The notes beneath the pieces were generated by a model that did not search any database, was not told where the DNA came from, and saw only the letters and a list, made by a program, of their open reading frames with translations. Below are positions 1 through 64,000 of a stretch of DNA of 64,000 nt, piece after piece. Source of the stretch: Deltaproteobacteria bacterium (lineage in GTDB: Bacteria; CG2-30-53-67); assembly GCA_013151235.1 (NCBI GenBank), contig JAADIO010000016.1, forward strand, positions 36,553 through 100,552, written 5' to 3'. Made by a program: the position numbers and the translations under genes. Within the stretch, counting starts at the first letter, position 1; the number at the start of each line of letters is the position of its first letter.

Positions 1-577
1 TATTCCCCAGATAAAGACCCGTGAAGAGATCGTTATCATAAGAATCATAGTCGGCAAACCGGAAATTCCAGTCGATCGTTCCGTTCTGGTAAAGAATCAT
101 CTCAAAATTGTTTAAATAAAAACAACCTTCATCTTCATAAGTCTCCGTCAGATAATCAAAGATCACGCGGTCGGACAGCGAGTCATCATATCCGTACGCC
201 CCGTAATCATAAGACGACAGATCATCATATGCCGCCAGTAGGTAGGTCGCGGAAGAATTATCAGCAATCAGATCGTCGACATTGCCATAGCCATAGCCTG
301 TCGGTGTTTCCGTCCAGGAGAGCAGCTCCACGTAACCGTTCGAGTCCATGTCGAAGGCGTCGAATGTTTTCCCTCCAAGGGTTACGGGAAAGGGAAGCGC
401 AATCTTTCCGGAAGAATTGTCATCCGCGGAATCGGTCCATGTCAGATCGGGTCTCTGCCAGTTGTAGGCCGTTTCGGAAATGGTGCCGTCGACGGTATAG
501 GCTTCGACGGCTCCTGCATACAGTCCCGTCGCGAAGAACAGGGAAATAAGCCATAACAACATCATAAACTTTCTCAT
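1..577 (-). CDS. Secreted acidic protein, NIDO-like, 3' end outside window
   Basis: The first 192 residues are present; the C-terminus lies beyond base 1. The ATG follows GAGGAG at a spacing of about five bases. Residues 1-25 form a signal peptide: MRKF, then a hydrophobic run (LLWLISLFFATGL), then small residues. The mature part is rich in Asp, Tyr and Ser. It contains GGKTFDAFDMDSNGYV and, further on, FEMILYQNGTIDWNF. That pairing resembles nidogen-like (NIDO) domains, in which a globular fold is laid out around a Phe-rich second half. Proteins of this look in exopolysaccharide-producing anaerobes often end in a PEP-CTERM sorting tag, but the tag, if any, is outside the window. It points away from tmk. 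The export call is firm; the domain call is tentative. Confidence 0.72.
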   Translation of the reverse strand, partial: MRKFMMLLWLISLFFATGLYAGAVEAYTVDGTISETAYNWQRPDLTWTDSADDNSSGKIALPFPVTLGGKTFDAFDMDSNGYVELLSWTETPTGYGYGNVDDLIADNSSATYLLAAYDDLSSYDYGAYGYDDSLSDRVIFDYLTETYEDEGCFYLNNFEMILYQNGTIDWNFRFADYDSYDNDLFTGLYLGN

Positions 578-1081
578 TAGTGATCTCCTCTTTCACCGAT
601 GGATAAAAAAAGATTCAGATCTCAGCACCGCTGTTATCCGTATATAAACATTAGTAACTTCTGACAGGTAAAAGTCGCGGAGAAAATGAATTTTGTTGAG
701 CATAATTTACAGCAAGGGAGGGGCTCTTCCCCGTAACCATTTGTTTTTATTAAGAAAAGAATAGGGGAACAGGCTGGTTTTCTTGCGTGGACTCTCTCTT
801 CGGCGGAAGAGCTATCTTCATGTAGCTCCGACCCCTGGTGCATTCAGATTTTGCAGTTGATTTTGATCTTAAACTCTGTGCCTGTGTGCCTTTGACACTT
901 TGCCCCCTGGTCTATCCCCGTGACTCTCCTGTTCCCCGTGGTTAAATGTTTTTGACTTTAGATCTTGCCTTTGCCGAATCCCGATGATCTTCGATTCACC
1001 TGTCTCTATGAAAAATCGGGGGAAGTCCTGGAAAGCCATTTCCCTTGAATTTCCGAGGTGTATTACCTATACTGCCTCCTT
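578..1081. other. Intergenic region between divergent genes
   Basis: About 500 bases separate the secreted-protein gene from tmk. It must hold the promoters of both transcription units, but I see no convincing -35/-10 pair, hairpin or RNA gene. A 69-codon reading frame on the minus strand (634-843) has no ribosome site and no recognisable content. Confidence 0.5.
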
Positions 1082-1720
1082 ATGAAGGGAAAGCTGATCA
1101 CTTTCGAAGGAATTGAGGGGTGCGGCAAGACGACCCAGGTCGATCGGACCTGCCGCTGGATGGAGAGTCAGGGACGCCCCTTTCTCCGAACCCGGGAACC
1201 GGGGGGGACCGGAATCGGCCGACAGATCCGGAAGATCCTCCTCGATACGCGGAACCGGACCCTCGATGCCATGGCAGAGCTGATGCTCTATGCCGCCGAC
1301 CGTGCCCAGCATATACGGGAACTGATCCGGCCGGCCCTTGACCGGGGTGAGTGGGTTCTCTGCGATCGGTTTGTCGATGCCACCCTTGCTTATCAGGGGG
1401 ATGGCCGGGGGCTGGACCGAAAAACCATCGCCACCCTCAATGAGATGGCTACGGGAGGGTTGAAGCCGGCGCTGACCCTGCTGATCGATCTTCCTGTTGA
1501 GATCGGCCTCTCCCGTGCGATTCGGCGGAATCATCAGGAAGGGGCGACAAGGGAAGAAGGGCGTTTCGAGGCGGAAGAGGTTGCTTTTCATGAACGGGTA
1601 CGCGGGAGTTATCTCCGGATGGCCGAAGCGGAACCGGACCGGTTTCGTCTCCTCGACGGAACCCAAAGCCCCGACGAGATTCACCGAGGGATCGTATCGT
1701 TTCTGAGCCCCTGTCTGTAG
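1082..1720 (+). CDS. tmk: Thymidylate kinase
   Basis: Phosphorylates dTMP to dTDP with ATP in the cytoplasm, the step that commits thymidine nucleotides to DNA synthesis. The 212-residue protein has the P-loop FEGIEGCGKTT at residues 7-17, the CDRFVDATLAYQG segment that holds the dTMP-binding Asp-Arg pair, and an arginine-containing lid near RNHQEGATREEGRFE. Length is normal for the family. I chose the ATG that gives MKGKLITFEG because family members start just before the P-loop; a GTG 24 bases upstream (1058) would add eight residues and cannot be excluded. No strong ribosome site precedes either. It leads a run with holB, the ricT-like gene and metG, a common order in this group. Confidence 0.95.
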   Translation: MKGKLITFEGIEGCGKTTQVDRTCRWMESQGRPFLRTREPGGTGIGRQIRKILLDTRNRTLDAMAELMLYAADRAQHIRELIRPALDRGEWVLCDRFVDATLAYQGDGRGLDRKTIATLNEMATGGLKPALTLLIDLPVEIGLSRAIRRNHQEGATREEGRFEAEEVAFHERVRGSYLRMAEAEPDRFRLLDGTQSPDEIHRGIVSFLSPCL

Positions 1721-1745
1721 GGGCGTTGAAGAGAGGTTGCAGACC

Positions 1746-2738
1746 GTGTCTTTTTCAGAAGTGCTGGGCCAAGCGCAGGCGATAGAGGTTTTGCAGCGTG
1801 AACGGAGCCATGAACGGATCCCCCATGCCTATCTCTTCTGCGGCCCGGACGGCGTCGGGAAAAAACGGACCGCCTTCGCTCTGGCGCAGTCCCTCCAATG
1901 TGAGACCGGTGGGGTTGATGGCTGCGGTGATTGTCCGGCCTGCCGCAAGGTTGCACACGACCGGCATCCCGATGTCCATTTTTATCAGCCCGTCGCCCGG
2001 ACCAAGGGGGCCATGTCGAAGATTTATATCGATCAGATCCGGGAACTCCAGGGAGCCATCTCCCTGAAGGCGATGGAGGGACGGAAAAAGATCATGATTG
2101 TCGACGATGCGGACCGGATGGTCGATCAGGCCGCCAATGCCCTGCTCAAGACCCTCGAGGAACCGCCGGGAGATTCTCTCCTGATTCTGATTGCGACCTT
2201 CCCGGACCTCCTTCCGTCAACGATTCTCTCCCGGAGCCGGAAGGTCCGCTTCCGGCCGTTGTCCGACGAGTTGGTGACGCGGGTTCTGATGCGGGAACGG
2301 GGAATGACGGAAGAAGGAGCGCGGACACTGGCCCGTTTTGCCCAGGGGAGTCTTTCCCGGGTTATGGAAGTGGAACCGGAGGATCTTCTCACCCACAGGG
2401 AAGAGTTCCTGAAGGAAAGCGGTCGGTGGAAGGAAGGAGACCTGGGCGCTGTTTTTGATTTTTGCGCACGCTTTGCCAAGAATAGCGGCGATGCCGTAGA
2501 TTTTATCCACTACCTCCTGGAATGGACAAGGGATCTGATCGCCCTGAAACTGCAGGGACCGGAAGGGGTTCTGATCTATCGGGACCGAATCCCCGATCTT
2601 GAGGCGGGCTGCCGGGGGACGACAGTAGAGGATCTGCTGGAGCAGTTTGACCGGCTGCAGGGGACCTTGAAAAAACTGGATCGAAATGTAAATCCGAGGC
2701 TGGCGCTGGAGATCGCCTTGAGCCGCCTGGTCGCATGA
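1746..2738 (+). CDS. holB: DNA polymerase III delta' subunit
   Basis: Clamp-loader subunit that works with tau/gamma and delta to open the beta clamp. The protein has an AAA+ fold: P-loop GPDGVGKK, a zinc-binding segment CGDCPACRK, the Walker B region MIVDDADRM, and the LLKTLEEPP and SRSRKVRF segments typical of this family. The GTG start is chosen because AGAGAGG lies nine bases upstream; an in-frame TTG nine bases earlier is the alternative. The stop codon overlaps a possible upstream start of the next gene, so translation may be coupled. Length (330 residues) is typical. Confidence 0.93.
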   Translation: MSFSEVLGQAQAIEVLQRERSHERIPHAYLFCGPDGVGKKRTAFALAQSLQCETGGVDGCGDCPACRKVAHDRHPDVHFYQPVARTKGAMSKIYIDQIRELQGAISLKAMEGRKKIMIVDDADRMVDQAANALLKTLEEPPGDSLLILIATFPDLLPSTILSRSRKVRFRPLSDELVTRVLMRERGMTEEGARTLARFAQGSLSRVMEVEPEDLLTHREEFLKESGRWKEGDLGAVFDFCARFAKNSGDAVDFIHYLLEWTRDLIALKLQGPEGVLIYRDRIPDLEAGCRGTTVEDLLEQFDRLQGTLKKLDRNVNPRLALEIALSRLVA

Positions 2739-2806
2739 AGGAGCCCTCTCCCGTTTCCGGGATGGACCCACCGAGGGAGCGGGACGGCAGCACGGCTGGA
2801 GAAAAT

Positions 2807-3961
2807 ATGGCAAAAATTGTAACGATCTGTTTCAAGAACAGCAATAAAAAATATAATTTCGATCCCGGAGACCTTGATCTCAAAGTCGGCGACCGGGTGA
2901 TTGTGGAAACGGACAAGGGCCTGACCTGCGGGACCCTTTCCGGCGGGATTCAGCAGGTTAGCAGCGATTACCTGAAAAAACCGCTGAAAAAAGTTATACG
3001 CGTGGTTGGCGAGAAGGACCTGGAAAGACTGGAGGAGAACCATCAACTCGAACAGAAAGCCCGAAAAATTTGTCTCGACCGGGTTGCCGCCCGACGACTT
3101 CAGATGAAACTGGTCGAGGTGGAGTATCTTTTCGACCGGTCCAAGGTGATCTTCTATTTTACGGCCGACGGACGGATCGATTTCCGGGAACTTGTCCGGG
3201 ACCTTGCCTCTCAGCTTCGGGTCCGGATTGAGATGCGCCAGATCGGTGTCCGGGACGAGGCGAGGATGCTGGGCGGGGTCGGTCCCTGCGGGAAGGAGTT
3301 CTGCTGCCGGTCCTATCTGCAGGAGTTCGAACCGGTCTCGATCAAAATGGCCAAGCATCAGAACCTCTCCATCAACCCGGCCAAAATCTCCGGGGTCTGC
3401 GGCCGGCTGCTCTGCTGCCTTAGCTACGAAAACAGTTTCTATCACGGGTTCAAGAAAGGCCTGCCCAAACCGGGAAAAATGATCATGACGGCCGGCGGGC
3501 CGGTGAAGGTCCGCACGCATAACGTACTGCAAGGGAGCATAACCGTCATGGGCAGGGAAGGGAAAAAGGTCGATCTTGTCGAACCGGACCTGTCACACCT
3601 CCGGAAAGGGCTCCCCCTCGAAAGAGACCTTTTTGCCGGGGAAGAGAAGAAGACGGCGCCCTTTGCTCCTGTACCGGCCGAATCCGGCCCCAAAGAAGTT
3701 GCCGATAACGGGACAAAACCGAAACCGAATGCAAAGTCAAAACCAAGATCTCGTTTCAAACCGAGGGCCGGACAGTCAAAACCCCGGAAGGCGGCTCCTT
3801 CCGAAGGGGAGTCGGACGGCCTTTTAAACAAGCTGAAGAAAATGACGGGAATACAGAAGGATGAGGAAGAGGGGCGCAAAAAACGTCGGCCGAGACGGCG
3901 GCGAAGACGCAGACCCCGGGGGAAAGCCTCTTCCACATCGGGGGGCGAGAGCAAAAATTAA
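2807..3961 (+). CDS. PSP1/RicT-type stage 0 sporulation-like regulator
   Basis: Belongs to the PSP1 C-terminal (YaaT/RicT) family. In Bacillus the RicT complex carries Fe-S clusters and affects RNA maturation; in Gram-negative anaerobes the role is unproven. The signature cysteines are present in CGKEFCCRSY and, after PVSIKMAKHQNLSINPAKI, in CGRLLCCLSYE. The last 100 or so residues are a lysine/arginine/proline-rich tail (RRPRRRRRRRPRGK) that looks disordered and nucleic-acid binding; this is longer than in the Bacillus protein. The start follows GGAGAAAAT; an ATG 72 bases upstream overlaps holB and would add a poorly conserved 24-residue leader. It sits between holB and metG, as in many relatives. 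Confidence 0.9.
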   Translation: MAKIVTICFKNSNKKYNFDPGDLDLKVGDRVIVETDKGLTCGTLSGGIQQVSSDYLKKPLKKVIRVVGEKDLERLEENHQLEQKARKICLDRVAARRLQMKLVEVEYLFDRSKVIFYFTADGRIDFRELVRDLASQLRVRIEMRQIGVRDEARMLGGVGPCGKEFCCRSYLQEFEPVSIKMAKHQNLSINPAKISGVCGRLLCCLSYENSFYHGFKKGLPKPGKMIMTAGGPVKVRTHNVLQGSITVMGREGKKVDLVEPDLSHLRKGLPLERDLFAGEEKKTAPFAPVPAESGPKEVADNGTKPKPNAKSKPRSRFKPRAGQSKPRKAAPSEGESDGLLNKLKKMTGIQKDEEEGRKKRRPRRRRRRRPRGKASSTSGGESKN

Positions 3962-3982
3962 TCAAAAGGGAGTTCTTAGTTC

Positions 3983-5878
3983 ATGAAAAACCCTTTCTAC
4001 CTGACGACACCGATCTACTATGTCAATGATGTTCCCCATATCGGCCATGCCTATACCACGACAGCGACCGATGCCCTGGCCCGGTACCGGAGGATGATGG
4101 GGGATTCGGTCTTCTTCCTGACCGGCACCGATGAACACGGGCAGAAAGTGGAAAAGAGCGCCGCCCTCCAGGGGATCTCCCCGAAGGAGTTGGCCGACCG
4201 GGTGGTGGGACGATACCGGACGCTCTGGCGGGAGATGACCATTTCCAACGATGATTTCATACGGACCACCGAGGCCCGGCACAGGGAGGCCGTGCAGTCC
4301 CTCTGGAAGACCGTCGAAGAAAAGGGGGACATCTATCTCGGGGAATACGAGGATTGGTACTGCACCCCCTGCGAGACCTTCCTGACGGACCACCAATTAG
4401 TGAACGGGGCCTGCCCGGATTGCGGACGTGTTCCCGAACGGCTCCGCGAGGAGAGCTATTTCTTCCGGATGTCCCGCTACGGCGACCGGCTCCTCGATTT
4501 TTATGAGAAACATCCCGACTTTGTCCGGCCGGAATCCCGCCGGAATGAAATCGTTCAGTTCATCCGGGGAGGGCTTCGCGACCTGAGCATCAGCCGTACC
4601 ACCTTCTCCTGGGGGATCCCCGTGCCGGGCAACCCGAGGCATGTGATCTACGTCTGGTTCGATGCCCTGACAAACTACCTGTCGGCCTTGGGGTTCCCGT
4701 CGGATCGGGAACGTTTCGAGACCTACTGGCCGGCGAAGGTCCATGTGATCGGCAAGGATATCCTGCGGTTTCATGCCGTCTACTGGCCGACCTTTCTCAT
4801 GGCGGCGGGACTGCCTCTGCCGGAGCAGGTTTTCAGTCACGGCTGGTGGACGGTGGACGGGGAGAAGATGTCGAAATCGAAGGGGAACGTCGTCGATCCG
4901 GGGAAGATGGTCGAGCGGTACGGCGCCGATCCCTTCCGCTACTTTCTGCTCCGGGAGGTCCCTTTCGGTCTGGACGGTGACTTTTCGGAGAAGGCCCTGG
5001 TGGGACGGTTTAATTCCGACCTGGCCAACGACCTGGGGAATCTTTTCTCCCGGGTGACGACCATGCTCGGCAAGTACTGCGGCGGGAAGGCGGTACGGAC
5101 CGGCGGAGGCGGGGAACTGCGGGAGAGGGCCGAAGCGGTCCTGGCCGCGGTGGACGGTCACATGGAAAAACTCGCCTTTCACCTGGCGCTCCAGGAGATC
5201 TGGGGGCTGATCAATGCCGCCAACCGCTATGTCGACCGGAAGGCGCCCTGGACCCTCGCCGGGGATCCCGGCCGTCATGACGAGCTGAATGCCGTCATGT
5301 ATCATCTCATCGAGACGCTTCGGCTGGTGACCCTGCTGATCTCTCCCTTCATGCCGGCGACGGCGAAGAAATGCGCCCTGCTCTTCGGGATGACGGAGAA
5401 GGATTTCCGGAAGGAGAACCTGGTCTGGGGGAAGACCTCCGATGGGCTTTCCGTCTCCAGGGCGGAACCGCTCTTTCCCCGGCGGGAGAGGAAACCCGAT
5501 GTTGCCGTGCCGAAGAAGAAGGAGGTCAAAGCGGAGAAAGAGAGAAAAAAAGAGCTTCTTACCCTCAAAGAGTTTGCCTGCCTTGATCTTCGTTCCGGGG
5601 TGATCCGGGAGGCCGGGCCGGTGCCGGAATCGGACCGGCTCCTCCTGCTGAAGGTCGATACGGGGGAGACCGATCCCCGCCAGGTGGTGGCCGGGATTGC
5701 GGAAAGATACCGGCCCGCCGATCTGATCGGCCGGGAGGTGGTGGTCGTCTGCAATCTCAAGCCGGCGAAGATTCGGGGGGTGGAGTCCCGGGGAATGATC
5801 CTGGCCGTGGAGGGCAAGGATGGACTTGTCCTGGTCGGTTTTGATGAGAATGTCGGACCGGGGAGGAAGGTGCGGTAA
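3983..5878 (+). CDS. metG: Methionyl-tRNA synthetase
   Basis: Charges tRNA-Met with methionine. The class I signature HIGHAYTT is near residue 20 and KMSKSKGN near residue 296. Two CXXC pairs (CTPC and CPDC, residues 130-152) form the zinc knuckle. After an anticodon-binding helical domain and a lysine-rich linker, residues from about 530 form the Trbp111/EMAP-type tRNA-binding domain, including NLKPAKIRGVESRGM. The 631-residue length fits the long bacterial form with this C-terminal dimerising domain. AAGGGAG lies upstream of the ATG. Confidence 0.97.
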   Translation: MKNPFYLTTPIYYVNDVPHIGHAYTTTATDALARYRRMMGDSVFFLTGTDEHGQKVEKSAALQGISPKELADRVVGRYRTLWREMTISNDDFIRTTEARHREAVQSLWKTVEEKGDIYLGEYEDWYCTPCETFLTDHQLVNGACPDCGRVPERLREESYFFRMSRYGDRLLDFYEKHPDFVRPESRRNEIVQFIRGGLRDLSISRTTFSWGIPVPGNPRHVIYVWFDALTNYLSALGFPSDRERFETYWPAKVHVIGKDILRFHAVYWPTFLMAAGLPLPEQVFSHGWWTVDGEKMSKSKGNVVDPGKMVERYGADPFRYFLLREVPFGLDGDFSEKALVGRFNSDLANDLGNLFSRVTTMLGKYCGGKAVRTGGGGELRERAEAVLAAVDGHMEKLAFHLALQEIWGLINAANRYVDRKAPWTLAGDPGRHDELNAVMYHLIETLRLVTLLISPFMPATAKKCALLFGMTEKDFRKENLVWGKTSDGLSVSRAEPLFPRRERKPDVAVPKKKEVKAEKERKKELLTLKEFACLDLRSGVIREAGPVPESDRLLLLKVDTGETDPRQVVAGIAERYRPADLIGREVVVVCNLKPAKIRGVESRGMILAVEGKDGLVLVGFDENVGPGRKVR

Positions 5879-5936
5879 TGAAAAGCTGTTCAAACCGTTC
5901 AAAAAGTTTCAACCGTTTAAGCGGCAAGGTTGTATC

Positions 5937-7313
5937 ATGTTGATCGATTCCCACGCCCACCTGACGATGGACAAATTTAAAGAAGACCGGTCCGAGGTCC
6001 TGGCCCGGGCCCATGCGGCGGGGGTTGATACGATCCTCACGGTGGGAACCGATCCTTCCGAGTGGGAAGGAGTCTGCGCTCTGGCCCGGATGGAGGGGGC
6101 GGTGGAGATCTATGCCGCGCTGGGTCTTCATCCTCATGAAGCTTCCTCCTGGTCGGAGGCGTTGGCGCAATCCCTGCGGACCCGTTGCGCCGGTGAAAGG
6201 GTGGTGGCCCTGGGGGAGATCGGTTTCGATTTTCACTATGATCATTCTTCCGCGGCGGAGCAGGAGGCCGCCTTCCGGGCGCAGGTCCGCCTGGCGAAAG
6301 AACTCTCCCTCCCCCTTGTGGTTCACTCCCGGGAGGCGGAGGCCGAGACCATGCGGGTCCTGCGGGAAGAGGGGGTATCCGGAACCGGGGGGGTGATTCA
6401 CTGTTTCTCCGGCAGCCGGGAGATGGCGCGGCAGGCGCTGGAACTCGGTCTCTTCATCTCCTTTTCCGGGACTCTGACCTTTAAGAATGCCGGGAACCTT
6501 CGGGAGATCGCCCGGGAAATCCCGATCGAGAAAATGCTCATCGAGACCGACTGTCCCTATCTTGCCCCGCAGCCGGTACGGGGCAAACGGAACGAACCGG
6601 CCTATGTTCGTTATGTCGCGGAGGTCCTGGCCGATCTCAAGGGGCTGACAGTGGAGGATGTGGCCCGAATCACCCGTCACAACGCGCGGGAACTCTTCTC
6701 CATGGGTTCGGCGGACACCGAAGGGAAGATCGCCTACCGGATCCGGGATTCCCTCTATCTGAATATTACCAACCGTTGCACCAATGCGTGCGGTTTCTGC
6801 GTCCGCAACCACAGTGATTTCGTGAAGGGGCATAACCTCCGGCTGGATCGTGAGCCCGGGGCCGCTGATGTGATCCGCTCCATCGGGGACCCGAAGGAGT
6901 ATCGTGAAGTCGTTTTCTGCGGGTACGGGGAGCCGCTGATCCGTATCGGACTTGTTAAGGAAGTTGCGGCATGGATTCACGAGCAAGGAGGCCGGGTTCG
7001 CATCAACACCAACGGTCAGGGAGACCTGATTCACGGACGGAAGATCGTGCCCGAGCTGTCCGGTCTGGTCGATGCCTTTTCGGTGAGTCTCAACACGGAA
7101 AATGAAGAGAAATACCGGGCCATCTGTCGGCCCCGTTTCGGTTCCGGGACCTATGAGGCGGTGCGCGATTTCATCCGGCAGGCCCGGGAGATTGCCGAGG
7201 TGAGTGTCACCGTCCTCGATCTGCCCGATGTCGATGTGGAAGCCTGTATGAAAATTGCTTCGGAGGAGTTGCAAGTCGGTTTCCGGATGCGATATTATGA
7301 CGAAGTGGGGTAA
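5937..7313 (+). CDS. TatD nuclease fused to TatD-associated radical SAM domain
   Basis: Two enzymes in one 458-residue chain. Residues 1-258 are a TatD metal-dependent hydrolase: DSHAHL (HxH), GEIGFDFHYD, VVHSRE, VIHCFSGS and IETDCPYLAP give the expected metal ligands. Residues from about 262 form a radical SAM domain whose cluster motif is CTNACGFC (CX3CX2C), followed by VVFCGYGEPLIR. The second half matches the family of radical SAM proteins known to be linked to or fused with TatD. Its substrate is unknown. The start was set at MLIDSHAHL, the normal TatD start, preceded by a weak AAGGTTG. It follows metG by 58 bases and is probably cotranscribed. Confidence 0.9.
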   Translation: MLIDSHAHLTMDKFKEDRSEVLARAHAAGVDTILTVGTDPSEWEGVCALARMEGAVEIYAALGLHPHEASSWSEALAQSLRTRCAGERVVALGEIGFDFHYDHSSAAEQEAAFRAQVRLAKELSLPLVVHSREAEAETMRVLREEGVSGTGGVIHCFSGSREMARQALELGLFISFSGTLTFKNAGNLREIAREIPIEKMLIETDCPYLAPQPVRGKRNEPAYVRYVAEVLADLKGLTVEDVARITRHNARELFSMGSADTEGKIAYRIRDSLYLNITNRCTNACGFCVRNHSDFVKGHNLRLDREPGAADVIRSIGDPKEYREVVFCGYGEPLIRIGLVKEVAAWIHEQGGRVRINTNGQGDLIHGRKIVPELSGLVDAFSVSLNTENEEKYRAICRPRFGSGTYEAVRDFIRQAREIAEVSVTVLDLPDVDVEACMKIASEELQVGFRMRYYDEVG

Positions 7314-7586
7314 CGACTCAGGTCACCTCTCTTTTCCCGCATGACTGCGTTACGCATGCCGTTCTGCAACCATGTTGCAGAACGTCGCGTGTCTCGCTTT
7401 ATATAATTGTTGCCGCTTTCAGCGGCTATTCAATTAGGGAATCTTGAGGTATTGCGGTGCTCAAATCCTCAACGTATGAAAAATACGCCTCCGGTTTTGC
7501 GCTCCTCATGCCTTGTCCTGCGGGAAAATAGAAGCAACCTGAGCCGTTACGAAGAGGGGTAAGTTCCCGATGCAATCCCATGGCGG
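7314..7586. other. Intergenic region with two hairpins
   Basis: This gap holds a perfect 10-base inverted repeat, GTTCTGCAAC-CAT-GTTGCAGAAC (7361-7383), and a second hairpin GCCGCT-TTC-AGCGGC (7412-7426) whose stem can be extended by AATTG/CAATT. Neither is followed by a long T run, so they are weak candidates for terminators and may be a local repeat. No coding sequence was recognised. Confidence 0.6.
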
Positions 7587-9620
7587 GTGGAGCGATTCTT
7601 CCGGATGAAGAAAAAAAATAAGCCGGGCGACCAGTGGACGATCTATGATCTCGATCTTTTCGCCTTCGAGAAGATCCTGAAAAAGGCCTCCATCGGCCTC
7701 GGTCAGACCCTTTTTCTGCTTGATACGGAGGGGTTCTTCCTGACAGCCCCCCCCCCGGAACGACCGCCCTTTTGCAAGTATGTCCTGGACCACAAGGAAG
7801 GGAGCTTCCGTTGCCGGGAGAGCATGGCCAAAGGGCACAAACGGGTCATGGAGGAGGGAAAGTCCTCCATCTTCTCCTGCCATGCGGGGATGGTCAAGGT
7901 CACGGCGCCGGTGTGGGTCGACAACCGGATTGTGGCGGTTCTGAACGGCTGTACCAGTACTCTCCTTCATGATGGCAGTCCTTTTCCACAGAACAAGTTC
8001 CGACGCAGTATCCGGGAACTGGACATCCCGGGAACAATCTTCGGGCAGATCCGGACGGTTTCCAAGGAACAGGTAACGGCAACCCTTGATCTTCTCGTAG
8101 CGATTGCCAACCTGATTGCCGAGACGTCGGCGGAAAATCTTCGGACCCTCCATCAGGTCGAAGAGGCGACGAAACATATCAAGCATCAGAATGAGCGATT
8201 GATCGCTCTCTATGATTTGAACCAGATCCTTCAGAGTCCGTTGTCGCTCGATGAAAAATTGCTCGTGATCCTCACCTCTCTGACGGCCAACGAAGGGTTC
8301 GGGTTCAACCGGGCCATGCTGCTCCTCTTGAATGAAAACATGACCTGCCTCGAGGGGAAAATGGGGGTCGGACCCTCCAGCCGGAAGGAGGCTCTTTCCG
8401 TCAAAAGGCGGCGGACCTACGGGATGGATGAAAGATCCTTTTACGAGAAAATCCGCCGGCAGGAAATCCGTGTTGGAGAGGAGGACGCCTCCTTTGATGA
8501 TCTGGCCCGGTCTCTTTCCTTCTCTACCCGGGACAAATCGGTCTACCCCGTAGCCGCCCTTTTTGGAAAGGGCCCTGTCATCTTACAGAGCCGGGGGGAA
8601 CGGAAGGTCCCCATAGATCCGGCCTTGAAAAAGGTCCTGGGCAAGACCCGCAGTTTTCTGGCCATTCCCCTCATTGAACATGAAAGCCCCATCGGCGTGA
8701 TCCTCACCGACAACCGTTTTTCCGGACGGGCGGTCGGAAAGGACACCCTCCAGATCCTCAGTGTATTCGCCAACCAGGCGGCGACGGCCATTTCCAATTC
8801 AAAACTCTATTCAATCCTGCAGGAGAAGATCTTCCAGTTAGCCGAATCGAACCGTCAGTTGCACAAGGTGCACTCCCGGATGATGCAGATGGAACGATTT
8901 TCCATCATGGGGTCCGTGGCGGCCGGGGTCGCCCATGAAATCAAAAACCCCCTGAATGCCATTGTGATCTATCTGGAATTGCTGAAAAAGGAGATTGCCA
9001 AGGAGAAGCCGGAAAAAAGCAGGATTTCCGAGAAGCTCAATGTGGTGGAACAGGAGATCGAACGCCTCTCCGATATGGCAACGGAATTTCTCTCCTACAG
9101 CAGCGTGGAGCAGTTGGAAATGAGCCCCATCGATATCAGGATCCTCCTGCAGCAGGTCCTCCGTTTTATCGGATATCAGGCGAAGGAACAGAATGTGACC
9201 ATCAAAAAGTCTTTTGCCCGCTCCCTGCCGGAGATCTCCGTCAACCATAAACAGATGAAACAGGTTTTCATCAATATTATTTTGAATGCCCTGCAGGCCA
9301 TGCCGGAACGGGGGGAACTTACCGTCTCGCTGAAAAAGGCTGTCCCAAAGCCCGGCTGTTTGCAGATTACCTTTGCCGATAACGGGAACGGGATTGCCCC
9401 GGAAGTCCGGGAGCATATCTTTGAACCCTTTTACACCACCCGGAAAGGGGGAACCGGGCTGGGACTCTCCTTTGTGGACAAGGTCCTCAAGGAGCACGGC
9501 GGCGAAGTCGAGATTCAAAGTGCACCGAAAAAAGGGACCCGGGTGATTCTCTATCTTCCTCTGACGGCGCAGGGCTACGGCAGGGTCGATGTCCGGGAGC
9601 GAAAAACCACCCCGTTGTAA
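7587..9620 (+). CDS. Sensor histidine kinase with PocR and GAF domains
   Basis: Cytoplasmic two-component kinase; I see no membrane segment. Residues about 15-180 fit the PocR ligand-binding domain (FCKYVLDH, FRCRESMAKG, FSCHAGMVKVTAP), a small-molecule sensor with conserved cysteines. A GAF domain follows (residues 205-410). The kinase core has the phospho-acceptor helix VAHEIKNPLNAIV (His near residue 450), the N-box NIILNALQAM, DNGNGIAPE and GTGLGLSFV. No response regulator is adjacent, so the partner is elsewhere. The long form begins at a GTG; an ATG 18 bases on (MKKKNKPGD) is as good. Downstream is the inverted-repeat element at 9625. Confidence 0.9.
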   Translation: MERFFRMKKKNKPGDQWTIYDLDLFAFEKILKKASIGLGQTLFLLDTEGFFLTAPPPERPPFCKYVLDHKEGSFRCRESMAKGHKRVMEEGKSSIFSCHAGMVKVTAPVWVDNRIVAVLNGCTSTLLHDGSPFPQNKFRRSIRELDIPGTIFGQIRTVSKEQVTATLDLLVAIANLIAETSAENLRTLHQVEEATKHIKHQNERLIALYDLNQILQSPLSLDEKLLVILTSLTANEGFGFNRAMLLLLNENMTCLEGKMGVGPSSRKEALSVKRRRTYGMDERSFYEKIRRQEIRVGEEDASFDDLARSLSFSTRDKSVYPVAALFGKGPVILQSRGERKVPIDPALKKVLGKTRSFLAIPLIEHESPIGVILTDNRFSGRAVGKDTLQILSVFANQAATAISNSKLYSILQEKIFQLAESNRQLHKVHSRMMQMERFSIMGSVAAGVAHEIKNPLNAIVIYLELLKKEIAKEKPEKSRISEKLNVVEQEIERLSDMATEFLSYSSVEQLEMSPIDIRILLQQVLRFIGYQAKEQNVTIKKSFARSLPEISVNHKQMKQVFINIILNALQAMPERGELTVSLKKAVPKPGCLQITFADNGNGIAPEVREHIFEPFYTTRKGGTGLGLSFVDKVLKEHGGEVEIQSAPKKGTRVILYLPLTAQGYGRVDVRERKTTPL

Positions 9621-9624
9621 TTTT

Positions 9625-9853
9625 TGATGGTGTCGTAAAAAGTCACGAAGCCCTTCGACCCTTCGGCCGGCTCAGGAGAGCCTTGCTCAGGGCGAATGGT
9701 GTAAGTTATTGATATTCCGTTCTTGTGGTTCGGCAAGCTTCCGAGCATGGTGAGCTTGCCGAACCACATGCTCGGAAAGTTTAATGGACCGTTCGTGGTG
9801 AGACTGTCGAACCATGAACGGAATCCGGAAAACGACTTTTTACGACTTTATCA
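9625..9853. repeat. Inverted-repeat (MITE-like) element, copy A
   Basis: The 229-base element starts with TGATGGTGTCGTAAAAAGTC and ends with GACTTTTTACGACTTTATCA. The ends are inverted repeats, identical over 13 bases (GTCGTAAAAAGTC) and similar over 20. Inside are nested palindromes built on GGTTCGGCAAGCTTCCGAGC and CATGCTCGGA. It carries no gene. Other copies lie at 39865, 62081 and, in remnant form, near 63865. Confidence 0.88.
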
Positions 9854-9942
9854 TTTTTAATCCACGGGTATTTTTCATTGAGTTGTAGCCTTGAATCCAA
9901 TATAATAATATAGTTGCATCGTTTCAAATTCAGTGAGAAGCC

Positions 9943-11478
9943 ATGACAAACCAGACAAATACAGACATCAAGATATACTATTATTTGTTCCTGAGAAACC
10001 GGACACTCTTTTTCAGCCTTTTTGTGGCGGTGTTTACAACGGTCTCCCTGAGCAGCCTTTTCTTCCCCAAGGTCTATGAATCGACTACGGTGATCCGAGC
10101 ACAGAAGGAACAGCCCAATCCGATCGGAACCGGGAAACTGGTCCGGGAAGACCCGAGGTCGAACCTGAAAACCCTGGAAGAGATGATACTGAGCCGGACT
10201 TCGCTGAATCGTGCCATCAAGGAGATGAAACTGGACGGGGATATTGCCTCGGTTGAGCAGAGAGAACGTCTCTTGATGTCGGTCCGGAAGCGGGTCAAGA
10301 TCCGCAGTATCGGAGCGGGTCTTTTTTCCATTGCCTTTCAGGATCATGATCCCGAAGGGGCGATGCGTTTTACGCAGACCCTGTCGTCCATCTTTATTGA
10401 AGAAAGCCTTGCGCTCAAGCGAAATGAGGCATATTCTTCCGTCGGCTTTATCAAGAAACAGAAGGATTTATACAAAAAAAAGCTTCAGGCGTCCGAAGAA
10501 GCATTGAGGAAGTTCAAACTGGCCCACATTGATGAAATGCCTGGAAAAGAGAATGCCAGCCTGGTCCAGCTTCAGCGTCTGCGCGATACGCTGGCCTCGA
10601 CCTCGCTGGAGTTGCAGGAGGACATTCAAAAAAAAGAGCTGATTGCGAAACAGTTGTCCGGTGAAAAACCGATGGTGGTCTCCATGATGAGCGGAGGGGC
10701 GACTTCAACGGTAGACAAGATCAAGGTTCTGCAATTCCAGCTAAGTCAGCTCCTGGCGAATTATACGGAAAAACACCCTGATGTGATCCGGATTCGTTCG
10801 GAAATTGAAAAGCTAAAAAAGGAGGGAAGTGTCCCGGGGGCGAAGAGTGGACCGGGTCTCCCTCGGTCCGACGAATTTACGACGCTGAATCCGTTGCACC
10901 AGAAACTGAAGGAGAATCTGAATAACATCGAGATCAGTATCGGGACGCTGAAACACAAGGAGCAAATCCTGAAGGGAGAGATCCGGGAACTTGAAAAGAA
11001 GGTGCGGAGCATTCCGAATCGTGAAAAAGAACTCGTGGGACTTCAGCGGGATTATAATGTTAATGAAAAGATCTACCAGATGCTCCTGATGAAACTGCAG
11101 GAGGCTCGAATCTCAAAGGCGCTCGAAGTGAATCAGGGAGGAACCCGGTTCGAGGTTGTCGATCCGCCGAATCTTCCCGTTTTCCCGGTAAAACCGAACC
11201 TGCTCCATTTTCTTCTCGCGGGCCTGGCGCTGGGATGTGCCGCCGGCGCCGGCTCCATTTTTCTCAAGGACTATTTCAATTCATCGACCTGGGGGGTCCG
11301 TGAAGCCGAAGAGGTTTTTGGTCTGCCGGTTCTGGCGGCCGTCCCGGTGATTGAAACAGAGGAGAGTCTGCGAAAGAAAAAACACCGGCGGATCCAGTGG
11401 ATCCTGGGTTCTTTTTTGTTCCTGCTCTGTGTTGCGGGGACAATCGCCTTTGCCGTTTTCCATGTGTCAATCCGATGA
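9943..11478 (+). CDS. Exopolysaccharide chain-length protein, Wzz/GumC family (XrtA type)
   Basis: Inner-membrane polysaccharide co-polymerase that sets chain length and links to a tyrosine kinase. A first membrane segment lies near residues 25-45 (LFFSLFVAVFTTVSLSSLFF), a long periplasmic coiled coil fills the middle, and a second membrane segment is near residues 418-438 (LLHFLLAGLALGCAAGAGS) just after PNLPVFPVKPN, the usual proline-rich motif. A third hydrophobic stretch ends the protein (ILGSFLFLLCVAGTIAFAVF), which fits the XrtA-associated chain-length family better than short Wzz. It opens a five-gene run ending with the matching kinase. The kinase is a separate protein, as in Gram-positive CpsC/CpsD. 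Confidence 0.88.
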   Translation: MTNQTNTDIKIYYYLFLRNRTLFFSLFVAVFTTVSLSSLFFPKVYESTTVIRAQKEQPNPIGTGKLVREDPRSNLKTLEEMILSRTSLNRAIKEMKLDGDIASVEQRERLLMSVRKRVKIRSIGAGLFSIAFQDHDPEGAMRFTQTLSSIFIEESLALKRNEAYSSVGFIKKQKDLYKKKLQASEEALRKFKLAHIDEMPGKENASLVQLQRLRDTLASTSLELQEDIQKKELIAKQLSGEKPMVVSMMSGGATSTVDKIKVLQFQLSQLLANYTEKHPDVIRIRSEIEKLKKEGSVPGAKSGPGLPRSDEFTTLNPLHQKLKENLNNIEISIGTLKHKEQILKGEIRELEKKVRSIPNREKELVGLQRDYNVNEKIYQMLLMKLQEARISKALEVNQGGTRFEVVDPPNLPVFPVKPNLLHFLLAGLALGCAAGAGSIFLKDYFNSSTWGVREAEEVFGLPVLAAVPVIETEESLRKKKHRRIQWILGSFLFLLCVAGTIAFAVFHVSIR

Positions 11479-11517
11479 TTTCATGTTTTGAAACTTAACA
11501 TGTGAGTACCGCTGCTC

Positions 11518-13587
11518 ATGTATACTGCATTTTACGGATTCAAAGAAAAACCCTTCAAACTTGTACCGGATCCCCGTTTTCTCTATATGAGCGAAGCACA
11601 TAAGACGGCTCTGAGTCATCTACAATACGGGATCGAGGACCGGAACGGTTTCGTTGTCATTACCGGGGAGGTGGGGTCCGGCAAGACCCTCCTGCTCCGG
11701 GTCCTGATGAACAGTCTGCCGGCGAGCACTCAGGTGGCCCGCGTCATCAACACGAATTTCAATGCGCAGGAGTTGCTTGAGCATGTCCTCAATGAATTCG
11801 GTGTGGAGGTGGAGAGTCGGAAAACAAAACCCCAGCTACTCTCCATGCTGACGCGTGTTCTGCTGACGGCCTTCGCTGAGAAAAAAGAAGCGATCCTGGT
11901 GATTGATGAGGCTCAGAATCTCAGTATCAATGCCCTGGAAGAGTTGCGGATGATCTCGAATCTTGAGACCAACACGGAAAAGCTGGTGCAGATCGTCATG
12001 GTCGGACAGCCGCAGCTTCGACACAAACTGAATCTCCCCATATTAGAGCAGCTGAAACAGCGGATCACCGTACAGTATCATCTCGGTCCGCTAAACGAAC
12101 AGGAGTGTGCAGGCTATGTGAACCATCGGCTCAAAGTTGCCGGGGGGGCGCCGATGGATCTTTTTGCTCCGGAAGCACTGAAGCTCATTTATGACTATGC
12201 CGGAGGCATCCCGAGGTTGATCAATGTCATCTCGGATGCTGCACTCCGCTTAGGCTATGTGGAAGGAACGAAGAGGCTGGATGAAAAGCTCCTCCACAGT
12301 GTCATGGAAGAGTTGCAGGAGATCGGTGATGGAGCGCCGCGGGCAGCAACGCAGCCTCGACAGGTGATGACGACGGTACTGGATCAGAATGCCGTGGAAC
12401 TGAACAGAAAGTTTCAGGACCTCTACAACCGGATGCAGTCCGTCTATGCCGGGAAGGGAGAGGAGAGTCTGCTCCTTTATGAACAGTTGTTGAATGTTGA
12501 AAAGGAGCAGGACCCGAAGAAGCAGGCCACATTAAAGGCGCGGGAGGAGATGCTCTTTTCCCGGGAACAGGAGATCCACCGGAAACTCCTTGAGGTTTCC
12601 ACCCGCCTCAACGAGGTCAATGCCGTCAAAGAAAGTCTGGAAGAGAAAAAGATCGAGATTCAGAACAAGGTCCTGGAAGTTGATCAGCAACTTCGCAGGA
12701 TGCGGGAATGGAAGTCGGAAATGTCTTCCTCCTCTGCGGCCGGGTCGGCCGATCAGCTCCTGAAGCAGAAAATGGAAGCGTTGGAAGGCATCCAGCAACG
12801 TCTGCAGGAACGAGAAACCGACCTGAACGATAAGATGGAAGAACTGCGAAGTATCCTCCAGGAGCTGGAGCAGAAAAAGGTCCTTCTGGACCACCTGGGA
12901 AGCGAAAGGCCGATGGAGGAGCGTTTGAAGGACCTGGAGAAACAGCAGGCCCTGGTACGCCGGAAGGCGGAGGAGCTAATGAGCCGGCTGGGATTTCTCG
13001 AAAAGGAGATCCGGACGGAACGAAAGGAAAAAGCACAGGGGCCGCCCCCCGGGGGTTCCTCCTCAAACATGCAGGGTATACAGGATCAGGAGTTTCGGAA
13101 AGACCTGATTCATCGTGTGGAACGGTTGAAGTCCGATATTGATACTCTCGGTTTTCAGAAAAAGCTTTTTCATGCTTCAACGGAAAAAGACGACAAAATT
13201 CAGTCCCGACTGGAAAAAATCGAACGGCAATTTTCTTCTCTTCAGAAAAAGGAGGAACGCCTGCTGAGCAAGATTGAGAATATCCAGGAGAGTTCACGGC
13301 TTTTAGAGAACAAGACATTCGCCGTCGACGAGATGACGGAAAAGGTAACCCGGCGGGACAGACTGCTGGAAAAGAAGCTCGGTGAGTTGTACAACCTGAT
13401 TTTGGCGATGGAGAGAAAGGACCCGCTCTTTCCGGCCCAAGAGGTCCGGTCGGCCTTACCCGTTTTGGCGGGGGAGGACGGGGTTGAAAGGACGGCTGGG
13501 CTGTCCGGAGCCGAACCCGCCGGAAAGGCTTCGGCGCCGGGCCGACGGTTCAATATGCTCATCCGTGAAATTTTGAAAGGATCGTAA
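11518..13587 (+). CDS. ExeA/GspA-like AAA+ ATPase with long coiled coil (XrtA-associated)
   Basis: The N-terminus MYTAFYGFKEKPFKLVPDP is the hallmark of the ATPase found beside XrtA exopolysaccharide genes and of ExeA/GspA. Walker A is TGEVGSGKT near residues 47-55 and Walker B is AILVIDEAQNL; LEQLKQRITVQYHL and GGIPRLINVISD complete the AAA+ core by about residue 270. The remaining 400 residues are almost entirely charged coiled coil with repeated Glu/Lys/Gln heptads, unusual for this family, whose members are often nearer 300-350 residues. The extension may form a rod linking the ATPase to the chain-length protein or to the two proteins encoded next. The ATG is 40 bases after the previous stop. 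Confidence 0.88.
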   Translation: MYTAFYGFKEKPFKLVPDPRFLYMSEAHKTALSHLQYGIEDRNGFVVITGEVGSGKTLLLRVLMNSLPASTQVARVINTNFNAQELLEHVLNEFGVEVESRKTKPQLLSMLTRVLLTAFAEKKEAILVIDEAQNLSINALEELRMISNLETNTEKLVQIVMVGQPQLRHKLNLPILEQLKQRITVQYHLGPLNEQECAGYVNHRLKVAGGAPMDLFAPEALKLIYDYAGGIPRLINVISDAALRLGYVEGTKRLDEKLLHSVMEELQEIGDGAPRAATQPRQVMTTVLDQNAVELNRKFQDLYNRMQSVYAGKGEESLLLYEQLLNVEKEQDPKKQATLKAREEMLFSREQEIHRKLLEVSTRLNEVNAVKESLEEKKIEIQNKVLEVDQQLRRMREWKSEMSSSSAAGSADQLLKQKMEALEGIQQRLQERETDLNDKMEELRSILQELEQKKVLLDHLGSERPMEERLKDLEKQQALVRRKAEELMSRLGFLEKEIRTERKEKAQGPPPGGSSSNMQGIQDQEFRKDLIHRVERLKSDIDTLGFQKKLFHASTEKDDKIQSRLEKIERQFSSLQKKEERLLSKIENIQESSRLLENKTFAVDEMTEKVTRRDRLLEKKLGELYNLILAMERKDPLFPAQEVRSALPVLAGEDGVERTAGLSGAEPAGKASAPGRRFNMLIREILKGS

Positions 13588-13635
13588 GCAATTGCCCCGG
13601 GGATGCCCCGGTGGGTGGAGAGAACAGAGGTTGTA

Positions 13636-15261
13636 ATGGAAATTCAAGGATTGCTTCAGGATGTGTCGGTTTCGGCACTTCTCCTGCAGGCGGAATCGGA
13701 AGAACAAACGGGTGTCCTCTATCTGAAAGGAGAGGGGATGATCGGTGAAGTGGCTTTTGAAAACGGACGGATCTATGCGGCCGCTTCTCCTTTTGTCCGG
13801 GAACGGATCGGACAGCGGTTGATTCTCGAAGGGGTCATCCGTCCCGCCGATCTCTATCAGGCACTGCAGGATCAGGAAAATCACCCCAAACATGCCTTGG
13901 GAGAACTTCTGGTGGAACGGGGACTCCTTCCTCCGGAACGTCTTCAGGAGTTCCTGACCTTCCAGATCGAAGAAGCCGTCCTCCATCTCGCCATGTGGCA
14001 AAAGGGGCGTTTTACTTTTGAACGGCGTTCCCGGCGAAAGAAGCATCCGGTGGGACTTTGTCCGGGTAAAATTCTGGAGCAGAAGGAACGTATGATGAAA
14101 CTGAAAGAAGAACTCCCCCGCGGGGTGATGGAGTGGGTGGAAAAGTCTCCCGATTCATGCCTTTTCCACCGATTCCAGTCCGATATGGAAAGAACCTTCT
14201 CGCGGGCGGAACGGTTTGAGCCCCGGATTATCATTCTGCTGGTTGAAGGAGATTCGCGGATGCGGATGATGGTCCACGATGAACTGGTGAAACACAATTT
14301 CAGCATCAAGGGGGCCGGGAATGTCACGAAGGCCCGGGCACAGATTGACCACCTGCTGGAACAGGGCTACAGCCCGATCGTGGTGACCGATGTTGATTTT
14401 CCGCACCGGAAAAAAGAGATGCAATTAGAAGGTCTCTCTTTCATGGAGACCCTGCATCAGGAACATCCGGAGATTCCCATTCTGGTTTCCACCTCGTATC
14501 CAATTTCAAATCTGCGTAGAAAAATCCTCTTTTCAGGCGGGATCTTCTGCCTGGTGAAACCGGACCTGGACGTCCTTTCCTCTCGAAATTTTGAGCAGGT
14601 CTTCCAAGCCTATATCCGGGAGTTAGGATATTGCCTCGATCTCAGTATCCAGCAATATTATCAGCAGTATTATCGGGAGCGGGCGGAGATCCTCCGCGAT
14701 GATCTGATGGAAAATCTGATGAATGCCCGTGCGGAAATCAATCGTCTCGGGAGTCACTCGATTGAAGAGACAAAGATCCATGATCTCTACTACCGGGTGA
14801 GTGATCTACTGGTTCGGCAGGGGAATGTGGACCATGCCATTGAGGAGGTCCTGAAATTTTTGGCGGAGCGGTTCGACCATGTGGCCCTCTTTCTGTGGGG
14901 CAAGAAGTATCTGAATGGTTATCTGGGCCGGTCGAACCTCCGGGCGGATTTCGGAGAGACGGTGGCCAAGGTCTCCGTGGAACACGGCCGGATCCCCTTT
15001 CTCGTCGGCCTGAACAAGAAAACTGTTTTTACCGGCCCACCGCCGGAAGAGGATTCCTACCGTGAGTTTCTGGATCGTTTTCTCCCGGCTCCCCCTTCCT
15101 GGCAGCTTCTCTATCCGTTGGAAGTTCTGGGAAAGGTCGTCGCCCTGTGGTATGCGGACCGGGAGCAGGGAGAGGCATCTCTTCAGGAGACCCGGGTGCT
15201 GGTCGCCCTGGTGAATCTGATTGCCCTCTCCTTGAAAATGGATATTGAAGGTGTCGCGTAA
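13636..15261 (+). CDS. DUF4388-receiver-GAF regulator with MshEN-like repeats
   Basis: Three regions are visible in 541 residues. Residues 1-130 form a DUF4388 (PATAN) domain starting MEIQGLLQDVSVSALL. Within its second half are two copies of an LGxxLxxxGxxxxxxLxxxLxxQ pattern: RIGQRLILEGVIRPADLYQ and ALGELLVERGLLPPERLQE. That pattern is the c-di-GMP-binding signature of MshEN domains. Residues from about 195 form a receiver with LLVEGDSRM, the phospho-acceptor in VVTDVDF and a conserved Lys in LVKPD. The C-terminal 150 residues look like GAF. The ATG follows AGAGG at five bases; an ATG 33 bases earlier is less likely. It probably controls the exopolysaccharide machinery encoded around it; the ligand is inferred. 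Confidence 0.8.
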   Translation: MEIQGLLQDVSVSALLLQAESEEQTGVLYLKGEGMIGEVAFENGRIYAAASPFVRERIGQRLILEGVIRPADLYQALQDQENHPKHALGELLVERGLLPPERLQEFLTFQIEEAVLHLAMWQKGRFTFERRSRRKKHPVGLCPGKILEQKERMMKLKEELPRGVMEWVEKSPDSCLFHRFQSDMERTFSRAERFEPRIIILLVEGDSRMRMMVHDELVKHNFSIKGAGNVTKARAQIDHLLEQGYSPIVVTDVDFPHRKKEMQLEGLSFMETLHQEHPEIPILVSTSYPISNLRRKILFSGGIFCLVKPDLDVLSSRNFEQVFQAYIRELGYCLDLSIQQYYQQYYRERAEILRDDLMENLMNARAEINRLGSHSIEETKIHDLYYRVSDLLVRQGNVDHAIEEVLKFLAERFDHVALFLWGKKYLNGYLGRSNLRADFGETVAKVSVEHGRIPFLVGLNKKTVFTGPPPEEDSYREFLDRFLPAPPSWQLLYPLEVLGKVVALWYADREQGEASLQETRVLVALVNLIALSLKMDIEGVA

Positions 15262-15297
15262 AGGATGTCTCGTCTTGCATATGGAAGGATGTGAAGG

Positions 15298-17037
15298 GTG
15301 ACGGAAAAAAATCAGAAACAGAAGATCGGCCAACTCCTGCGGGAGCTGAAAGTTGTCGACGAAGAGCAGCTTTCCCGTGCGCTGGAAGAGCAGAAACGAA
15401 CCCGGGAACGGCTCGGTTCCGTCTTGATCAAGATGGGGTTTCTGACCTCGGAAGATCTCGACTATCTGTTGGCCCGGCAGTATAACGTTCCCTTCATCAG
15501 CCTGGAACAATACCGAATCGACACGCATGCGGCTCACCTCATTCCCGAAAAATACTGTCGGGAACACAACGTGGTCGCCGTGCAGCGGAACAAAAACCTC
15601 CTCAGCGTGGCCATGGCCAACCCACGAGACATTGTCGTGATCAATGAGCTTTCTTTTATTACCGGTCTTAAAATCGCTCCCGTGGTTAGTGCTGAAATCT
15701 CGATCCTCCGGACGATTGATGCTCTCTTTAAAAAGAAGGTCGTGGAAGAGACATCCCTGGACTGGGAGACGGAATTGTCCGCGAAGGAAGAGGTTGATAT
15801 TGAAATCATCCGGAGCGAGGATGAACCGGCCGACATTGAAGACATTATCTCCTCCTCAGAAGAGGCGCCCGTTGTCCGGTTGGTGAACCTGGTTCTTTTG
15901 GCGGCGCTCGACAAAAAGGCGACCCATGTTCATATCGAACCGCTTATGGACACGCTTCAGATCCGGCTTCGGATCGACGGAGTCCTGACGGAACTAACCA
16001 CTCCGGCGAAAAAACACCACATCAATATCATCAACCGCTTGAAGATCTTAAGCACCCTGGATATTACGAAGCACAATCTTCCCCAGGAAAACTATTTTCA
16101 GATCCGGTCCCGGGGACGGTTCGTCGATGTCAAGGTGTCGACCTTTCCCACCCGTTACGGGGAGAGCATGGTCTTAAGTCTCCATGCCCAGTATCAGAAG
16201 ACTCTCGATCTGGAATCTCTGGGGATGCATCCGGATGTTCTCCAGGCGTACAAACAACTGGTGAGCGCCAAACGGGGCTTTGTCTTGGTGGTGGGCCCCA
16301 ACAACAGTGGGAAAACCTCCACGATTTATTCCACCTTGAATTATTTAAACCAGCCGGAAAAGAGCCTCTATACCTTTGAGAACCCGATCAAGAACCTGAT
16401 CGAAGGGATCTTCCAGGGACAGCCGAATGAAAAAGCGGGGTTTTCCTATGCCGAGGGAGTTCGTGCCATCCTGGCCCAGGATCCCGACGTCATGATGTTG
16501 GGGGATATGAATCATGCCAAGGCGATTGGACACTCCCTTCAGTCCTCCCTCTCCCGCACCCTTGTGCTGGGACGGCTCAACTACAACGATGCGGCCGGTG
16601 CCGTTCTACACCTTCTCGATATGGGAATCCCTCCCTTCCTGATTTCCCAGGCGGTTACCGCCGTGTTGAGTCAACGGATGGTACGGCGAATTTGCCCCCA
16701 CTGCTCGGAAAGTTATCTCCCTCCGGGAAAAATTATTGAAGAGATCAAAGATCATGCGGGAAGCAAGGAGGTCATCTTTTACCGTGGAAGCGGTTGCCGG
16801 GATTGTGGCGAGACCGGCTATCTGGGAACGGTCGGCATTTTCGAACTGGTCCGCATGAATGAGGAGATGCGTCGAATGGTACTGGAACGGGCCGGGCGGG
16901 ATGAACTCCTTGCCGCCATTCGGCGGGCGGGGACCGTTACGCTCTATCGGGACGCTCTGCAGAAGGTTCTGAGCGGGCTCACCACCTATGAAGAGATCCT
17001 CAATATAGCGGATCTTGAAGGAATACGAAAAAAGTGA
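15298..17037 (+). CDS. GspE/PilB-like ATPase with altered catalytic motifs and MshEN domain
   Basis: This protein has the layout of a type II secretion/type IV pilus assembly ATPase. Residues 8-65 carry two MshEN motifs (KIGQLLRELKVVDEEQL; RLGSVLIKMGFLTSEDL). Walker A GPNNSGKTST is intact near residue 340. The Walker B/catalytic box reads DPDVMMLGDMNH instead of the usual DPD-hydrophobic-GEIRD. The histidine box reads LSRTLVLGRLNYNDA, so the usual STLHTND histidine is Asn. A CX2C...CX2C zinc element (CPHC, CRDC) is present near the C-terminus. It lies among exopolysaccharide genes with no pilus or secretion genes nearby. I infer a regulatory or weakly active ATPase. GTG start, GAAGG directly upstream. 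Confidence 0.85.
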   Translation: MTEKNQKQKIGQLLRELKVVDEEQLSRALEEQKRTRERLGSVLIKMGFLTSEDLDYLLARQYNVPFISLEQYRIDTHAAHLIPEKYCREHNVVAVQRNKNLLSVAMANPRDIVVINELSFITGLKIAPVVSAEISILRTIDALFKKKVVEETSLDWETELSAKEEVDIEIIRSEDEPADIEDIISSSEEAPVVRLVNLVLLAALDKKATHVHIEPLMDTLQIRLRIDGVLTELTTPAKKHHINIINRLKILSTLDITKHNLPQENYFQIRSRGRFVDVKVSTFPTRYGESMVLSLHAQYQKTLDLESLGMHPDVLQAYKQLVSAKRGFVLVVGPNNSGKTSTIYSTLNYLNQPEKSLYTFENPIKNLIEGIFQGQPNEKAGFSYAEGVRAILAQDPDVMMLGDMNHAKAIGHSLQSSLSRTLVLGRLNYNDAAGAVLHLLDMGIPPFLISQAVTAVLSQRMVRRICPHCSESYLPPGKIIEEIKDHAGSKEVIFYRGSGCRDCGETGYLGTVGIFELVRMNEEMRRMVLERAGRDELLAAIRRAGTVTLYRDALQKVLSGLTTYEEILNIADLEGIRKK

Positions 17038-17049
17038 ACAGGGGAAAAG

Positions 17050-17871
17050 ATGCGGAGTATTGAAGAAGGATTGGAAAAGGCTCGACGGGAACGGAAGGGG
17101 ACACAGGTCGAGGGGAATCATGCCTTCCTTCAGGAGTGGCAGGGACGGTCGATCGATCGATCAAAGTTGAGCGCCTATCTTGTTTCCCTCCTGGAACCGA
17201 AGTCTCTGGCTGCGGAACAGTTCAAACGTCTTCGTACTTTAATCCTTCGGAAAATGAAAAGCCGGATGGAAAATACGATTCTTGTGACAAGTGCCGTCCA
17301 GGGAGAAGGGAAGACCACGACGGCCCTGAATCTGGCGATCTCCGTCGCTCAGGGGATGAATGAAACAGTCCTCATGATCGATACTGATCTGCGAAAACCG
17401 GGGGTCCACACCCACCTGGGGATTGAGGCGGAGCGGGGACTCGTTGATTACCTGCGGGAAGAGTGCGACCTGCCCGAACTTTTGGTCAAAACGGAAGTCC
17501 CCAAGTTGACGATCCTTCCCTCCGGTACACCTCCTGAAAACCCTTCCGAACTGCTGGCCTCCAACCGGATGAGTCAACTGCTGCGGGAGGTCAAGGGACG
17601 TTATGACAATCGGTTTGTCATCCTCGACACTTCTCCGATCAATGTTTTTACGGACACATCAATTCTGGCGCCCCAGGTGGAGGGGGTCCTCCTTGTGATC
17701 AAGGACGGCGAAACCCCCCGCGATTACGTACATCGTGCGATTATGCAATTGGAGGGCACGAATCTTCTCGGGTTGATCCTGAATCAGTTCTCCGCGCCGG
17801 AATCCCTCAAGGATACCTATTACTATTATTATGATTATGATTACGATCGTTCGGACAAGTCCCGATCGTAA
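17050..17871 (+). CDS. Tyrosine autokinase of exopolysaccharide synthesis (CpsD/XrtA type)
   Basis: BY-kinase that phosphorylates a tyrosine tail and, through cycles of phosphorylation, controls polysaccharide chain length. After an N-terminal linker, the kinase core has Walker A SAVQGEGKTTTALNLA, Walker A' VLMIDTDLRKPG and a Walker B near FVILDTSP. It ends in a tyrosine cluster, DTYYYYYDYDYD, typical of autophosphorylation. The activating partner is expected to be the chain-length protein four genes upstream. The gene is 12 bases after the GspE-like gene. The last bases form an inverted repeat TTACGATCG/CGATCGTAA (17841-17871) that includes the stop codon. Confidence 0.93.
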   Translation: MRSIEEGLEKARRERKGTQVEGNHAFLQEWQGRSIDRSKLSAYLVSLLEPKSLAAEQFKRLRTLILRKMKSRMENTILVTSAVQGEGKTTTALNLAISVAQGMNETVLMIDTDLRKPGVHTHLGIEAERGLVDYLREECDLPELLVKTEVPKLTILPSGTPPENPSELLASNRMSQLLREVKGRYDNRFVILDTSPINVFTDTSILAPQVEGVLLVIKDGETPRDYVHRAIMQLEGTNLLGLILNQFSAPESLKDTYYYYYDYDYDRSDKSRS

Positions 17872-17918
17872 AGGAGCGGCTGTACAAGACGTCCGTTTTG
17901 CAAAGAAGCCGTTCAGGA

Positions 17919-18164
17919 TTAGAACCCCATTTGTTCTTTTCTGGCCAGAAGAATTTCCTCGTTTTCCTCGTGATCAGGGTCCGGCACACAGGCCTCAACG
18001 GGGCAGACCTCGGCACACTGGGACGCTTCATGAAATCCCTTGCATTCGACGCATTTTTCCGGATCGATCACGTAGGTCGGGTCCCCCTCGGCAATGGCGC
18101 TGACGGGACAGACCGCTTCACATTCCCCACAGGCGACGCATTCATCGTTGATTCGATAGGCCAT
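17919..18164 (-). CDS. 2[4Fe-4S] ferredoxin
   Basis: Small soluble electron carrier of 81 residues. The first cluster motif is CVACGECEAVCP. The second is CVECKGFHEASQCAEVCP, with an insertion between the second and third cysteines, as in Allochromatium-type ferredoxins, which often have very low potential. An acidic C-terminal tail follows. GGGAGG lies eight bases upstream of the ATG. It converges on the tyrosine kinase gene and has no redox neighbour that would identify its partner. Confidence 0.95.
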   Translation of the reverse strand: MAYRINDECVACGECEAVCPVSAIAEGDPTYVIDPEKCVECKGFHEASQCAEVCPVEACVPDPDHEENEEILLARKEQMGF

Positions 18165-18351
18165 CTTGAGTTCCTCCCTTGAAAGATTTCCGGCATCATC
18201 AAAAGTCTCTCCGCCTGCTGCGTTTATGAGTCCGCATTGAGCTTCGAAGATGTTCCTATGTAATGACAGAGATTCCCGGACCTGTCAAGCATTCTCCGAT
18301 TTTTGCGGGTTTTCTGTTGCCGAAAGCCTGCAAGACCGACGGACAATAAGG

Positions 18352-18380
18352 TTGACAGAAAATCAAGGAAACTTTATACT
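18352..18380 (+). promoter_or_regulatory. Sigma-70-type promoter for DUF1573 gene
   Basis: TTGACA and TATACT are separated by 17 bases, about 58 bases upstream of the ATG of the DUF1573 gene. No operator was recognised beside it. Confidence 0.75.
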
Positions 18381-18438
18381 TTCTGCGCAGTAGTTGGACG
18401 GAATTGATCCCGGACGATGCGGGGGAAGGGAGAAGGAA

Positions 18439-19182
18439 ATGAGGCAGATGCGTGTACTCTTTGCAGTCATGGGGCTGTGCTTTCTCATCAGCCTGTCCCA
18501 GGCCGAGGCGGCAAATCCGCGGATATCCTTTCAGGAGAAGGATTACAATTTTGGAACGGTGAAAGAAGGAACGGAGGTGACCCATGAATTCAGTTTTCGT
18601 AACGGGGGAGACGCCGATCTGGTCATCACCGATGTCAAGACCTCCTGCGGATGCACGGCGGCGGTGACTTCCGCCAAAACAATTGCCTCGGGAAAGAGTG
18701 GGACGCTGAAAGTGACCTTCAACTCCCGGGGGCGCCGGGGACACCAGACCAAGACGATTACCGTTTATTCCAATGATCCCGGACAACCCCGGGCGGCGGT
18801 CCGGCTGGAAGGTGAGGTGGATGCCGGAGATCAGCCGAAGATCTTTGTGAACCCCATGCGTCTCGATATCGGGGTCGTCCCCCCCGGGGAGTCGGTGGTA
18901 CGGGAACTCTCGGTCAGTAACAAGGGAACGGCGGAACTCGTCCTGGAAAATTTCGTCGGGCGAAACAGCGTCGCCGTGGAAACAACGGGTGGCGCAAAGA
19001 TCGAACGGACGGTGAAACCGCAGAAGACGGTCAAAATCCGGGTAATCGTCACACCGAAGAAGAGAGAAGGCGTCTACCAGGGCTATTTGCAGATCCGAAA
19101 CAATTCCCTTCGTCGTATTGTTACGGTCCCCGTCTACGGTTACGTCAGCGATAAATACGAATTGAAACCGCAGTACCGATAG
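18439..19182 (+). CDS. Exported DUF1573 protein
   Basis: A signal peptide covers residues 1-24 (MRQMRVLFAVMGLCFLISL, cleavage after AEA). The mature chain begins with the DUF1573 pattern: YNFGTVKEGTEVTHEFSFRN, then SCGCT, then a second immunoglobulin-like unit with FVNPMRLDIGVVPPGE. Such ASPM/SPD-2/Hydin-like beta domains are common in envelope proteins; no enzyme activity is known. The SCGCT motif could bind metal or take part in a disulfide. GGAAGGGAGAAGG precedes the ATG. It has its own strong promoter, and moaA begins four bases after its stop. Confidence 0.88.
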   Translation: MRQMRVLFAVMGLCFLISLSQAEAANPRISFQEKDYNFGTVKEGTEVTHEFSFRNGGDADLVITDVKTSCGCTAAVTSAKTIASGKSGTLKVTFNSRGRRGHQTKTITVYSNDPGQPRAAVRLEGEVDAGDQPKIFVNPMRLDIGVVPPGESVVRELSVSNKGTAELVLENFVGRNSVAVETTGGAKIERTVKPQKTVKIRVIVTPKKREGVYQGYLQIRNNSLRRIVTVPVYGYVSDKYELKPQYR

Positions 19183-19185
19183 GGT

Positions 19186-20181
19186 ATGGCACTTTTTGAC
19201 CTCCACAAACGTCGCATCAACTATCTTCGCATCTCCGTGACCGACCGGTGCAATCTTCGATGCCTCTACTGTGTGCCCGACCGTGAACGATCCTTTCTTT
19301 CCAGGGAGGAGATCCTCCGTTATGAAGAGATCCTCCGGGTGGCATCTTTTGCCGTCCGGGAGGGAATTACGAAGATCCGTATTACCGGCGGGGAACCTCT
19401 GATTCGTCGCGGTGTCGTCGATCTGATCGCCCGTCTTCACCGCATCCCCGGCCTTGTGGAGATCAGCCTGACCACCAACGGCATCCGCCTCAAGGACCTT
19501 GCCCGTCCCCTTTATCTCGCAGGTGTGCGGAGGATCAATATCAGCCTTGACACCCTGAACCCGAAGCGGTTCCGCCGGATCACCCGGCAGGGGGCAATTG
19601 ATGAGGTCTTCGCCGGAATCGCCGCTGCGGAGGCGGAAGGATTTTTTCCGATCAAGTTGAACATGGTCGTCATGAAGGGGGTCAATGACCATGAAATCCC
19701 CGAGTTTGTCCGCTTGGCCCGGGAGTCCCCCTATCACATACGTTTTGTCGAATTGATGCCGATGGGGCTTTGCCCCGTCCCCCGGCATTCCTTTCTTCCC
19801 GCCACCGAGATCCTGGACGCGGTCCGATCTCATGCCGATATCTCGCCGGTGCCCCCTCATCCCTATGAAGGTCCCGCCGTTCGTTACCGGATTCAAGGGG
19901 GCAAAGGAGAAATCGGGATCATCAGTCCTTTGAGCAACCACTTCTGCGGTTCCTGCAACCGTCTGCGGTTGACCGCCGACGGACATTTACGGAGCTGTCT
20001 CTTTTCGGATCGGGAGATCCATCTCAAGCCGGCCCTGCGAAACGGCCGGGATAACGCAGCGATCGAGAAACAGCTCAAGATCCTTTTTCAGCAGGCCCTT
20101 CACGCCAAGCCGGCCGGTCATATGATTCGTTCCGATGATTCCGCAGGCCTCGCCCGGACCATGACGGCCATCGGCGGCTGA
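19186..20181 (+). CDS. moaA: GTP 3',8-cyclase, molybdenum cofactor synthesis
   Basis: Radical SAM enzyme that converts GTP to 3',8-cyclo-7,8-dihydro-GTP, the first step of molybdopterin synthesis. The N-terminal cluster motif is CNLRCLYC in RISVTDRCNLRCLYCV, and the C-terminal substrate cluster is FCGSCNRLRLTADG...CLF. TGGEPLIR and the C-terminal GG are present. Length 331 is normal. It fits functionally with the tungstate/molybdate-type transporter at 36863-39867, although other moa genes are not in the window. The ATG follows the DUF1573 stop codon by only three bases, so it is probably translated with it. Confidence 0.96.
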   Translation: MALFDLHKRRINYLRISVTDRCNLRCLYCVPDRERSFLSREEILRYEEILRVASFAVREGITKIRITGGEPLIRRGVVDLIARLHRIPGLVEISLTTNGIRLKDLARPLYLAGVRRINISLDTLNPKRFRRITRQGAIDEVFAGIAAAEAEGFFPIKLNMVVMKGVNDHEIPEFVRLARESPYHIRFVELMPMGLCPVPRHSFLPATEILDAVRSHADISPVPPHPYEGPAVRYRIQGGKGEIGIISPLSNHFCGSCNRLRLTADGHLRSCLFSDREIHLKPALRNGRDNAAIEKQLKILFQQALHAKPAGHMIRSDDSAGLARTMTAIGG

Positions 20182-20254
20182 TCGGGAAGAGATTGTCATC
20201 GCCCGCCCGTAATCAATGGCGTTCACTGTATTTCCCGCAGGAGAAAAAAGGCGG

Positions 20255-21037
20255 ATGCCCGACATCGAGATTCAGGGCCAACGAATCCACTACCTGGACC
20301 GGGGGAAGGGAGAGGTCGTCTTCATGCTCCACGGGCTGGCCGGGTCCTCCCGCTTCTGGGAGGATACCCTGAACGTTCTTCCGGAGGGGTTTCGGGGGAT
20401 TGCGCCGGACCTGCCCGGGTTCGGAGACTCGGAAAAGCCGAAACGGAGATACAGCTGTTCCGATCATCTTGCGATGATGCAGGGATTGGCGAATTTCCTC
20501 GGGCACAAACCACTTTTTCTTGTGGGCCATTCCATGGGCGGGGTGGTGGCGCTCTTGTGGACACTGAATATGCCGGAGACCGTCCGGAAGATGATCCTGG
20601 TCAATGTCCCGGTCTCCGGAGGACGCGCCCTCCATGGACGGGGAAGAATCGGTGCCGCCCTGCCGGGTCTGGCTGCCGTACAGATCGGGCTCCATCTACC
20701 CCCGGTCTTGTGGATGCTGCGCAAATTTCTGCGATACTATTATGTTCTCGATCCCCGTTTCACAAAAGACGCAAGAAAGGCGCCCCTCTACAGTTTATGG
20801 GGAAACGCCAGGGCATTGAAAAGACTCGATCTTTCTCCCCGGTTGTCTGAAATCAAAGTCCCGACCCTGGTGATCGGCACCCGGAAAGACGGAATCGTCC
20901 GCCCTTCGGAATTTGAAAAAACGGCCCGGAAAATTCCCGGCTCCGAAGCAGTCTGGATCGACGGGGCCGGCCATTGTCCCACGTTGGAACGGCCGGAGGA
21001 GACTCACAGGATGATGATGGCGTTTCTGAAATCGTAA
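20255..21037 (+). CDS. Alpha/beta hydrolase
   Basis: Cytoplasmic serine hydrolase of unknown substrate. The catalytic triad can be read: nucleophile Ser in GHSMGG, Asp in GTRKDGIV, His in GAGHCPTLERP. The oxyanion motif LHGLAGSS is near residue 27. I chose the ATG giving MPDIEIQGQRIHYLDRG, with AGGAG 11 bases upstream; an ATG 39 bases earlier adds a short leader. Length (260) is typical. Neighbours moaA and gpsA do not define a pathway. Confidence 0.88.
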   Translation: MPDIEIQGQRIHYLDRGKGEVVFMLHGLAGSSRFWEDTLNVLPEGFRGIAPDLPGFGDSEKPKRRYSCSDHLAMMQGLANFLGHKPLFLVGHSMGGVVALLWTLNMPETVRKMILVNVPVSGGRALHGRGRIGAALPGLAAVQIGLHLPPVLWMLRKFLRYYYVLDPRFTKDARKAPLYSLWGNARALKRLDLSPRLSEIKVPTLVIGTRKDGIVRPSEFEKTARKIPGSEAVWIDGAGHCPTLERPEETHRMMMAFLKS

Positions 21038-21066
21038 AACAGTATGGTAAGTGAAGGAGTTTAGAG

Positions 21067-22110
21067 ATGAACGAAAAGGTCGCCGTCATCGGCGCCGGAG
21101 CCTGGGGAACCACCCTGGCCAATCTCCTTGCTAAAAAGGGAATAAACGTTTCCCTGTGGGTCTTTGAAAAGGACCTTGCGAAGAGGATGGGGGAAGAACA
21201 TGAAAACCGGCTCTATCTTCCCGGCGTCCTGCTGTCGGAACGGCTTGTCCCCTCCTCCTCTGTGGAAGCGGTTGCGCACGGATGCCGAACTTTTTTGCTG
21301 GTGACTCCTTCCCACGTAACGCGGAAGGTGATCCGGGCCTTTGCGCCCTCTCTTCCCGACGATGCCCTGGTGATCAGCGCCGGCAAGGGGATAGAAAATG
21401 AGACCCTCATGACCCTGTCGGAGGTCCTGCCCGCGGAATTGCCGCAACTCCCGAAGTCGAACTTCGCCTATCTTTCGGGACCGAGCTTCGCCCGGGAGGT
21501 TGCCGCCGAACTTCCCACGGCGGTCTCCGTGGCATCGAAGGACCGCAGGACGGCCGAGGTGGTACAGCAGCTCTTCTCCACCCCCTACTTCCGGGTTTAT
21601 ACCACACCGGATGTGGTCGGCGTGGAGCTGGGTGGCGCCGTGAAGAACGTCATGGCCATTGCCGCGGGCTTAAGTGACGGCCTTGGGTTCGGTTATGATA
21701 CGAGGGCCGCTCTCATCACCCGTGGATTAAATGAGATGTCCCGTCTCGGCACAACCCTTGGGGCGCTGCCGCGCACCTTCATGGGGCTGGCCGGGCTGGG
21801 GGATCTCGTCCTCACCTGCACGGGAGATTTGAGCCGGAACCGGACGGTGGGGCTGAAACTTGCCGAAGGCAAGACGATGGAGGAGATCGTCAGCACGACC
21901 CGGACTGTTGCCGAAGGGATCCGGACTACCCGGTCGGTTCATGACCTGGCTGCACGGGAGGGGGTGGAGATGCCGATTACCCGGCAGGTCTACCGGATCC
22001 TCTACGAAGGGATCGACCCGAAGGATGCCGTACGGGAATTAATGAGCCGGGACCCGAAGGATGAACTGGAAGAGGAGGAGGATCGAAAACGGATGGGGTG
22101 GAGTTCATGA
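21067..22110 (+). CDS. gpsA: NAD(P)-dependent glycerol-3-phosphate dehydrogenase
   Basis: Reduces dihydroxyacetone phosphate to sn-glycerol 3-phosphate for phospholipid synthesis. The dinucleotide motif GAGAWGTTLA is near the N-terminus, the catalytic-lysine region is GGAVKNVMAIAAG, and the GLGDLVLTC motif is present. The C-terminus has a short acidic extension (DELEEEEDRKR). AAGGAG precedes the ATG. The stop overlaps the next start (ATGA). Confidence 0.96.
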   Translation: MNEKVAVIGAGAWGTTLANLLAKKGINVSLWVFEKDLAKRMGEEHENRLYLPGVLLSERLVPSSSVEAVAHGCRTFLLVTPSHVTRKVIRAFAPSLPDDALVISAGKGIENETLMTLSEVLPAELPQLPKSNFAYLSGPSFAREVAAELPTAVSVASKDRRTAEVVQQLFSTPYFRVYTTPDVVGVELGGAVKNVMAIAAGLSDGLGFGYDTRAALITRGLNEMSRLGTTLGALPRTFMGLAGLGDLVLTCTGDLSRNRTVGLKLAEGKTMEEIVSTTRTVAEGIRTTRSVHDLAAREGVEMPITRQVYRILYEGIDPKDAVRELMSRDPKDELEEEEDRKRMGWSS

Positions 22111-23744
22111 CACCGGGTGAGGTCTTTCGGATTTTCATGGGGATTTTCGGCGGCGTGGGGCTCTTTGTCTACGGAATGAAACGGACCGCCGGCGGTCTCC
22201 AGAAGGTCGCCGGAAAACGGATGCGTGACATCCTGAGCAGTCTGACCGACACCCCCGTCAAGGGGACCGTCATCGGTGCCCTCATGGCGGCCACGATTCA
22301 GTCTTCCAGCGCCACCACGGTCATGCTCGTCGGTTTTGTGAACGCCTCTCTCATGACGCTGACCCAGGCCATCGGCGTGGTCTACGGCGCAAACATCGGG
22401 ACCACCTTCACCGTCCAGTTGATCGCCTTCCGGCTGGCCGACTACTCCCTTCTCCTTATCGGGACGGGGGTCCTCCTCTATGTCTCCAAGCGGAACCGGC
22501 TTGTTCAGTATCTCGGGCAATCCATCCTGGGCTTCGGTTTCATCTTTCTGGGGCTGAAGATCCTGTCCGAGACCACACTTCCCCTTCGTTCCTATCCCGG
22601 CTTCGTAGATGCCATGGTCTCCATGGGAGCTTACCCCCTCTTCGGGATCGTCGTCTCCGCTGTTTTCACCGGGATCATCCAGAGCAGCGCCGCCACCATC
22701 GGCATTGCCATGGTCCTCACCAGCCAGGGGATCCTCGATCTCAGTGCAGCGATTCCGATATTTCTCGGCGCCGACATCGGGACCTGCAGCACGGCACTGA
22801 TCTCCAGCATCGGATCGAATCGGGAAGGCAAACGGGTCGCCGTGGCCCATCTCCTTTTCAACCTGATCGGGACGATGCTCATTTATCCCTTCATGGGACA
22901 GTTCCATGATCTGATCCTCTGGGTCTCCAACCCCTTTACCTCGAGCGTCTCCCGGCAGATCGCCAACGGGCACATGCTCTTCAAGCTCCTCGATACGCTG
23001 GTCTTTCTGCCCCTGACGGTCCCCTTCCGAAAACTGATTATCTTCATGCTCCCCATCGTCCCGGAACTTGAACGGGCCTTCCGGGTCCGTTACATCGATG
23101 AGCAGGTCCTTGACACCCCGGAAATCGCCCTGGGCGAGGCCTACAAGGAGGCGGAACGGATGGGGTACCGGGTCCTGGAGATGCTGAAGACATCCATCAT
23201 CGTTTTCCAGGAGGATGATGATTACCTCCGGCAGAAGCTCAAGAAGATGGACAATGAGATCGACTTCCTCGATGATGCAATTACCCGCTATCTGACCACC
23301 CTTTCCCAGGGTGACCTGACGGTCGAGCAGTCCCAGCGGGAGGTCTCCCTCCTCTATTTTGTGGATGATCTGGAGCACATCGGGGACCTGATCGACAAGA
23401 GTCTCATGGAACTCGCGAGGAAGAAGATCGATCTCCGGCTGAGCTTTTCTCCGGCGGGCGTACAGGACATCATCCGGATGCACCACCAGGTATGTACGCA
23501 CCTGCAACAGGCAATCCGGTCCTTTATGGAAGACGATGATGGCCTGGCCCGGCAGCTCCTTGATGCCTCGTCCCGCATCGAACAGCTGGAAGCCGATCTC
23601 CGTCTGGCCCATGTCAAGCGGCTCCACGGAGGACTTCAGGAGACGATCGATACCAGCTCAATCCACCTCGACGTGATCAGCACTTTCAAGCTGATCAGTG
23701 CCCACACCGCCAATATTGCACAGGTTGTCTCCGGAGAGGTCTGA
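22107..23744 (+). CDS. Na/Pi cotransporter family protein with PhoU domain
   Basis: Inner-membrane sodium-dependent phosphate transporter or related regulator. The two inverted transport repeats are marked by QSSSATTVM and QSSAATIGIAM, among about eight membrane spans in residues 1-320. The C-terminal 200 residues are helical and charged, fitting a PhoU-like domain. I set the start at the ATG overlapping the gpsA stop, with GGAG about four bases upstream; GTG nine bases before it is the alternative. It is probably coupled to gpsA, tying phosphate import to phospholipid precursor supply; that link is inferred. Confidence 0.92.
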   Translation: MTPGEVFRIFMGIFGGVGLFVYGMKRTAGGLQKVAGKRMRDILSSLTDTPVKGTVIGALMAATIQSSSATTVMLVGFVNASLMTLTQAIGVVYGANIGTTFTVQLIAFRLADYSLLLIGTGVLLYVSKRNRLVQYLGQSILGFGFIFLGLKILSETTLPLRSYPGFVDAMVSMGAYPLFGIVVSAVFTGIIQSSAATIGIAMVLTSQGILDLSAAIPIFLGADIGTCSTALISSIGSNREGKRVAVAHLLFNLIGTMLIYPFMGQFHDLILWVSNPFTSSVSRQIANGHMLFKLLDTLVFLPLTVPFRKLIIFMLPIVPELERAFRVRYIDEQVLDTPEIALGEAYKEAERMGYRVLEMLKTSIIVFQEDDDYLRQKLKKMDNEIDFLDDAITRYLTTLSQGDLTVEQSQREVSLLYFVDDLEHIGDLIDKSLMELARKKIDLRLSFSPAGVQDIIRMHHQVCTHLQQAIRSFMEDDDGLARQLLDASSRIEQLEADLRLAHVKRLHGGLQETIDTSSIHLDVISTFKLISAHTANIAQVVSGEV

Positions 23745-23790
23745 AAAATGAAAATTCACCCGCAGGAAAAAAACCGGAAAGGAAGAGTGC

Positions 23791-24552
23791 ATGGACCCCG
23801 ATGAGTTGAAGAAATTGCTCCAGGAGATCCGAAAGGGAAAGATGAGTGTAACCGAAGGGATGAAGCGTCTGCGGGATCTCCCTTATGAGGATCTCGGTTT
23901 TGCCCACATCGATCATCATCGGGCACTCCGCCAGGGGAGTCCGGAAGTGATCTTTTGTGAAGGAAAAACGGAGAGCCGGATTGTGCAGATTGTGGAGCGG
24001 ATGCTGGCACAAGGGTATGACGTGTTGGCGACGCGGGCCTCTCCGTCCATCTACCGGGAGATCCGGAAACTCGACGGGAAGGCCCGGTATTACACAGACT
24101 CCCGTACCATCGTGATCCGGCGGAAAAAGAAACGCCTTGTGGGAAGCATCCTGATCCTTTCCGCCGGGACCTCGGACATCTCCGTCGCCGAGGAGGCGGC
24201 CGTCACGGCCGAGACCCTGGGGAGCCGGGTGGAGACCCTCTACGACATCGGCGTCTCGGGAATCCACCGCCTCTTCGACCAGCGTGAAAAGATTATGTCC
24301 GCCCGGGTCCTCATTGTTGTTGCCGGAATGGAGGGGGCACTGGCCAGCGTTGTCGGAGGGCTGGTCGATAAACCAATCATCGCCGTTCCCACCAGTATCG
24401 GATACGGTGCGAGTTTCGGCGGGATTGCCGCCCTGTTGGGGATGCTCAACTCCTGTGCCGCAGGCGTGGCCGTCGTTAACATCGACAACGGTTTCGGTGC
24501 GGGGGCCATGGCACACCGGATCAACCTCCTCGGAAAGAGTCCATCGAGTTAA
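23791..24552 (+). CDS. larB: Nickel-pincer cofactor synthesis protein LarB
   Basis: LarB carboxylates and hydrolyses nicotinic acid adenine dinucleotide, the first step to the nickel-pincer nucleotide cofactor of lactate racemase and related enzymes. The C-terminal half has the PurE-like fold with SAGTSDISVAEEA, VVAGMEGALASVVGG and a glycine-rich GYGASFGGIAALL. The N-terminal EIRKGKMSVTEGMKRL segment is typical. No larC, larE or larA is in the window, so the client enzyme is unknown. Confidence 0.92.
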   Translation: MDPDELKKLLQEIRKGKMSVTEGMKRLRDLPYEDLGFAHIDHHRALRQGSPEVIFCEGKTESRIVQIVERMLAQGYDVLATRASPSIYREIRKLDGKARYYTDSRTIVIRRKKKRLVGSILILSAGTSDISVAEEAAVTAETLGSRVETLYDIGVSGIHRLFDQREKIMSARVLIVVAGMEGALASVVGGLVDKPIIAVPTSIGYGASFGGIAALLGMLNSCAAGVAVVNIDNGFGAGAMAHRINLLGKSPSS

Positions 24553-24620
24553 AGACTGTATGACCTGCGCCCAGCTGGAACCGAAAGATATTTACGACAA
24601 AGTCCTTCGGTGGACAGACA

Positions 24621-24655
24621 AAAGGGCCTTCCGCTATTTGTGCTGAAGGCCCTTT
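24621..24655. terminator. Bidirectional terminator hairpin
   Basis: AAAGGGCCTTC and GAAGGCCCTTT form a perfect 11-base stem with a 13-base loop between the convergent larB and ilvE genes. The A/T ends of the stem on both sides suit termination in both directions, though no long T run follows. Confidence 0.75.
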
Positions 24656-24685
24656 CCGACAGATGGTTCCCGACTGCCGTTGTTC

Positions 24686-25600
24686 TCAGATCTTTGCGAG
24701 CCACTCGGGGTGCTTGCTGTTTTTCCCGTGGACCGCCTCGAAGTAGCTCGACTGGATTTTCCGTGTCACCGGTCCCGGCTTGCCTTCCCCGATGGTCCGC
24801 CCGTCGATCTCCCGGATCGGGGTGATCTCGGCGGCGGTGCCGACAAAGAAGGCCTCGTCGGCGATGTAAAGCTCATCCCGGGTAAACCGTTCCTCCGTAA
24901 CCTCAAGGCCCGCTTCCTTTGCGAGCGTCATCACCGATTCCCGGGTGATCCCCTCAAGAATCGAGGTCAGAGGAGTGGTCTTGATCCGTCCTTTCCGGAC
25001 GATAAAGATGTTCTCTCCCGGACCTTCAGAGACATACCCCTCGGTATCCAGCAGAAGTGCCTCATGATAGCCGTGAGCAATCGCCTCCCTCTTGGCGAGC
25101 TGGGAGTTGATATAGGAACCGCAGGCCTTGGCCTTGGTCATGGCGGTATTGACATGGGTTCGGGCGTAGGAGGAGACCATGACGCGGATCCCGTTTTTCA
25201 GCCCATCTTCCCCGAGGTAGGTCCCCCAGGGCCAGGCGGCGACGGCAACCTGAATGGGATTGTCCTTGACGTAGAGTCCCATGTCCCCGTAACCGATGAA
25301 AACGAGAGGACGGATGTAGCATTCGGTGAGGCCGTTGACCCGGACCGTATCGAGGTTTGCTTCGAAGAGTTCGCGGTTCGTGTAGGGGATCTCCATCTGC
25401 ATGATGTGAGCCGAGGCGAAAAGGCGATCCACATGCTCCTGCAGGCGGAAAATGGCCGAGCCGCCGTCGATTTCGTAACAGCGGATCCCTTCGAAAACTC
25501 CCATGCCGTAATGGAGGGTGTGGGTCAGGACATGGACATTCGCCTCCGACCAAGAGATGAATTTCCCGTCCATCCAGATTTTTGATGCTTCCTGAATCAT
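24686..25600 (-). CDS. ilvE: Branched-chain amino acid aminotransferase
   Basis: PLP fold-type IV transaminase for the last step of leucine, isoleucine and valine synthesis. Visible marks are [14 protein letters not shown], the lysine segment [27 protein letters not shown] and the C-terminal GTAAEITPI. Length (304) is normal. The ATG chosen has AGGAG ten bases upstream; a second ATG nine bases earlier is too near that site. It stands alone, convergent with larB. Confidence 0.95.
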
Positions 25601-25757
25601 TGCTTTCATTCTCCTGCAGAGAGTTACAAGTAAAATAAGTTATAAGATTCTTTCGGGCCTGTCAATCATTTTCAGGTTTGTGCAAATGGATTGATTGACA
25701 GGTATTTATAACTCATTGTAAAATAATAAAAAGTAATAAATTTATTTCGGATTTTTC

Positions 25758-26693
25758 ATGATTTCGATCGCATTATCATTCCTGGTTTTCCTTGCGGGGT
25801 TTCTTACCGGGATTCCGGCGGGGTACTGTGTCCCGCCCGGAGGAGTGAGACTGCATCTTGATGAACACTACACCGGAGAGATTTCTCCTCCCGTAAAGTC
25901 CTTCCATTCAACGGTTCCGGTTGTCGAACGTCAGGGAACAGGCTCAGAACTGGATGGGTTTTCCCCGGAATTGCCCGTCCCATTTCATCCGGGTAGGACT
26001 CTTCTCGTCCTGGTCGGGATGACACTGTTCACGACCGTTTTTGTCCTGCGCCGGAAGAGTGCCGAAAAGAAAACTTATACTCAAACGTCATCCGCCATGC
26101 ATGAGCCGGCGTGCCCGAAAGATCCTTTCCCTGAACGTCCGGACATACCGGAGAATTACTTAACCCTTTCCATGATTCGCTGTGATGGCGCGAAAAGAGG
26201 GAAGGTTAACCGGGACCGCTTGATGGTTCTTCTGGAATCGGTTCGTGATTCTTACGATTATTCCCGGTTGATCTACCGGATGGGAAGGCTCGGAATGAAG
26301 GAGGCCCTGCCCCGGATTCTCGGGGAACTGGCCCATCCCGATGCATGCGTCCGCAGGGCGGCTGCCGCAGCGCTGGTCCATTTGAAAAGTGATGGTGTTG
26401 AGGAGCGGATGATCAACATGGCCGGAGGAACCTCTCCCCATGTCCGCAGAGCGGCCCTGCTCGTCCTTTCCCGCATCGGTTCGGCACGATGTTATGAGGT
26501 TGTGCGTCAATCGAACTGGGATTTCGAACCGGAGGTACGAGAGGCTGCGGCCATTGCCCTGGGGCGGCTGCAGGTTCCCGATGCTGAATTTGATCTGCAT
26601 CAGATCCTGGGCGATTTTGAAGAGTCGGTCAGAAAGCGGGCGGTCCGGGCTTCGGAACAGTTCTATGGGAGATTGCAGCAGAAAGGCGGATGA
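25758..26693 (+). CDS. Membrane-anchored HEAT-repeat protein
   Basis: No specific function recognised. A hydrophobic N-terminus (FLVFLAGFLTGIPAGYCV) looks like a signal or anchor, and a second membrane segment lies near residues 78-95 (LLVLVGMTLFTTVFVLRR). Residues from about 160 hold HEAT-like repeats: LGMKEALPRILGEL, PDACVRRAAAAALVHL, PHVRRAALLVLSRIG and PEVREAAAIALGRL. These form a protein-binding solenoid on the cytoplasmic side if the second segment spans the membrane. The upstream 150 bases are AT-rich and probably hold its promoter and that of ilvE. Confidence 0.75.
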   Translation: MISIALSFLVFLAGFLTGIPAGYCVPPGGVRLHLDEHYTGEISPPVKSFHSTVPVVERQGTGSELDGFSPELPVPFHPGRTLLVLVGMTLFTTVFVLRRKSAEKKTYTQTSSAMHEPACPKDPFPERPDIPENYLTLSMIRCDGAKRGKVNRDRLMVLLESVRDSYDYSRLIYRMGRLGMKEALPRILGELAHPDACVRRAAAAALVHLKSDGVEERMINMAGGTSPHVRRAALLVLSRIGSARCYEVVRQSNWDFEPEVREAAAIALGRLQVPDAEFDLHQILGDFEESVRKRAVRASEQFYGRLQQKGG

Positions 26694-26704
26694 CGGGAGT
26701 TCGG

Positions 26705-26854
26705 TTAGCGGCCGGATCGGTTTCCGGAATTCCGGATCTTCCGGAGTCCCTTCCGCAGCAGGATGATTACGATCCCGCCCAAGACGACGACCCGGGCAAT
26801 TGTTCGTATCGCCACCCCGAACACCTCCCGATCAAGAATTTGCTCCAACGCCAT
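26705..26854 (-). CDS. Small single-span membrane protein (49 aa)
   Basis: A short gene with an excellent ribosome site (AGGAGGGAAC before ATG). The product starts MALEQILDRE, has one membrane segment (VVVLGGIVIILL) and a basic tail (RKGLRKIRNSG). It follows the lipoprotein gene by 32 bases on the same strand and is probably cotranscribed. Function unknown. Confidence 0.62.
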   Translation of the reverse strand: MALEQILDREVFGVAIRTIARVVVLGGIVIILLRKGLRKIRNSGNRSGR

Positions 26855-26886
26855 GTTCCCTCCTTTTGCAGTCTGCCGGAACGGCT

Positions 26887-27237
26887 CTATCGGCGGGCCG
26901 GTCCCTCTCGCGGCGTATTGTTCTGAGTACCCTCGTCCCGAACGATTCCTTCGATCTCAAAGATTTCTCCCCACATGTGAAAACCGACCCGGTCTTTCAA
27001 GACCTTTCCCCGGAACCGGACAGGAAGATTGTCTTTCCGGAAGGGAGCGGGGAGATTGACCGGATCATAGCGCCGGCCATCCTTGCTCACGATCCCGTAG
27101 AATCCACCCTCCAGAGAGATATACCGGATCGTCCCCGGGATCATCGTTTCTTCCCTGGGACAGGCAACCAGGAGAAAGGACAGAAGCCCGAAAAGGATCA
27201 GGGTCTTTTTGATGTTGTCGGCAATCATTTCCGGCAA
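26887..27237 (-). CDS. Small lipoprotein
   Basis: A 116-residue protein with an N-terminal hydrophobic stretch and a lipobox-like LSFLLVAC, so probably lipid-anchored after signal peptidase II cleavage. The mature part is a small beta-rich domain (TIRYISLEGGFYGIVSKDG; DNLPVRFRGKVLKDR) with no family I can name, reminiscent of small OB-like lipoproteins. The TTG start has AAGGA eight bases upstream; an ATG three codons later is the alternative. Confidence 0.65.
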   Translation of the reverse strand: MPEMIADNIKKTLILFGLLSFLLVACPREETMIPGTIRYISLEGGFYGIVSKDGRRYDPVNLPAPFRKDNLPVRFRGKVLKDRVGFHMWGEIFEIEGIVRDEGTQNNTPREGPARR

Positions 27238-27382
27238 TCTCTTTTTCCTTGATTTTTTCTTCCTGAATCATTCATGATATTTCTTCCATCAATAGCGCGT
27301 TCCGGAGTGGAAAGCAAGTTTTTTGCCGGGTCTGTCCCTATACGGAACAGATTACGGAGTATCATGACAGGGAAGCGTAAGA

Positions 27383-28150
27383 ATGAATAAACGAAAAAAA
27401 GTGGGCAAAAACAATCCCCCTATGTCCCTTGCCGCTCTGAGTCTTGCGGTACTGCTTCTGCTGTCGATGCCGAGGATCCTTCTGGCGGGAGAGTCCCCGC
27501 AGGGGACCTGGGGCGGCAAGATGGAGTTCAGTCTCCTCACGGCCCAGGGGAATTCGAGTACCCAGACAGGAAGCCTCAAGGCGAAAGCGGCCAGGGAAAC
27601 GAAAAAAGATAAATGGATCGCACGAACCGGCGGACTACTTTCGAACAGTGATGGAGCAAAAACAGCGGAATACTATTATCTCAACGGCGAATACAACTAC
27701 CATCACAGTGAACTGACTTATAGTAGCTATTTTCTCGGTTGGCAAAAGGACACCCTGGCGGGTCTGAATACCCGGCTGACGGGCCGAGTCGGCCTTGGGC
27801 ATACATGTTTCAAAAAGGAGCTTGATTCCCTGGTTACCGAGGCGGGACTGGCCGTCGTTTATGAAAACAAAAAAAATGAAGCCTCGAACACCTTCCCCGA
27901 GGGACGTCTCTTCGGAAAATACGGCCATACCTTCCGGGAAGGGGTAATTTTTACGCAGGAGGTAGAGGGGCTGCAGGATTTGACGATGCTCACCAAATAC
28001 CGGATCAATTCCCTCTCGGCGCTGGAAGTGAGGCTCAACAACCACTGGGCCGTTAAGGTCTCCTTAACCGTGCAATATGACCATGACCCGGCCGAAGGGT
28101 TTCTGAAAACCGATACCTTCACGGAAACCTCTTTTGTCTATCAATTTTAG
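27383..28150 (+). CDS. DUF481 outer-membrane protein
   Basis: A salt-induced-type outer-membrane beta-barrel (YdiY family). The signal peptide is long (LAALSLAVLLLLSMPRILLAGES). The chain alternates in barrel fashion and ends in VYQF, with the terminal Phe needed for barrel insertion. It includes GKMEFSLLTAQGNSSTQTGS, the usual first strand pair. Function in the family is not established. Confidence 0.85.
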   Translation: MNKRKKVGKNNPPMSLAALSLAVLLLLSMPRILLAGESPQGTWGGKMEFSLLTAQGNSSTQTGSLKAKAARETKKDKWIARTGGLLSNSDGAKTAEYYYLNGEYNYHHSELTYSSYFLGWQKDTLAGLNTRLTGRVGLGHTCFKKELDSLVTEAGLAVVYENKKNEASNTFPEGRLFGKYGHTFREGVIFTQEVEGLQDLTMLTKYRINSLSALEVRLNNHWAVKVSLTVQYDHDPAEGFLKTDTFTETSFVYQF

Positions 28151-28178
28151 CAAGTTTTGTACACTCCGTGATTCCGTC

Positions 28179-28207
28179 TTGACAATATCCGGTCGGAGGC
28201 TGATACT
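28179..28207 (+). promoter_or_regulatory. Sigma-70-type promoter for M16 peptidase gene
   Basis: TTGACA and GATACT are 17 bases apart, about 50 bases upstream of the M16 ATG. Confidence 0.6.
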
Positions 28208-28258
28208 TTACAAGTTTTTTTTCAATCGGTTTTGCTTCCTTATTCCCGGAGGTTTCTA

Positions 28259-30946
28259 ATGAGAAAGATTATTGTCAGAGGTAGTTCCCGATGTCTGTTT
28301 CCTGTATTGCTCGTTATTCCCGTTCTTCTGATCTCTTCTTTTGCTTTTGCGGCCTCCTACCGGACCGTTCTGCAGCAGGACAGTCTTACCAAAATCGTTC
28401 TCAAAAACGGCCTGACCGTGGTCCTCTCCGAGAATCATGCGGCGCCCGTCGTTGCCTTCCAGATGTGGGTCAATGTCGGAAGCCGGAACGAGAGCGATGC
28501 CCAGGCAGGGATCTCCCATGTCTTTGAGCACATGCTCTTCAAGGGGACGGCGAAGCGGGGAGTGGGGGAGATTGCCCGTGAAGTCGAAGCGGCAGGCGGG
28601 AATATCAATGCCTACACCTCGAATGACCATACCGTCTACCACCTGGCTCTGGCGAGCCGGTACTTTGATGTGGGGCTTGATGTCTTGTCCGATGCCGTCC
28701 AGCACTCCGCTTTTGATCCGAAGGAACTGGCCAAAGAGGAGGAAGTCATCCTTGAGGAGTTCAAACGTTCCGAAGACATGCCGAGCCGTGTGCTTTCCAC
28801 AAAACTCTTTGAAACGGCTTACCGGGTCCACCCCTACCGGCGTCCGGTCATCGGTTATGTGAAGACCTTCAAGAAGCTCACCCGGAAGAATATTCTCGAC
28901 TATTTCCATGAGTGGTATGTCCCCAACAACATGACCCTCGTGGTGGTCGGGGATTTTTCCACGCCGAAGGTTCTCCCTTCCATTGTTCGGTCCTTTCAGG
29001 GGTTTGTCCCCCGCAAGAATCTTTTCCTGAGCGTTCCCCGGGAACCTGCACAGAGCCGGACCCGGGCCGTTGTCATCCGGAAAGAATCGAAGCAGGTCCT
29101 GTTCAATTTCGGTTATCATATTCCCGGTCTTCATGATCCGAAGAATCCGGCCTACGATCTGCTGGCGGCCATTCTCGGGCAGGGGAAGACCTCAAGGCTC
29201 TATCAGGAAGTCAAACGGAAACGGGAACTGGTCCATGCCGTCTCCGCCTATGCCTATACCCCGAACGATCCGGGGCTCTTTGTCGTGGAAGCCCGTCTGG
29301 ATGGGAAATATCTGAAGAAGACCCTCGGGGCGGTCCTGGACCAGATCGAACGAATCAAGCATGAGCCGGTCAGTGCCGAAGAACTCTACCGGGCACGGGT
29401 CGGGATCGAAAGCGATTTTATCTATAAGAAGGAGACGATGGAGGGGCAGGCGGGGAAATTCGGAGCCTTTGAATCCGATTTCGGTGATCCTCTGCACGAA
29501 AAAGTATATCTAAGCGAGCTTGCCTCCGTGACACCGGCCGATTTGACGGCGATCGCCCGGAAAATCTTCCGGCCGGAGAACCTGACCGTCTCCATTCTGA
29601 TCGATCCGAAGGAGCAACCCGGTCTGGATGCCGGAAAGATCCGGAAAATAGTACAGAAGTTGAACCGGGAAGCAGCAAGAGAATATGCGAAGCATAAAGA
29701 GACAAAACGGGGGGAGCCGGAGAAGATCGTCCTGTCCAACGGGATTCGACTGATCGTGAAGGAGAATCATGCCGTGCCGACGGTTGCCGTCAAAATTGCC
29801 TTCCCCGGAGGTGAACGGTACGAGACGGAACCGACCAGCGGACTCTATCACTTTATGGCTGCCATGCTGGATCGCGGGACGAAGAAACGGAGCGCGGATG
29901 AGATCGCCACCGAGATTGAAGAGATGGCCGGAAGCGTGAGCGGTTTTTCCGGCCGGAACAGTATTGGCGCGCAACTGTCGGTCTTGAGCCGGCATTTCGG
30001 GCAGGGTATGAACCTATTGGCTGATCTTGTACGCCATCCGGCCTTTGCCCCCGACGAGGTGGAAAAGACCCGAAAGGATATCCTTGCCGCCATTGTCCAT
30101 GAAGATGACCAGTTGAGCCGCCGGGTGGGAAATCTCTTCCGTAAGACGTTGTACAAAACTCATCCCTACCGGATGCGGCTGATCGGAAAGATGGCGACGG
30201 TGAGCCGTTTTACACCGGCGGAGTTGCGGGAGACCTACCGGCATGTGCTGAACCCGGCGCAGATGGTGATCGCCGTGGTGGGGGACGTTTCCCGGGAGGA
30301 AGCCGAGGCGAAAGTCCGGGAACTTTTCGGGACGATGAAGAAGATCGCCCCGGTGCAGCCGCACATCCTCCAGGAGGTGCCCCAGGAAAAAATCCGGGAA
30401 AGCGTGGAGAGGGTCAACCGTCAGCAGGCACACATGATCCTCGGTTTTTTAGGGACCACGGTGACTTCCGGGGATCGTTACCCCCTGATGATTTTGAGCA
30501 ATGTCCTGGCCGGTCAGGGGGGGAGGCTCTTCCGGGACCTTCGGGATAAAGAGAGCCTGGCCTATGTGGTCACCGCCTTTTCTCAGGAAGGAGTTGACCC
30601 CGGTTTCTTTGCCGCCTATATCGCATGCAGTCCGGAGAAGCTGGATGCCGCCCGTGCGGGAATCCTGAAGGAGCTGGCCCGGGTTCGGGATCAAAGGATC
30701 CCGGAGAATGAGATGAAACGGGCCCGGGAGAACCTGATCGGAAGTTTTGAAATTGGTTTGCAGACCAATGAGTCGATAGCTTCCACCATGGTCTTTGATG
30801 AACTCTATGGAAACGGCTTCGATGCCTACAAGGAATTTGCCCGGAAGATCGAAAAGGTTACGGCGAAAGACGTGCAGAAGGTTGCGGAAAGATATCTTGA
30901 CCTGACCCGCTATTCCGTGGCGCTTGTAAAACCGGGGGAGGAATAG
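28259..30946 (+). CDS. Two-domain M16 family zinc peptidase, exported
   Basis: An 895-residue periplasmic peptidase. A signal peptide (CLFPVLLVIPVLLISSFAFA) ends near residue 32. The first half has the inverted zinc motif HVFEHML (HXXEH) with the downstream Glu in EEEVILEEF. The second half repeats the M16 fold without the metal site: its matching segment reads YHFMAAML. This catalytic plus inactive pairing is the normal clamshell in one chain. GGAGG lies six bases before the ATG. It may degrade peptides from the envelope; no specific substrate is suggested by the neighbours. Confidence 0.92.
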   Translation: MRKIIVRGSSRCLFPVLLVIPVLLISSFAFAASYRTVLQQDSLTKIVLKNGLTVVLSENHAAPVVAFQMWVNVGSRNESDAQAGISHVFEHMLFKGTAKRGVGEIAREVEAAGGNINAYTSNDHTVYHLALASRYFDVGLDVLSDAVQHSAFDPKELAKEEEVILEEFKRSEDMPSRVLSTKLFETAYRVHPYRRPVIGYVKTFKKLTRKNILDYFHEWYVPNNMTLVVVGDFSTPKVLPSIVRSFQGFVPRKNLFLSVPREPAQSRTRAVVIRKESKQVLFNFGYHIPGLHDPKNPAYDLLAAILGQGKTSRLYQEVKRKRELVHAVSAYAYTPNDPGLFVVEARLDGKYLKKTLGAVLDQIERIKHEPVSAEELYRARVGIESDFIYKKETMEGQAGKFGAFESDFGDPLHEKVYLSELASVTPADLTAIARKIFRPENLTVSILIDPKEQPGLDAGKIRKIVQKLNREAAREYAKHKETKRGEPEKIVLSNGIRLIVKENHAVPTVAVKIAFPGGERYETEPTSGLYHFMAAMLDRGTKKRSADEIATEIEEMAGSVSGFSGRNSIGAQLSVLSRHFGQGMNLLADLVRHPAFAPDEVEKTRKDILAAIVHEDDQLSRRVGNLFRKTLYKTHPYRMRLIGKMATVSRFTPAELRETYRHVLNPAQMVIAVVGDVSREEAEAKVRELFGTMKKIAPVQPHILQEVPQEKIRESVERVNRQQAHMILGFLGTTVTSGDRYPLMILSNVLAGQGGRLFRDLRDKESLAYVVTAFSQEGVDPGFFAAYIACSPEKLDAARAGILKELARVRDQRIPENEMKRARENLIGSFEIGLQTNESIASTMVFDELYGNGFDAYKEFARKIEKVTAKDVQKVAERYLDLTRYSVALVKPGEE

Positions 30947-31027
30947 GGTTTGATCCGGAATGTGTGGGGCTATAATAGGCTGAATATCTTTGTAATTTGC
31001 TATAATAAAGAATTTTATTCTTTCTTG

Positions 31028-31057
31028 TTGACATAACAGGAGTATTGGTTCTATAAT
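31028..31057 (+). promoter_or_regulatory. Strong sigma-70 promoter of the riboswitch leader
   Basis: Consensus TTGACA (31028-31033) and TATAAT (31052-31057) are separated by 18 bases, placing the start near 31064, just before the riboswitch. Confidence 0.85.
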
Positions 31058-31066
31058 GTAAGAAAT

Positions 31067-31160
31067 AACGAGATAATCCACCGATAAAGGCGACCCTGCG
31101 GGGGAGCAAAGCCATGGGCTGAAAAATCAGCATTCATGGCTGCCGAAGTGGATAAGGTGA
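31067..31160 (+). promoter_or_regulatory. GEMM-I riboswitch (c-di-GMP or 3',3'-cGAMP)
   Basis: The RNA reads in the plus direction. P1 is ATCCAC/GTGGAT. P2 is CCC-TGCG-GGG, followed by GAGCAAAGCC, the highly conserved GEMM core. P3 is CCATG/CATGG then GCTGA/TCAGC, closed by AAAA, and ends in GGCTGCCGAAG, the second conserved block. Whether it prefers c-di-GMP or cyclic AMP-GMP cannot be decided here. A terminator follows. The 3' strand of P1 (GGATAAGG) can also pair with the 5' arm of that terminator (CCTATCC), so ligand binding should favour termination. Confidence 0.85.
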
Positions 31161-31167
31161 GACTTCA

Positions 31168-31205
31168 ATCGCCTATCCATCTTTCTCTGGTGGATAGGCG
31201 ATTTT
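31168..31205 (+). terminator. Riboswitch-controlled terminator
   Basis: AATCGCCTATCCA and TGGATAGGCGATT form a perfect 13-base stem ending in a T run. The 5' arm overlaps the sequence able to pair with the riboswitch P1 strand. Confidence 0.85.
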
Positions 31206-31227
31206 CGTTATATTCTCGAGCTCCTCC

Positions 31228-31263
31228 TGACAGGTCGGCAGGAAGTATTCTGCCGGCCTGTCA
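31228..31263. other. Strong hairpin downstream of the riboswitch terminator
   Basis: TGACAGGTCGGCAG and CTGCCGGCCTGTCA pair over 14 bases with one G-U, around an 8-base loop. It is not followed by a T run. The region from here to vapB (31445) holds no gene on the plus strand. Confidence 0.7.
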
Positions 31264-31408
31264 CCCTCCTTTGCGGTGAATGATCTTTGCATTCGTCTTT
31301 CGGTTTTCCCCCATGTTCTCCTGTGTCAAGCCTGCCTGTGTGTGGTATAGACTGAACAGGTGTTTGGACCTGCCTGGAAAACCGGGGGAAGTCCGAGCTT
31401 CTTTCCTC

Positions 31409-31437
31409 TTGACATGGATGTATATATGATGCATATT
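31409..31437 (+). promoter_or_regulatory. Promoter/operator of vapBC
   Basis: TTGACA and CATATT are 17 bases apart, so transcription would start within a few bases of the vapB ATG: an almost leaderless message. The -10 region lies within a direct repeat TGATGCAT-AT-TGATGCAT, a likely site for repression by the VapBC complex. Confidence 0.6.
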
Positions 31438-31444
31438 GATGCAT

Positions 31445-31642
31445 ATGAGAACAACATTAAACATTGATGACGACATCATTAAAAAAGCATCAAAGCTCAC
31501 GGGTGTGAAGGAAAAAACATCTCTGGTGAGGTTGGGGCTTGAGGCTTTAATTGCTCGTGAAAGCGCCAAGAGGCTTGCTGAACTTGGCGGCTCGGAAAAA
31601 TCCCTTAAGCCTGTTCCAAGAAGAAGAATATCCAGGAATTAA
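31445..31642 (+). CDS. vapB: VapB-type antitoxin
   Basis: A 65-residue protein starting MRTTLNIDDDIIKKASKLTG, the DNA-binding N-terminus of the DUF2191 VapB family. The basic C-terminal tail (KPVPRRRISRN) would wrap the toxin. It ends two bases before the PIN-domain gene. Base composition is clearly richer in A and T than in neighbouring genes, which suggests acquisition. ATG nine bases upstream is possible but overlaps the promoter. Confidence 0.85.
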   Translation: MRTTLNIDDDIIKKASKLTGVKEKTSLVRLGLEALIARESAKRLAELGGSEKSLKPVPRRRISRN

Positions 31643-31644
31643 GT

Positions 31645-32004
31645 ATGGTTCTGGTAGATACTTCAATTTGGATATCTCATTTCAGGGATAACAATCAGCG
31701 CCTCAAAAAGCTTTTGATAGATGAATCGGTAGCATGCCATCCTTTTGTCATTGGTGAGTTGGCCTGCGGTAACATGAAGAACAGAAAAGAAGTTATCTCC
31801 CTCCTCCAATCTCTTCCTCAGGCCCTTGTTGCAGAGCATGATGAAATTCTTGCATTGATTGAGCACAAGAAACTAATGGGCGCCGGAATAGGCCTTATTG
31901 ACGTTCATATATTGGCATCCGCACTGTTGACAAATTTGCCTTTATGGACAGCCGACAAAAGGTTGAGTGCATCTGCAATGAAATTGAATATTTTATATAG
32001 ATAA
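31645..32004 (+). CDS. vapC: VapC PIN-domain ribonuclease toxin
   Basis: Mg-dependent RNase of the type II VapBC system. Acidic residues are seen in VDTSIW, the Glu of VIGELACG, and IGLIDVHIL and TADKRL. It has the normal VapC length (119). It is paired with vapB, and is AT-rich like its partner. Confidence 0.9.
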   Translation: MVLVDTSIWISHFRDNNQRLKKLLIDESVACHPFVIGELACGNMKNRKEVISLLQSLPQALVAEHDEILALIEHKKLMGAGIGLIDVHILASALLTNLPLWTADKRLSASAMKLNILYR

Positions 32005-32025
32005 CCTATTCCCCTTTTTTTTCGC

Positions 32026-32053
32026 TTGACAAAATCGGTCGACTTATTATAAT
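32026..32053 (+). promoter_or_regulatory. Promoter of the Rrf2/desulfurase operon
   Basis: TTGACA and TATAAT are 16 bases apart. The spacer contains AATCGGTCGACTTATTATAAT, similar to Rrf2/IscR-type sites that overlap -10 regions, so the first gene may repress its own operon. Confidence 0.65.
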
Positions 32054-32095
32054 CAAGACGAAGAAGACATTTTTTATCCTGTTTTGGAGGGTTTG

Positions 32096-32515
32096 GTGAA
32101 ACTGACGCGGGGCGGCGAATATGGAATTCGGGGAATGCTTTATCTGGCCATGCAGCCGGAGTCCGCAGTTACCCTTTTAAGTGAAATTTCTACGGTCGAA
32201 AAGATTCCCGAAAGTTATTTGGCGAAGATTTTTCAAACGCTGACGAAGGTCGGCCTGGTCCGTTCCCACCGTGGTTTCAAGGGGGGCTATTCATTAGGGC
32301 GGTCGTCCGGTGAGATTACCGTCAAGGATATCATTGAAGGGGTAGAAGGGCCGATTGTTCTGAATCATTGTCTCCAGAAGGTGAGTAACTGTTCCGAGGG
32401 ATACCGATGCAAGATCCAGAATGTCTGGAAAGATGCACAGGATGCCATGATCGGGGTCCTTGACGGAACGACCCTTGCAGATTTGGTGAAAGAGACCGCG
32501 GCGGGTCAGCCGTGA
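32096..32515 (+). CDS. Rrf2-family transcriptional regulator
   Basis: IscR-like winged-helix regulator of 139 residues: the helix-turn-helix is LSEISTVEKIPESYLAKIFQ and the wing KGGYSLGRS. The C-terminal cysteines CLQKVSNCSEGYRC fit the Cys ligands of an Fe-S cluster, so it may sense Fe-S status. GTG start with GGAGG five bases upstream. The next gene is a cysteine desulfurase, the usual client of this regulator. Confidence 0.92.
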   Translation: MKLTRGGEYGIRGMLYLAMQPESAVTLLSEISTVEKIPESYLAKIFQTLTKVGLVRSHRGFKGGYSLGRSSGEITVKDIIEGVEGPIVLNHCLQKVSNCSEGYRCKIQNVWKDAQDAMIGVLDGTTLADLVKETAAGQP

Positions 32516-32602
32516 AGGGAGTGTCCCGGCCCATAACCTTTCCGATGGAGAAGTGATGCCGGCAGTTTCGAGTGAATATTGTGATGAATCAAGGAGGGTG
32601 TT

Positions 32603-33778
32603 ATGAGCAGCAGAACAGTTTATCTCGATCATGCGGCGGCAACCCGTCCCTATCCCGAAGTGATCGAAGCGATGCAGCCTTACTTTCTGGAACATTTCGG
32701 GAATCCCATGAGCTTCCATAAATACGGCAGCGCTCCCCGGGCGGCACTGGAGGAGGCCCGGAGCGCCGTAGCCGGCCTGATCCATGCGAAATCCGAGGAG
32801 ATCTTCTTCACCGCCTCCGGGACGGAGTCAAATAACTTTGCCGTCAAAGGGGTAGCCCTGGCCCTGCAGAAGAAGGGAAAGCATATAATTACCTCGGCCA
32901 TCGAACATTACGGAATTCATCATTCCTGCAAGATGCTGGAGCGGATGGGGTTCGAGACGACCTATCTGCCGGTCGACGAATTCGGTCGGGTCGATCCGGA
33001 AGAGGTCGCAAAGGCACTCCGGGAGGATACGATCCTGGTCTCGATTATGCTGGGGAACCACGAGGTCGGCACGCTCCAGCCGATCCGGGAGATCGCCAAG
33101 ATCACCCGGGCGAGAAAGGTGACCCTCCATACCGATGCCCGGATGGCCGTTGGGCACATTCCCGTTGATGTGGAAGCATTGGGGGTGGATCTTTTGACCC
33201 TCTCCGGGCAGCACTTTTACGGCCCCAAGGGATCGGCCGCCCTTTATATTAAGAAGGGGGTTCGCATTCAACCGTTAATCCACGGCGGGATCCAGGAACA
33301 GGGGCGCCGTGCGGGAACGGAGAACGTTCCGGCCATCGTTGGATTAGGCAAGGCGGCGGAGATCGCCTCGGAAAAGGTTGCCGGGGAACAGGCGAGGCTG
33401 GCGGCCCTTCGGGACAGGCTGGAGCAGGGTCTGACCGCAAAGATTGATGCCGTGAAGGTGAACGGCCATCCTGAATATCGGCTTCCCCACCTGCTGAATA
33501 TCTGTATCAATTACGTAGAGGGAGAGGGGATGATCATGATGATGGTTGCAAAGGGGATTATGGCGGCCAGCGGATCGGCCTGTTCCTCCAAGGCGCTCAA
33601 GGCCTCCCATGTACTCACGGCGATGGGGGTGGACCATGCCATGGCCCAGGGGTCGATTCTCTTCAGCCTGGGCCGGGAGACGGCGGAGGAGGAGATCGAC
33701 TATGTCGTGGCGGAGATGCCGCCCATTGTCGAACGTCTCCGGATGATGTCGCCCATCTACCAGCAAAAAATGGGATAG
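32603..33778 (+). CDS. IscS/NifS-like cysteine desulfurase lacking the PLP lysine
   Basis: Family assignment is clear: YLDHAAATRP, GTESNNFA, EHYGIHHSC, HTDARMAVGHIPVDV, QGRRAGTENVPAIVG, and a mobile-loop Cys in SGSACSSKALK. The segment that normally reads SGHK-x-YGPKG, whose Lys binds PLP, reads SGQHFYGPKG (near base 33210), so His replaces Lys. The Gln that normally follows TDAA is also changed (DARM). Some archaeal IscS-type proteins are reported to lack this Lys, so a related variant chemistry or a scaffold role is possible. Neighbours are an Rrf2 regulator, DsrE and TusA proteins. GGAGG precedes the ATG. Confidence 0.88.
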   Translation: MSSRTVYLDHAAATRPYPEVIEAMQPYFLEHFGNPMSFHKYGSAPRAALEEARSAVAGLIHAKSEEIFFTASGTESNNFAVKGVALALQKKGKHIITSAIEHYGIHHSCKMLERMGFETTYLPVDEFGRVDPEEVAKALREDTILVSIMLGNHEVGTLQPIREIAKITRARKVTLHTDARMAVGHIPVDVEALGVDLLTLSGQHFYGPKGSAALYIKKGVRIQPLIHGGIQEQGRRAGTENVPAIVGLGKAAEIASEKVAGEQARLAALRDRLEQGLTAKIDAVKVNGHPEYRLPHLLNICINYVEGEGMIMMMVAKGIMAASGSACSSKALKASHVLTAMGVDHAMAQGSILFSLGRETAEEEIDYVVAEMPPIVERLRMMSPIYQQKMG

Positions 33779-33829
33779 GGGTAATAATCGATTTTCATGA
33801 GGCCGTCCGGGAGAGGGGATGGGAAGAAT

Positions 33830-34225
33830 ATGACCGAAAAGATGGCGATGGTGGTGTCGACCAACGAAATCGACAAGTTGATTACCATATTCAACCTGGC
33901 TTTGGGAGGGGCCTCCATGGGAATGGAGGTGATTCTCTTCTTCTCCTTTCACGGCCTGGAGCTTCTGAAAAAGGACAAATCCGGCGACAGCTATCAGAAA
34001 CCGGATCGATCCCTGGAAAAGATGATGGCCCACCCCAAGTTCCCCTCGATTGATCAGATGGTCATCATGTGCAAGGAAATGGGGGTCAAATTTATTGCCT
34101 GTTCCCAGTCGATGGAGTTCATGGGGCTCACCCGGGAGGATCTCCTTCCCGTGGTCGACCGTGTGGCCGGAGTGGCGACCTTTCTGGCCGATGCGGGGGA
34201 TGCAAAGATTAATCTCATGCTGTGA
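33830..34225 (+). CDS. DsrE/DsrF-like protein
   Basis: A 131-residue protein of the DsrE/F family, which binds or relays persulfide sulfur or acts as small peroxiredoxin-like partners. It starts MTEKMAMVVST and has NLALGGASMGMEVILFFSF and two Cys in VIMCKEMGVKFIACSQSM, matching the family pattern. GGAAG precedes the ATG. It overlaps the TusA-like reading frame upstream start, pointing to coupled translation and a sulfur-relay role with it. Confidence 0.82.
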   Translation: MTEKMAMVVSTNEIDKLITIFNLALGGASMGMEVILFFSFHGLELLKKDKSGDSYQKPDRSLEKMMAHPKFPSIDQMVIMCKEMGVKFIACSQSMEFMGLTREDLLPVVDRVAGVATFLADAGDAKINLML

Positions 34226-34239
34226 ATGAGGAGATGTCG

Positions 34240-34521
34240 ATGAAGACCAATGCAATCAAGGCCGATGTCGTGCTGGACGCCTTCGGCCTGATCTGCCCGA
34301 TGCCGATTGCCAAGACCTGTCAGGCGATCAAGAACATGGAGGTGGGACAGGTGCTGGAAGTGATTGCCGATGATGAGGGGATCGTGGAGGATATGCCCAG
34401 CTGGTGCGACACAACAGGCAACGAATTCCTGGGCATTACCGAGGAGGACGGTGAATTCCATGCCCTCGTTCGGAAGCGGGCCGATGAGAAGGAAAAGTGC
34501 GATCGTCCTCCCTGTAATTAG
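34240..34521 (+). CDS. TusA-like sulfurtransferase
   Basis: The sulfur carrier motif is LICPMPIAKT, with the acceptor Cys near residue 19, then GQVLEVIADDEGIVEDMPSW, the usual TusA fold. A short Cys-containing tail (CDRPPCN) is unusual. The ATG follows GAGGAG by six bases; a GTG at 34222 overlapping the previous stop is the alternative. The chain Rrf2, desulfurase, DsrE, TusA suggests one sulfur-transfer route. Confidence 0.9.
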   Translation: MKTNAIKADVVLDAFGLICPMPIAKTCQAIKNMEVGQVLEVIADDEGIVEDMPSWCDTTGNEFLGITEEDGEFHALVRKRADEKEKCDRPPCN

Positions 34522-34558
34522 TTTGGAATGCCTTTAGGAGGAACGACCGGGAGAGTTG

Positions 34559-34891
34559 ATGGCCAATAAGAGAAGACATAAACGAAGAATCAATCGAAGT
34601 ACGATCAAATTCGGAGAAGAGGTCTGCGACAAAACGGCCTTTACAAGTAATCTGACCCCTGAGGGTTTCTTCCTCCGGACCAATCGGGTCTATCCCCCCG
34701 GCAGGACCCTCCGCTTCGAGTTTCGCTCTCCTGCAGGGGAGATTGTGAACGTTACGGGGAAGGTAGTCCATGCCACGCGTGTTCCCATCCATTTTGCCGG
34801 TTTGCGCAAGAACGGCATGGGGATTGAGATCGTTGGGGAGAATGAAGCCTACCGGAATCTCCTGGAGTCCCTGAAAATCGGCGGAAAGTAG
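34559..34891 (+). CDS. PilZ domain protein
   Basis: A stand-alone PilZ domain that binds c-di-GMP. The RRHKRR motif at the N-terminus and the (D/N)xSxxG-like segment SNLTPEGFFLRTN match the two ligand-binding blocks, although the second block is modified. Ends in a short helix. No effector partner is adjacent, so it may act by binding other proteins. Confidence 0.82.
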   Translation: MANKRRHKRRINRSTIKFGEEVCDKTAFTSNLTPEGFFLRTNRVYPPGRTLRFEFRSPAGEIVNVTGKVVHATRVPIHFAGLRKNGMGIEIVGENEAYRNLLESLKIGGK

Positions 34892-35123
34892 TCTTTCAAC
34901 CCGGAACTGTCGGAATCATAGCGGTTCCCCTGTTTCTGCATGCACTCCGTCATTCTTGCCTGATCCATAAAATCAGGTATTTAAAAAGCACGTATTTCTG
35001 CCTGTTTGTCATTCTTCCGTATAATTTAGATCATTTGCAAAAATAATGTGTGACTTTTGCCTTCCTCATTTCACTATACAGGTAAACAATGTGTTGGAAC
35101 TCAATGGTTTCTGAGGGGGCGTC
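34892..35123. other. AT-rich intergenic region
   Basis: Contains a weak CCTGAT/ATCAGG hairpin and probable promoter sequence for the gene at 35124. No RNA or gene is recognised. Confidence 0.4.
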
Positions 35124-35486
35124 ATGAAATTTTCAGACAGGGTATTGATTGAAGGGTTACGATCCAAAGATGAAAAAGCATTTTTGATTTTTTATGAAAC
35201 CTTTTTTCCTCGGGTTTTTAACTATCTGAATGATTCTTTGGGGAAAAGGAAGAAAGCCGAAAAATTAACGGAGGCGGTCCTGACGGAAGTACTCCAGTCC
35301 CTGGATGAGAGACCCCGTCGGTTGACCCTGAACGAATGGTTCTTTCAGGTCACGCGGCGTCGTCTTGCGGAATACCGGTCGAAAAACGATTTTCATGCTG
35401 TTGACCGGATCCGTATCGGCGGTGAAGAGGTCGCCGACTTTTTCCGTTTTGAAGAGATGCTTTTACAGAGTGTTTCCCAAAGGTAG
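35124..35486 (+). CDS. Sigma-70 region-2-only protein
   Basis: The 120-residue protein fits sigma factor region 2: DEKAFLIFYETFFPRVFNYL, then helices, then LNEWFFQVTRRRLAEYR, in which the Trp and the arginines fit the core- and -10-binding helix. No region 4 (-35 reader) follows; a full ECF factor would be about 160-190 residues. It may be a short sigma-like protein that acts differently or a shortened ECF factor. The next gene is a small membrane protein in the usual anti-sigma position. Confidence 0.62.
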   Translation: MKFSDRVLIEGLRSKDEKAFLIFYETFFPRVFNYLNDSLGKRKKAEKLTEAVLTEVLQSLDERPRRLTLNEWFFQVTRRRLAEYRSKNDFHAVDRIRIGGEEVADFFRFEEMLLQSVSQR

Positions 35487-35508
35487 TATTAAGGGAGGTT
35501 GAGGATCC

Positions 35509-35733
35509 ATGGGAAAAAAGATGAACCGGAATGCTTGGATGTGCGATCCGAAAGTAAAAAGATTGCCCGACTGTTGCGAAGATCTGGACGAGTTCGAAAA
35601 ATTCATTACTGCCGACCAGGCCCCCATCAAGGCCTCGCCGCAGTTCAAGAAAAACCTTCGGGAAAAACTCTGGTACATCCTGAAGAACAAGCACTATATC
35701 TTCTTTGCCTGCATGATGATTTTCTTCAGTTGA
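35509..35733 (+). CDS. Small C-terminally anchored membrane protein, possible anti-sigma
   Basis: A 74-residue protein: a cysteine-bearing N-terminus (CDPKVKRLPDCCEDLDEFEKF), PQFKKNLREKLW as often seen just before anti-sigma membrane segments, then HYIFFACMMIFFS as one span at the extreme C-terminus. GGGAGG is upstream. Its tail-anchored form and position after the sigma-like gene suggest it sequesters that protein. This is inferred. Confidence 0.55.
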   Translation: MGKKMNRNAWMCDPKVKRLPDCCEDLDEFEKFITADQAPIKASPQFKKNLREKLWYILKNKHYIFFACMMIFFS

Positions 35734-35792
35734 ACGGACCGGTTCCTCCTGCTCTCAAGGAGGAACCGGAGCCGGCGTTCTCCGTTGCCCTG

Positions 35793-36698
35793 TCAAGAGG
35801 GGGCAAAAAATGTGTACTCCCGGATAAAATCATAGAATGTCCTTGTTGCAAGGGAGAGATTTTCCTCCGCTCCACGGACCAGGAAGAAGTCTCTATGTAA
35901 TTGTTTCCCGGAAGGGTTCAAGATCCGGAGGGTTCCCTCCCGCAATCCCGCTGCGGCGGACCATCTTGAGACGAAGGCGATCCCGATTCCGGATCTGACC
36001 ATGCGGACAATAAGGCCGGGGCGGTCGAGAGTCATCAGGATCCTTATCTCGCCCGGTTCGATCCTGCGTTGATGGAAGAACCGGTCCGCGCAGCTTCGCA
36101 TACCGGTCCCCACGGGGGGCAGGATGAAGGGTTGTGTGACCAAATCACGGGAGGAGATCCGCTCTTCCCGGGCCAGCGGGTTTTCATCGGATGCGATGAG
36201 GACGATTTCATCCCGGGCCAGAAGGTCATAGCGGAGGGTGCGATGGGGGACCTGTCGATCCACGAAGCCGATATCGACCTTGCCGTCCAGCAGGTACCCG
36301 ATGATTCGTTCCGTCCCGCCCGTTTGAAGGTGAAGGCTGACCTCCGGGTAGCTTAGGAGGAAGCGGTAGAGCACGGGTGTGAGGAGACTTCCTGCAATTG
36401 TCTGGTCGGCGCCGATCGGCAGGACACCCCGCACCTTCTCTGTTATCTGATCGACGGCCTCTTCCAGCTTCCGGAACTGGCCCAGGATCTTCCGGGCGTG
36501 TGCGTAAAAAACCCTTCCCGCCGATGTAGGAACGACGGACCTCCCCCTCCTGTTCAGCAGCCGGACCCCCATCTCCTCTTCCAGGTTCCGGATAAGATGG
36601 CTTACGGCGGACTGCGTGAGGAGTTGGGCTTCCGCCGCCTTCGAGAAGCTTCCGTGTTCCACGACCAGGCAGAAGGTCTGTAGCCGGTGATCATCCAT
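35793..36698 (-). CDS. LysR-family regulator of the tungstate/molybdate-type operon
   Basis: LTTR with helix-turn-helix HGSFSKAAEAQLLTQSAVSHLIRNLE (first 30 residues) and the periplasmic-binding-like effector domain from about residue 90. It is divergent from the ABC operon at 36863, 164 bases apart. In that gap is GATGAA-CGGAA-TTCATC (36757-36773), a T-N11-A type palindrome, and ATGAATTCAT (36785-36794), which are candidate operators. The ligand is presumably the imported oxyanion, by context only. Confidence 0.85.
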   Translation of the reverse strand: MDDHRLQTFCLVVEHGSFSKAAEAQLLTQSAVSHLIRNLEEEMGVRLLNRRGRSVVPTSAGRVFYAHARKILGQFRKLEEAVDQITEKVRGVLPIGADQTIAGSLLTPVLYRFLLSYPEVSLHLQTGGTERIIGYLLDGKVDIGFVDRQVPHRTLRYDLLARDEIVLIASDENPLAREERISSRDLVTQPFILPPVGTGMRSCADRFFHQRRIEPGEIRILMTLDRPGLIVRMVRSGIGIAFVSRWSAAAGLREGTLRILNPSGKQLHRDFFLVRGAEENLSLATRTFYDFIREYTFFAPS

Positions 36699-36756
36699 AA
36701 GATTTCATGGTCCTTCGTTGACGTCCCTCTTGCCGCTGTCCTGGAAAAGGGAACAA

Positions 36757-36794
36757 GATGAACGGAATTCATCCGGAAGGTGAGATGAATTCAT
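36757..36794. promoter_or_regulatory. Candidate LysR operator palindromes
   Basis: GATGAA-N5-TTCATC, then a second palindrome ATGAATTCAT, lie between the divergent lysR and the first binding-protein gene. Confidence 0.45.
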
Positions 36795-36862
36795 TTGCTT
36801 TCCCGGTCTCTCCTATCATATATATCCCCATCTCGTTTTACAAAAGAAAAAAGGGGGGAGAG

Positions 36863-37654
36863 ATGGCAAAACCGGTCCGGATCATGATGGCGTCGACGAG
36901 CAGTGTCCAGAACTCGGGGCTGCTGGACCGCCTGATCCCCGCCTACGAGAAGGCCACCCCCTATCCTGTCCGCGTCGAGGTCCTGGCCGTCGGTACGGGG
37001 AAGGCCATCCGCCTGGCGAAACGGGGGAAGGCGGATCTTCTCCTGATCCATGACCCCTTCCGTGAAGAAAAGTTTGTCCGGGAGGGTTACGGGGTAAACC
37101 GGAGAGAGGTCATGCACAACGGGTTCGTGCTTCTCGGACCCGCGCGGGACCCTGCCGGAGTACGGGAGGCGAAGAGCATCCGCGGGGCCTTCGAGAAGAT
37201 CGCCCGGAGCCGTTCTCCCTTCGTCTCCCGCGGGGACGACTCGGGGACGAACATGAAGGAGATGGACCTCTGGGAGGACTGCGGCATTCAGCCCGGGGGC
37301 AAGGGCTGGTACCTGGAGACGGGAGGGGGAATGGCGGAAACCCTCGCGGCCGCCGGCCGGGCCCGTGCCTACACCCTCTGTGACGAGGGAACCTATCTCA
37401 ACCATAACAGCGGATCGGACCTGGAGATTCTGCATCGCGGAGATCCCTGCCTGGTCAACGTGTACAGTCTCGTGGTCGTTAACCCGGCCCGCTTCCCGGC
37501 CGTCCGCTACCGGGAGGCGATGGACTTCATCGCATTCTGTACCTCGCCGGAAGGCCGACATCTGATCGGAGCATACGTCAAGCACGGCTCCCGTCTCTTC
37601 GAACCTGAAGGGATGGACGCCCTGCCGCCTTTCCGGGAATCACCCCTTTCGTGA
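36863..37654 (+). CDS. TupA-like oxyanion-binding protein without signal peptide
   Basis: The 263-residue chain has the TupA family features: ASTSSVQNSGLLDRLIPA, SRGDDSGTNMKEMDLW and the fold of a tungstate-binding protein. It is homologous to the next gene but starts MAKPVRIMM, with no signal peptide. The longer reading frame from an ATG at 36758 adds 35 residues that do not form a signal peptide either. GGGGGGAG lies just upstream of the chosen ATG. A cytoplasmic copy is odd; it may sense tungstate or molybdate, or the true start may be lost. Confidence 0.85.
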   Translation: MAKPVRIMMASTSSVQNSGLLDRLIPAYEKATPYPVRVEVLAVGTGKAIRLAKRGKADLLLIHDPFREEKFVREGYGVNRREVMHNGFVLLGPARDPAGVREAKSIRGAFEKIARSRSPFVSRGDDSGTNMKEMDLWEDCGIQPGGKGWYLETGGGMAETLAAAGRARAYTLCDEGTYLNHNSGSDLEILHRGDPCLVNVYSLVVVNPARFPAVRYREAMDFIAFCTSPEGRHLIGAYVKHGSRLFEPEGMDALPPFRESPLS

Positions 37655-37667
37655 AGGAGGTTCGCCC

Positions 37668-38486
37668 ATGTCTCTTATGCGTCTTCTGCAGTGGTTCCTG
37701 GTCCTTTCGTTCCTCTTCCCGCCCGGCGTTTCCGCGGCCGTGCGGATCCGTTGTGCCTCGACGACAAGCACACAGAACTCGGGGCTTCTTGATTACCTGC
37801 TGCCGCTTTTCGAAAGGGAGAGCGGTATCCATGTCGATGTCGTGGCCGTCGGAACCGGGGCCGCCCTGGAGATCGGGAAAAGGGGGGATGCCGATGTGGT
37901 TCTCGTCCACGCGAAAGACCTGGAACTCAAGGCGCTGAAAGCGGGGTTCTTCGTCAAGCGCAGGGACGTTATGTACAACGATTTCGTGATCCTGGGACCT
38001 CCTGCCGACCCGGCCGGTATCCGTGGGGCGGCCACGGTTCCGAAGGCCTTTCGACTGATCGCTGCGAAGGGGGCTCCCTTTGTGTCGAGGGGGGACCGGT
38101 CGGGGACCCATCACCGGGAACTCTTCCTGTGGAAGAAAGCCGGGATCAGCCCGAAGGGGAGGCCCTGGTATATGGAGGTGGGGCAGGGGATGGCGAAGAC
38201 GCTCCGGATCGCCTCGGAGAAGCAGGCTTACACATTGAGTGACCGGGGGACATGGCTTGCCGTGTCCGACCGTGACCGGCTTGCCCTTTCGATCCTTTAC
38301 GAAGGGAGCCCTCTTCTCCGCAACCAGTATGGCGTCATGGCGGTCAACCCTGCAAAACATCCCCATGTGAAATATCCGGAGGCCATGAAGCTGATCCGTT
38401 GGCTGACCTCCCCGGCGGGACAGAAGGCGATCGCCGCCTTCAAGGGGCCGGGTGGGCAGCAGCTCTTCTTCCCCGATGCCCGCTGA
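37668..38486 (+). CDS. tupA: TupA-like tungstate/molybdate-binding protein, exported
   Basis: Periplasmic substrate-binding protein of the TupABC type. The signal peptide (LLQWFLVLSFLFPPGVSA) ends near residue 24. The mature chain starts VRIRCASTTSTQNSGLLDYL, has SRGDRSGTHHREL, and closely follows the previous protein in layout. GAAGGAGG is seven bases upstream. It is followed by a permease and ATPase. Tungstate specificity, rather than molybdate, is inferred from the family. Confidence 0.92.
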   Translation: MSLMRLLQWFLVLSFLFPPGVSAAVRIRCASTTSTQNSGLLDYLLPLFERESGIHVDVVAVGTGAALEIGKRGDADVVLVHAKDLELKALKAGFFVKRRDVMYNDFVILGPPADPAGIRGAATVPKAFRLIAAKGAPFVSRGDRSGTHHRELFLWKKAGISPKGRPWYMEVGQGMAKTLRIASEKQAYTLSDRGTWLAVSDRDRLALSILYEGSPLLRNQYGVMAVNPAKHPHVKYPEAMKLIRWLTSPAGQKAIAAFKGPGGQQLFFPDAR

Positions 38487-38521
38487 CCGGGCGGTGAGGA
38501 AGAGAAGGGAGAGGATGTGTG

Positions 38522-39217
38522 ATGGACGTTTTCCTGCAGGCCTTTGCGATGATCCTCCAGCTCAAGCCGGAGCTGTTGCATATCATACTCCTTTCCCTCA
38601 GGGTATCCGGTCTTGCCCTCCTGGCGGCCACGCTTCTCGGGCTGCCCCTCGGTGCGGTTATGGGGATTGCCGTATTTCCAGGCCGGTCCCTTGCGATCAC
38701 CCTGGCCAACACCTTTATGGGATTGCCTCCCGTTGTGGTCGGGCTTGTTCTCTATCTGCTCCTGTCCCGGAGCGGTTGCCTCGGTTTTCTCGGCCTGCTC
38801 TATACCCCTTCGGCCATGATCCTGGCCCAGACTATTCTCGCCCTGCCGATCGTGGCTTCTCTCTGTCATTCGGCCATCGTCGGCGTAGATCCCCTGATCA
38901 GGCAGGCCGCTTCGACCCTCGGGGCGACCCCGTTGCAGCAGACGCTGACCGTTGTGGGCGAGGCGCGCTACGGGATCCTCTCCGCGATCATTGCCGCCTT
39001 CGGCCGGGTGATGGCGGAGGTGGGGGCGATCCTGATCGTGGGTGGGAACATCGCAGGTTATACCCGGGTGATGACGACGACGATTGCTTTGGAGACCGAC
39101 CAGGGTGAATTTGAGCTGGCCCTGGCGCTGGGTATGGTCCTCCTTTCGATCTCCCTTGTGATTAATCTCTTCCTGCATTACGTGCAGCAGCGCGGAAAGG
39201 TGCATTCCCCCCGATGA
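38522..39217 (+). CDS. tupB: TupB-like ABC permease
   Basis: A 231-residue inner-membrane protein with about five or six spans (LSLRVSGLALLAATLLGLPL and others). The cytoplasmic coupling loop is EVGAILIVGGNIAGYTR, matching the family. The stop overlaps the next start (ATGA). A single permease fits a homodimer pore. Confidence 0.92.
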   Translation: MDVFLQAFAMILQLKPELLHIILLSLRVSGLALLAATLLGLPLGAVMGIAVFPGRSLAITLANTFMGLPPVVVGLVLYLLLSRSGCLGFLGLLYTPSAMILAQTILALPIVASLCHSAIVGVDPLIRQAASTLGATPLQQTLTVVGEARYGILSAIIAAFGRVMAEVGAILIVGGNIAGYTRVMTTTIALETDQGEFELALALGMVLLSISLVINLFLHYVQQRGKVHSPR

Positions 39218-39867
39218 AACTCACCTTCGGCATCGAGGATATTGCGAAATCGTACCGGGGAATGCCGGTGCTGGCAGGCTGTTCCGCACGCTTCGACCGG
39301 CCCGGTGTTTACTGCCTGACGGGGCCGAACGGGAGCGGCAAGTCGACCCTTCTGCGCCTGTGCGCCCTGCTCGAAAGGCCGGACAGCGGCAGGGTCCGCT
39401 ACCTTAATTCGGGGCATCTGTTGCCTGCGGACATATCCCTGATGCGGCGTATTACCCTGGTCCTGTCGAAGGTAGGCTTGTTCCGGGCCACGGTCGGCGG
39501 GAATGTCGCCTACGGGCTTAAGGTCCGGGGTGTTCCGTGGAGGGAGCGGAAGGAGCGGGTAAACAGGGTTCTCGCGCAGCTTGGCCTCTCCCACAAGGAG
39601 AAGGACCCGGTCTTCGCCCTTTCGAGCGGAGAGGCACAGCGGGTGGGGGTCGCCAGGGCACTGGTGCTCATGCCGGAAGTCCTGTTTCTCGATGAACCGA
39701 CGGCCTTCGTAGACCGGGAGAGCAAGGGGATGATCGAGCGGACCATCATGGACATGAAGGAGGAAGGGAAGTCGATCGTGGTCCTGGCCACCCATGACCG
39801 TTCCCAGGTGAAACGGCTGGCCGACCGGGTTTTCGTTATGGAGGATGGCAAGATTCTCGAAACTTGA
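39214..39867 (+). CDS. tupC: TupC-like ABC ATPase
   Basis: The nucleotide-binding subunit has Walker A GPNGSGKST, the signature ALSSGEAQRVGVARAL, Walker B VLFLDEPTAF and a switch His in LATHDRS. It starts at an ATG overlapping the permease stop. Length (217) matches the short TupC/ModC type without a regulatory C-terminal domain. The inverted-repeat element B begins at its stop codon. Confidence 0.95.
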   Translation: MKLTFGIEDIAKSYRGMPVLAGCSARFDRPGVYCLTGPNGSGKSTLLRLCALLERPDSGRVRYLNSGHLLPADISLMRRITLVLSKVGLFRATVGGNVAYGLKVRGVPWRERKERVNRVLAQLGLSHKEKDPVFALSSGEAQRVGVARALVLMPEVLFLDEPTAFVDRESKGMIERTIMDMKEEGKSIVVLATHDRSQVKRLADRVFVMEDGKILET

Positions 39868-40047
39868 TGAACTCGTAAAAAGTCATTTCCCGGATACCGT
39901 TCATGGTTCGACAGGCTTCCGAGCATGTGGTTCGGCAAGCTCACCATGCTCGGAAGCCGGTCGAACCACACGAACGGAATATCAATCACTTACACCGTTC
40001 GCCCTGAGCGTGTCGAAGGGTCGAACGGACTTTTTACGACTTCATCA
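39865..40047. repeat. Inverted-repeat (MITE-like) element, copy B
   Basis: 183 bases with ends TGATGAACTCGTAAAAAGTC and GACTTTTTACGACTTCATCA, inverted with one mismatch over 20 bases. Its reverse complement aligns with copy A through GATATTCCGTTC and the CGAGCATG palindromes. The first bases are the end of tupC. A 21-base direct repeat, AACTTGATGAACTCGTAAAAA, occurs at its left edge and again just after its right end (about 40049). Confidence 0.88.
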
Positions 40048-40099
40048 AACTTGATGAACTCGTAAAAACAGGTTTTCTGCAGGCGAAAAGGAGGAGGAG

Positions 40100-41419
40100 A
40101 TGGGGAAAAGGATGTTTTGGAAGAAGGGATTGATCCTCTTGACGGGGGTCCTGATGGCGGGAGCGGTTCTCTTCCCCCGGCCGGTCTTTGCCCGCGGGTT
40201 CTTCAGCGGCGATACCGATACGGAGGAACTGATCCGGGTGCTGAAGGAGAAGGGGCTTCTGACGGATCAGGAGGTCGCCCGGATCAGGACACGGATTGAG
40301 CATGGGCGGAAGGCCGCTTCCCTGAAGATTCAGGGAAGGATCCAGGCCCGGTACACGAGTATAGAGGATCATGCCGGGACGACTGCGCAGGATGCGAACG
40401 GGTTCCGGCTCCAGCGGGTCCGGCTGATCTTCAGGGGGAATGTCGTGCCCCGTCTCGGCTATTTTATTCATCTGAATTTCGACCAGGGAACGGACGGCCA
40501 CGTGTGGGATACCTACCTTCAGTACGATTTCGGTCCGGGAATCGGTCATGTCCGCATCGGCCAGTTCAAGGTCCCCTTCGGCCGCCAGTGGCTGACATCA
40601 TCCACGAAGTTCCTTTTCATGAACCGCAGCAATATCGGTGACAACCTCGGTTTCCGCCGGGATATCGGGATCATGTTTGAGCGTCACTCCGCTTACAACC
40701 AGGGTGCCTTCGCCCGGGAGAACATGAAGGAGCCGGTCTGGAATTATTCCGTCGGGATCTTCAACGGGAACCACAGGGCGAACGGCAACGGTTTCCTCTC
40801 CGGTTCCGACAGTTCCGCCCGGATCGGTAAGGGGAATGACAACGACCAGTATCTATACGTGGGCCGTCTCACCTGGACCCCCGTGAAAGGGGATCGGGGG
40901 CTCAAAAGGGTAAGCCTCGGCCTGAGCGCCGGATATCAGCGCAGCCCGACGAACGGGGACAAGTTCGTTCTCGACGATTCGAAAAAGGCGGCCTTCGACG
41001 TCTCCTCGGGCGAACCCTGGAAGTTCTCCGATTACGAGGCGGCCTGGGGCGCGGACGGCCAGGTCATCATCGGGCCGGCCATCATCCAGGCCGAGTATAT
41101 CCGTCGGAAGCTGAAGACCGACGATCTGCTTACCTTTGCCGACGGTGACCGGGCCCGGTCGGTCACAGCCGACGGGTGGTATCTGCAGGGGGGGTATTAC
41201 GTGATTCCCGGAAAACTTTCTCTGAACGCCCGTTACGAGACCTACGACCCCAACCGTGCGGTCACCTCGCGAAATGATTACAGCCGTTATGCCCTGGGGT
41301 TCAACTATTACATCCGCAAGAACCGGTTCAAGCTCCAGGGAGATTACACCTGGCAGGACGAGGCCGTGGAGGATCTGAGCAACAACTTCTGGGAGTTGCA
41401 GTTGCAGGCGCTGTTCTGA
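40100..41419 (+). CDS. OprO/OprP-type porin
   Basis: A 439-residue outer-membrane channel of the phosphate-selective porin family. The signal peptide is LILLTGVLMAGAVLFPRPVFA. A short helical stretch (LKEKGLLTDQEVARIRTRI) precedes the barrel, as in several porins of this group. Barrel marks include RVRLIFRGNVVPRLGYFIHLN and a C-terminal LQLQALF. As it follows the tup genes, it may supply oxyanions to them; this is by context only. GGAGGAG is upstream. Confidence 0.9.
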   Translation: MGKRMFWKKGLILLTGVLMAGAVLFPRPVFARGFFSGDTDTEELIRVLKEKGLLTDQEVARIRTRIEHGRKAASLKIQGRIQARYTSIEDHAGTTAQDANGFRLQRVRLIFRGNVVPRLGYFIHLNFDQGTDGHVWDTYLQYDFGPGIGHVRIGQFKVPFGRQWLTSSTKFLFMNRSNIGDNLGFRRDIGIMFERHSAYNQGAFARENMKEPVWNYSVGIFNGNHRANGNGFLSGSDSSARIGKGNDNDQYLYVGRLTWTPVKGDRGLKRVSLGLSAGYQRSPTNGDKFVLDDSKKAAFDVSSGEPWKFSDYEAAWGADGQVIIGPAIIQAEYIRRKLKTDDLLTFADGDRARSVTADGWYLQGGYYVIPGKLSLNARYETYDPNRAVTSRNDYSRYALGFNYYIRKNRFKLQGDYTWQDEAVEDLSNNFWELQLQALF

Positions 41420-41432
41420 AAGGCCTCTTAGG

Positions 41433-41456
41433 CAAAGGGGGGTAGGGGGGATTTGA
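41433..41456. repeat. GGGGGG-type dispersed repeat, partial copy
   Basis: CAAAGGGGGGTAGGGGGGATTTGA, a short copy of the repeat also seen at 57799 and 63109. It lies between convergent porin and kinase genes. Confidence 0.75.
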
Positions 41457-41465
41457 ACTGAGACA

Positions 41466-44400
41466 CTATTCCATCTTCTCGATCAGTCCATCCTTGGACA
41501 GCCGGTAGGCGTGGTTTCCGGAGAGACCGGCAATCTCCGCCGGCGTAAAATGTCCGGGGTGGTAATAGCAGATCTGGATAACCGGTTTTTTGCATTGTCG
41601 AAGAAAGTGGTCCATCTTTTTCTCAAAATAGAAGATCTCTTCCTTACCGTTTTCGTCGGAGAGGAGTCTTGACATGTCCCGGACAACAATTAGCCCCTTC
41701 CATGCGGATTGTGTGATCTGATCATAGAAGTTCCTGACACAGTTGAAAAGGTGCTTCCCGTCGCATTGTCCCTGGTGCAGAAGCGCGGTCCTGGCCGAGC
41801 TGAAAATCAACTGTTCCTTTTCCATCAATTCATAGGTCGGCAGGTTCTCGCCGGAAAGAATTTCCTTGGTCCGGTCAATATCCTCCGGAGACCCGAAGAA
41901 AGCGCAGGCAAAGTCACGGGCCAGGTAGCTTTTCCAGAGGGGAACGAATTTTCGGATCAGGACATCGGTCTCCTCATGGACCTCAATGACGTGCTGTACG
42001 GAGACGGCGTGACGATCCAGCGGCAGCGTGAAGAAGAAGGTGGCGCCTTTCCCCTTGCGGCTCTGTACCCAAATGTTCCCGCCGTAATGTTCCACGATGT
42101 TCTTTACGACGGAGAGCCCAAGACCGCTTCCCTGGTTTTTCCGGATCGACTTGTCCATGACCCTTCCGAACTTTTTGAAGAGCATGTCCTGGAACTTTTT
42201 TTCGATCCCCGGTCCGGAGTCACGGACGGAAAAACGGAAGAGGCGTTCTTCCCGAATCGTTTCAGCCCGGACGGAAATTTTGCCTCCCCGGGGAGTAAAT
42301 TTGATAGCGTTGTCCATGAGGTTTGAGATGACCTGTTTAAGGCGTCCTGTGTCGGCCGTAAAGCCGGGAAGGTTCTCCGCTATTTCCGTTTCGAGATGAA
42401 TCTTCTTTTCGCGCAGCCGGGAATCGAAGGTCTGAAGCATGTCGAGAATCAGCGTATGTAAGTCGATTTCGTCTTTCTTGAAATCGACAAAACCTGATTC
42501 CAGTTTCGAAAGATCCAGGTAATCGTTGATCAGCTGGGTCATGCGAAAGCTTTCCTGTGTGATAATGCCGAGGAATTCTTGGCGCGTCTCCGGAGGTTCA
42601 TCGGGATACTTTTGAAGCAGATCGGCGTAGCTGACAATGGAGGTCAGTGGTGTGCGCAGGTCATGGACGGCAATATCAATGAATTCCGATTTCTCCAGGT
42701 TCAACTCTTTCAACCGTTCATTCGTCAGCCGGAGTTCCGCATTGGCTTCCCGCAATTCCTGTACCCGTCGTTCTACTTCCTGTTCCATTCTGCGGTTTAC
42801 ATCCTCCAACTGTTTCAGGTATTTTTTTCGTTCCTCCTCAAGGGTTTGCCGGTCCGTGACGTCCTGGCGAATCTGGATCATGGAACAGGACCCGTCGGGG
42901 TTTTTCAAGGGGACGGAGGTCATCCGGTAGTATCGACCGTCTTCGTTTCTTTTGGTAACCTCAAAGCGAGTCTTCTTTTTCCCCAGGATCTCCGTGAGAG
43001 AGCAGACTTCATCTTTGCAGGATTCGTCGAAGCCGCGAAAGACCTTGTAGCATTTTCGTCCCACAATCTCTCCGAAGTGCCGCCGGATCGGGTCGTTTAC
43101 GAATTCGATCTCATAATCCTTGTTGATGACACAGACCCCTTCCCCCATATTCATGAGGATCGACTCCATCCGTTCCTTCTGGTCCATGAGAGCCTCGGTG
43201 AGAGTGGTGACCTCCGTGACGTCGTTGATCGTTTCAATGATCTGTTCCACCTTACCGTCTTCTCCGAAGAGCGGGATCGCGCTCACTTCGGCGATGATCC
43301 GGTTTCCGTTGTTGCTCCTCAAGCGATGCTGATACCGGGAGGGGAGTCCGTTCCTGATGATCTCATCGGTCGGGCAGTGTGTACAGGGTTCCTCTTGCCC
43401 GCGGAAAATCTTGTGGCAGGTTTGTCCATTTAGCTCCGCTTCGGAATGATGAAGCATCTTCTGCAGGGCATGATTGGTGGAACGGATCCTGTGATCCGGG
43501 GTGATCACACAGATCCCCATACTGGCATTGTTTAGGATGGTTTCCAGGTAGGTGTGGGCCTGTGCCAGTTCCTGGTTGTTCTTTTTCAGCAGTTTTCTGG
43601 AGGTCTCCAGTTCCTGTGTCTTTGTTTCCAGCTCCTGATTCGAGAGGTTGATCTCTTCGTTGGTCGATTCAAGTTCCTCATTGGAAATCTGTAACTCCTC
43701 ATTGGCGGATTCCAATTCTTCATTGCTGAGCTGATACTTTTCGTTGAGTTCCTCCAATTCCCGGTTGGCCCGGATTAAAGAAAGATTTTTTTCCGCCACG
43801 TCCTCCTGCGAACGTTTGAGAGTGTTGAGCATGTAGTTGAAGGCCCTGTGCAGTCCGCCGAACTCGTCTTTCCGGTCTTCCTTCAGATGAAACGAAAAAT
43901 CTCCCTCACTGATCTTCTTAACGGCTGTCATCAGGTTGCGAAGCGGGGAGGCGATCGTCCTGGAGAAATAAAAGAAGCTGAAAGGAATGAGGAACGCGAG
44001 AAAGAGAGCGGTCAAGATTAATGTGGTCAGGAGCCTTGCATTCATTCCGGCTTCGGCCTTGCCGGCAAGATTCCGGGATTTCCGGAGGTTGGAGGTGATG
44101 CTCTGTAGTTGTTGTGATGCCTCCGCAACGGATCGGTTCAGGTCATGTAGTAGGATATTCCCCCGGGGATTCCCGGTCGGAGGAGTGTGCATGCGGAGTT
44201 GCTCCCCCGTTTGAATGATTTTGTTGAGAACGGCTACCAGGGATTGGATCGGGGCCTGGTTCTCAGCCGGCCATGAATCGGTTTTTAATTGCCTGATGGC
44301 TTTGTGAAGAGCTCCGAGGTTTTGTCGTAATGCGTTCCCGTTGTCCGGATTCCTCGACAGGAGAAAATCCCGGCAGGCGAAATCTGTTTGATGCAGGGTG

Positions 44401-44561
44401 TTTTTGATCTCTTCAATTTTCGAGAGAGATGCCTCCATCCGGTGCGTTTTTTGCTCTGCATGGGAGCCTTCCTGGAAGAAATAGAACGCAAGGAGCAACG
44501 TAACGCTCAACATCATTCCCATCGCGGCCAGTTCCAGATAAATTTTGGTCCGGATCTTCAT
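41466..44561 (-). CDS. Hybrid-type sensor kinase: HAMP, coiled coil, two PAS, kinase, MEDS
   Basis: A 1031-residue membrane sensor. Span 1 is near residues 10-28 and span 2 near 178-200 (LLTTLILTALFLAFLIPF). HAMP follows, then a coiled coil of repeated NEEL-type units (NEELESANEELQISNEELES), typical of CheB-CheR kinase fusions. PAS domains lie near residues 345-460 and 465-590, the phospho-acceptor segment is VHDLRTPLTSIV, with N-box NLMDNAIKFTP and GSGLGLSVV. The last 140 residues resemble MEDS domains (FACAFFGSPEDIDRTK; IQICYYHP). No receiver is attached. It overlaps the CheR gene by four bases. Confidence 0.88.
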   Translation of the reverse strand: MKIRTKIYLELAAMGMMLSVTLLLAFYFFQEGSHAEQKTHRMEASLSKIEEIKNTLHQTDFACRDFLLSRNPDNGNALRQNLGALHKAIRQLKTDSWPAENQAPIQSLVAVLNKIIQTGEQLRMHTPPTGNPRGNILLHDLNRSVAEASQQLQSITSNLRKSRNLAGKAEAGMNARLLTTLILTALFLAFLIPFSFFYFSRTIASPLRNLMTAVKKISEGDFSFHLKEDRKDEFGGLHRAFNYMLNTLKRSQEDVAEKNLSLIRANRELEELNEKYQLSNEELESANEELQISNEELESTNEEINLSNQELETKTQELETSRKLLKKNNQELAQAHTYLETILNNASMGICVITPDHRIRSTNHALQKMLHHSEAELNGQTCHKIFRGQEEPCTHCPTDEIIRNGLPSRYQHRLRSNNGNRIIAEVSAIPLFGEDGKVEQIIETINDVTEVTTLTEALMDQKERMESILMNMGEGVCVINKDYEIEFVNDPIRRHFGEIVGRKCYKVFRGFDESCKDEVCSLTEILGKKKTRFEVTKRNEDGRYYRMTSVPLKNPDGSCSMIQIRQDVTDRQTLEEERKKYLKQLEDVNRRMEQEVERRVQELREANAELRLTNERLKELNLEKSEFIDIAVHDLRTPLTSIVSYADLLQKYPDEPPETRQEFLGIITQESFRMTQLINDYLDLSKLESGFVDFKKDEIDLHTLILDMLQTFDSRLREKKIHLETEIAENLPGFTADTGRLKQVISNLMDNAIKFTPRGGKISVRAETIREERLFRFSVRDSGPGIEKKFQDMLFKKFGRVMDKSIRKNQGSGLGLSVVKNIVEHYGGNIWVQSRKGKGATFFFTLPLDRHAVSVQHVIEVHEETDVLIRKFVPLWKSYLARDFACAFFGSPEDIDRTKEILSGENLPTYELMEKEQLIFSSARTALLHQGQCDGKHLFNCVRNFYDQITQSAWKGLIVVRDMSRLLSDENGKEEIFYFEKKMDHFLRQCKKPVIQICYYHPGHFTPAEIAGLSGNHAYRLSKDGLIEKME

Positions 44562-45430
44562 GGTTTTTTCCCTTGAGTTGCTTTCTGATAAATTCTGTTT
44601 CTGGAGGAGAGTGTGACCAATTTTTTCTGCCGGAAGTGAGGGGGAGGAGATTCAGCTTTTCCCAGGACCAGAATCCCTTCGGGATTCAGATTCTCGTAAA
44701 ATTTGCGGTAGATCTCTTCCTGGGCGGCACTATTCAGAAAAATAAGGACATTTCGGCAGAAGATCAAGTCAAGATGGTTGATGGAGGCACCCTGCAGCAG
44801 ATCGTGACGACCGAAGATAATTTGTTTGCGTACTTCCGGAACAATCCGGGCAACCTTTCCGGGAAGAAAATATTTTTTTCGGATTTTCGTAGAAAGGTTT
44901 GCCAGTGCCTCCGGAGGGTATTCTCCTTTCCGGGCTTGTGCAATGACGATCTCGTCCACATCGGTAGCGAAGATCCGGACCGGATGAGTCGACAGGTTCG
45001 GCCGGACGCTTTCAAGAAGGGAGATGGCCACGGAGTACGCCTCCTCTCCCGTGGAACATCCGGTAATCCAGATACGGAATTCACGTTTCCGGAAAGATCC
45101 GTGTTGTTTCCAGAGTAACGGCAGGACATGTTCCTGGAGGAAGACAAAGACCTCGGGATCGCGAAAAAACCGGGTGACATGAATCGTTAAGTTGTTGATC
45201 AGGTTTTGGGGTGTCCGGTCGTCCCGTTCAATCAGATCCGAGTATTCCCGGTGGTTTTTCAGCCGGTTTTTCGTCAATTGCCGCCGAATCTGTCTTTGCA
45301 GGTATCCTTCTTTGTAATGATGAAAATCAACGGAAGTTTTCAAAGAAAGGCGATGAACCAGCTCGGACAGGGAACTCCCGGGGGGAATAGGCGGTACTTT
45401 GACCGTACTTGTCTGGTCTGAAAAAGACAA
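44558..45430 (-). CDS. CheR-type protein glutamate methyltransferase
   Basis: An SAM-dependent methyltransferase of the CheR family. The N-terminal CheR domain (DFHHYKEGYLQRQIRRQL) precedes the catalytic fold: ITGCSTGEEAYSVAI is the SAM site, ATDVDEIVIAQARKGEY and LDLIFCRNVLIFL follow. No chemoreceptor or CheB is nearby, so the substrate is likely the neighbouring kinase or an unlinked receptor. The ORF extends to a TTG at 45475; I prefer the TTG at 45430 because AGAGGA lies eight bases upstream of it. This is uncertain. The product may be around 290-305 residues. Confidence 0.88.
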   Translation of the reverse strand: MSFSDQTSTVKVPPIPPGSSLSELVHRLSLKTSVDFHHYKEGYLQRQIRRQLTKNRLKNHREYSDLIERDDRTPQNLINNLTIHVTRFFRDPEVFVFLQEHVLPLLWKQHGSFRKREFRIWITGCSTGEEAYSVAISLLESVRPNLSTHPVRIFATDVDEIVIAQARKGEYPPEALANLSTKIRKKYFLPGKVARIVPEVRKQIIFGRHDLLQGASINHLDLIFCRNVLIFLNSAAQEEIYRKFYENLNPEGILVLGKAESPPPHFRQKKLVTLSSRNRIYQKATQGKKP

Positions 45431-45583
45431 TGGTTTTTTTCCTCTTTTGTACCATTCTGAGACGATAGATATCAAAAATCATTATATTTTGCAAGAATAT
45501 AATGATGGTGCATGTTTGTGCATAAAGGATTGACAGTTCCGGGGCGTTCAACTATTTTAAGGGCGGATGTGGTGGAGGTAGGC

Positions 45584-46258
45584 ATGCCCGGGGATCTTGG
45601 AAAGCAGATCGAAACACTCAGCCGGAAGCTTCAGTTAAGCGGGGAATGTCGGCGTATTTTTAATATCGGTATTCCTGAAGAAGATCTTCTTCTGACCCTG
45701 CAACGGTTGTACAAATGGCGGATGACCGCATCCATGAGGAAATGGAACTGCTATCGGGAGGTGATCAACACCATTCGCGGCAATTCGGTCTTTTTGACTA
45801 ATTTCCTCTCCGTTGATCTGTCTGTGCGGAAAAAGATGCTTGCGGCCCTTCATGCTCTCTATCTCATTCCCGATCTGAATTACCGGGACCGCCTGATTCT
45901 TCTGACAAAATTCGTCCTGGCCCAGATCAATCCCCTGGGCAATCCGGAAATGCGCCAGCTGGCGATCAACATGGTTCGGGAGTTTGTCCTCCATAAAAAC
46001 CGGGAGATCCGCAAGGCCACTTTCCGGGGAATTACCTTTGAAGTGGCCCGCCTCCGGTTGAAGGGGGGCGGGTGGTATGTTCAGCCGCTGGTCGATATGT
46101 TGGTCGAAACCCTGAGAGAGAATCCGGAAACAAGAGAATATATCCGCAGGGAGTCGATGGAAATTTACTACACCCGGGAACAGCGGGATGTCGTCGATGA
46201 CATCCTGGTGGCCGTGACCTTGAGCCTGTCTCCCGACAGAAAGGAACGGAAGCATTGA
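45584..46258 (+). CDS. Helical protein of unknown function
   Basis: A 224-residue, all-helical protein with no signal or membrane segment. Repeating helices (LTKFVLAQINPLGNPEMRQL; MVREFVLHKNREIRKATFRG) resemble HEAT/ARM solenoids. GGAGG is five bases upstream of the ATG; a 24-codon longer start exists. The stop overlaps the MBL gene start, so the two are coupled. I do not recognise the family. Confidence 0.65.
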   Translation: MPGDLGKQIETLSRKLQLSGECRRIFNIGIPEEDLLLTLQRLYKWRMTASMRKWNCYREVINTIRGNSVFLTNFLSVDLSVRKKMLAALHALYLIPDLNYRDRLILLTKFVLAQINPLGNPEMRQLAINMVREFVLHKNREIRKATFRGITFEVARLRLKGGGWYVQPLVDMLVETLRENPETREYIRRESMEIYYTREQRDVVDDILVAVTLSLSPDRKERKH

Positions 46259-47007
46259 AACTGACCATCCTCGGTTCCGGAACAGGCTTTCCCTCCTCCC
46301 TCCGGGGAGGACCCGGTTATCTTGTGCAATCGGATGAAGAGATGGTCCTGATGGATCTCGGGATGGGGACTCTGTCCAAACTCCATGGCCTGGAGATTCC
46401 TCTGGACCGACTCGGTCCGATTCTGATCAGCCATCTTCATCCGGATCATATCGCCGAACTGGTTTCGCTCCTCTTTGCTCTGAAGAATATCGTTATTTCC
46501 CGGAAGGTTCCTCTCCGGTTGATCGGCGGCCCCGGTTTAAAGGAACTTGTCCGTCGGCTTCAGGAGGTTCATGGACGGTGGATCCGGCCGGAACGGTTTG
46601 AACTTGAGGTCCTGGAGGTTCCGGAAGGGGAGATCTCCCTGGGGGAACTTACCCTTCGGACGGTGCCGGTTGTTCATACGGAGGGAAGCATCGGTTTCCG
46701 CCTTGCCGCTCCGACCGGTGAATCCCTGGCCTACTCCGGGGACTCCGCCTTCTGTCCCGCCCTGATGGATCTCGTGCGGAATGTTGATCTTGCCGTCATG
46801 GAGTGTTCCTTCCCCGATGAACAGAAGAAAAAAGGACACCTCATCCCCTCGGAAGTGGGGAAAATCGCCGCCGGAGGCGGAGCAAAAAGGGTGGTGTTGA
46901 GCCACCTCTACCCGGAATGTGACGCAGTTGACCTGGCCGTCCAATGCAGAAGCCATTACAAGGGTGAGGTGATCGTCGCCCGGGATGGGATGGTCCTAAC
47001 GGTTTGA
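46255..47007 (+). CDS. Metallo-beta-lactamase-fold hydrolase
   Basis: A 250-residue zinc hydrolase like RNase Z or its relatives. The metal motif is SHLHPDHIAE, with TGFPSSLRGGPGYLVQ near the start and further ligands in YSGDSAFCPAL, then LSHLYPECDAVDLA. It does not clearly belong to RNase Z, so the substrate is unassigned. The TTG start overlaps the previous stop. Confidence 0.88.
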   Translation: MKLTILGSGTGFPSSLRGGPGYLVQSDEEMVLMDLGMGTLSKLHGLEIPLDRLGPILISHLHPDHIAELVSLLFALKNIVISRKVPLRLIGGPGLKELVRRLQEVHGRWIRPERFELEVLEVPEGEISLGELTLRTVPVVHTEGSIGFRLAAPTGESLAYSGDSAFCPALMDLVRNVDLAVMECSFPDEQKKKGHLIPSEVGKIAAGGGAKRVVLSHLYPECDAVDLAVQCRSHYKGEVIVARDGMVLTV

Positions 47008-47043
47008 TTTGATTTCACAAAACCTTTCGCTTATAATAAGAAC

Positions 47044-47304
47044 ATGAGTCGCGAAGTTTTAATCTATACCACTCCGGTCTGCCCTTATTGTGTTCGGGCG
47101 AAGGCCTTGCTTACCCGAAAAGGGGTATCCTTCCGGGAGATTGACATCTCCCGTGACCGGGATCTGGAGGCGGAAATGATCCGTCTCACGAAAAAGATGA
47201 CGGTTCCCCAGATCCTGGTCGATGGTAATCCGATCGGGGGGTGTGACGAGCTTCATGAGCTTGAGCACCGGGGAGTGCTGGACGAGCTTCTGCAGGGCGG
47301 GTAA
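47044..47304 (+). CDS. grxC: Glutaredoxin (GrxC type)
   Basis: An 86-residue dithiol glutaredoxin: CPYC active site near residue 13, then VPQILVDGNPIGGCDEL with the glutathione-binding TVPxI-like loop and GG motif. It may serve the DUF or MBL neighbours only by chance. Confidence 0.93.
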   Translation: MSREVLIYTTPVCPYCVRAKALLTRKGVSFREIDISRDRDLEAEMIRLTKKMTVPQILVDGNPIGGCDELHELEHRGVLDELLQGG

Positions 47305-47324
47305 TTCTTCTGCGGGGATGCCTT

Positions 47325-47888
47325 ATGGATGAAACGCAATATTGCCTTTGCTGCGACGAAGATGTGCCGATCAATACGGTCTATCGTGACGGGAAGAAAG
47401 AGATTACATGCCTGTATTGCGGTTTCGTCCTCGGTTTTCAGGAAGAGAAGAAAGGGGCGTCCGCAAGCTGTATCCTGACGGCGGATGATTCAAACCTCAT
47501 ACGTAATCTTTTAACGGATATCCTGACGAACAAAAGGCTTGCCGAAGATGTCTTATCCTTTGAAAACGGGATGACCTTTCTTGCGGAATTCAACCAACGG
47601 ATCATCCGTCCGGACGGAGTGAGCCTCGTCATCCTTGATCTTCAGATGCCGGTTATGGACGGACTTAAAACGGCGCTGACCTTGCGGGCCGTTGAGACCA
47701 AACTACAGCGGGACAAAAAGACACCGATTATCTTTTTTTCGGCCCGGAAGTGTGACGAGGCATTAAAAAAACAGCTTGCCCGGTGTGCGCCGGCCGTCTA
47801 TTTCAATAAGGGAGACAGCCCGGATCCGGCCAATCTTGCCGATCGTGTCGACCGTCTGGTCAACTACATACTCACCCGGAAAAAGTGA
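47325..47888 (+). CDS. Response regulator receiver with N-terminal zinc ribbon
   Basis: Residues 1-38 have CLCC and, 22 residues later, CLYC, a zinc-ribbon arrangement. Residues from 48 form a receiver: LTADDSNLI, phospho-acceptor in VILDLQMPVMDG, SARKCD and a Lys-rich loop. There is no output domain, so it likely acts on a partner. The ribbon plus receiver layout is unusual. Confidence 0.85.
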   Translation: MDETQYCLCCDEDVPINTVYRDGKKEITCLYCGFVLGFQEEKKGASASCILTADDSNLIRNLLTDILTNKRLAEDVLSFENGMTFLAEFNQRIIRPDGVSLVILDLQMPVMDGLKTALTLRAVETKLQRDKKTPIIFFSARKCDEALKKQLARCAPAVYFNKGDSPDPANLADRVDRLVNYILTRKK

Positions 47889-48020
47889 GAATTCCGGTAG
47901 GCGTGCGTGCCATCCGCCCAGGATTTCCGCACATCTGATCGCCACACTTCATGATGGAGGAACAGGACCGAAGGAGCGTAAAGCCCCTGAGTCTCATTAT
48001 TGCACAGCAAACGTCCCTCC

Positions 48021-48539
48021 CTAACCTCCCTCGATCGGTCCTCCCTCTTCCCAAAGAAACCAGTCGCCCGTCTCTTCGAGATAGTTCAGAGCATTCTGCA
48101 GAATCTCGTGATGCCGGCTCTCCTCTTTCGCAAGCATCTCAAAGAGTCGTTTTTCGTCGGCATCCCCGGAGGTTCCGGCAGATCTTTTATAAAATTCGTA
48201 CCCTTTGTTCTCCATCTCAAGGGCGAATTTCAGCGCCTCCACATCCCCCGACTGTGAACCGAGGCGGGATGCCATATTCTGTCCGGCTTCTTCAAAAACG
48301 GTTTTCATCCGTTCCGCCGGGCCGGTTTCTTTGAGCTGAGTGTCGATCTTCAAGCCATGGGATAAGGCCTCGATCATGTCGTAGTGGCGTTTTTCATCTT
48401 TTACAAAAGAGAGAAACATCTTTCTACCCAGTTCGTTTTCCGTTTTTTTGCTGGCCTCCCGATAGAATGCCATGCCGTCCTTTTCCATCTTTAAGGCCAC
48501 ACTTAAAGCCTTGGTCATTGCCTGTTCTCTTTCGCCCAT
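48021..48539 (-). CDS. Ferritin-like di-iron protein
   Basis: A 172-residue four-helix protein of the rubrerythrin/ferritin-like superfamily without a rubredoxin domain. Di-iron ligands fit E-x6-Y (ALKMEKDGMAFYREA), DEKRHYDMIEAL, EMENKGYEFYKR and EESRHHEIL. Roles in peroxide or oxygen defence are common in anaerobes. A ribosome site AGGAGACATATCC lies upstream. Confidence 0.87.
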   Translation of the reverse strand: MGEREQAMTKALSVALKMEKDGMAFYREASKKTENELGRKMFLSFVKDEKRHYDMIEALSHGLKIDTQLKETGPAERMKTVFEEAGQNMASRLGSQSGDVEALKFALEMENKGYEFYKRSAGTSGDADEKRLFEMLAKEESRHHEILQNALNYLEETGDWFLWEEGGPIEGG

Positions 48540-48677
48540 GGATATGTCTCCTCTGCAAAATTGGTTTCTTCAAACCTACCATATCCGGGGGAAAATGCAA
48601 CCGGTGCTCTTTCCTTGCCTCAAAGAGAAAAAAATTGTATACCGATGCTGCACCGTATTCAAAGGAGCCTGATTCAG

Positions 48678-49757
48678 ATGCCCGATATTGGAAAGATCCG
48701 GTCCGCTCTTCTGCGATGGTACAAGACATGCGGACGGGACCTTCCCTGGCGCAGGACGCGGGATCCGTACCGGATCTGGGTCTCAGAGGTCATGCTGCAA
48801 CAGACCCGCGTTGAGACGGTGATCGACTATTACCACTGTTTCCTGGAGGCCTTCCCCGCCGTGACCGCCCTTGCGGTTGCGGACCTTGAAGCGGTACTGA
48901 AGATCTGGGAGGGGATGGGGTACTATGCCCGGGCCCGCAATCTCCATCGCGGGGCGCAGGCGGTTGTGGAGAAATGGGATGGGGAACTACCACGCAATTT
49001 GCCGGACCTCCTTCGCGTCCCCGGGATCGGCCGTTCCACGGCCGGGGCGATCCTGAGCCTGGCCTTTGAAATTCCCACTCCGGTTTTGGACGGGAATGTA
49101 AAACGTGTTGTCGCCCGGCTTTTTGCCCTCCGGGGAGACCTGAAAAGACCCGCCCTGGAGAAAAAACTGTGGAGATATTCCGAGTTACTGACGCCGAAGG
49201 GAAGAGTCCATCACTATACCCAGGCCGTCATGGACCTGGGTGCCATACTTTGTACTCCCCGCAGACCGAACTGCCCCCATTGCCCCCTTCAAAATGAATG
49301 CCGGGCCTTCCGGTTGCAGTTGCAGGAAAAGATACCGGCACCATCGAAGAAAAGGAGTCTGCCCCATCATCACGTAGCCCTGGGGGTGATTCGCAAACGG
49401 GGACGAATCCTGATCTACCGGCGGCCTGTTGAGGGGCTCTTAGGGGGACTCTGGGGATTCCCGAATTACAGGAGCCGGACGAAGAAAGGATTGTCTGAGG
49501 CCCTGGGTCAGGGCGTGCGGAAAGATTACGGGATCCGGATTGAATCGGGAAAACCTGTGGGGAGCCTCTCCCACGGCTACACCCACTTCACCGTGACCTT
49601 TCATCTCTTTGATTGTTCCTGCAGGGATGGAGAAAAGATCGTGAAAAGGGCTTTCCCGACCAAGTGGGTCTATCCTCGGGATCTTCGGGATTATCCCCTT
49701 TCCGCAAGCGACCGGAAGGTGATTAGAAAGCTCTCAGCGATCAGCTATCAGCAATAA
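48678..49757 (+). CDS. mutY: A/G-specific adenine DNA glycosylase
   Basis: Removes adenine mispaired with 8-oxoguanine. The N-terminal domain has LPWRRTRDPYRIWVSEVMLQ, helix-hairpin-helix LLRVPGIGRSTAGAI and catalytic Asp in PVLDGNVKRV. The 4Fe-4S ligands are CTPRRPNCPHCPLQNEC (CX6CX2CX5C). The C-terminal 110 residues form the NUDIX-like domain that reads 8-oxoG (GLLGGLWGFPN). I chose the ATG giving MPDIGKIRSAL; longer starts at 48561 and 48645 lack a ribosome site. Confidence 0.95.
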   Translation: MPDIGKIRSALLRWYKTCGRDLPWRRTRDPYRIWVSEVMLQQTRVETVIDYYHCFLEAFPAVTALAVADLEAVLKIWEGMGYYARARNLHRGAQAVVEKWDGELPRNLPDLLRVPGIGRSTAGAILSLAFEIPTPVLDGNVKRVVARLFALRGDLKRPALEKKLWRYSELLTPKGRVHHYTQAVMDLGAILCTPRRPNCPHCPLQNECRAFRLQLQEKIPAPSKKRSLPHHHVALGVIRKRGRILIYRRPVEGLLGGLWGFPNYRSRTKKGLSEALGQGVRKDYGIRIESGKPVGSLSHGYTHFTVTFHLFDCSCRDGEKIVKRAFPTKWVYPRDLRDYPLSASDRKVIRKLSAISYQQ

Positions 49758-49778
49758 GCAGAAACATAGATCTCATAT

Positions 49779-49964
49779 TTACATATCGGAGAAGAGCTTT
49801 CCCCCTTTGCCCCAATTCTCCCGTTCCACCTCATCGATGACGATATAGGTGTGTTCGCTCGGCTTTCCGGCGACCCGCTCTAAAGTGTCTGAGAACTCCT
49901 TGACGATCGTCGATTTCTGCTCTTTCGTCAGTTTCCCGAGAAGCTTGAGATTGATGTAGGGCAT
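49779..49964 (-). CDS. 4-Oxalocrotonate tautomerase family protein
   Basis: A 61-residue protein that begins MPYINLKLLGKL; the catalytic Pro would be exposed after Met removal. The rest (TKEQKSTIVKEFSDTLER and GKPSEHTYIVIDEV) matches tautomerases. GGAG is eight bases upstream of this ATG; longer in-frame starts would bury Pro1. Natural substrate unknown. Confidence 0.88.
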   Translation of the reverse strand: MPYINLKLLGKLTKEQKSTIVKEFSDTLERVAGKPSEHTYIVIDEVERENWGKGGKLFSDM

Positions 49965-50003
49965 GGTGTGACTCCGCTGATTGATGATTGTGTAAGGATT
50001 AAA

Positions 50004-50153
50004 TGGTGCCGAAGGGGGGAGTCGAAAATGCGCCGGCGACACTGACCCGGCGGATTGTTCCCGGGTCAGTAAGCCGAGATCAATGACCCCTTCCTGTCAT
50101 TTCGAAACTTCGTACGTTTGCCGTACGAAGTTTCAACCCCCACGGGATTGCTC
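50004..50153. other. Broken copy of the tRNA-Leu 3' half, split by about 108 bases
   Basis: 50004-50026 repeats 23 bases of the adjacent tRNA-Leu 3' end (TGGTGCCGAAGGGGGGAGTC and on), and 50135-50153 repeats the next 19 bases (AACCCCCACGGGATTGCTC). The two pieces are consecutive in the intact gene and meet in the T loop, sharing AA. The 108 bases between them hold two strong hairpins, CTGACCCGG/CCGGGTCAG (50042-50069) and a perfect 13-base stem GAAACTTCGTACG/CGTACGAAGTTTC (50104-50134). Confidence 0.8.
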
Positions 50154-50214
50154 TTCCGGATATTTCAACGCGTAAGCAGGCGGAATATACAATGCTCGAC
50201 AGCACAAGTCAATA

Positions 50215-50301
50215 TGGTGCCGAAGGGGGGAGTCGAACCCCCACGGGATTGCTCCCACTGGTCCCTGAAACCAGCGCGTCTACCAGTTCCACCACTTCGG
50301 C
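50215..50301 (-). tRNA. tRNA-Leu (CAG)
   Basis: An 87-base tRNA on the minus strand. The acceptor stem GCCGAAG/CTTCGGC is perfect and CCA is encoded. The anticodon loop TTCAGGG gives CAG, read in a CTGGT/ACCAG stem. A variable arm (GTGGGAGCAATCCCGT) and T arm GGGGGTTCGACTCCCC confirm a type II leucine tRNA. Confidence 0.96.
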
Positions 50302-50379
50302 ACGATGAGGATGATTGTAAGTTTCATTCTGCAGTGCAACAGATCTTACTGAAATGATAGAGGTTTTGTCAAGGCAAAT

Positions 50380-50940
50380 TCATCTCTCTTCTTCGCTGAA
50401 GACCTCCGCCCGGAAGATCCAGAAGCGTGTTCCTTCCCGCCAGGCGTCGGGGGGGAGCCCCGCCTTCATGCAGAGGTGCCGGAGGGTTTCTTCCCTGTCC
50501 CACCCCTGTTCCGGAGCGACCTGGGGCAGAAAGACCGCCCGCTTCCCCTCTTTTTCGAGGATGATCCCCTCTTCGCCGGGATGAAAACCGGAAGGTTCGG
50601 CGATCTCCTCCTTCGGGGTCAGTACGGAGATCTCGATTTTTATTCGGTCCAGTTCTTCCGGGGTTACGGGGAGAAAACGGTAATCCCTGGAGCAGGCGGA
50701 GACACTGTTTTCCATGACTGCCTGATAGAGCGGCCGAATCGGTTCAATGTAACCGATGCATCCTCGTAGCTGATCTTCTTCTTCGAGGGTGACGAAAACT
50801 CCGGCCGGTTCGCGGAGCCGTTCCGTCAGTTCTATTTCCGAAGGAGCGGAGATACTTTTTTCTCTTGTTCGGACAAAATGTTCCAGGGAAAACCGTGCCA
50901 GTCTCAGCAGGGTTGTTCTTTCCGATGCATCCAGATACAT
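50380..50940 (-). CDS. amrA: AMMECR1 domain protein (AmmeMemoRadiSam protein A)
   Basis: A 186-residue AMMECR1 protein: LRGCIGYIEP is the family hallmark, with ENSVSACSRDYRFLP and FLPQVAPEQGWDRE. It belongs to the three-part AmmeMemoRadiSam set, but the MEMO and radical SAM parts are not in this window. Function unknown. Confidence 0.92.
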   Translation of the reverse strand: MYLDASERTTLLRLARFSLEHFVRTREKSISAPSEIELTERLREPAGVFVTLEEEDQLRGCIGYIEPIRPLYQAVMENSVSACSRDYRFLPVTPEELDRIKIEISVLTPKEEIAEPSGFHPGEEGIILEKEGKRAVFLPQVAPEQGWDREETLRHLCMKAGLPPDAWREGTRFWIFRAEVFSEEER

Positions 50941-50958
50941 GAGTCGGATCTTTCCGTT

Positions 50959-51459
50959 TCAGGTCGTTTGTGGAGGATCGTTTTGATCCCTGAAAAAATC
51001 TTCCGGCCGCAGTTGTTGAAGTTCGTTTTTAAATTTTTCCACTTCATCGTCGGTAATCGGCTTCCGGATGACGGGGCATTTGTCCATGACGGCATCGCTC
51101 ACGAAAATCGGAGCGTCCGTCCGGACGGCCAGGGCGATGGCATCACTCGGCCGCGAATCGATGGAATAATGCTTTGTGCCGTTCCACAGGTCAATGACGG
51201 CATAATAGGTGTTATCCTTCAGGTCGGATACGGTGATCTTTTCCAGATGCATGTCAATGGTCCGGATGATATTTGCCAGCAGGTCGTGGGTCATGGGACG
51301 GGGCGGTGGTTCGTCCTGGAGTTTGTAGACGATGGCATTTCCTTCATTGATGCCGATCCAGATCGGAATCAGCCGGGTACCTCCGACCTCTTCCAGGTAA
51401 ATCACATACTGGGCCGGGATGGGAATCAACATGAGGGAGAAGATCTTGAACTCTTTCAT
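50959..51459 (-). CDS. Bifunctional nuclease family (DUF151) protein
   Basis: A 166-residue BFN/DUF151 protein: GGTRLIPIWIGINEGNAI, RPMTHDLLANII and SRPSDAIALAVRTDAPIFV are family motifs. The start was set at MKEFKIFS, preceded by AAGGGG; longer starts lack a ribosome site. It precedes amrA by 18 bases in the same direction and is probably in its operon. Confidence 0.93.
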   Translation of the reverse strand: MKEFKIFSLMLIPIPAQYVIYLEEVGGTRLIPIWIGINEGNAIVYKLQDEPPPRPMTHDLLANIIRTIDMHLEKITVSDLKDNTYYAVIDLWNGTKHYSIDSRPSDAIALAVRTDAPIFVSDAVMDKCPVIRKPITDDEVEKFKNELQQLRPEDFFRDQNDPPQTT

Positions 51460-51616
51460 GGGGAAGCCCCTTCTGGAAATTTCTTTCATCATACCAGAGG
51501 GGCTTACGATTTACAAGGGGCGACGGACGTTCGGAAATCAGGGGCCGGGGGGAGATTGGAACATTAAAAACGATCAAGAGTTAATCGCTTTTCGTTCAAG
51601 GCATGCCGAAGGAGGA

Positions 51617-52573
51617 TCAGCCTAAACGGTGTTTCGGAGACGCTCCCGCTTCTTCCCTGTACAGAATGAGGCGGGTCAGGGTTCGATTGACGGGTGTCGG
51701 GATCCCCCGTGTTTCACCACGATGGGCCAGCGCCCCGTTCAAGGCATCGATTTCGGTCCTCTTCCCGCGTTGGATATCCCGCAGCATGGAGGGGAAGTGG
51801 GAAGCCGTGGGAGGGATGAGGCGGGAGAAGAGGATTTCACGATATTCCTCCGGGGTTTCCCAATCAAGCTCTATTCCCTCCGCATCGGCGACGGCGAAGG
51901 CCTCCCGTATTATGTCGTACATCAGTCCCCTCGCGGCTTCCGATTCGAGGAGCTTCCCGTAGTTGACCCCGAGGACGGCGGCCGGGGCGTTCAATGCGGC
52001 GTTATAGAGGACCTTGCCCCAGATGAAGCGTTCAATCTTGCGGACGGCCCGGCAGGGGATTCCCGCACGGTCGATTGACCGGGCGATCTCCTCCGCCCGG
52101 TCAAAGGGAAAGGCGCTTTCCCGGACCGGGCCTATGGCCACGGCGTCGGCAATGACCGTGACCCTGACCGTCCCCGGTGCGGGGGTTTCCGCACCGAAGA
52201 TGACCCGTCCGCCCAGGGTACGGTCGGCGCCGACGGTTTCGGCGATCGTCTCGATGTTCCCCAGTCCGTTCTGGAGGGAAAGGACCGGCGTTCTGCCGGC
52301 GAGGGCGCGGATCTCCTCCATGGCGGCTGCCGTCTGGTAGGACTTTACGGTCAGGAGGATGATGTCGAAGGAGTTCTCCTTCGGAAACGTAGTCAAGGCC
52401 TTCAGGTTCCGGACGGTATGATCTCCCCAGATGCCGGTGATCTCGAGTCCTGCCTTGTTGATGGTTTTCATGTGAGGGGGACGCCCGACGAGGGTGACTT
52501 GGTGCCCGGCACGGGCCAGGAAGCCGCCGAAAACGGATCCGATGGCGCCGGCGCCCATAACGAGGATTCGCAA
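51617..52573 (-). CDS. panE: 2-Dehydropantoate 2-reductase
   Basis: NADPH-dependent ketopantoate reductase of pantothenate synthesis. The Rossmann motif VMGAGAIGSVFGG is at the N-terminus, then LTVKSYQT and the Lys region RFIWGKVLYNAALNAPAAV. The start is TTG with AGGGGG upstream; an ATG 39 bases earlier lacks a ribosome site. Length 318 is normal. Some family members act on other ketoacids. Confidence 0.92.
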   Translation of the reverse strand: MRILVMGAGAIGSVFGGFLARAGHQVTLVGRPPHMKTINKAGLEITGIWGDHTVRNLKALTTFPKENSFDIILLTVKSYQTAAAMEEIRALAGRTPVLSLQNGLGNIETIAETVGADRTLGGRVIFGAETPAPGTVRVTVIADAVAIGPVRESAFPFDRAEEIARSIDRAGIPCRAVRKIERFIWGKVLYNAALNAPAAVLGVNYGKLLESEAARGLMYDIIREAFAVADAEGIELDWETPEEYREILFSRLIPPTASHFPSMLRDIQRGKRTEIDALNGALAHRGETRGIPTPVNRTLTRLILYREEAGASPKHRLG

Positions 52574-52654
52574 GATTTCCCCCTTCCTTTCTCGTGGGTG
52601 ACGGTCTTTCACACGCAGGTGAGAGGTATTTCAAAAGGCGGCGGCCCGAAGGTT

Positions 52655-53023
52655 TCAGACAAAACGAATTTCTTTCATGGGATAGTGTTTCCGGTTCTTG
52701 GTCCAGAGGGCAAATCCGTAAAGCTTCGCTGTTGCGGCAATCAAGGCGTCGACAGTGTGTATGCCGTTGGACTTTGAATATTTCATCAGATAATGACCGG
52801 CCTGCTCGCCGATATCATCAGTGACCGGGACGGAAGTGAAGAGGTTGAAAAAGGCCGCTGTATTCTTTTCTTCACCCTTCCGGATTCCGGCGTAGACTTC
52901 CGCCTTGCTGAGCGGGGAATAGTGAATGAGTTTTCCTTTTTGGTAAAGTTTTTGCAGCTTGGAGACTATTTCTTTCCTGTTCCTGAGGTAATCTATGATT
53001 ACATCCGTATCGAGCAAGAGCAT
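52655..53023 (-). CDS. vapC: VapC PIN-domain toxin
   Basis: A 122-residue PIN ribonuclease: LDTDVIIDYL, KAEVYAGI, TVDALIAATA and LWTKNRKHY give the acidic centre. It starts two bases after the antitoxin stop. Confidence 0.9.
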   Translation of the reverse strand: MLLLDTDVIIDYLRNRKEIVSKLQKLYQKGKLIHYSPLSKAEVYAGIRKGEEKNTAAFFNLFTSVPVTDDIGEQAGHYLMKYSKSNGIHTVDALIAATAKLYGFALWTKNRKHYPMKEIRFV

Positions 53024-53025
53024 CT

Positions 53026-53262
53026 TTATCCTCTAACGCGGTCATCCTCCCGGAGTAAACGGACATACTGATCGGTCTCGAAGGTCCGGTCTTCCCAAAG
53101 GCCTGCTGCGTCTTTCAGTATTTGAAGTCCTTCCTTCGGGGTTCGAAAGGTGGTACGGATGGCGTAGCGAATCAGGGCCGAAACGGATTGACGGCGTTTT
53201 TCCCCTATTTTTTGCAGGATCTCGAAATCCTCTTCTTCCAGATAGATCTGCGTCCTTTTCAT
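53026..53262 (-). CDS. CopG/ribbon-helix-helix antitoxin
   Basis: A 78-residue ribbon-helix-helix protein, MKRTQIYLEEEDFEIL then RRQSVSALIRYAIR, which is the usual RHH dimer. It precedes and overlaps in operation with the PIN toxin. A TATATA sequence with TGTACTATAT lies upstream and may hold its promoter. Confidence 0.88.
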   Translation of the reverse strand: MKRTQIYLEEEDFEILQKIGEKRRQSVSALIRYAIRTTFRTPKEGLQILKDAAGLWEDRTFETDQYVRLLREDDRVRG

Positions 53263-53379
53263 TATTCCCTCCGGTGATGTATATATAGTACATCATGGAA
53301 CCGAAATGTCAACCCGGAAGTCTAACGCAGACGTAAACGGAAGGAAACGGTTTTGTGAAATGTTGAGACCTGACCCTGC

Positions 53380-54306
53380 CTATTGTTCTTCTGAAAGGAA
53401 TTTCTCCGCGTCCATCGCGGCCTTGCATCCCATCCCGGCAGCAATGACCGCCTGCTTGTAGACAGGGTCCGCCACGTCGCCGGCGGCGAAGACACCGGGA
53501 ACGCTTGTGCGGCTTCCTCCGTGCAGGACGATGTACCCCTGTTTGTCCAGCTCAACCTGCCCCTCGAAGATCTTCGTGTTCGGTACATGCCCGATGGCGA
53601 TGAAGACCCCTTCGCAGGGAAGGTCCGAGACCTCGCCGGTCTTGACGTTCTTCAGGCGTACGCCGGTGACCCGTCCTTCCTCTTCGCCTAAGATCTCTTC
53701 TACGACGGAGTCCCAGGCGAAGGCGATCTTGTCGTTTCTGAAGACCCGGTCCTGCATCGCCTTGCTCGCCCGCAGTTCATCGCGCCGATGGATGATCGTG
53801 ACTTTCGTGGCGAAACGGGTGAGAAAGTCGGCTTCCTCGATGGCGGTGTCACCGCCTCCGACGACGGCGATCTCCTTGTCCCGGAAGAAAAACCCGTCGC
53901 AGGTCGCGCAGGCCGAGACACCCCGCCCCATCATTTTCTGTTCCGAAGGGATCCCTAAGAAACGGGCCGAGGCGCCGCCGGCGATGATGACCGTCCTTGC
54001 GGTAATGACTTCGCTGTTGTCGAGGTGGATCGAAAAGGGATGCTTCGAGAAATCGACGGATACGACCTGTGCGCCGAGGATCTCCGTCCCGAAACGGACA
54101 GCCTGTTTCTTCATCTCCTCCATCAGGGCCGGTCCCATGACGCCGTCCGGGAAACCGGGGAAATTTTCCACCTCGGTGGTGATGGTCAACTGTCCCCCGG
54201 GTTGATGTCCCTCTATGACGAGGGGGGAGAGGCCGCTCCGGGCGTTATAGATGGCGGCGGTGAGACCGGCCGGTCCGGACCCTATTATGACGACATTTCT
54301 GGGCAT
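53380..54306 (-). CDS. trxB: Thioredoxin reductase
   Basis: FAD- and NADPH-dependent. The N-terminal FAD motif is IGSGPAGLTAAIY, the redox site is CATC in SACATCDGFFF, and the NADPH motif is VVGGGDTAIEEA; EGVFIAIGHVPNT follows near the C-terminus. GGAGG is seven bases upstream of the ATG. The open frame continues 250 codons upstream, but that part has no coding sense. Length 308 is typical. Confidence 0.96.
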   Translation of the reverse strand: MPRNVVIIGSGPAGLTAAIYNARSGLSPLVIEGHQPGGQLTITTEVENFPGFPDGVMGPALMEEMKKQAVRFGTEILGAQVVSVDFSKHPFSIHLDNSEVITARTVIIAGGASARFLGIPSEQKMMGRGVSACATCDGFFFRDKEIAVVGGGDTAIEEADFLTRFATKVTIIHRRDELRASKAMQDRVFRNDKIAFAWDSVVEEILGEEEGRVTGVRLKNVKTGEVSDLPCEGVFIAIGHVPNTKIFEGQVELDKQGYIVLHGGSRTSVPGVFAAGDVADPVYKQAVIAAGMGCKAAMDAEKFLSEEQ

Positions 54307-54362
54307 TTCGCACCTCCTTAATTTTCCTGTGTCTCGGGATTCAAGAACCCGGATTTTAATCG

Positions 54363-55688
54363 TCATCGCGGGTTTTGTAAAGCCCTTTTCATGACGGCCT
54401 GGTTCAGGCGATTTGCCGCCTCTTTGACCTTCCGGTAACCTTCGGGGTTCCGGCAGCAACAGAGGTGCTTGTTGTGAAGCAGCGGCTCGGTCCGGATCGC
54501 CGGATATTTGCGGGCGGTTGTCTCGAAATCGGGGGTCCCCGGAACCGGGGAATAGGTGGCGAGATAAGAACGTATCCCGGCCTCGTGAACCATGTGCAGG
54601 GTCTCGATTACCGCCTCGTCCGGTTGACTCGGCACGCCGTATAGGACGTAGGCGCCCAATTCCTCCTGGGTGAAACCGGCGGAATGGAGGAGGCGCACGG
54701 CCCGCCGGAATGCGTCGTTTGAGACCTTTGCCGATGAATGCTTTTTCTGGAAGGAGGGACTGCTGCTCTCCAGACCGAGACGGATCGTTTTGAATCCGCT
54801 GCGGAAGAGAAGACCGGCTGTCTTTTTCGTGACCGCCCCGGCGTGGATTGCGTTTGGAAGATGAAATCGCAGATTGAGCCCTGTCCGTATGATCCCCTCC
54901 AGGATCGGGTGGAGATGGGTCCCGACCCGGACCAGGAGGGCGTCGTCGAAGAAGGCGAAGTCCCGCACCTTGTGTTGTTTCACGTAGTCTGTAATGGCCG
55001 CGACGACCTTGTCGGGGTCTTCCTGTACAAACCGGGGGTAGAGCCGGGAAACAGCGCAGTAACTGCAGGCAAAAGGGCATCCCCGCGAGGTAATCAGGGG
55101 GATGCTGCGCACTTGTTCGTAGAAGGAGAAATCGGGAAAGGGGAGAAGAGCCGGCAGTGGACCGCTCCGGAGGATTCCCTGCAGCCTTGCCAGGATGTGT
55201 TCAGAATCTTTTTCGGGGAAGAAGAGATCGGCGCCCGAGTATTGCCGGGCATGGTCCGGGCAGAGGGTGACGTAATTGCCTCCCAGCCCGATCGGGACGC
55301 CGGGGTGGGTATCGCGGACGATTTCAATCACCCGGTGCGCTCCGGGATACCAGTAGGTCATGAGACAGGTGACGAGAACGAGGTCGGGGCGGCCGAAGCC
55401 GGTCAGCTCCGCCCGGAATCTTTCATCGTCCATGCCGAACCGCCTGAAGGAGCGGGGGATTCCGTGCAGCGGCGGCGGGGAGTCGACCGCCCGGCCGGGG
55501 ATCTTCCCGGTGGCGAACCGTTTGTCCTGTGCCCCGAGGGCGGCCCGGTCCACGCAGTCGATCAGTCCGACCTCATGCCCCGCCCGCTTCAGCGCCGTCC
55601 CGATCATGAGGAGTCCCAGCGGCTTGATCCAGAAATCGTATGCGGCGAAGTCCGTGATCCATGGATGAATGAGGAGGATCTTCTTCAT
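54363..55688 (-). CDS. B12-binding radical SAM protein
   Basis: A 441-residue radical SAM enzyme. The N-terminus (KKILLIHPWITDFAAYDFW) and GHEVGLIDCVDR form a cobalamin-binding-like fold, followed by the cluster motif SRGCPFACSYCAV. FHLPNAIHAGAVT and RLGLESSS are the usual later motifs. The start is the ATG with AAGGA six bases upstream; an ATG at 55733 is also possible. Substrate unknown. It diverges from the DUF4416 gene. Confidence 0.87.
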   Translation of the reverse strand: MKKILLIHPWITDFAAYDFWIKPLGLLMIGTALKRAGHEVGLIDCVDRAALGAQDKRFATGKIPGRAVDSPPPLHGIPRSFRRFGMDDERFRAELTGFGRPDLVLVTCLMTYWYPGAHRVIEIVRDTHPGVPIGLGGNYVTLCPDHARQYSGADLFFPEKDSEHILARLQGILRSGPLPALLPFPDFSFYEQVRSIPLITSRGCPFACSYCAVSRLYPRFVQEDPDKVVAAITDYVKQHKVRDFAFFDDALLVRVGTHLHPILEGIIRTGLNLRFHLPNAIHAGAVTKKTAGLLFRSGFKTIRLGLESSSPSFQKKHSSAKVSNDAFRRAVRLLHSAGFTQEELGAYVLYGVPSQPDEAVIETLHMVHEAGIRSYLATYSPVPGTPDFETTARKYPAIRTEPLLHNKHLCCCRNPEGYRKVKEAANRLNQAVMKRALQNPR

Positions 55689-55803
55689 CTTGATTCCTTG
55701 CGGCCCTTCCGATAAGATGCCGTTGTCTTTCATAGGTGATTCCCGGCAGGGTCGGGGACCGCCTGTGCAAAACAGTGTAGAACGATCGATCAGGAGAATC
55801 AAC

Positions 55804-56355
55804 ATGGGAGTGCCGAAAGATCCGGGTCCGGTCATGCTCTTCGCCGGTATGCTTTCCGGGGATCCCGGCCTCATGGACGACGTGGAAAAGAACTTGGCAG
55901 AGAAGTACGGTGGGATCCATTACCGGAGCGAGGATCTTCCATGGAACTATACGACCTATTATCGTAAGGAACTGGGCGAAGGAATACGGCGGCGTTTCAT
56001 CTTCTTCCGTGACCTGATCGTCCCGGACGAGATTGTCGGGATCAAGCTCGAAACCAACAGAATAGAGGGGCGTTATCTTCGTGACGAAGGGGGAGAACCC
56101 CTCCGGCGGATCAACCTCGATCCCGGTTACCTTGATCCCGCCAAGGTTGTCCTGGTCTCCACAAAGGATTTCTCACACAGGATCTATCTCGGATCCGGGA
56201 TCTATGGCGAGCTGACCCTGACCAACATAGGCGGCGTATTCCGGCCGCTGCCCTATACCTACCCGGACTATCGTGCGGAGGAGACCCTCCGGATTTTCAA
56301 TTCTATAAGGGGTGATTCGGTTTTGTTGCGCCGGAGAAGCAGGACTTCCGCCTGA
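55804..56355 (+). CDS. DUF4416 protein
   Basis: A 183-residue protein of the DUF4416 family, with unknown function. Visible motifs are DLPWNYTTYYRKELG, RIEGRYL, RRINLDPGYLDPAKVVLVS and PYTYPDY. AGGAG lies seven bases upstream of the ATG. The family is found in anaerobic Gram-negative bacteria. It may be paired with the divergent radical SAM gene. Confidence 0.87.
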   Translation: MGVPKDPGPVMLFAGMLSGDPGLMDDVEKNLAEKYGGIHYRSEDLPWNYTTYYRKELGEGIRRRFIFFRDLIVPDEIVGIKLETNRIEGRYLRDEGGEPLRRINLDPGYLDPAKVVLVSTKDFSHRIYLGSGIYGELTLTNIGGVFRPLPYTYPDYRAEETLRIFNSIRGDSVLLRRRSRTSA

Positions 56356-56553
56356 ATTGCATTGATTTTTGTCCGGCAATATGCTAATTAACACTTTCAT
56401 CCAGTCCATTGCCTTGCAGGGGGATAAACGGTTCGGTATATTCCGGTCGGATTGCCGATCCCACAACTGTTTTGGAATATGCCTGTTCACAATGGATATT
56501 AATCGCCGAATCGAAATATAAAGATTTCTCTTTCTATATAGAAAATCATACTT

Positions 56554-57705
56554 ATGACTGTAATGAAAGTTCCGCTTCTGGATCTGAAGGAGCAGTATCG
56601 TTCCTGCAGGGATGAACTCCTGCCGGAACTGGAGCGGCTCTTCGATTCTCAGCTCTTCATCCTGGGGCAATCTGTCCGGGAGTTTGAAGATGAGATTGCC
56701 TCCTATTGTCATGTGCCCCATGGGATTGGTGTCGCCTCCGGCTCCGATGCCCTGCTCCTCTCTCTCATGGCCCTGGAGGCCGGTCCGGGGGATGAGGTCA
56801 TTACCACCCCCTATACCTTCTTCTCCACGGCAAGTGCAATCACGCGCCTCGGGGCGCGGCCTGTCTTTGTTGATATCGATCCCGTTACATACAATATCGA
56901 CCCCGCTGCGATCGAGGATAAGGTCACTTCCAGGACACGGGGCATACTGCCGGTCCACCTCTACGGCCAGGTGGCAGGGATGGAGCGAATCAGTTCAATT
57001 GCGTCGAAGTATCATCTCTTCGTCGTTGAAGATGCCGCACAAGCAATCGGTGCGGAATACGGAGGGAAACGTGCCGGAGCGTTGGGGGATGCCGGGTGTC
57101 TGTCCTTCTTCCCTTCAAAGAACCTGGGTGGTTTCGGAGACGGGGGGATGGTCGTGACCGACGATGCGGGACTGGCCGAAAAGATAAGTATCCTCCGCGT
57201 CCATGGTATGAAACCGAAATATGTACACAAATATGTCGGGATTAACAGCCGGCTCGATGCCCTCCAGGCGGTGGTGCTGTCGGTCAAGCTCAAGCGGCTG
57301 GATGCCTGCCATGAAGCGCGCCTGAGACATGCCGGGTATTACTTGGAACTCTTCAAGAGTGCGGGACTGGTGCGAAGCGGCGATGTCGTGCCGCCGCAGG
57401 ATCGTCACGGCGGTGATCCCGCCTTCCGTCATGTCTATAACCAGTATGTGATACGAGCCCGGAAGCGGGATGCCCTCCGAGAGTATCTCTTGCAAGGAGG
57501 GGTCGGCACGGAGGTCTACTACCCGATCCCGTTGCACCTACAGGAATGCTTCGCCGGTCTCGGCTATCGTGAGGGGGACTTTCCCGAGGCGGAGCGGGCG
57601 GCGCGGGAGACGCTGGCCCTTCCCGTCTACCCGGAACTGACGGGGGAGATGCAGGAATACGTTGTCGAGCGGATCGCCTCATTTTATCGAGGGCGCCGTC
57701 CCTGA
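56554..57705 (+). CDS. DegT/DnrJ/EryC1/StrS family sugar aminotransferase
   Basis: PLP enzyme for nucleotide-sugar amination. Motifs: [25 protein letters not shown] and the PLP-lysine segment [16 protein letters not shown], then [15 protein letters not shown]. Length (383) is normal. With rfbC at 58886 and the chain-length proteins at 59456 it suggests an amino-sugar in a surface polysaccharide. AT-rich sequence precedes it. Confidence 0.93.
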
Positions 57706-57995
57706 CGAAGGGGTAAGATTATTTCCCTTCCGACCTTCTCCCCTTTGCAAAGGGGAGCACGGATATTACTCCCTTTTCCAAAAGGGAGTGCACATATTCC
57801 CCCCCTTTTCCAAAGGGGGGCTAGGGGGGATTCGGACCCCGCCGAACCACGTACAGCAGGGGCTGTAGCGCCGGGGTTTATCCCCGGCGAAGAGAGATCC
57901 TCCCGGCGGGGCCGGGGGAGAAGAGCCAAGAGCAGACTTGACCCCTTTGCGGTGTGTAACCGAGAGGGCGGAGCTGTATCAACCGGCAGGCCGGA
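57706..57995. other. Repeat-rich intergenic region
   Basis: About 290 bases of palindromes: CCCCTTTGCAAAGGGG, TCCCTTTTCCAAAAGGGA, CCCCCTTTTCCAAAGGGGG and GCCGGGGTTTATCCCCGGC. The third is the best-formed copy of the GGGGGG repeat. Their spacing is irregular and no Cas gene is near, so this is not a CRISPR array. Confidence 0.65.
57799..57834. repeat. GGGGGG-type dispersed repeat, full copy
   Basis: CCCCCCCTTTTCCAAAGGGG, then GGCTAGGGGGGATTCGG. It matches the copy at 63109 and part of the copy at 41433. Confidence 0.8.
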
Positions 57996-58418
57996 ATGAA
58001 GAGATCACGAATTCGGATACCCCCTGAGTCAGTGTTGCATCGAATCGGGGAGAAGTACGATCTCAAACTGATTCTCCTGTTCGGTTCTCAGGTTACCGGC
58101 AGGGTGCATGAGATGAGCGATATTGATATTGCCGTTCGAACCCGGTCAGGCAAGGGGGTCAAATTCGCCGATCTCCTCGATCTTACGGCCGATCTTACAG
58201 GACTCTTTGAGAAGGATGTGGACCTTTCCGTCCTGGATCATGCCGATCCGCTCTTCCTCTATAATGTTGTGGAAGGAGCGCGACTTTTGTGCGGAGAAGA
58301 GAAGGACTTTGACGCATTACGTTTGAAGGCCTTCAAAAAATACCAGGATTTTCGTCCCATTCTTGAACTGGAACGGCAATTTCTCTTGAAGGAATATAAC
58401 GCGGGAGTAATGCCATGA
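57996..58418 (+). CDS. mntA: MntA-type nucleotidyltransferase antitoxin
   Basis: A 140-residue MNT-domain protein. The motif GSQVTGRVHEMSDID fits GSX10DXD, which is the catalytic signature; such antitoxins AMPylate the toxin HepT. The gene overlaps the HepT gene by four bases. It inserts between polysaccharide genes and is a likely mobile unit. Confidence 0.9.
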   Translation: MKRSRIRIPPESVLHRIGEKYDLKLILLFGSQVTGRVHEMSDIDIAVRTRSGKGVKFADLLDLTADLTGLFEKDVDLSVLDHADPLFLYNVVEGARLLCGEEKDFDALRLKAFKKYQDFRPILELERQFLLKEYNAGVMP

Positions 58419-58864
58419 TTGATCCGGCAATGGTGCACCGGAAGCTTTCTCTGATTACCACGGACCTGAAGAGATTAAAGGATCTGGTCGCGAGAACCCG
58501 GGAGGCGCTTCTTTCGGACGAAATTGGTCTGGCCGCTGCAGAACGTTATCTCGAAAGGGTCATCGGCCGGATGATCGATATCAACTATCACCTGATTACC
58601 TCGGAAGGGGAACCGCCGCCGAAGGACTATTATCTCTCATTTGTCCAGTTATCAATAAAACCCGCCATCCTTGACAAGCAATTTGCCGAAGAAATAGCAA
58701 ACGCCGCGGGTCTTCGTAATCGCATCGTCCACGAGTATGACGATATCGATCCCGGCCTCACCATTGAAGGGATGCGTGCGGCCGTGAGGGATATCCCGCT
58801 TTATGCCGGAGCGGTTCTGAAATATTTGGAAAAGCGGCGAAAGGATCGGGATCCGGCTGAATAA
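58415..58864 (+). CDS. hepT: HepT-type HEPN ribonuclease toxin
   Basis: A 149-residue all-helical DUF86 protein with the active-site motif RNRIVHEY (RX4-6H pattern). It is a tRNA-targeting ribonuclease when free of MntA. It starts within the mntA stop codon. Confidence 0.9.
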   Translation: MIDPAMVHRKLSLITTDLKRLKDLVARTREALLSDEIGLAAAERYLERVIGRMIDINYHLITSEGEPPPKDYYLSFVQLSIKPAILDKQFAEEIANAAGLRNRIVHEYDDIDPGLTIEGMRAAVRDIPLYAGAVLKYLEKRRKDRDPAE

Positions 58865-58885
58865 TCATTGACGGGAAAGGGAACG

Positions 58886-59455
58886 ATGCTGACCATTAAG
58901 ACACCCCTCGACGGTCTGTTGCTGATCGAACCGAAGGTCTTCGGTGATGACCGGGGGTTCTTTCTCGAAACCTATGAAAAAAAACGCTATGGCGAAGCCG
59001 GTATCTCCGATGAATTTGTCCAGGACAACCTCTCTTTTTCGCAGCATGGAGTCCTCCGGGGACTCCACTATCAGAAACCGAACAGCCAGGGCAAGCTGGT
59101 CTATGTTCTGCGGGGCGAGGTCTTTGACGTGGCCGTCGATATCCGGGCCGGTTCTCCCACCTTCGGCCAATGGTACGGCGTCACCCTCTCCTCCGAAAAC
59201 CGTCGGCAGCTATGGGTCCCGGCAGGATTCGCACACGGTTTCTGCGTTACCGGGGAGGCGGCACTCTTCGCGTACAAATGCACGGACTATTATGCCCCGC
59301 AAAGCGAAGTGACGATCCGCTGGGACGATCCCGCAATCGGTATCGACTGGCCGGTGAAGGACCCAGTTATCTCGGAGAAGGATGCAAAGGGGATTCTGCT
59401 TGGGGAGATGGAAGAATCCCTTCTTTTTCGCGTGCAGGATTTAAGGAGAAGCTGA
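58886..59455 (+). CDS. rfbC: dTDP-4-dehydrorhamnose 3,5-epimerase
   Basis: Epimerase of dTDP-rhamnose synthesis: DDRGFFLETY, GVLRGLHYQ and WVPAGFAHGFCV (catalytic His and cupin core). The ATG has GGGAAAGGGAACG upstream; a TTG 18 bases earlier is possible. Length 189 is normal. It ends exactly at the chain-length gene, so the two are likely cotranscribed. The rest of the rfb set is not in the window. Confidence 0.96.
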   Translation: MLTIKTPLDGLLLIEPKVFGDDRGFFLETYEKKRYGEAGISDEFVQDNLSFSQHGVLRGLHYQKPNSQGKLVYVLRGEVFDVAVDIRAGSPTFGQWYGVTLSSENRRQLWVPAGFAHGFCVTGEAALFAYKCTDYYAPQSEVTIRWDDPAIGIDWPVKDPVISEKDAKGILLGEMEESLLFRVQDLRRS

Positions 59456-60934
59456 ATGCCTGATCAGAAACCGGATTTGCACTCCGAACCGGTGGATGAA
59501 GTGGAGTTGATCGACTACATCCATGTTCTTTGCAAACGGAAAAAGCTGATTCTTTTTGGGACGATTCTTTGCATGCTGATTGCGGGTGTGCTGAGTTATC
59601 GGTCGCCGGATCTTTATCGTGCGACCCTGATTTTCAGGCCCGGCATGACCGGTCAGATTATCGACCAGAAAAGAGAAACCGTGGACGATGCGGACGCGAT
59701 CGTAAGGAGGATCAGAAGCGGCGTCTATGACCGGGGCGTGGTTGAAAAAATCCACCCAGAAAAGGAAATTGGGAAGATTGCCTGGAAGGTTGGGCACAAG
59801 ATTAACGACCACCAGATTATCGTCTCCCTCGAAGATCCGGACGGTGGTTTCGCTGCAAGGGAGTTGGAGGCGCTCTTCTCACAAATTGCGAAGGCCTACG
59901 AACCGAAAATCAGCGTTTACAAGGAACTTCTGAAGAACAGGCTCGAACGTACGCGAATCAAGATTGAGGGGCTTGATCAGCAAAAGGCTTATTTGAAAGA
60001 TAAAATCAGGCAGGAAAAACTCGGGCTGAAATTGAAATTGAGCAACTTGAAAGATGAGCGGACACTCAAAGAAAGATCCATCCCGGCTCGGGAAAGACAA
60101 ATTGAAGAGAAAAAACGGGCAATTCAGCAGGTACAGGGGAAGATCAAGACAGAAGAGGGGAAGATCAAGGTCAAAGAAGGTGATATTGTAACCCGACAGG
60201 GGGCGATCCGGGCCATTCAGGAGAAAATAAAGATCCTTGATGCGAAGAAGAAATCTCTTCTTTCCCGGCTTCCTCAGATCGAGAACAATTCCAAGGATCT
60301 TCTGCAGGGCAGGGATTCCCTGGCGGCGAGTCGCAAGGCGAAAAAAGACGGTATTTCGTTCCTGTTGTTTTCCGACATTACCCAGAAGTCTATCGAGTAT
60401 GCCAATAACCTGCGAAACAGCGCACTGAACCTGGATATCCAGAGGACGGACCTCAAGCAGCAGGTCCGGGTCGAGAATGCCGGCATTGAAAATGTAAGGG
60501 TACAGATCGCGAATATAAAGACCGGGATAGAGAACCTGAAACGGAGTATAGAGGATATCCAGGGCGGGATTGCCGATATCAGGAACGAAATCAGCAACAT
60601 CAGGACACAGATCGAAGGAATCGGGAGGCAGGAAAAGAAGATCAAAAACGACTTTGAAAAATGGCTTTCCGGCACGCAGAAGGACCTGGCGAAACTTGAC
60701 GAACAGAAACAGACCTTGACATTGAGCGCCGGGGATCTACATGAGCAAATGAAACTGATCTCCCCCTTGCTGCGGATCGAAGGGCCAGTGGTATCGATGA
60801 AACCGGTTGGGCCGGAAAGATCTTCCCGGATTCTTCTTGCAGCGGTGGGAGGGATGACGGCATTGATCTTCCTGGCTTTTTTTCTGGAGTATCTTGCGAG
60901 CGTAAAAAAGAGAGAGATCAAGGCGCAGGTTTAA
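59456..60934 (+). CDS. Wzz-domain protein with extended coiled coil
   Basis: A chain-length type protein of 492 residues. Span 1 is near residues 31-50 (LILFGTILCMLIAGVLSY) and span 2 near 462-485 (RILLAAVGGMTALIFLAFFL). The 400-residue periplasmic section is mainly coiled coil. Near residues 345-395 a run of heptads IANIKTG, IENLKRS, IEDIQGG, IADIRNE, ISNIRTQ, IEGIGRQ stands out. It is homologous at its N-terminus (ELIDYIHVLCKRKKL) to the next gene. GGAGAAG is upstream of the ATG. Confidence 0.85.
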   Translation: MPDQKPDLHSEPVDEVELIDYIHVLCKRKKLILFGTILCMLIAGVLSYRSPDLYRATLIFRPGMTGQIIDQKRETVDDADAIVRRIRSGVYDRGVVEKIHPEKEIGKIAWKVGHKINDHQIIVSLEDPDGGFAARELEALFSQIAKAYEPKISVYKELLKNRLERTRIKIEGLDQQKAYLKDKIRQEKLGLKLKLSNLKDERTLKERSIPARERQIEEKKRAIQQVQGKIKTEEGKIKVKEGDIVTRQGAIRAIQEKIKILDAKKKSLLSRLPQIENNSKDLLQGRDSLAASRKAKKDGISFLLFSDITQKSIEYANNLRNSALNLDIQRTDLKQQVRVENAGIENVRVQIANIKTGIENLKRSIEDIQGGIADIRNEISNIRTQIEGIGRQEKKIKNDFEKWLSGTQKDLAKLDEQKQTLTLSAGDLHEQMKLISPLLRIEGPVVSMKPVGPERSSRILLAAVGGMTALIFLAFFLEYLASVKKREIKAQV

Positions 60935-61032
60935 CGCGATCCTTCATCATCAGGTACCGGACCGTGGTCTGGTGAAAAACATGAAAATGGTGCCCTGTTC
61001 TTCCGGGTGCTTTCGGATCAAGGAGGGGGTGA

Positions 61033-62058
61033 ATGTCTGGGCAGGCGACGGAAATACAGGCAAATGCAGATTCTGACGAAATCGAGCTGATCGACTACAT
61101 TAACGTCCTTTGCCGCAGGAAGACGCTGGTCCTCGGAGGGACCATCCTGTGTGTTGTTCTTGCCGCGGCGGTAAGCTTCCTGCTTCCCCCGGTCTATCGT
61201 GTAGACACTGTCCTTCATATCGGGAAGACGAGCCGTGTTATCGAGAAACCGGCGAATCTGCTGGCGAAGATCGAAAACGGTCTCTATGATGGGGCCGTCC
61301 GGGATAAAACCGGAATAGATATTCCTGGAGAGTTCCACCGAAAGATCAAAGCGGAACATTTGAAAAACACCTCGCTTGTCAGAATCTATATCGACTCCGC
61401 CCATAAAGTGGAGGCCGCCAAGGTTCTCGCTGCAATGGATGACCTGATCCTTGCCGATCATATGCGGATGATCGATGTTGATGAGGCCGTGGTGAAAAGC
61501 AGGATCAGGGCCGTGGAGGAAGAGATCGTATCTCTGGAAAAAGAGAAGGCGCGTATTCAGAAAGATATCGATCTCACAAGAAGAGACAGGGTAGCGTCCG
61601 AAAAGGAACTGAAGGAGATCGGGGATCGTATCCGGAGACTCCAAAAGGAGGAACGGAAGATCAGCCGTAGCTCGGGCAAGGACAAGACTCTTCTCCTTTT
61701 GTTATTGAACAGCGAACTGCAATATGATCGTCTTTATTCCAACCGGTTGCATGATCGGCTTGACAGAGGGATCGAGAAAGACCTGCTGGAGTTCATGACA
61801 CGATTTAACGTCAACAACAATTCCCTGAATTCGTTAGTTCGGAAAAAAACGGAACTGGAATTGCAATTGAAAACCTTCCGGAAGACGAAGATCATTAAGG
61901 ATGTAACGGTTTCCGAGAATCCGGTCAGTCCGAAAATCAGGCTGAACATCCTCCTGACCGGGATAGCCGGTTTGTTCTTTTTTGTCTTTCTCGCCTTTTT
62001 CCTGGAGTATTTCAAGAGCGCAAAGGAGAGAGAGAACCTTGCCCATATGGGAAATTGA
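61033..62058 (+). CDS. Wzz-domain protein, shorter paralogue
   Basis: A 341-residue membrane protein, with N-terminus EIELIDYINVLCRRKTLVLG, one span near residues 32-52, coiled coil in the middle, and a C-terminal span (LLTGIAGLFFFVFLAFFL). It differs from the previous protein mainly by the shorter rod. Tandem long and short chain-length proteins may form a mixed complex or serve two polymers. AGGAGGGGGTGA precedes the ATG. Confidence 0.85.
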   Translation: MSGQATEIQANADSDEIELIDYINVLCRRKTLVLGGTILCVVLAAAVSFLLPPVYRVDTVLHIGKTSRVIEKPANLLAKIENGLYDGAVRDKTGIDIPGEFHRKIKAEHLKNTSLVRIYIDSAHKVEAAKVLAAMDDLILADHMRMIDVDEAVVKSRIRAVEEEIVSLEKEKARIQKDIDLTRRDRVASEKELKEIGDRIRRLQKEERKISRSSGKDKTLLLLLLNSELQYDRLYSNRLHDRLDRGIEKDLLEFMTRFNVNNNSLNSLVRKKTELELQLKTFRKTKIIKDVTVSENPVSPKIRLNILLTGIAGLFFFVFLAFFLEYFKSAKERENLAHMGN

Positions 62059-62080
62059 TGCGCCTTTCCCCCGGAGAGTC

Positions 62081-62245
62081 GATGGTGTCGTAAAAAGTCG
62101 TTTTCCGGATTCCGTTCATGGTTCGACAGGCTTCCGAGCATGGTGAGCTTGCCGAACCGCATGCTCGGAAGCTGGTTGAACCACACGAACGGAATATCAA
62201 TTACTTGCTCCGTTCGCCCTGAGCCGGTCGAAGAATGATTTTTTT
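62081..62245. repeat. Inverted-repeat (MITE-like) element, copy C
   Basis: It begins CGATGGTGTCGTAAAAAGTC and reads in the same direction as copy B, through TTCCGTTCATGGTTCGACAG. The right end has lost the inverted repeat and runs into GAATGATTTTTTTT. Confidence 0.85.
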
Positions 62246-62302
62246 TTGCATCTGGTCTACGTTAAGATATGCTAATCGTAGCTTAGTGTGTACCGAGATG
62301 TC

Positions 62303-62851
62303 ATGCAGCCTATCAAGCAACTGACGGAAATTTTGGAGAACCTGGCGGACAGAGAGCATTACCTCTTTTCTCGGAGAGATCTGAGCGCCGTTATTCCCGG
62401 CCATCATTCGGTCGCAATGAAGGCAGTGATCGGCCGGGCAGTCAAGAACGGTCTGCTCAGGCGCGTCTGCCGCAGTCTGTTTCTCTATCCGAAGGTTGAT
62501 TATCCTTCCGGTCTTGTCTTGTATCATGCCGCCGCCCGCCTGAGAGCCGATGAATTTAATTACATCAGCCTGGAATCCGCTTTGAGTGATGCCGCCGTGA
62601 TTTCACAAATCCCCATGAACTGGATCACGCTGATGTCTTCCGGACGTAGCTCTATTATCGACTGCGGATCTTTCGGCCATATTGAATTCGTCCATACAAA
62701 AAAATCTCCGGATCGTGTGGCCGACCAGGTTGTCTATGATCCCCGCTGCAGACTGTGGCGTGCATCCGTTGCCTTGGCGCTGCGGGACATGGCGCAGACC
62801 AGGCGAAGTACCGACCTGGTAGATTGGGAGGCGGCCCGTGAATTTGTTTGA
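62303..62851 (+). CDS. AbiEi-family antitoxin
   Basis: A 182-residue winged-helix-like protein of the type IV AbiE family (LADREHYLFSRRDLSAV; VKNGLLRRVCRSLFLYP). In known systems it represses the operon and blocks the nucleotidyltransferase toxin. The ATG is preceded by a weak CCGAG; a GTG 15 bases upstream is possible. The partner, abiEii, is truncated. Confidence 0.8.
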   Translation: MQPIKQLTEILENLADREHYLFSRRDLSAVIPGHHSVAMKAVIGRAVKNGLLRRVCRSLFLYPKVDYPSGLVLYHAAARLRADEFNYISLESALSDAAVISQIPMNWITLMSSGRSSIIDCGSFGHIEFVHTKKSPDRVADQVVYDPRCRLWRASVALALRDMAQTRRSTDLVDWEAAREFV

Positions 62852-63239
62852 CCTTCTGGTTACCCAGGCCATGAAGCGCTGGGGCAAACTGGCTTCCTTG
62901 CGCAGTGTGGTGGAAAAAGAACTGCTGCACCATGACATTCTCCGTGAAATGAGTGCTGCAGGTATGCTCAACGATTTGACCTTTATCGGCGGCACATGTC
63001 TGCGGGCCTGTTACGGCTCCCATCGTTTGAGTGAGGATCTGGATTTTACCGGGGGGGTCGGCTTTCGTTGTGAGACCCTGCGCTGTGACCAGATCCGCTC
63101 TCCGGGTTCCCCCCCGTTCGACAAAGGGGGGCCAGGGGGGATTCGATCTTTCTATTTGTGGCGGTTGTTTCTTGTGGAATTGATATCCTGCACATGGTGT
63201 GTTATGGTCATAAAGCGAGAAATTATAATATTTCTATGA
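62838..63239 (+). pseudogene. Truncated AbiEii-like nucleotidyltransferase toxin
   Basis: The first 80 or so residues match AbiEii toxins: GGTCLRACYGSHRLSEDLDF is the nucleotidyltransferase core. Homology ends near ETLRCD, then the frame runs into the GGGGGG repeat (63109-63146), giving SPPFDKGGPGG, and an unrelated tail. A full toxin would be about 300 residues, so the catalytic and substrate-binding C-terminus is missing. The GTG start has GGAGG six bases upstream. It overlaps abiEi. Confidence 0.8.
63109..63146. repeat. GGGGGG-type dispersed repeat inside broken abiEii
   Basis: CCCCCCCGTTCGACAAAGGG, then GGGCCAGGGGGGATTCGA. It sits where the toxin homology stops. Confidence 0.8.
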
Positions 63240-63264
63240 ATGAATTGGATTGCGAGGTGGAAAG

Positions 63265-63447
63265 ATGGGGACGATTACAATTCGGAAAAATGAAGATATC
63301 CAGGAAATAAGGAACAGGATACTGCATGGTGTCAGGAATGCAAAAGCGCTTTCCGTGAAGAAATACAGCGGAAGATTGAAGTTAAAGGAAGAACCGTTAG
63401 TCTATCAAAAGCGTATTCGGAAAGAGTGGGATGAACATACTCGTTGA
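63265..63447 (+). CDS. Small antitoxin-like protein
   Basis: A 60-residue basic protein, MGTITIRKNEDIQEIRNRIL, overlapping the PIN gene by 17 bases. It is positioned as the antitoxin but no family is clear. GAGGTGGAAAG is upstream. Confidence 0.7.
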   Translation: MGTITIRKNEDIQEIRNRILHGVRNAKALSVKKYSGRLKLKEEPLVYQKRIRKEWDEHTR

Positions 63448-63796
63448 CACCAACATTGCACTCTATTTATTTGGCGGAGATCAACAAATTTCCGGAGTGC
63501 TTGATGGCCAAGTGGTCCATGCATCCTTTGTTACGGAACTTGAGTTGCTTGGATATCCAGGCATTACCATCGAGGAAGAAAAATTGATTCACCATTTTCT
63601 GGATGATTGCGTCGTGATTGATCTGAATGGGCAAATTAAGAGCAAAACAATAAAACTTCGGCGGCAGTATGGATTAAAACTGCCGGACAGCATTATCGCG
63701 GCAACAGCATGCTATTTGGGCATACCTCTTTTCAGCGCCGACATGGATTTCCGGGCAGTGAAAGAAATCGACTTGATGGCCTATGAACGAAGTTGA
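63431..63796 (+). CDS. vapC: VapC PIN-domain toxin
   Basis: A 121-residue PIN ribonuclease: LVDTNIALYLFGG, ELELLGYPGI, LPDSIIAATACYLG and FSADMDFRAV carry the acidic residues. It is paired with the preceding small gene. Confidence 0.9.
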   Translation: MNILVDTNIALYLFGGDQQISGVLDGQVVHASFVTELELLGYPGITIEEEKLIHHFLDDCVVIDLNGQIKSKTIKLRRQYGLKLPDSIIAATACYLGIPLFSADMDFRAVKEIDLMAYERS

Positions 63797-64000
63797 TTGC
63801 ATAGTGGTTGTTATTCCATTAGGGTGATTCGGCAGGTTTCCCCTGCACGTTAGCTTTTCAAACCCGTTCGCCCTGAGCGGGCCTGTGCTGAGTTTATCGA
63901 AGCATCGAAGGGCCTGTCCTGAGACATAATGGCTGACAGTTGGCAAAAAAGTGCCTGCCCCTTGCCAACGTGGGTTATGCTGGAAATTATTAACCCCGGC
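63797..64000. repeat. Remnant of inverted-repeat element, copy D, in intergenic DNA
   Basis: Only CCCGTTCGCCCTGAGCGGGC and the later TCGAAGGGCCTGTCCTGAG portion resemble the family; the terminal repeats are absent. No gene is recognised to the window end. Confidence 0.5.

Follow-up and report, generated by a model that had tools for sequence, protein, structure and literature searches.

Analysis of the window, the whole 64-kb stretch of DNA from the source genome (G000), confirmed the presence of a promoter consensus, a GEMM-like aptamer and a terminator-like hairpin in succession behind an M16 peptidase gene; these elements and the other window features described below lie on the plus strand. 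Very probably, the element is a GEMM-I-type leader from behind which a sulfide quinone reductase (SQR) gene was likely deleted almost exactly, leaving a predicted c-di-GMP OFF switch without a gene of its own. The leader is most likely a leftover that no longer has a dedicated target.

The predicted promoter of the leader, which is of the sigma-70 type (31028..31057) and reads TTGACA-18-TATAAT, as stated in the original prediction, agreed with the consensus at 12 of 12 positions, and agreement at 11 to 12 of 12 positions was found across all six family genomes. The GEMM-I-like aptamer (31076..31153) consists of an extended P1 (31076-31083 with 31144-31153; AUCCACCG pairs with CGAAGUGGAU), a short P2 (31090-31107) and P3 (31110-31141). 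The RF03167 model (c-di-GMP-I-GGC) matched at 31080-31148 with 32.0 bits against a cut-off of 59 (E 1e-5 on 501 nt and 1.3e-5 genome-wide), and it was aligned over its full length (positions 1-80 of 80), with an 8-nt stretch of the model absent from the window. The search with RF01051, which had been set as a test of the GEMM assignment, also returned a match, with 26.7 bits against a gathering score of 35 (E 0.004 genome-wide). At the Rfam gathering thresholds, no riboswitch match was detected in the whole 64-kb window. The short P2 is the likely main cause of these scores below the cut-offs. In the c-di-GMP-I class, P2 is capped by a GNRA tetraloop that docks into P3; by eye, the P2 loop was not GNRA in the window or in any of the other five orthologs.

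The aptamer is followed by an intrinsic-terminator-like hairpin (31167..31203) comprising 15 pairs and then TTCGTT. A 13-base terminator stem with a T run had been proposed at this place; the hairpin was borne out, but its stem is longer than proposed and the T tract behind it is short and interrupted (TTTTCGTT), compared with 9, 8 and 7 T in G001, G002 and G004, respectively. The stem, which is at least as long as those of the relatives, absorbs two of the four T in the window. Because the T tract is interrupted, termination, which is a prediction here, may be leakier than in the relatives. The fold of the complete leader RNA was better than those of 200 of 200 shuffled sequences (z -6.0), and after removal of the terminator it was better than 198 of 200 (z -3.1). 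In the minimum-energy fold, the 5' and 3' ends of the leader RNA pair with each other. The three-helix junction and the conserved core were both found, with support from covariation: 8 pairs were altered on both sides (five in P3 and three in the terminator, the latter counted among four leaders), a value reached in 1 of 500 shuffles, while slid registers gave 0-2.

Seven other genomes of the class served as relatives: G001 of the same genus (g1, together with G000), G002 and G004 (genus g2) and G003 and G005 (genus g3) of the same family, and G006 and G007 of another family. A BLAST search with the leader gave a match in each of G001 to G005 (weakest in G003, E 0.0017) and chance-level matches only in G006 and G007, and no match was obtained in a plasmid search. 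Together with the RF03167 match, these five orthologous leaders, of which that of G003 is weak, bear out the GEMM core of the original prediction. The leader of G001 was 82-84% identical to that of the window. A covariance model, R1, was built from the five intact aptamers (G000, G001, G002, G004 and G005), with G003 left as a non-member. By construction R1 scored 90.9-110.3 bits in its member genomes, at one locus each (97.6 bits for the window; the G001 locus lies on two overlapping contigs). In G003 its score was 46.7 bits, and nowhere else in the 386 genomes searched did it exceed 43.4 bits; the weaker matches, in thirteen further genomes, are presumably ordinary GEMMs. In G000, from whose own fold the structure was derived, every one of the 40 pairs counted is formed. 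Of the 26 aptamer pairs, 25, 25 and 24 form in G001, G002 and G004, 23 in G005 and 18 in G003, where the aptamer is degraded and P1 has 5 of its 8 pairs.

Comparison of the same interval in the relatives, recommended earlier as a way of finding a lost gene, revealed an SQR gene behind the leader in G001, G002 and G004. The M16 peptidase gene of the window (28232..30946) served as the synteny anchor; its 77% identical ortholog in G001 (contig C250) stands directly before the leader, which is followed by an RBS-like stretch and an ORF of 418 amino acids encoding SQR. The two G001 contigs concerned share a 244-nt overlap that contains a single mismatch, which establishes the locus order M16-leader-SQR. 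In G004 and G002, the leader likewise leads directly into an SQR ORF (81% identical). The three proteins scored 557, 555 and 556 bits (G001, G004 and G002) with NF049943, the NCBIfam model of type III sulfide quinone reductase (cut-off 525). The SQR gene is followed in G002 by genes for Rrf2, a class-V aminotransferase of the cysteine desulfurase type, an IscU-like ORF (by eye), DsrE and TusA, in G004 by Rrf2 and desulfurase genes, with a PilZ ORF further downstream in the cluster, and in G001 by an Rrf2 gene.

No SQR ortholog was found in G000 (99% complete), which contains only two paralogs of 36-37% identity and one 21% match elsewhere, and a tblastn search for an SQR remnant in the window (31200-32100) gave chance-level pieces only (best E 0.75). 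Similarly, SQR was not found in G003 and G005, where partial matches of 28-29% were the only ones obtained. The leaders form a series with SQR (G001, G002 and G004) and without SQR (G000, G003 and G005). Type III SQR was present in 44 of the 386 genomes at E 1e-60, and 23 scored above the cut-off. Whereas the orthologs of the lost gene resemble known type III SQR in exceeding the curated cut-off, they differ from the 20 other loci above it, none of which has a GEMM within the 1.5-kb flanks, either at the Rfam cut-off or with R1. Five SQR loci taken from genome contigs (L094 without upstream sequence) also gave no GEMM at the Rfam cut-off or with R1; since the Rfam cut-off likewise misses the leaders already known from L091 and L092, R1 is the better test. 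As far as searched, the pairing of GEMM and SQR seems to be confined to the family of the source genome, and no report joining sulfide quinone, riboswitch and c-di-GMP was found in the literature searched.

The junction of the putative deletion was placed at 31204..31213, the site at which the 418-aa SQR gene of G001 stands between flanking homologous blocks. The block following SQR in G001 was recovered in the window at 31214..31276 (88.9% identity over 63 nt); it starts 10 nt past the terminator stem in the window and after the SQR stop codon in G001. Because this block nearly abuts the terminator, SQR seems to have been excised between the terminator and the block. In G001, the hairpin of the block is followed by an HD-domain gene; the window has vapBC in that place, and no HD ortholog was found in it (best match 38%). 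The earlier proposal that the controlled gene was replaced by vapBC is thus supported as regards the loss of the gene but imprecise as regards the replacement, as SQR appears to have been excised and vapBC occupies the site of the HD gene. The g3 genomes (G003 and G005) read leader, hairpin and HD gene, without SQR, and the Rrf2 gene at the locus in G003 is broken by a frame change, which is taken as a sign of a former sulfur operon there.

The hairpin within this block (31229-31262) has about 13 pairs, is flanked by CTCCTCC and CCCTCC, and is present with or without SQR. Its exact pattern was found once each in G000, G001, G003 and G005 (four of the six family genomes), always at the leader locus; it is absent from G002 and G004, where a longer-loop version was seen by eye after SQR. 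A dispersed REP-like repeat was ruled out by this single-copy occurrence at the leader locus only. Between G000 and G001, the hairpin block (88.9%) is conserved at least as well as the riboswitch (82-84%). By eye, the stretch separating the terminator from the hairpin contains an ORF of 30 codons in G005 and G003 (L073, about 9970-10065; corresponding site in L074); it has an RBS-like GAGGGG, and its two versions are similar at the ends and different in the middle.

The leader RNA of the window bears a GEMM but has no downstream ORF of its own. In the interval from 31205 to 31436, the longest plus-strand ORF starts at 31280 and comprises 49 codons, and no RBS was seen for it; the leader is separated from vapBC by the T-poor hairpin (31229-31262) and a weak terminator-like site (31275-31297; 8 pairs, 3 of them G-C). 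The next genes are vapB (31436..31642; Pfam VapB_antitoxin, 61.4 bits), an antitoxin gene, and vapC (31645..32004; Pfam PIN, 43.2 bits), a PIN-domain gene. The gene-free gap of about 240 bases and the separate promoter and AT-rich composition of vapB, all noted in the original prediction, were recovered: vapB starts about 230 nt past the terminator and has a promoter-like site (10 of 12 positions), and vapBC has a G+C content of 0.415 versus 0.545 for the window. A vapBC pair long regulated by the leader had been named as an outcome that would speak against an orphan; in the five family relatives, the leader is never followed by vapBC. VapC homologs occur elsewhere in the genomes (54% in G005; weaker in G001, G002 and G004). 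By eye, the vapB promoter-like site overlaps an inverted repeat (ATGATGCATATTGATGCATAT; window 31409-31445), which is a likely autoregulatory operator.

Behind vapBC lies a sulfur operon (32084..34521) encoding an Rrf2 regulator, a NifS-like cysteine desulfurase, a DsrE2-like protein and TusA. Its promoter (32026..32053) agreed with the consensus at 12 of 12 positions, and the same agreement was found in all four genomes whose Rrf2 gene at this place is intact (G000, G001, G002 and G004). Given this promoter and the promoter-like site of vapB, nothing clearly depends on the leader. A PilZ-domain gene follows tusA (34556..34891; Pfam PilZ, 26.3 bits, cut-off 22.5), and its place beside the sulfur genes is a second possible link of c-di-GMP to sulfur metabolism.

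A candidate antiterminator was predicted at 31148..31180, in which the 3' strand of P1 (GUGGAUAAGGUG) pairs with the 5' arm of the terminator (CGCCUAUCCAU; duplex -15.9 kcal/mol), a pairing that had been anticipated from the sequence. The 3' strand of P1 is thus common to P1 and the candidate antiterminator. With only the 5' arm of the terminator made, the two states differed by 1.0, 2.3, 0.4 and 1.7 kcal/mol in G000, G001, G002 and G004, and the antiterminator was slightly favoured in all four leaders in which both states could be forced; these energies cover four of the six leaders, as G005 and G003 were not forceable into P1. One change in G000 disrupts a pair of the antiterminator register that the leaders share, but extra pairs are gained beyond that register. 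Such near-equal states are the balance expected of a switch tipped by its ligand, from which we infer that the switch would be OFF with ligand. Binding of the ligand would stabilize P1 and release the 5' arm of the terminator, so that transcription would stop, and without ligand the 3' strand of P1 would form the antiterminator and allow read-through. As the aptamer, the balance between P1 and antiterminator and the terminator all look intact, a working OFF switch is predicted, with no dedicated gene to control. Today the promoter would give a terminated transcript about 140 nt long, and low c-di-GMP would result in read-through toward vapBC.

The ligand of the aptamer is likely c-di-GMP. The specificity positions, read by eye off the alignments with the Vc2 numbering, would be G, A and C, at what we take to be G20, A47 and C92; G, A and C at these three positions are the pattern of c-di-GMP. 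Within GCAAAGCC, an A of the window corresponds to G in the RF03167 consensus, and by that base the window is therefore not an RF03167 variant. In Geobacter, the base at nucleotide 20 is linked to the ligand, A to cGAMP and G to c-di-GMP, and an A-to-G change turns the selectivity from cGAMP to c-di-GMP (PMC6456294). As a ligand of the window aptamer, cGAMP is disfavoured by the G directly 5' of P2, which we take to be nucleotide 20.

We infer that the direction of change at the locus was deletion. The M16 tree grouped g2 with g3 (support 91/67, weak, with a long outgroup), which favours an ancestral SQR lost twice; with the weak resolution of the family tree, SQR could formally have been gained in g1 and g2, and this counts against the deletion. 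As the genus is represented by just one further genome (G001), the deletion is not datable. Among the polarised changes in the leader, 10 were specific to G000 and 2 to G001 in 128 columns (one-sided p 0.02 at even rates), compared with 11 and 2 in 131 columns of an earlier alignment. The M16 protein branch is also longer in G000 than in G001 (0.22 vs 0.12), and with this branch length allowed for, the excess has p 0.15; relaxed constraint or decay of the G000 leader is accordingly not claimed. That the G000 aptamer has no clear decay fits recent loss of the gene and retained function equally.

The leader shares with the GEMM-I riboswitches (Rfam clan CL00126; RF01051 and RF03167) the P1-P2-P3 junction, the core of GCAAAGCC and GGCUGCCGAAG and a terminator-type expression platform. 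It differs from them in its short P2 without a GNRA tetraloop and its scores below the cut-offs, and also in having SQR behind it in relatives and no gene here. The merRNA of Bdellovibrio bacteriovorus is a massively expressed RNA of 445 nt that contains a c-di-GMP riboswitch and has no conserved ORF downstream (PMC3627812). The window RNA resembles it as a GEMM RNA without a downstream ORF, but its length predicted from the sequence is about 140 nt and its lost gene is traceable. A T-box of B. thuringiensis YBT-1518 cut off from its canonical gene has been treated in the context of riboswitches that act in antisense near transposase genes (PMC9943018). The two cases are alike in that relatives retain the canonical gene and one genome has lost the arrangement, and they differ in that the post-gene block of the window almost abuts the terminator (PMC9943018).

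Five other GEMMs above the RF01051 cut-off were found in G000. The best-scoring GEMM of the genome (G000:C6; L066 9581-9666; 65 bits) carries a terminator-like hairpin; its strand is free of genes for 1.9 kb, the closest gene (256 nt off) is convergent, and the element is possibly a second orphan. Tandem GEMMs stand before a large secreted-protein gene (L069 5248-5330 and 5440-5536), and similarly spaced pairs, about 110-133 nt apart, occur in G001:C50, G002:C144, G005:C4 and G005:C19.

The intactness of the promoter consensus, aptamer and terminator hairpin, with a stem at least as long as those of the relatives, could also indicate a stand-alone c-di-GMP-binding small RNA, a buffer or trans-acting RNA like merRNA, that was kept after the gene was lost. 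In keeping with this, the aptamer is spared by 8 of the 10 G000-specific changes, the two ends of the RNA pair in the minimum-energy fold, and the G000:C6 GEMM likewise has no near same-strand gene. We nevertheless consider such a function unlikely, as the same intactness is also expected after recent loss and the gene-less leader of G003 is degraded. Furthermore, cis control is the rule, with a same-strand gene within 300 nt at 32 of 39 family GEMMs (a count made with our own gene finder, in which vapBC was not called and vapB would be 288 nt from the aptamer; the weak matches G003:C83 and G004:C146, E >0.04, and tandem partners are left out, and the halves of the G001 locus count as one). 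The corresponding scenario, the birth of a merRNA-type RNA, is also doubtful; a precise gene deletion would have freed a riboswitch that ancestrally tied c-di-GMP to sulfide oxidation, with gene-linked leaders (G001, G002 and G004), largely intact orphans (G000 and G005) and a decayed orphan (G003) as stages. It is less probable still that the switch has been re-used, so that vapBC and perhaps the sulfur operon are now driven by read-through when c-di-GMP is low. The balance between P1 and antiterminator persists, and the first genes reached on this strand are vapBC, with only the weak terminator-like site and the T-poor hairpin intervening. However, vapB has its own promoter-like site, and vapBC is low in G+C and missing from the leader locus in the five family relatives. 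For the sulfur operon, the read-through originally suggested is weakened by its own 12/12 promoter in all four genomes with an intact Rrf2 gene.

A gene-less ancestral leader, with SQR gained in g1 and g2 and lost or never gained in G000, would account for the leader-hairpin-HD gene order without SQR in the g3 genomes, but this history is very improbable, given that the operon linked to SQR has left an Rrf2 pseudogene in G003, that terminator-bearing leaders normally stand before genes, and that the weak grouping of g2 with g3 in the M16 tree would require two gains at one spot. A chance likeness to GEMM riboswitches would agree with the lack of a match at curated cut-offs; it is next to excluded by the genome-wide E of 1.3e-5, the orthologs in five genomes, the compensatory changes and the conservation across genera.

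In summary, a GEMM-I-type leader probably left behind by deletion of SQR provides, together with its orthologs, a natural series for the fate of a riboswitch after gene loss: with the gene, without the gene but kept, and without the gene and decayed. The group also illustrates that GEMMs with a short P2 can drop below the Rfam cut-offs and so escape routine annotation. For the biology of this family of uncultured bacteria, the locus points to control of sulfide oxidation by c-di-GMP through SQR.
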